A stretch of DNA of 6,817 nucleotides, taken from contig JALVIU010000395.1 in NCBI GenBank assembly GCA_027028665.1, forward strand, positions 1 through 6,817, read 5' to 3'. The notes below the pieces were generated by a model. That model ran no database searches, had not been told where the DNA came from, and saw only the letters and a list, made by a program, of their open reading frames with translations. This document shows positions 1 to 6,817 of the stretch, piece by piece. The stretch comes from Candidatus Atribacteria bacterium (GTDB taxonomy: Bacteria > Atribacterota > JALVIU01). Positions within the stretch are counted from its first letter, which is position 1. Each line of letters starts with the position of its first letter. Made by a program: the position numbers and the translations under genes.

Positions 1-1034
1 CTATACGTTGTTTCACCCATATGTCCTATACGGATTACCTTTCCAGAAAATTTACCCTGTCCTTTGCTAATTATTATTCCATACTTTTCTTTAAGAATAG
101 AAAGTATCCTCTTATCTTCTCCTTCTGAGACAAAGGCTGCAGTAACAGTGTATGATGCATCTTCATCCTGTGCAACAAGTTCAAGACCTATCTCTTTAAG
201 GCCCCCTCTTGCTACATCTCTCATAATTTTATGTCTTTTAAACCTGTTTTCCAGACCCTCCTCCTCAATTATTTTTAACGCCTCGGCTAATCCATATACC
301 AAAGATACAGGAGGAGTGTATGGATTTTGAGGTATATTCCTCTCTTGATAAGAAAGGACAAGATCAAAGTCAAAGTAGTATCTTGGAAGTTTTGAGGTCT
401 TCATCCTACTTAATGCCTTATCCGATACTGAAACAAGAGAAAGACCAGGTGGTGTCATAAGTGCCTTCTGTGATGCAGTAACCACTACATCTATCCCGTT
501 TTTGTCCTGTCTTACAGGCATTGCACCTACAGAGCTTACACCATCTACGATAAATAGTACATCTGGAAAGCTCCTCATCACCTCTCCTATCTTTTCAAGG
601 TCAACCATTACCCCTGTAGATGTCTCATTATGTGTAACCAGGATAGCTCTTATATCTTTATCATTTTTAAGTTTATCATATAACATATCTGGATCAGGGG
701 TCTTGCCCCATGGTGTATCCAATCTATCTACAGATAAATTATATCTCTTTGCAATCTCCAAAAATCTATCTCCAAAGTGTCCACAAGATAGTGAAAGCAA
801 CTTTTCCTGTGGTGAAAATAGATTTACTATAGAGGCCTCAAGACCTCCTGTCCCGGAAGAAGGAAAAAGTAAAATCTTAGAAGTAGTACCCAATACCTCT
901 TTCATATGAGAAAGAATGGAACCAAAGATCTTTCCATATTCTTCTCCTCTATGAGAAATCATATCTTTAGTCATTGACTGTATTATCCTCTTAGGAAGGG
1001 GCGTAGGACCTGGAATAAGAAGATATTTTCTCAT
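1..1034 (-). CDS. Class V PLP-dependent aminotransferase (alanine/serine-glyoxylate type), 3' end cut by window
   Basis: The first 344 residues are visible; the stop lies beyond position 1. The family is usually about 380 residues, so some 35-40 are missing. Fold type I class V landmarks appear in order. An N-terminal LIPGPTPLP is followed by SSGTGG (59-64), which binds the PLP phosphate. VDGVSSVG (163-170) carries the Asp (D164) that contacts the pyridine nitrogen. ASQKALMTPPG follows, with K190 as the Schiff-base lysine, then NPYTPPV (237-243). IRIGHMG (334-340) near the C-terminus has the Arg (R336) that binds the substrate carboxylate. Members move an amino group from alanine, serine or phosphoserine-type donors to glyoxylate or another 2-oxo acid, in the cytoplasm. 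The exact substrate cannot be read from the sequence. In several thermophiles a relative sits next to serA and works in serine synthesis, but the downstream gene is not visible. The ATG at 1034 is set by AAGGAG at 1046-1041 with a 6-nt spacer. The gene is divergent from tatA. Confidence 0.93.
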   Translation of the reverse strand, partial: MRKYLLIPGPTPLPKRIIQSMTKDMISHRGEEYGKIFGSILSHMKEVLGTTSKILLFPSSGTGGLEASIVNLFSPQEKLLSLSCGHFGDRFLEIAKRYNLSVDRLDTPWGKTPDPDMLYDKLKNDKDIRAILVTHNETSTGVMVDLEKIGEVMRSFPDVLFIVDGVSSVGAMPVRQDKNGIDVVVTASQKALMTPPGLSLVSVSDKALSRMKTSKLPRYYFDFDLVLSYQERNIPQNPYTPPVSLVYGLAEALKIIEEEGLENRFKRHKIMRDVARGGLKEIGLELVAQDEDASYTVTAAFVSEGEDKRILSILKEKYGIIISKGQGKFSGKVIRIGHMGETTY

Positions 1035-1051
1035 ATTAGCCTCCTTATTTT

Positions 1052-1069
1052 GTGCAAATTTTTTTGCAC
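1052..1069. repeat. Perfect 7-bp inverted repeat GTGCAAA-N4-TTTGCAC in the aminotransferase leader
   Basis: The arms at 1052-1058 and 1063-1069 are exact reverse complements, separated by four T on the plus strand. Apart from the ribosome-binding region it is the main GC-containing patch in a very AT-rich spacer. It lies just downstream of the predicted minus-strand start point and before the ribosome-binding site, so it fits an operator for a dimeric repressor or a small leader hairpin. It does not match a consensus I can name. Its symmetry is seen directly; its function is inferred. Confidence 0.5.
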
Positions 1070-1083
1070 TTTTTACTTTAAGC

Positions 1084-1112
1084 ATTTTAACACATCTATA
1101 AATATTTTACAA
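1084..1112 (-). promoter_or_regulatory. Predicted sigma-A promoter for the aminotransferase gene
   Basis: On the minus strand, TTGTAA (1112-1107) is followed by a 17-nt spacer and TAAAAT (1089-1084). A TGT directly before the -10 box gives an extended -10. The start point would fall near 1077, leaving a leader of about 43 nt that contains the 1052-1069 inverted repeat and the AAGGAG site. The call rests on consensus similarity only. Confidence 0.6.
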
Positions 1113-1131
1113 TAAGTGAATAGAAATTAAT

Positions 1132-1160
1132 TTGTATTTTTTGCTTTTTTGTGGTATTAT
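1132..1160 (+). promoter_or_regulatory. Predicted sigma-A promoter for tatA
   Basis: TTGTAT (1132-1137), a 17-nt spacer and TATTAT (1155-1160) fit a housekeeping promoter. A TGG just before the -10 box adds an extended -10 element. Transcription would begin near 1167, giving a leader of less than 20 nt that holds little more than the ribosome-binding site. The -35 boxes of this promoter and of the opposing aminotransferase promoter are separated by 19 nt. Confidence 0.65.
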
Positions 1161-1171
1161 AAAAAAAAACT

Positions 1172-1178
1172 GAGGTGA
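1172..1178 (+). promoter_or_regulatory. Ribosome-binding site that sets the tatA start
   Basis: GAGGTGA sits 5 nt upstream of the ATG at 1184. The in-frame GTG at 1175 lies inside this site, so it cannot be the start. The protein therefore begins MFGLGF, as TatA proteins usually do. Confidence 0.85.
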
Positions 1179-1183
1179 ATTTT

Positions 1184-1507
1184 ATGTTTGGTTTAGGATT
1201 CCCCGAGCTAATTCTTATATTAATAATTGCACTTATTATTTTTGGACCTGGAAAATTACCTGAAGTAGGAAAGGCTATAGGTAAGTCTGTACGAGAGTTT
1301 AAAAAGGCAACCAACGAAATTAAACAAGAATTCGAAATCGATGAGCCATCTTCACCAAAAAGAGAAGTTTCAAATACAGAAACAACTCAGAAGGAGGACT
1401 CGGCTTCCCAAGTATCTACTGAAACTAAACAACCTGTAACAAAGCAAAATCCATATTCCACTGTTTTTGATGAAAAGGCAGGAGAAAAAACACAAGAAAA
1501 TAGTTAA
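1184..1507 (+). CDS. tatA: Sec-independent (twin-arginine) translocase subunit TatA
   Basis: The 107-residue protein has the standard TatA/E layout. A very short N-terminus with FPEL (6-9) leads into one hydrophobic membrane helix (about 8-20). The FG hinge follows (F20-G21) with [10 protein letters not shown] (21-30), then a basic amphipathic helix to about residue 47. TatA oligomerises at the cytoplasmic membrane and opens the path for folded proteins with RR signal peptides, recruited by TatC. The conserved F-G and KLPE residues make the family call firm. TatA and TatE types are not separable from one copy, and TatB is less likely because the protein is short and has the TatA-type hinge. 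The tail (about 55-107) is rich in Ser, Thr, Gln, Lys and Glu, looks disordered, and is of the kind that varies among TatA proteins. No tatC lies in the window. The gene appears to have its own promoter and ends in the hairpin shared with glgC. Confidence 0.93.
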
Positions 1508-1551
1508 AAAGAAGAGGGCATTACCATCCCTCTTCTTTTATAATATTTTTT
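1507..1551. terminator. Bidirectional intrinsic terminator between convergent tatA and glgC
   Basis: A perfect 12-bp stem pairs 1507-1518 with 1528-1539 (AAAAGAAGAGGG against CCCTCTTCTTTT) across a 9-nt loop. On the plus strand the stem ends in TTTT, and a run of six T follows at 1546-1551. On the minus strand the stem runs out into TTTTT. The glgC stop codon (1523-1521) lies in the loop and the last GlgC codons form one arm. The last base of the tatA stop begins the other arm. The A/T-rich outer stem and GC-rich inner stem suit termination in both directions. Confidence 0.85.
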
Positions 1552-2786
1552 CCACTGGGGAGAACAGGGCTTGAAAAGTCTTCTTCTCCTATAAAAGCAT
1601 CTATAAGGGCATTTCTCCCTATTCTTACTCCTTCTGGTATATGTGTACCTTTACCAATCACGGTTATACCACATGTAAGTTCCGGAAATCTCTCATTTGG
1701 CATATAGTCTTCTCCATCACCTACTATAACATTCCTATTTATGTATATATCTTTATCTAATATAGCTTTATGAACAACAGAGCCCTCTGCAATATAGGTG
1801 TTATTCATTACAATGGAATCAACAATTTTCGCACTTTCACTTACGTATACCCCAGGAAATAGTACAGAATTTATAACCTCACCATTTACAATACATCCAT
1901 TTGCCACAATACTATGTACTACATTTGCATCCTTTCCTACCTTTACAGGAGGTTTCTCTTCACTTTTTGTTCTTATTATCCAATTTCTATCATAAAGGTC
2001 GAATCTTGGAAGGGGTTTCACAAGTTCCATATTGGCATTGTAATAAGATTCTATAGTACCTATGTCATCCCAAAATCCGTTAAATCTATAGGCATAAACC
2101 TTTTCTCCATTGGAAAGCGCATCTATTATAACATCTTCCACCAAACTATACTTTCCTTCAGGCACTATAGTCTTTAATTTATCTACCAGATAATCCCTAT
2201 TAAAAAGATATATACCCATAAATGCGATATTGCTCTTTGGTTTCTCTGGTTTTTCCTCAAAGGAGACTACCTCATCCCCCTGGATTTCAACAATTCCAAA
2301 TCTCTTTGTTTGTTCAGGGGAGACCTCTATGGTGGCTATACTGATCTCTGCACCTTTTTCCTTGTGAAACTCTATAAGCTTCGTATAATCCATCTTATAT
2401 ACCTGATCTCCTGAGAGTATAAGTATATAATCAGGCATAGTATCATCTATAAAGTCCATATTCTGATATACTGCATCTGCTGTCCCTCTATACCATGAAG
2501 AACCCCCTTCCCTTAGATAGGGCTGGAGTATCCTTATCCCTCCCCTCAATCTATCCAGATCCCAGGGCTTTCCTACCCCGATATGTTGATTAAGGGAAAG
2601 AGGCCTAAATTGTGTAAGAAGACCTATATCAAAGATACCAGAATTTACACAATTACTAAGTGTAAAATCTATCACTCTGTATTTTCCTCCATAGGGAAGA
2701 GCTGCTGTAGCCCTCTTACGCGTAAGGACAGGCAATCTGCTACCCTTTCCCCCTGCTAATATAAAGGTTATCACCTTTTTAGCCAT
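1521..2786 (-). CDS. glgC: Glucose-1-phosphate adenylyltransferase (ADP-glucose pyrophosphorylase)
   Basis: This enzyme converts glucose-1-phosphate and ATP to ADP-glucose and PPi, the committed step of bacterial glycogen synthesis, in the cytoplasm. Its 421 residues are a normal full length. The N-terminal nucleotidyltransferase domain has LAGGKGSR (10-17), GGKYRVIDF (33-41), LSNCVNSGI (43-51), WYRGTADAVYQN (98-109) and GD (126-127). D127 matches the catalytic Asp142 of E. coli. The sugar-phosphate motif FEEKP (176-180), MGIYLF (190-195) and FWDDIGT (238-244, D241 for E. coli Asp276) follow. From about 285 a hexapeptide-type left-handed beta-helix forms the C-terminal half, as in the family. 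The usual RAKPAV segment after the P-loop reads RATAAL (25-30). The Lys equivalent to E. coli Lys39, the fructose-1,6-bisphosphate site residue, is kept as K24. The ATG at 2786 is preceded by AGGAGG (2797-2792) with 5-nt spacing. It is the last gene of the operon, 12 nt after the TPR gene. Confidence 0.96.
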   Translation of the reverse strand: MAKKVITFILAGGKGSRLPVLTRKRATAALPYGGKYRVIDFTLSNCVNSGIFDIGLLTQFRPLSLNQHIGVGKPWDLDRLRGGIRILQPYLREGGSSWYRGTADAVYQNMDFIDDTMPDYILILSGDQVYKMDYTKLIEFHKEKGAEISIATIEVSPEQTKRFGIVEIQGDEVVSFEEKPEKPKSNIAFMGIYLFNRDYLVDKLKTIVPEGKYSLVEDVIIDALSNGEKVYAYRFNGFWDDIGTIESYYNANMELVKPLPRFDLYDRNWIIRTKSEEKPPVKVGKDANVVHSIVANGCIVNGEVINSVLFPGVYVSESAKIVDSIVMNNTYIAEGSVVHKAILDKDIYINRNVIVGDGEDYMPNERFPELTCGITVIGKGTHIPEGVRIGRNALIDAFIGEEDFSSPVLPSGKNIIKEEGW

Positions 2787-2798
2787 TTTATCCTCCTA

Positions 2799-5075
2799 TT
2801 ACTTTACAAATTTCAAAACCAGATTCATCACTTTACTCAAATCCCTCTCTTGAACATAAGCACCTTTGGTCTTAGATATATACCTATTTTCTATGATCAA
2901 TTTCTTTATATCCTTATTATAACTAAAATCGAGTCTATACAATATCTCATCATTTTCTATAAAAAATTCCTGTGGAACTTCAGAAAGGGTATAATCCCCC
3001 ATATTTACTTCTATCCTCCTCCTTACTGTATATGGAAAACCCGGTTCCCTATAGGGAAGAATATATGGAGGATGAAAAGAAGATCCCTCAATCAATTGTT
3101 TAAGATCCACCTTCATTGCTATCTGTAAAGGAATATCCAATCTCTTTATATCTGAGGTCTCTATGTGAGAAATAGAGGCCCTTTTATCAAAAAACCACAA
3201 CTCAGGAACCGATACATCTGTATGATTATAAAGCATTCTTCTATAATAGAGGTCATATAGACCCCTCATATAAAAGACAACCTCTGCACTTTCTGGTTTT
3301 TCAAGGTTTATCTTTACATAATCCTCTCTTACATTCTCGCCAAAGGAAGGACAAGAGAGTTTTAAACTCTCTCCCCTGGTTATAAAGAATGCATCTTTAC
3401 CTATATCCTCTGGTAAGATAGTTCCAAATGGTGTAAAGGGATATGGCTCCAAAAATTTATTACTATCTAAAAAGAGTACACCCTTTAAGCCTGGGTCGAA
3501 AGATGGGAATTTTACGCTTTCTTCATTATCTATAAAGCCCAAATCTACATCCATGCCTTTCTTCTTATAAATATCAAAAAGGGCGATGGAAAACAAGAGA
3601 TTATCATATATATACAAAGGTGTAAGGGCATGATCTGAAAATAAAAATAAAAATCTCTTTGGGCTATTATAGCAGGAAGATATAAATGTATTATATACAC
3701 CTTCCAGAGAAGAGGTATTATCTAAAGAAAAGTCTTTATAGATATCTCCCATCCATCTGGCAAGATAGGTATAAAGGTCTTTCCAATCTATAAAATTATT
3801 AATGGTTAAAGATAAATTAGGATCTTTTTTGAGGGAGATCCTCTTATATCTTTCGTTATCTTCTATATTTACTTTATATTTGGGATATATATTAAAACTT
3901 ACTCCTTGAGGAATCAAGACATCTATTGCACGATGTTCAGTAGGGTACCGTGGTGATGGTATAAATATATGGAATTTACCATCCTCAGGGGTTTTTACCT
4001 TTACTACAAATTTATATTCTAACAATATAGGTTTACCAATATTGGACCTTATTACAGCATTTTCATATAGTATACCAGTTTCTGTTTTCTCTTCCTCTAC
4101 AAAATAATCAAAATCCTTCTCCCCAAGTTGTTTTTTATCTTTTGTAACCCCATTTAAAAGATAAAGTGAAAACTCCACATAACGTCTATCATATGCAAAC
4201 TTAAGGCCCTCCTGGAGTAGTGAGGGGTCTTTTACAAAAAGTAGCCTATGAACAGTCTCTACATAATCCCCCTGGGTAGAAAGTGTACATAGTATCTTTT
4301 CAGATATTATCTCAATTCTATCTTTGTAATTGTCCATATTGTCGAAATACGAAGCTATCTTATTCTTTGCCTCTATCTCCTTACTCACAGGAGTGAAAGT
4401 AGGTGTTGATGTAGGCGTAGGAGGAGCAGAAAACTTTGCAATGATAGAGAGGTATGTCTTTACCTCCTCATCCTTTGGGGCAAGCTTTTTTACTCTACTA
4501 AATATTTTTTTTGCCTTATCAAACTCTCCAAGCTCTAAATAAGAGATTCCAAGATATTTCAAAAATACAGGGTCATCTTTATAAGAGAGTTCTGCCTTTA
4601 AGAAATTTTCTATAGCTTTTTGATAATCCCTATCATTAAAATAGATCTTGCCCAATTCATAAAAAGAACTTGCCTCATTACCTTTATACAATACACTCAT
4701 TCGAAATTCGGCCTTAGCCTTTTCCATATATTCTGCTGCCATCTTTTCATATAGGAGTCCAAGCAGAAAATGTATCTTTCTCCCTGTAATGCCAGATGCA
4801 AGAAGTCTTTCCAATTTATCTTTTGCTACAAGAAGCTCTCCCTTCCCTATAAGTTCCTCGATTGCTTTCAGTTCCTTATTTATATCTACAGTATGGACAA
4901 TGGAAGGAGTAGGTATAGACTGTGGTATCTTAAATAAAACTTCATTTAGATAAAGAGTTGGTAAAGTATCAAAATATGTAGTTTTAAAAGTAAGGGTAAA
5001 AAGAAGAACCAAAAAAATTAAAAACCAGTTTACTCTTTTTTTTGGCCTTCTTTTTACCCTTCTACTTTTTTTCAT
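2799..5075 (-). CDS. Membrane-anchored TPR protein with DUF3857/transglutaminase-like region lacking catalytic residues
   Basis: The 758-residue protein starts with a strongly basic segment (10 Lys/Arg in residues 2-14) and one membrane helix (about 17-30). It is therefore expected to be N-in with the rest outside the membrane. Residues 66-215 are helical TPR-type repeats, clearest at 137-166 and 171-200. A Pro/Thr-rich linker (216-230) follows. Residues 250-430 resemble the DUF3857 beta domain (ILLEYKFVV, then HRAIDVLIPQGV). Residues 431-575 resemble the transglutaminase-like core (DWKDL, a YDN at the usual GDC position, FLEPYPFTPFG). The end (about 590-758) fits the C-terminal beta domain seen in such proteins. 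Cys is replaced by Asn492, and no His occurs from 483 to 617, so transglutaminase or protease activity is unlikely. The ATG at 5075 lies 5 nt after the hflC stop with no strong ribosome-binding site, so translational coupling is likely. The TPR call is firm; the DUF3857/transglutaminase reading is a hand alignment. Its role is unknown; a partner of HflKC is inferred from linkage and topology. Confidence 0.8.
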   Translation of the reverse strand: MKKSRRVKRRPKKRVNWFLIFLVLLFTLTFKTTYFDTLPTLYLNEVLFKIPQSIPTPSIVHTVDINKELKAIEELIGKGELLVAKDKLERLLASGITGRKIHFLLGLLYEKMAAEYMEKAKAEFRMSVLYKGNEASSFYELGKIYFNDRDYQKAIENFLKAELSYKDDPVFLKYLGISYLELGEFDKAKKIFSRVKKLAPKDEEVKTYLSIIAKFSAPPTPTSTPTFTPVSKEIEAKNKIASYFDNMDNYKDRIEIISEKILCTLSTQGDYVETVHRLLFVKDPSLLQEGLKFAYDRRYVEFSLYLLNGVTKDKKQLGEKDFDYFVEEEKTETGILYENAVIRSNIGKPILLEYKFVVKVKTPEDGKFHIFIPSPRYPTEHRAIDVLIPQGVSFNIYPKYKVNIEDNERYKRISLKKDPNLSLTINNFIDWKDLYTYLARWMGDIYKDFSLDNTSSLEGVYNTFISSCYNSPKRFLFLFSDHALTPLYIYDNLLFSIALFDIYKKKGMDVDLGFIDNEESVKFPSFDPGLKGVLFLDSNKFLEPYPFTPFGTILPEDIGKDAFFITRGESLKLSCPSFGENVREDYVKINLEKPESAEVVFYMRGLYDLYYRRMLYNHTDVSVPELWFFDKRASISHIETSDIKRLDIPLQIAMKVDLKQLIEGSSFHPPYILPYREPGFPYTVRRRIEVNMGDYTLSEVPQEFFIENDEILYRLDFSYNKDIKKLIIENRYISKTKGAYVQERDLSKVMNLVLKFVK
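4386..4430 (-). repeat. Pro/Thr-rich linker-coding microrepeat
   Basis: Residues 216-230 of the TPR protein read SAPPTPTSTPTFTPV, coded by alternating CCT and ACN codons. Such linkers are typical between extracytoplasmic domains, which supports the outside location of the C-terminal part. The repeat is short and imperfect. Confidence 0.6.
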
Positions 5076-5080
5076 ATTTC

Positions 5081-5944
5081 TTACTTATTGAATTTTTCAG
5101 TAAATATTTCTAAAAATTTAGAATCTCTTGAAAGAATAAAGTTTGCTCCCCCTTTGAAAGCATTCTTGTAGGCTTCAAGAGATCTCAAAAACTTATAGAA
5201 TATAGGATCCTGTCCATATGCCTCTGCATAGATCTTTATAGCTTCCGCATCCCCTTCTCCTCTTAAGATTTCTGCCTTTTTATAGGCATCTGCCATTATA
5301 ATCTTTACCTGTTTATCAGTTTCTGCCTTGATTTTTGCTGCCTCTTCCATACCTTCTGATCTATATTTTTTTGCCTGTCTTTGTCTTTCTGATTTCATTC
5401 TATTAAATACAGCTTTTTCATTCTCTTTAGGAAGATCTGCTCTTTTGAGTCTTACATCTACTATCTCTATACCAAACTCACTTGCCTTTTTATTAGATAT
5501 AGCAGTAACTGTCTTCATAATAGTTTCTCTATCCTTGGAGATAATATTTGAAAGTTCATAGGATCCAAGATCTACCCTGAGCTCTGAATATATTATGTCA
5601 TCAAGTCTTACCTCTGCCCCATTTATATTCTTTACAGAGATCAGAAACTTCTTTGGATCTACTATTCTCCATGTAGCATAACTATCTACAATAAGAGTTT
5701 TTTTATCCTTTGTTATAACCTCTGTTGGGGGTGAATCATAATACATAAGCCTCTTTTCAAAAAATACAACTGACTGTATAGGGGATGGTAGCTTAAATTT
5801 AAGGCCTGGTGTTTTAATTACTCTAACTATCTTTCCAAGTTGTAATACTACGGCCTGAGAGTTTTCCGGTACAATGAATACCACTCTTACAAATAGCCAG
5901 ATAAGAATTAACACGAGAATTGTTATAGCTATTGATTTTTTCAT
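5081..5944 (-). CDS. hflC: HflC, SPFH/band-7 membrane protein, FtsH modulator
   Basis: HflC pairs with HflK in a membrane complex that, in E. coli, cages the FtsH protease and limits its access to substrates. This 287-residue protein has one N-terminal membrane helix (about 5-24). The SPFH domain follows, with VPENSQAVVLQLGKIVRV (25-42), PGLKFKLP (46-53) and DSYATWRIVDP (87-97). A Lys/Glu-rich helix with heptad character (about 175-235) leads to the HflC hallmark ILRGEGDAEAIKIYAEAYGQ (226-245), then FYKFLRSLEAY (249-259) and LSRDSKFLEIF (271-281). It is shorter than the 334 residues of E. coli HflC. I chose the ATG at 5944 over the in-frame GTG at 5962. GGAGGT (5957-5952) lies 7 nt before the ATG, and the GTG would put hydrophilic residues ahead of the helix and overlap hflK. 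The gap to the hflK stop is 1 nt. Stomatin or prohibitin is excluded by the EAYGQDP signature and the hflK neighbour. Confidence 0.95.
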   Translation of the reverse strand: MKKSIAITILVLILIWLFVRVVFIVPENSQAVVLQLGKIVRVIKTPGLKFKLPSPIQSVVFFEKRLMYYDSPPTEVITKDKKTLIVDSYATWRIVDPKKFLISVKNINGAEVRLDDIIYSELRVDLGSYELSNIISKDRETIMKTVTAISNKKASEFGIEIVDVRLKRADLPKENEKAVFNRMKSERQRQAKKYRSEGMEEAAKIKAETDKQVKIIMADAYKKAEILRGEGDAEAIKIYAEAYGQDPIFYKFLRSLEAYKNAFKGGANFILSRDSKFLEIFTEKFNK

Positions 5945-5945
5945 C

Positions 5946-6817
5946 TTATTTACCTCCCCCACTTATAACTCCTGTTCCTACCAGGCCTGGATTAGAACCC
6001 TGAGGAAAGTTTATAAGATTTATATTTGTAGTATTTGCATCCACTATAGTGACCTTTGCACCTTTTATGACCTCTTCCATAGTCTCAAGATAGAGTCTCT
6101 CTTTTGTAATATCTTCATTTTTCTTATATTCTGAAAGCATCTTCAAAAATCTCTGTGCATCACCTTCTGCCTTTTTCACTATACTTATCTTATAACTCTC
6201 TGCTTCTTTAACCACCCTTACTGCTTCACCCCTTGTTTTAGGTAAGATATCATTTTTATATCCCTCTGCCTCGTTTATATATCTATTTTTGTCTTCTTTT
6301 GCACTTGCTACATCCTTAAATGCATCTTCTACCTCCTTTGGGGGTGTTACATCCTGAAGCTGTACCCCTATTATCTTTATACCCAATAAGTATTTATCAG
6401 ATATCCTCTGTAAAAGCCCTTTAATATCCTCTTGAACTTCATATTTCCCCACTGTCAAAACTTTATCTATAGTAGAATTACCTATCACCTGTCTTAGGGC
6501 AGATTCTGTAGCAATTTTTAGGATCTTATCAGGATGAATGACTTTAAATACATAATCATAGGCATTTTTTATTTTATATTGAACGATCATCTCAATACTT
6601 ACTATATTTTCATCCCCTGTTAGCATGAGTGCCTCTTCTGGTATATACCTATAATTCGCAGTCCCTCCTGTATATCCTATTGTTCTGAAACCTATCTCAA
6701 TTCTCTTAACCTCTGTTACCTTCACAATACTTACACTTTCAAGGGGTACAGGGAGCTTCATATGTACACCAGGTCTTTCTGTACGCACATATTTTCCAAA
6801 TCTGAGAACCAATCCCT
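5946..6817 (-). CDS. hflK: HflK, SPFH/band-7 membrane protein, 5' end outside the window
   Basis: The visible 289 complete codons lack the N-terminus, including the expected membrane helix. The TTG at 6812 is internal, not a start: the frame is open to the edge, and GLVLRFGKY is the usual interior E-x-G-V-V-x-R-F-G strand of HflK. Counting from the Leu at 6812, it shows RPGVHMKLPVPLESV (13-27), IEIGFR (38-43), ALMLTGDENIVSIEMIVQYK (61-80) and VQLQDVTPPKEVEDAFKDV (150-168). ALMLTGDEN is a strong HflK hallmark. A long charged helix (about 158-250) with RGEAVRVVKEAESYK (194-208) and AEGDAQRF (215-222) should form the coiled coil of the HflKC cage. The C-terminus has the typical INLINFP (264-270) and a short Gly-rich tail ending SGGGK. 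The stop at 5948-5946 is followed after 1 nt by the hflC ATG. Any operon promoter lies beyond 6817. Confidence 0.94.
   Translation of the reverse strand, partial: GLVLRFGKYVRTERPGVHMKLPVPLESVSIVKVTEVKRIEIGFRTIGYTGGTANYRYIPEEALMLTGDENIVSIEMIVQYKIKNAYDYVFKVIHPDKILKIATESALRQVIGNSTIDKVLTVGKYEVQEDIKGLLQRISDKYLLGIKIIGVQLQDVTPPKEVEDAFKDVASAKEDKNRYINEAEGYKNDILPKTRGEAVRVVKEAESYKISIVKKAEGDAQRFLKMLSEYKKNEDITKERLYLETMEEVIKGAKVTIVDANTTNINLINFPQGSNPGLVGTGVISGGGK
5952..5957 (-). promoter_or_regulatory. hflC ribosome-binding site inside the 3' end of hflK
   Basis: GGAGGT lies 7 nt before the hflC ATG at 5944 and is also part of the codons for the last Gly residues of HflK. It fixes the hflC start and, with the 1-nt TAA-G-ATG junction, suggests coupled translation and near-equal amounts of the two subunits. 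Confidence 0.85.

Follow-up and report, generated by a model that had tools for sequence, protein, structure and literature searches.

Related proteins and systems

Proteins with the domain order TPR, DUF3857, Transglut_core, and DUF3858 are present in Atribacterota (family f5), Omnitrophota, Aerophobetes, and other groups (e.g., loci L092, L095, and L097). This family has been little studied and almost no literature is devoted to it. Its canonical members keep a Cys-His-Asp catalytic triad and score far above the Pfam cut-offs. Searching by sequence profile gave a single DUF3857-type structure, 3KD4 (BDI_1141), a putative protease of Parabacteroides distasonis.

A second group of relevant systems concerns the membrane protease FtsH. 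In E. coli, HflK/C builds an open shell in the periplasm that has a modulating effect on FtsH clients (PMC12048511). LapB/YciM, a membrane-bound TPR protein, acts with FtsH in LpxC turnover (PMC7730581, PMC7157816).

The 758-aa protein described here is encoded behind hflKC in an Atribacterota genome. It appears to share with the TPR-DUF3857-Transglut_core-DUF3858 proteins an N-terminal signal or anchor, TPRs, and collinear DUF3857, transglutaminase, and C-terminal beta parts. In contrast to the canonical members, it has lost the triad, falls below Pfam detection, and is located behind hflKC. With LapB/YciM it has in common one membrane helix plus TPRs, a likeness that is limited to generic TPR similarity; LapB carries in addition a rubredoxin-like part and its TPRs are cytoplasmic.

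Gene order on the contig

The window is an entire contig of 6817 bp (C395) from a MAG of 413 contigs, the source genome being the only member of its family (f1) among the genomes searched. Four genes follow one another on the minus strand. The first one, hflK (5946..6815; TIGR01933, E 1.9e-85 in NCBIfam), is truncated at its 5' end by the contig border, so that its upstream sequence lies beyond the contig. It is followed by hflC (5081..5944; TIGR01932, E 1.7e-72 in NCBIfam), whose open reading frame opens at GTG 5962 and whose probable start is the ATG at 5944, with a GGGGAGG Shine-Dalgarno sequence. The third gene (2799..5075), with an ATG start and 758 intact codons, is predicted to encode a membrane-anchored TPR and pseudo-transglutaminase (DUF3857/TG/DUF3858-like) protein on the basis of its ORF, the Pfam TPR match, a profile match, an AF model, and the match to 3KD4. 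A glgC-like glucose-1-phosphate nucleotidyltransferase gene (1521..2786; Pfam) lies 12 nt downstream.

The hflC stop and the start of the 758-codon ORF are separated by 5 nt (5076-5080), as had been reported in the initial annotation, and the absence of a strong ribosome-binding site, also reported there, is corroborated: the ATG is preceded by AATAAGTAAGAAATATG, with no strong Shine-Dalgarno sequence, whereas both neighbours possess a clear one (hflC, GGGGGAGGT; glgC, AGGAGG). Gaps of 2-4 nt recur between several genes on one other contig of the same genome, from which this comparison was drawn. Therefore, a spacing of 5 nt is nothing unusual for this genome and says little on partnership.

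The rest of the contig carries a tatA/mttA-family gene (1175-1504, plus strand; Pfam TatA_B_E, 3.8e-20), convergent with the glgC-like gene, and a class V aminotransferase gene (3-1085, minus strand; Pfam Aminotran_5, 1.3e-33) that is cut at the contig end. A second glgC-like copy is present in the genome (contig C142, 4041-5036, plus strand) and shares 56% identity with residues 3-332 of the glgC in the window; two close-set glgC-like copies are found in several relatives.

Anatomy and location of the protein

The N-terminus of the protein is formed by 16 highly basic residues, rich in Arg and Lys, ahead of a single membrane helix (residues 17-32; 4980..5027, minus strand) that is indicated by hydropathy and by the model. 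The hydrophobic core of this helix is short, and no later stretch of the protein is equally hydrophobic, in agreement with the one N-terminal helix annotated initially. According to the positive-inside rule, everything past the helix would be placed outside the cytoplasm. The helix is likely kept as an anchor, since no clean signal-peptidase or lipobox motif is seen in the sequence. In 27/40 proteins of the family alignment the N-terminal part matches a simple lipobox pattern, the window protein having no match; the frequency of the pattern in the family, like the Pro/Thr-rich linker of the window protein, agrees with an extracytoplasmic placement.

LptC- and LptA-like genes are present in the same genome (locus L099, contig C333, 2699-6134; the contig used for the gap comparison), which suggests that the cell is diderm, with an outer membrane and hence a periplasm. 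On that contig these genes are followed by one for a 737-aa protein with no Pfam match.

The helix is followed by a TPR region of about four repeats (residues ~65-216; 4428..4883, minus strand), detected by Pfam (TPR_1, E 3.4e-10) and by structure matches (Z ~15 to TPR structures), with a model pLDDT of ~90. TPR is the only domain that Pfam finds in the protein, and an SPFH/Band 7 domain is absent from it. A Pro/Thr-rich linker, APPTPTSTPTFTPVSK (residues 217-232; 4380..4427, minus strand; pLDDT <50), leads to the rest of the molecule, which is mostly beta in the model from residue 250 to 758. Three parts can be proposed within it, all on the minus strand: a DUF3857-like beta domain (residues ~250-425; 3801..4328), with approximate boundaries drawn from the collinear hhalign match, a MAFFT alignment, and the model; a degenerate transglutaminase-like core (residues ~426-575; 3351..3800); and a C-terminal beta region (residues 576-758; 2802..3350) that is DUF3858-like at its end according to hhalign and the model.

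Remote homology to the TPR-DUF3857-transglutaminase family

Searches of Pfam, NCBIfam, and PDB sequences gave no usable match for residues 217-758, and Pfam and NCBIfam did not detect DUF3857 (PF12969) or the transglutaminase part even at E 10. Seven Atribacterota proteins carrying PF12969 were found, all with DUF3857 after the TPR region; the one that was scanned over its full length showed TPR, DUF3857, Transglut_core, and DUF3858. A first small profile built from these seven proteins gave an hhalign score of 34.2, versus ≤21.7 for ten shuffles. A larger profile was composed of 82 TPR-DUF3857-transglutaminase family proteins, the window protein being left out. Against it, residues 217-758 scored 46.0 (P 6.2e-5) over 391 collinear columns, while thirty shuffles reached ≤26.5, the reversed sequence 16.4, and 85 unrelated real decoy proteins ≤26.1. 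HMMER profile support is weak, 8 bits in total. Therefore, the 758-aa protein appears to be a highly diverged member of the TPR-DUF3857-transglutaminase-DUF3858 family, as judged from sequence profiles, and the reading as a TPR and DUF3857/transglutaminase-like protein in the initial annotation probably holds.

The predicted structure points in the same direction. The AF2 model obtained with 39 family proteins as alignment has a mean pLDDT of 76.3, the single-sequence model 39.6. For model residues 250-756, 3kd4 comes out as the best PDB match (Foldseek E 2.7e-17), with a Z of 16.0 and an rmsd of 5.4 over 417 residues at about 8-10% identity; the matched 3KD4 chain range has no TPR module. This match indicates a transglutaminase-like fold after DUF3857 in a model that was fed with the family alignment. 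The homology claim is carried by the sequence profile-profile test, of which the alignment-fed model is not independent. Foldseek matches to AspH, GLIC, and OST were rejected (TM-scores 0.08-0.15, rmsd 16-20).

The family profile recovers seven canonical members in Atribacterota, all of them in family f5, the other Atribacterota matches being TPRs or short fragments. Among 49 further Atribacterota genomes, the non-TPR part had no relative at E 0.1, except for one chance-like match of 42 residues. Pattern scans of GTDB genomes and viral contigs yielded no second member of the diverged lineage. Such extreme divergence, the restriction to one genome, and the unusual synteny are what could be expected from a functionless, drifting relict of the family, or from a gene acquired by this genome alone that entered the hflKC-glgC run; this reading is unlikely, however, in view of an intact ORF of 758 codons in which all the domains are kept in order.

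Loss of the catalytic triad

In the columns of the Cys-His-Asp triad, the window protein has a gap, P528, and E543: the catalytic Cys is deleted, His is replaced by Pro, and Asp by Glu. C, H, and D occupy these columns in 37/37 DUF3857 proteins recruited by HMM. The count was taken from HMM-recruited loci because the motif KYGDCKD had served in part to select the 80 family loci studied, which biases them toward an intact Cys; some of the HMM-recruited loci still come from genomes chosen via the KYGDCKD scan. Within the modelled core, confidence falls to some of its lowest values in the loop 472-488, which flanks the missing Cys. The domain architecture initially proposed is probably right; the loss of the triad, which a member of the family would need as an enzyme, was absent from that annotation.

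Since the triad is gone, yet kept in all 37 of the proteins checked, the 758-aa protein is most likely a pseudoenzyme. The core fold is apparently retained in the model, and other residues might carry out hydrolysis or transfer in a rebuilt active site. Against this stand the deleted Cys column and both substitutions, as well as the positions of cysteines 263, 468, and 575, none of which is found where the core helix begins, the site of the catalytic Cys; an active enzyme is therefore very unlikely.

Gene neighbourhood in relatives

The initial annotation had put forward the protein as an HflKC partner. A lineage-specific association with HflKC, or HflKC-FtsH, in which the TPRs and the dead transglutaminase body would engage the cage in the periplasm, or the clients of the cage, can be argued from several observations: the protein has the topology of HflK and HflC, its gene follows hflC at 5 nt with a weak ribosome-binding site of its own, and FtsH is encoded in the same genome. 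The E. coli HflK/C shell (PMC12048511) also fits such a role, and the LapB/YciM-FtsH pair (PMC7730581, PMC7157816) offers a precedent for a TPR protein that acts with FtsH.

The comparison with other genomes speaks against it. hflC was identified in 17/20 hflKC regions of Atribacterota relatives, and in none of these 17 loci is there a counterpart of the 758-aa gene after hflC; the genes found there are unrelated and, as a rule, are read from the opposite strand. No hflK or hflC match was found in the 80 family loci, with flanks of up to 6 kb, and the clustering of their neighbours revealed no theme linked to HflKC. The seven f5 members are likewise in other neighbourhoods, mostly adjoining an apparent cysteine desulfurase gene (judged by eye from sequence), so that homologues lie away from hflKC at the level of the family, which counts against the partnership by the initial annotation's own yardstick. 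Apart from these canonical f5 proteins, the non-TPR part has no Atribacterota counterpart, either beside hflKC or elsewhere. The adjacency to glgC is equally private, since in relatives glgC is on other contigs or far away; as far as seen, the complete hflKC-gene-glgC run occurs in this genome alone. The frequent 2-4-nt gaps on another contig also weaken the argument from spacing, and the TPRs of the LapB/YciM precedent face the cytoplasm.

Conserved gene linkage to hflKC is thus absent both from the hflKC loci of relatives and from the family loci. The topology resembling that of HflK/HflC stands, but the partnership is not supported: nothing beyond position in a single genome, and topology, ties the protein to HflKC. 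A place beside hflKC, seen in a single fragmented genome, argues only weakly for partnership, and such an association is unlikely. Its fuller version is improbable: a transglutaminase-family protein that lost catalysis would have been taken up by one Atribacterota lineage to serve HflKC/FtsH in the periplasm, as an adaptor or a client receptor, and would be produced in step with HflC.

The placement behind hflC could also be an artefact of MAG assembly, given a single 6.8-kb contig out of 413 and a synteny not seen in relatives. However, two reading frames join at a normal 5-nt junction and the GC content, 35%, matches that of two other contigs, which makes an artefact highly improbable.

A putative periplasmic scaffold

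The best explanation, with a probability of about 0.6, is that the protein is a family member that has diverged strongly and lost catalysis, and that it would act as a membrane-tethered periplasmic scaffold and would be co-transcribed with hflKC and glgC. Its single N-terminal helix would anchor the protein in the inner membrane, and the remainder would lie in the periplasm. With catalysis gone, the protein may have become a binding scaffold, whose TPRs, together with the cleft of the dead core, could hold at the membrane a ligand that may be a protein, a peptide, or a glycan. Co-transcription is probable because all these genes are in one tight same-strand run, rather than because the protein would belong to the HflKC cage as a structural component.

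All other members checked of this envelope family are intact enzymes; the family can apparently lose its triad and yet keep the whole domain order, and the TPR and beta domains of this family may serve a non-catalytic role.
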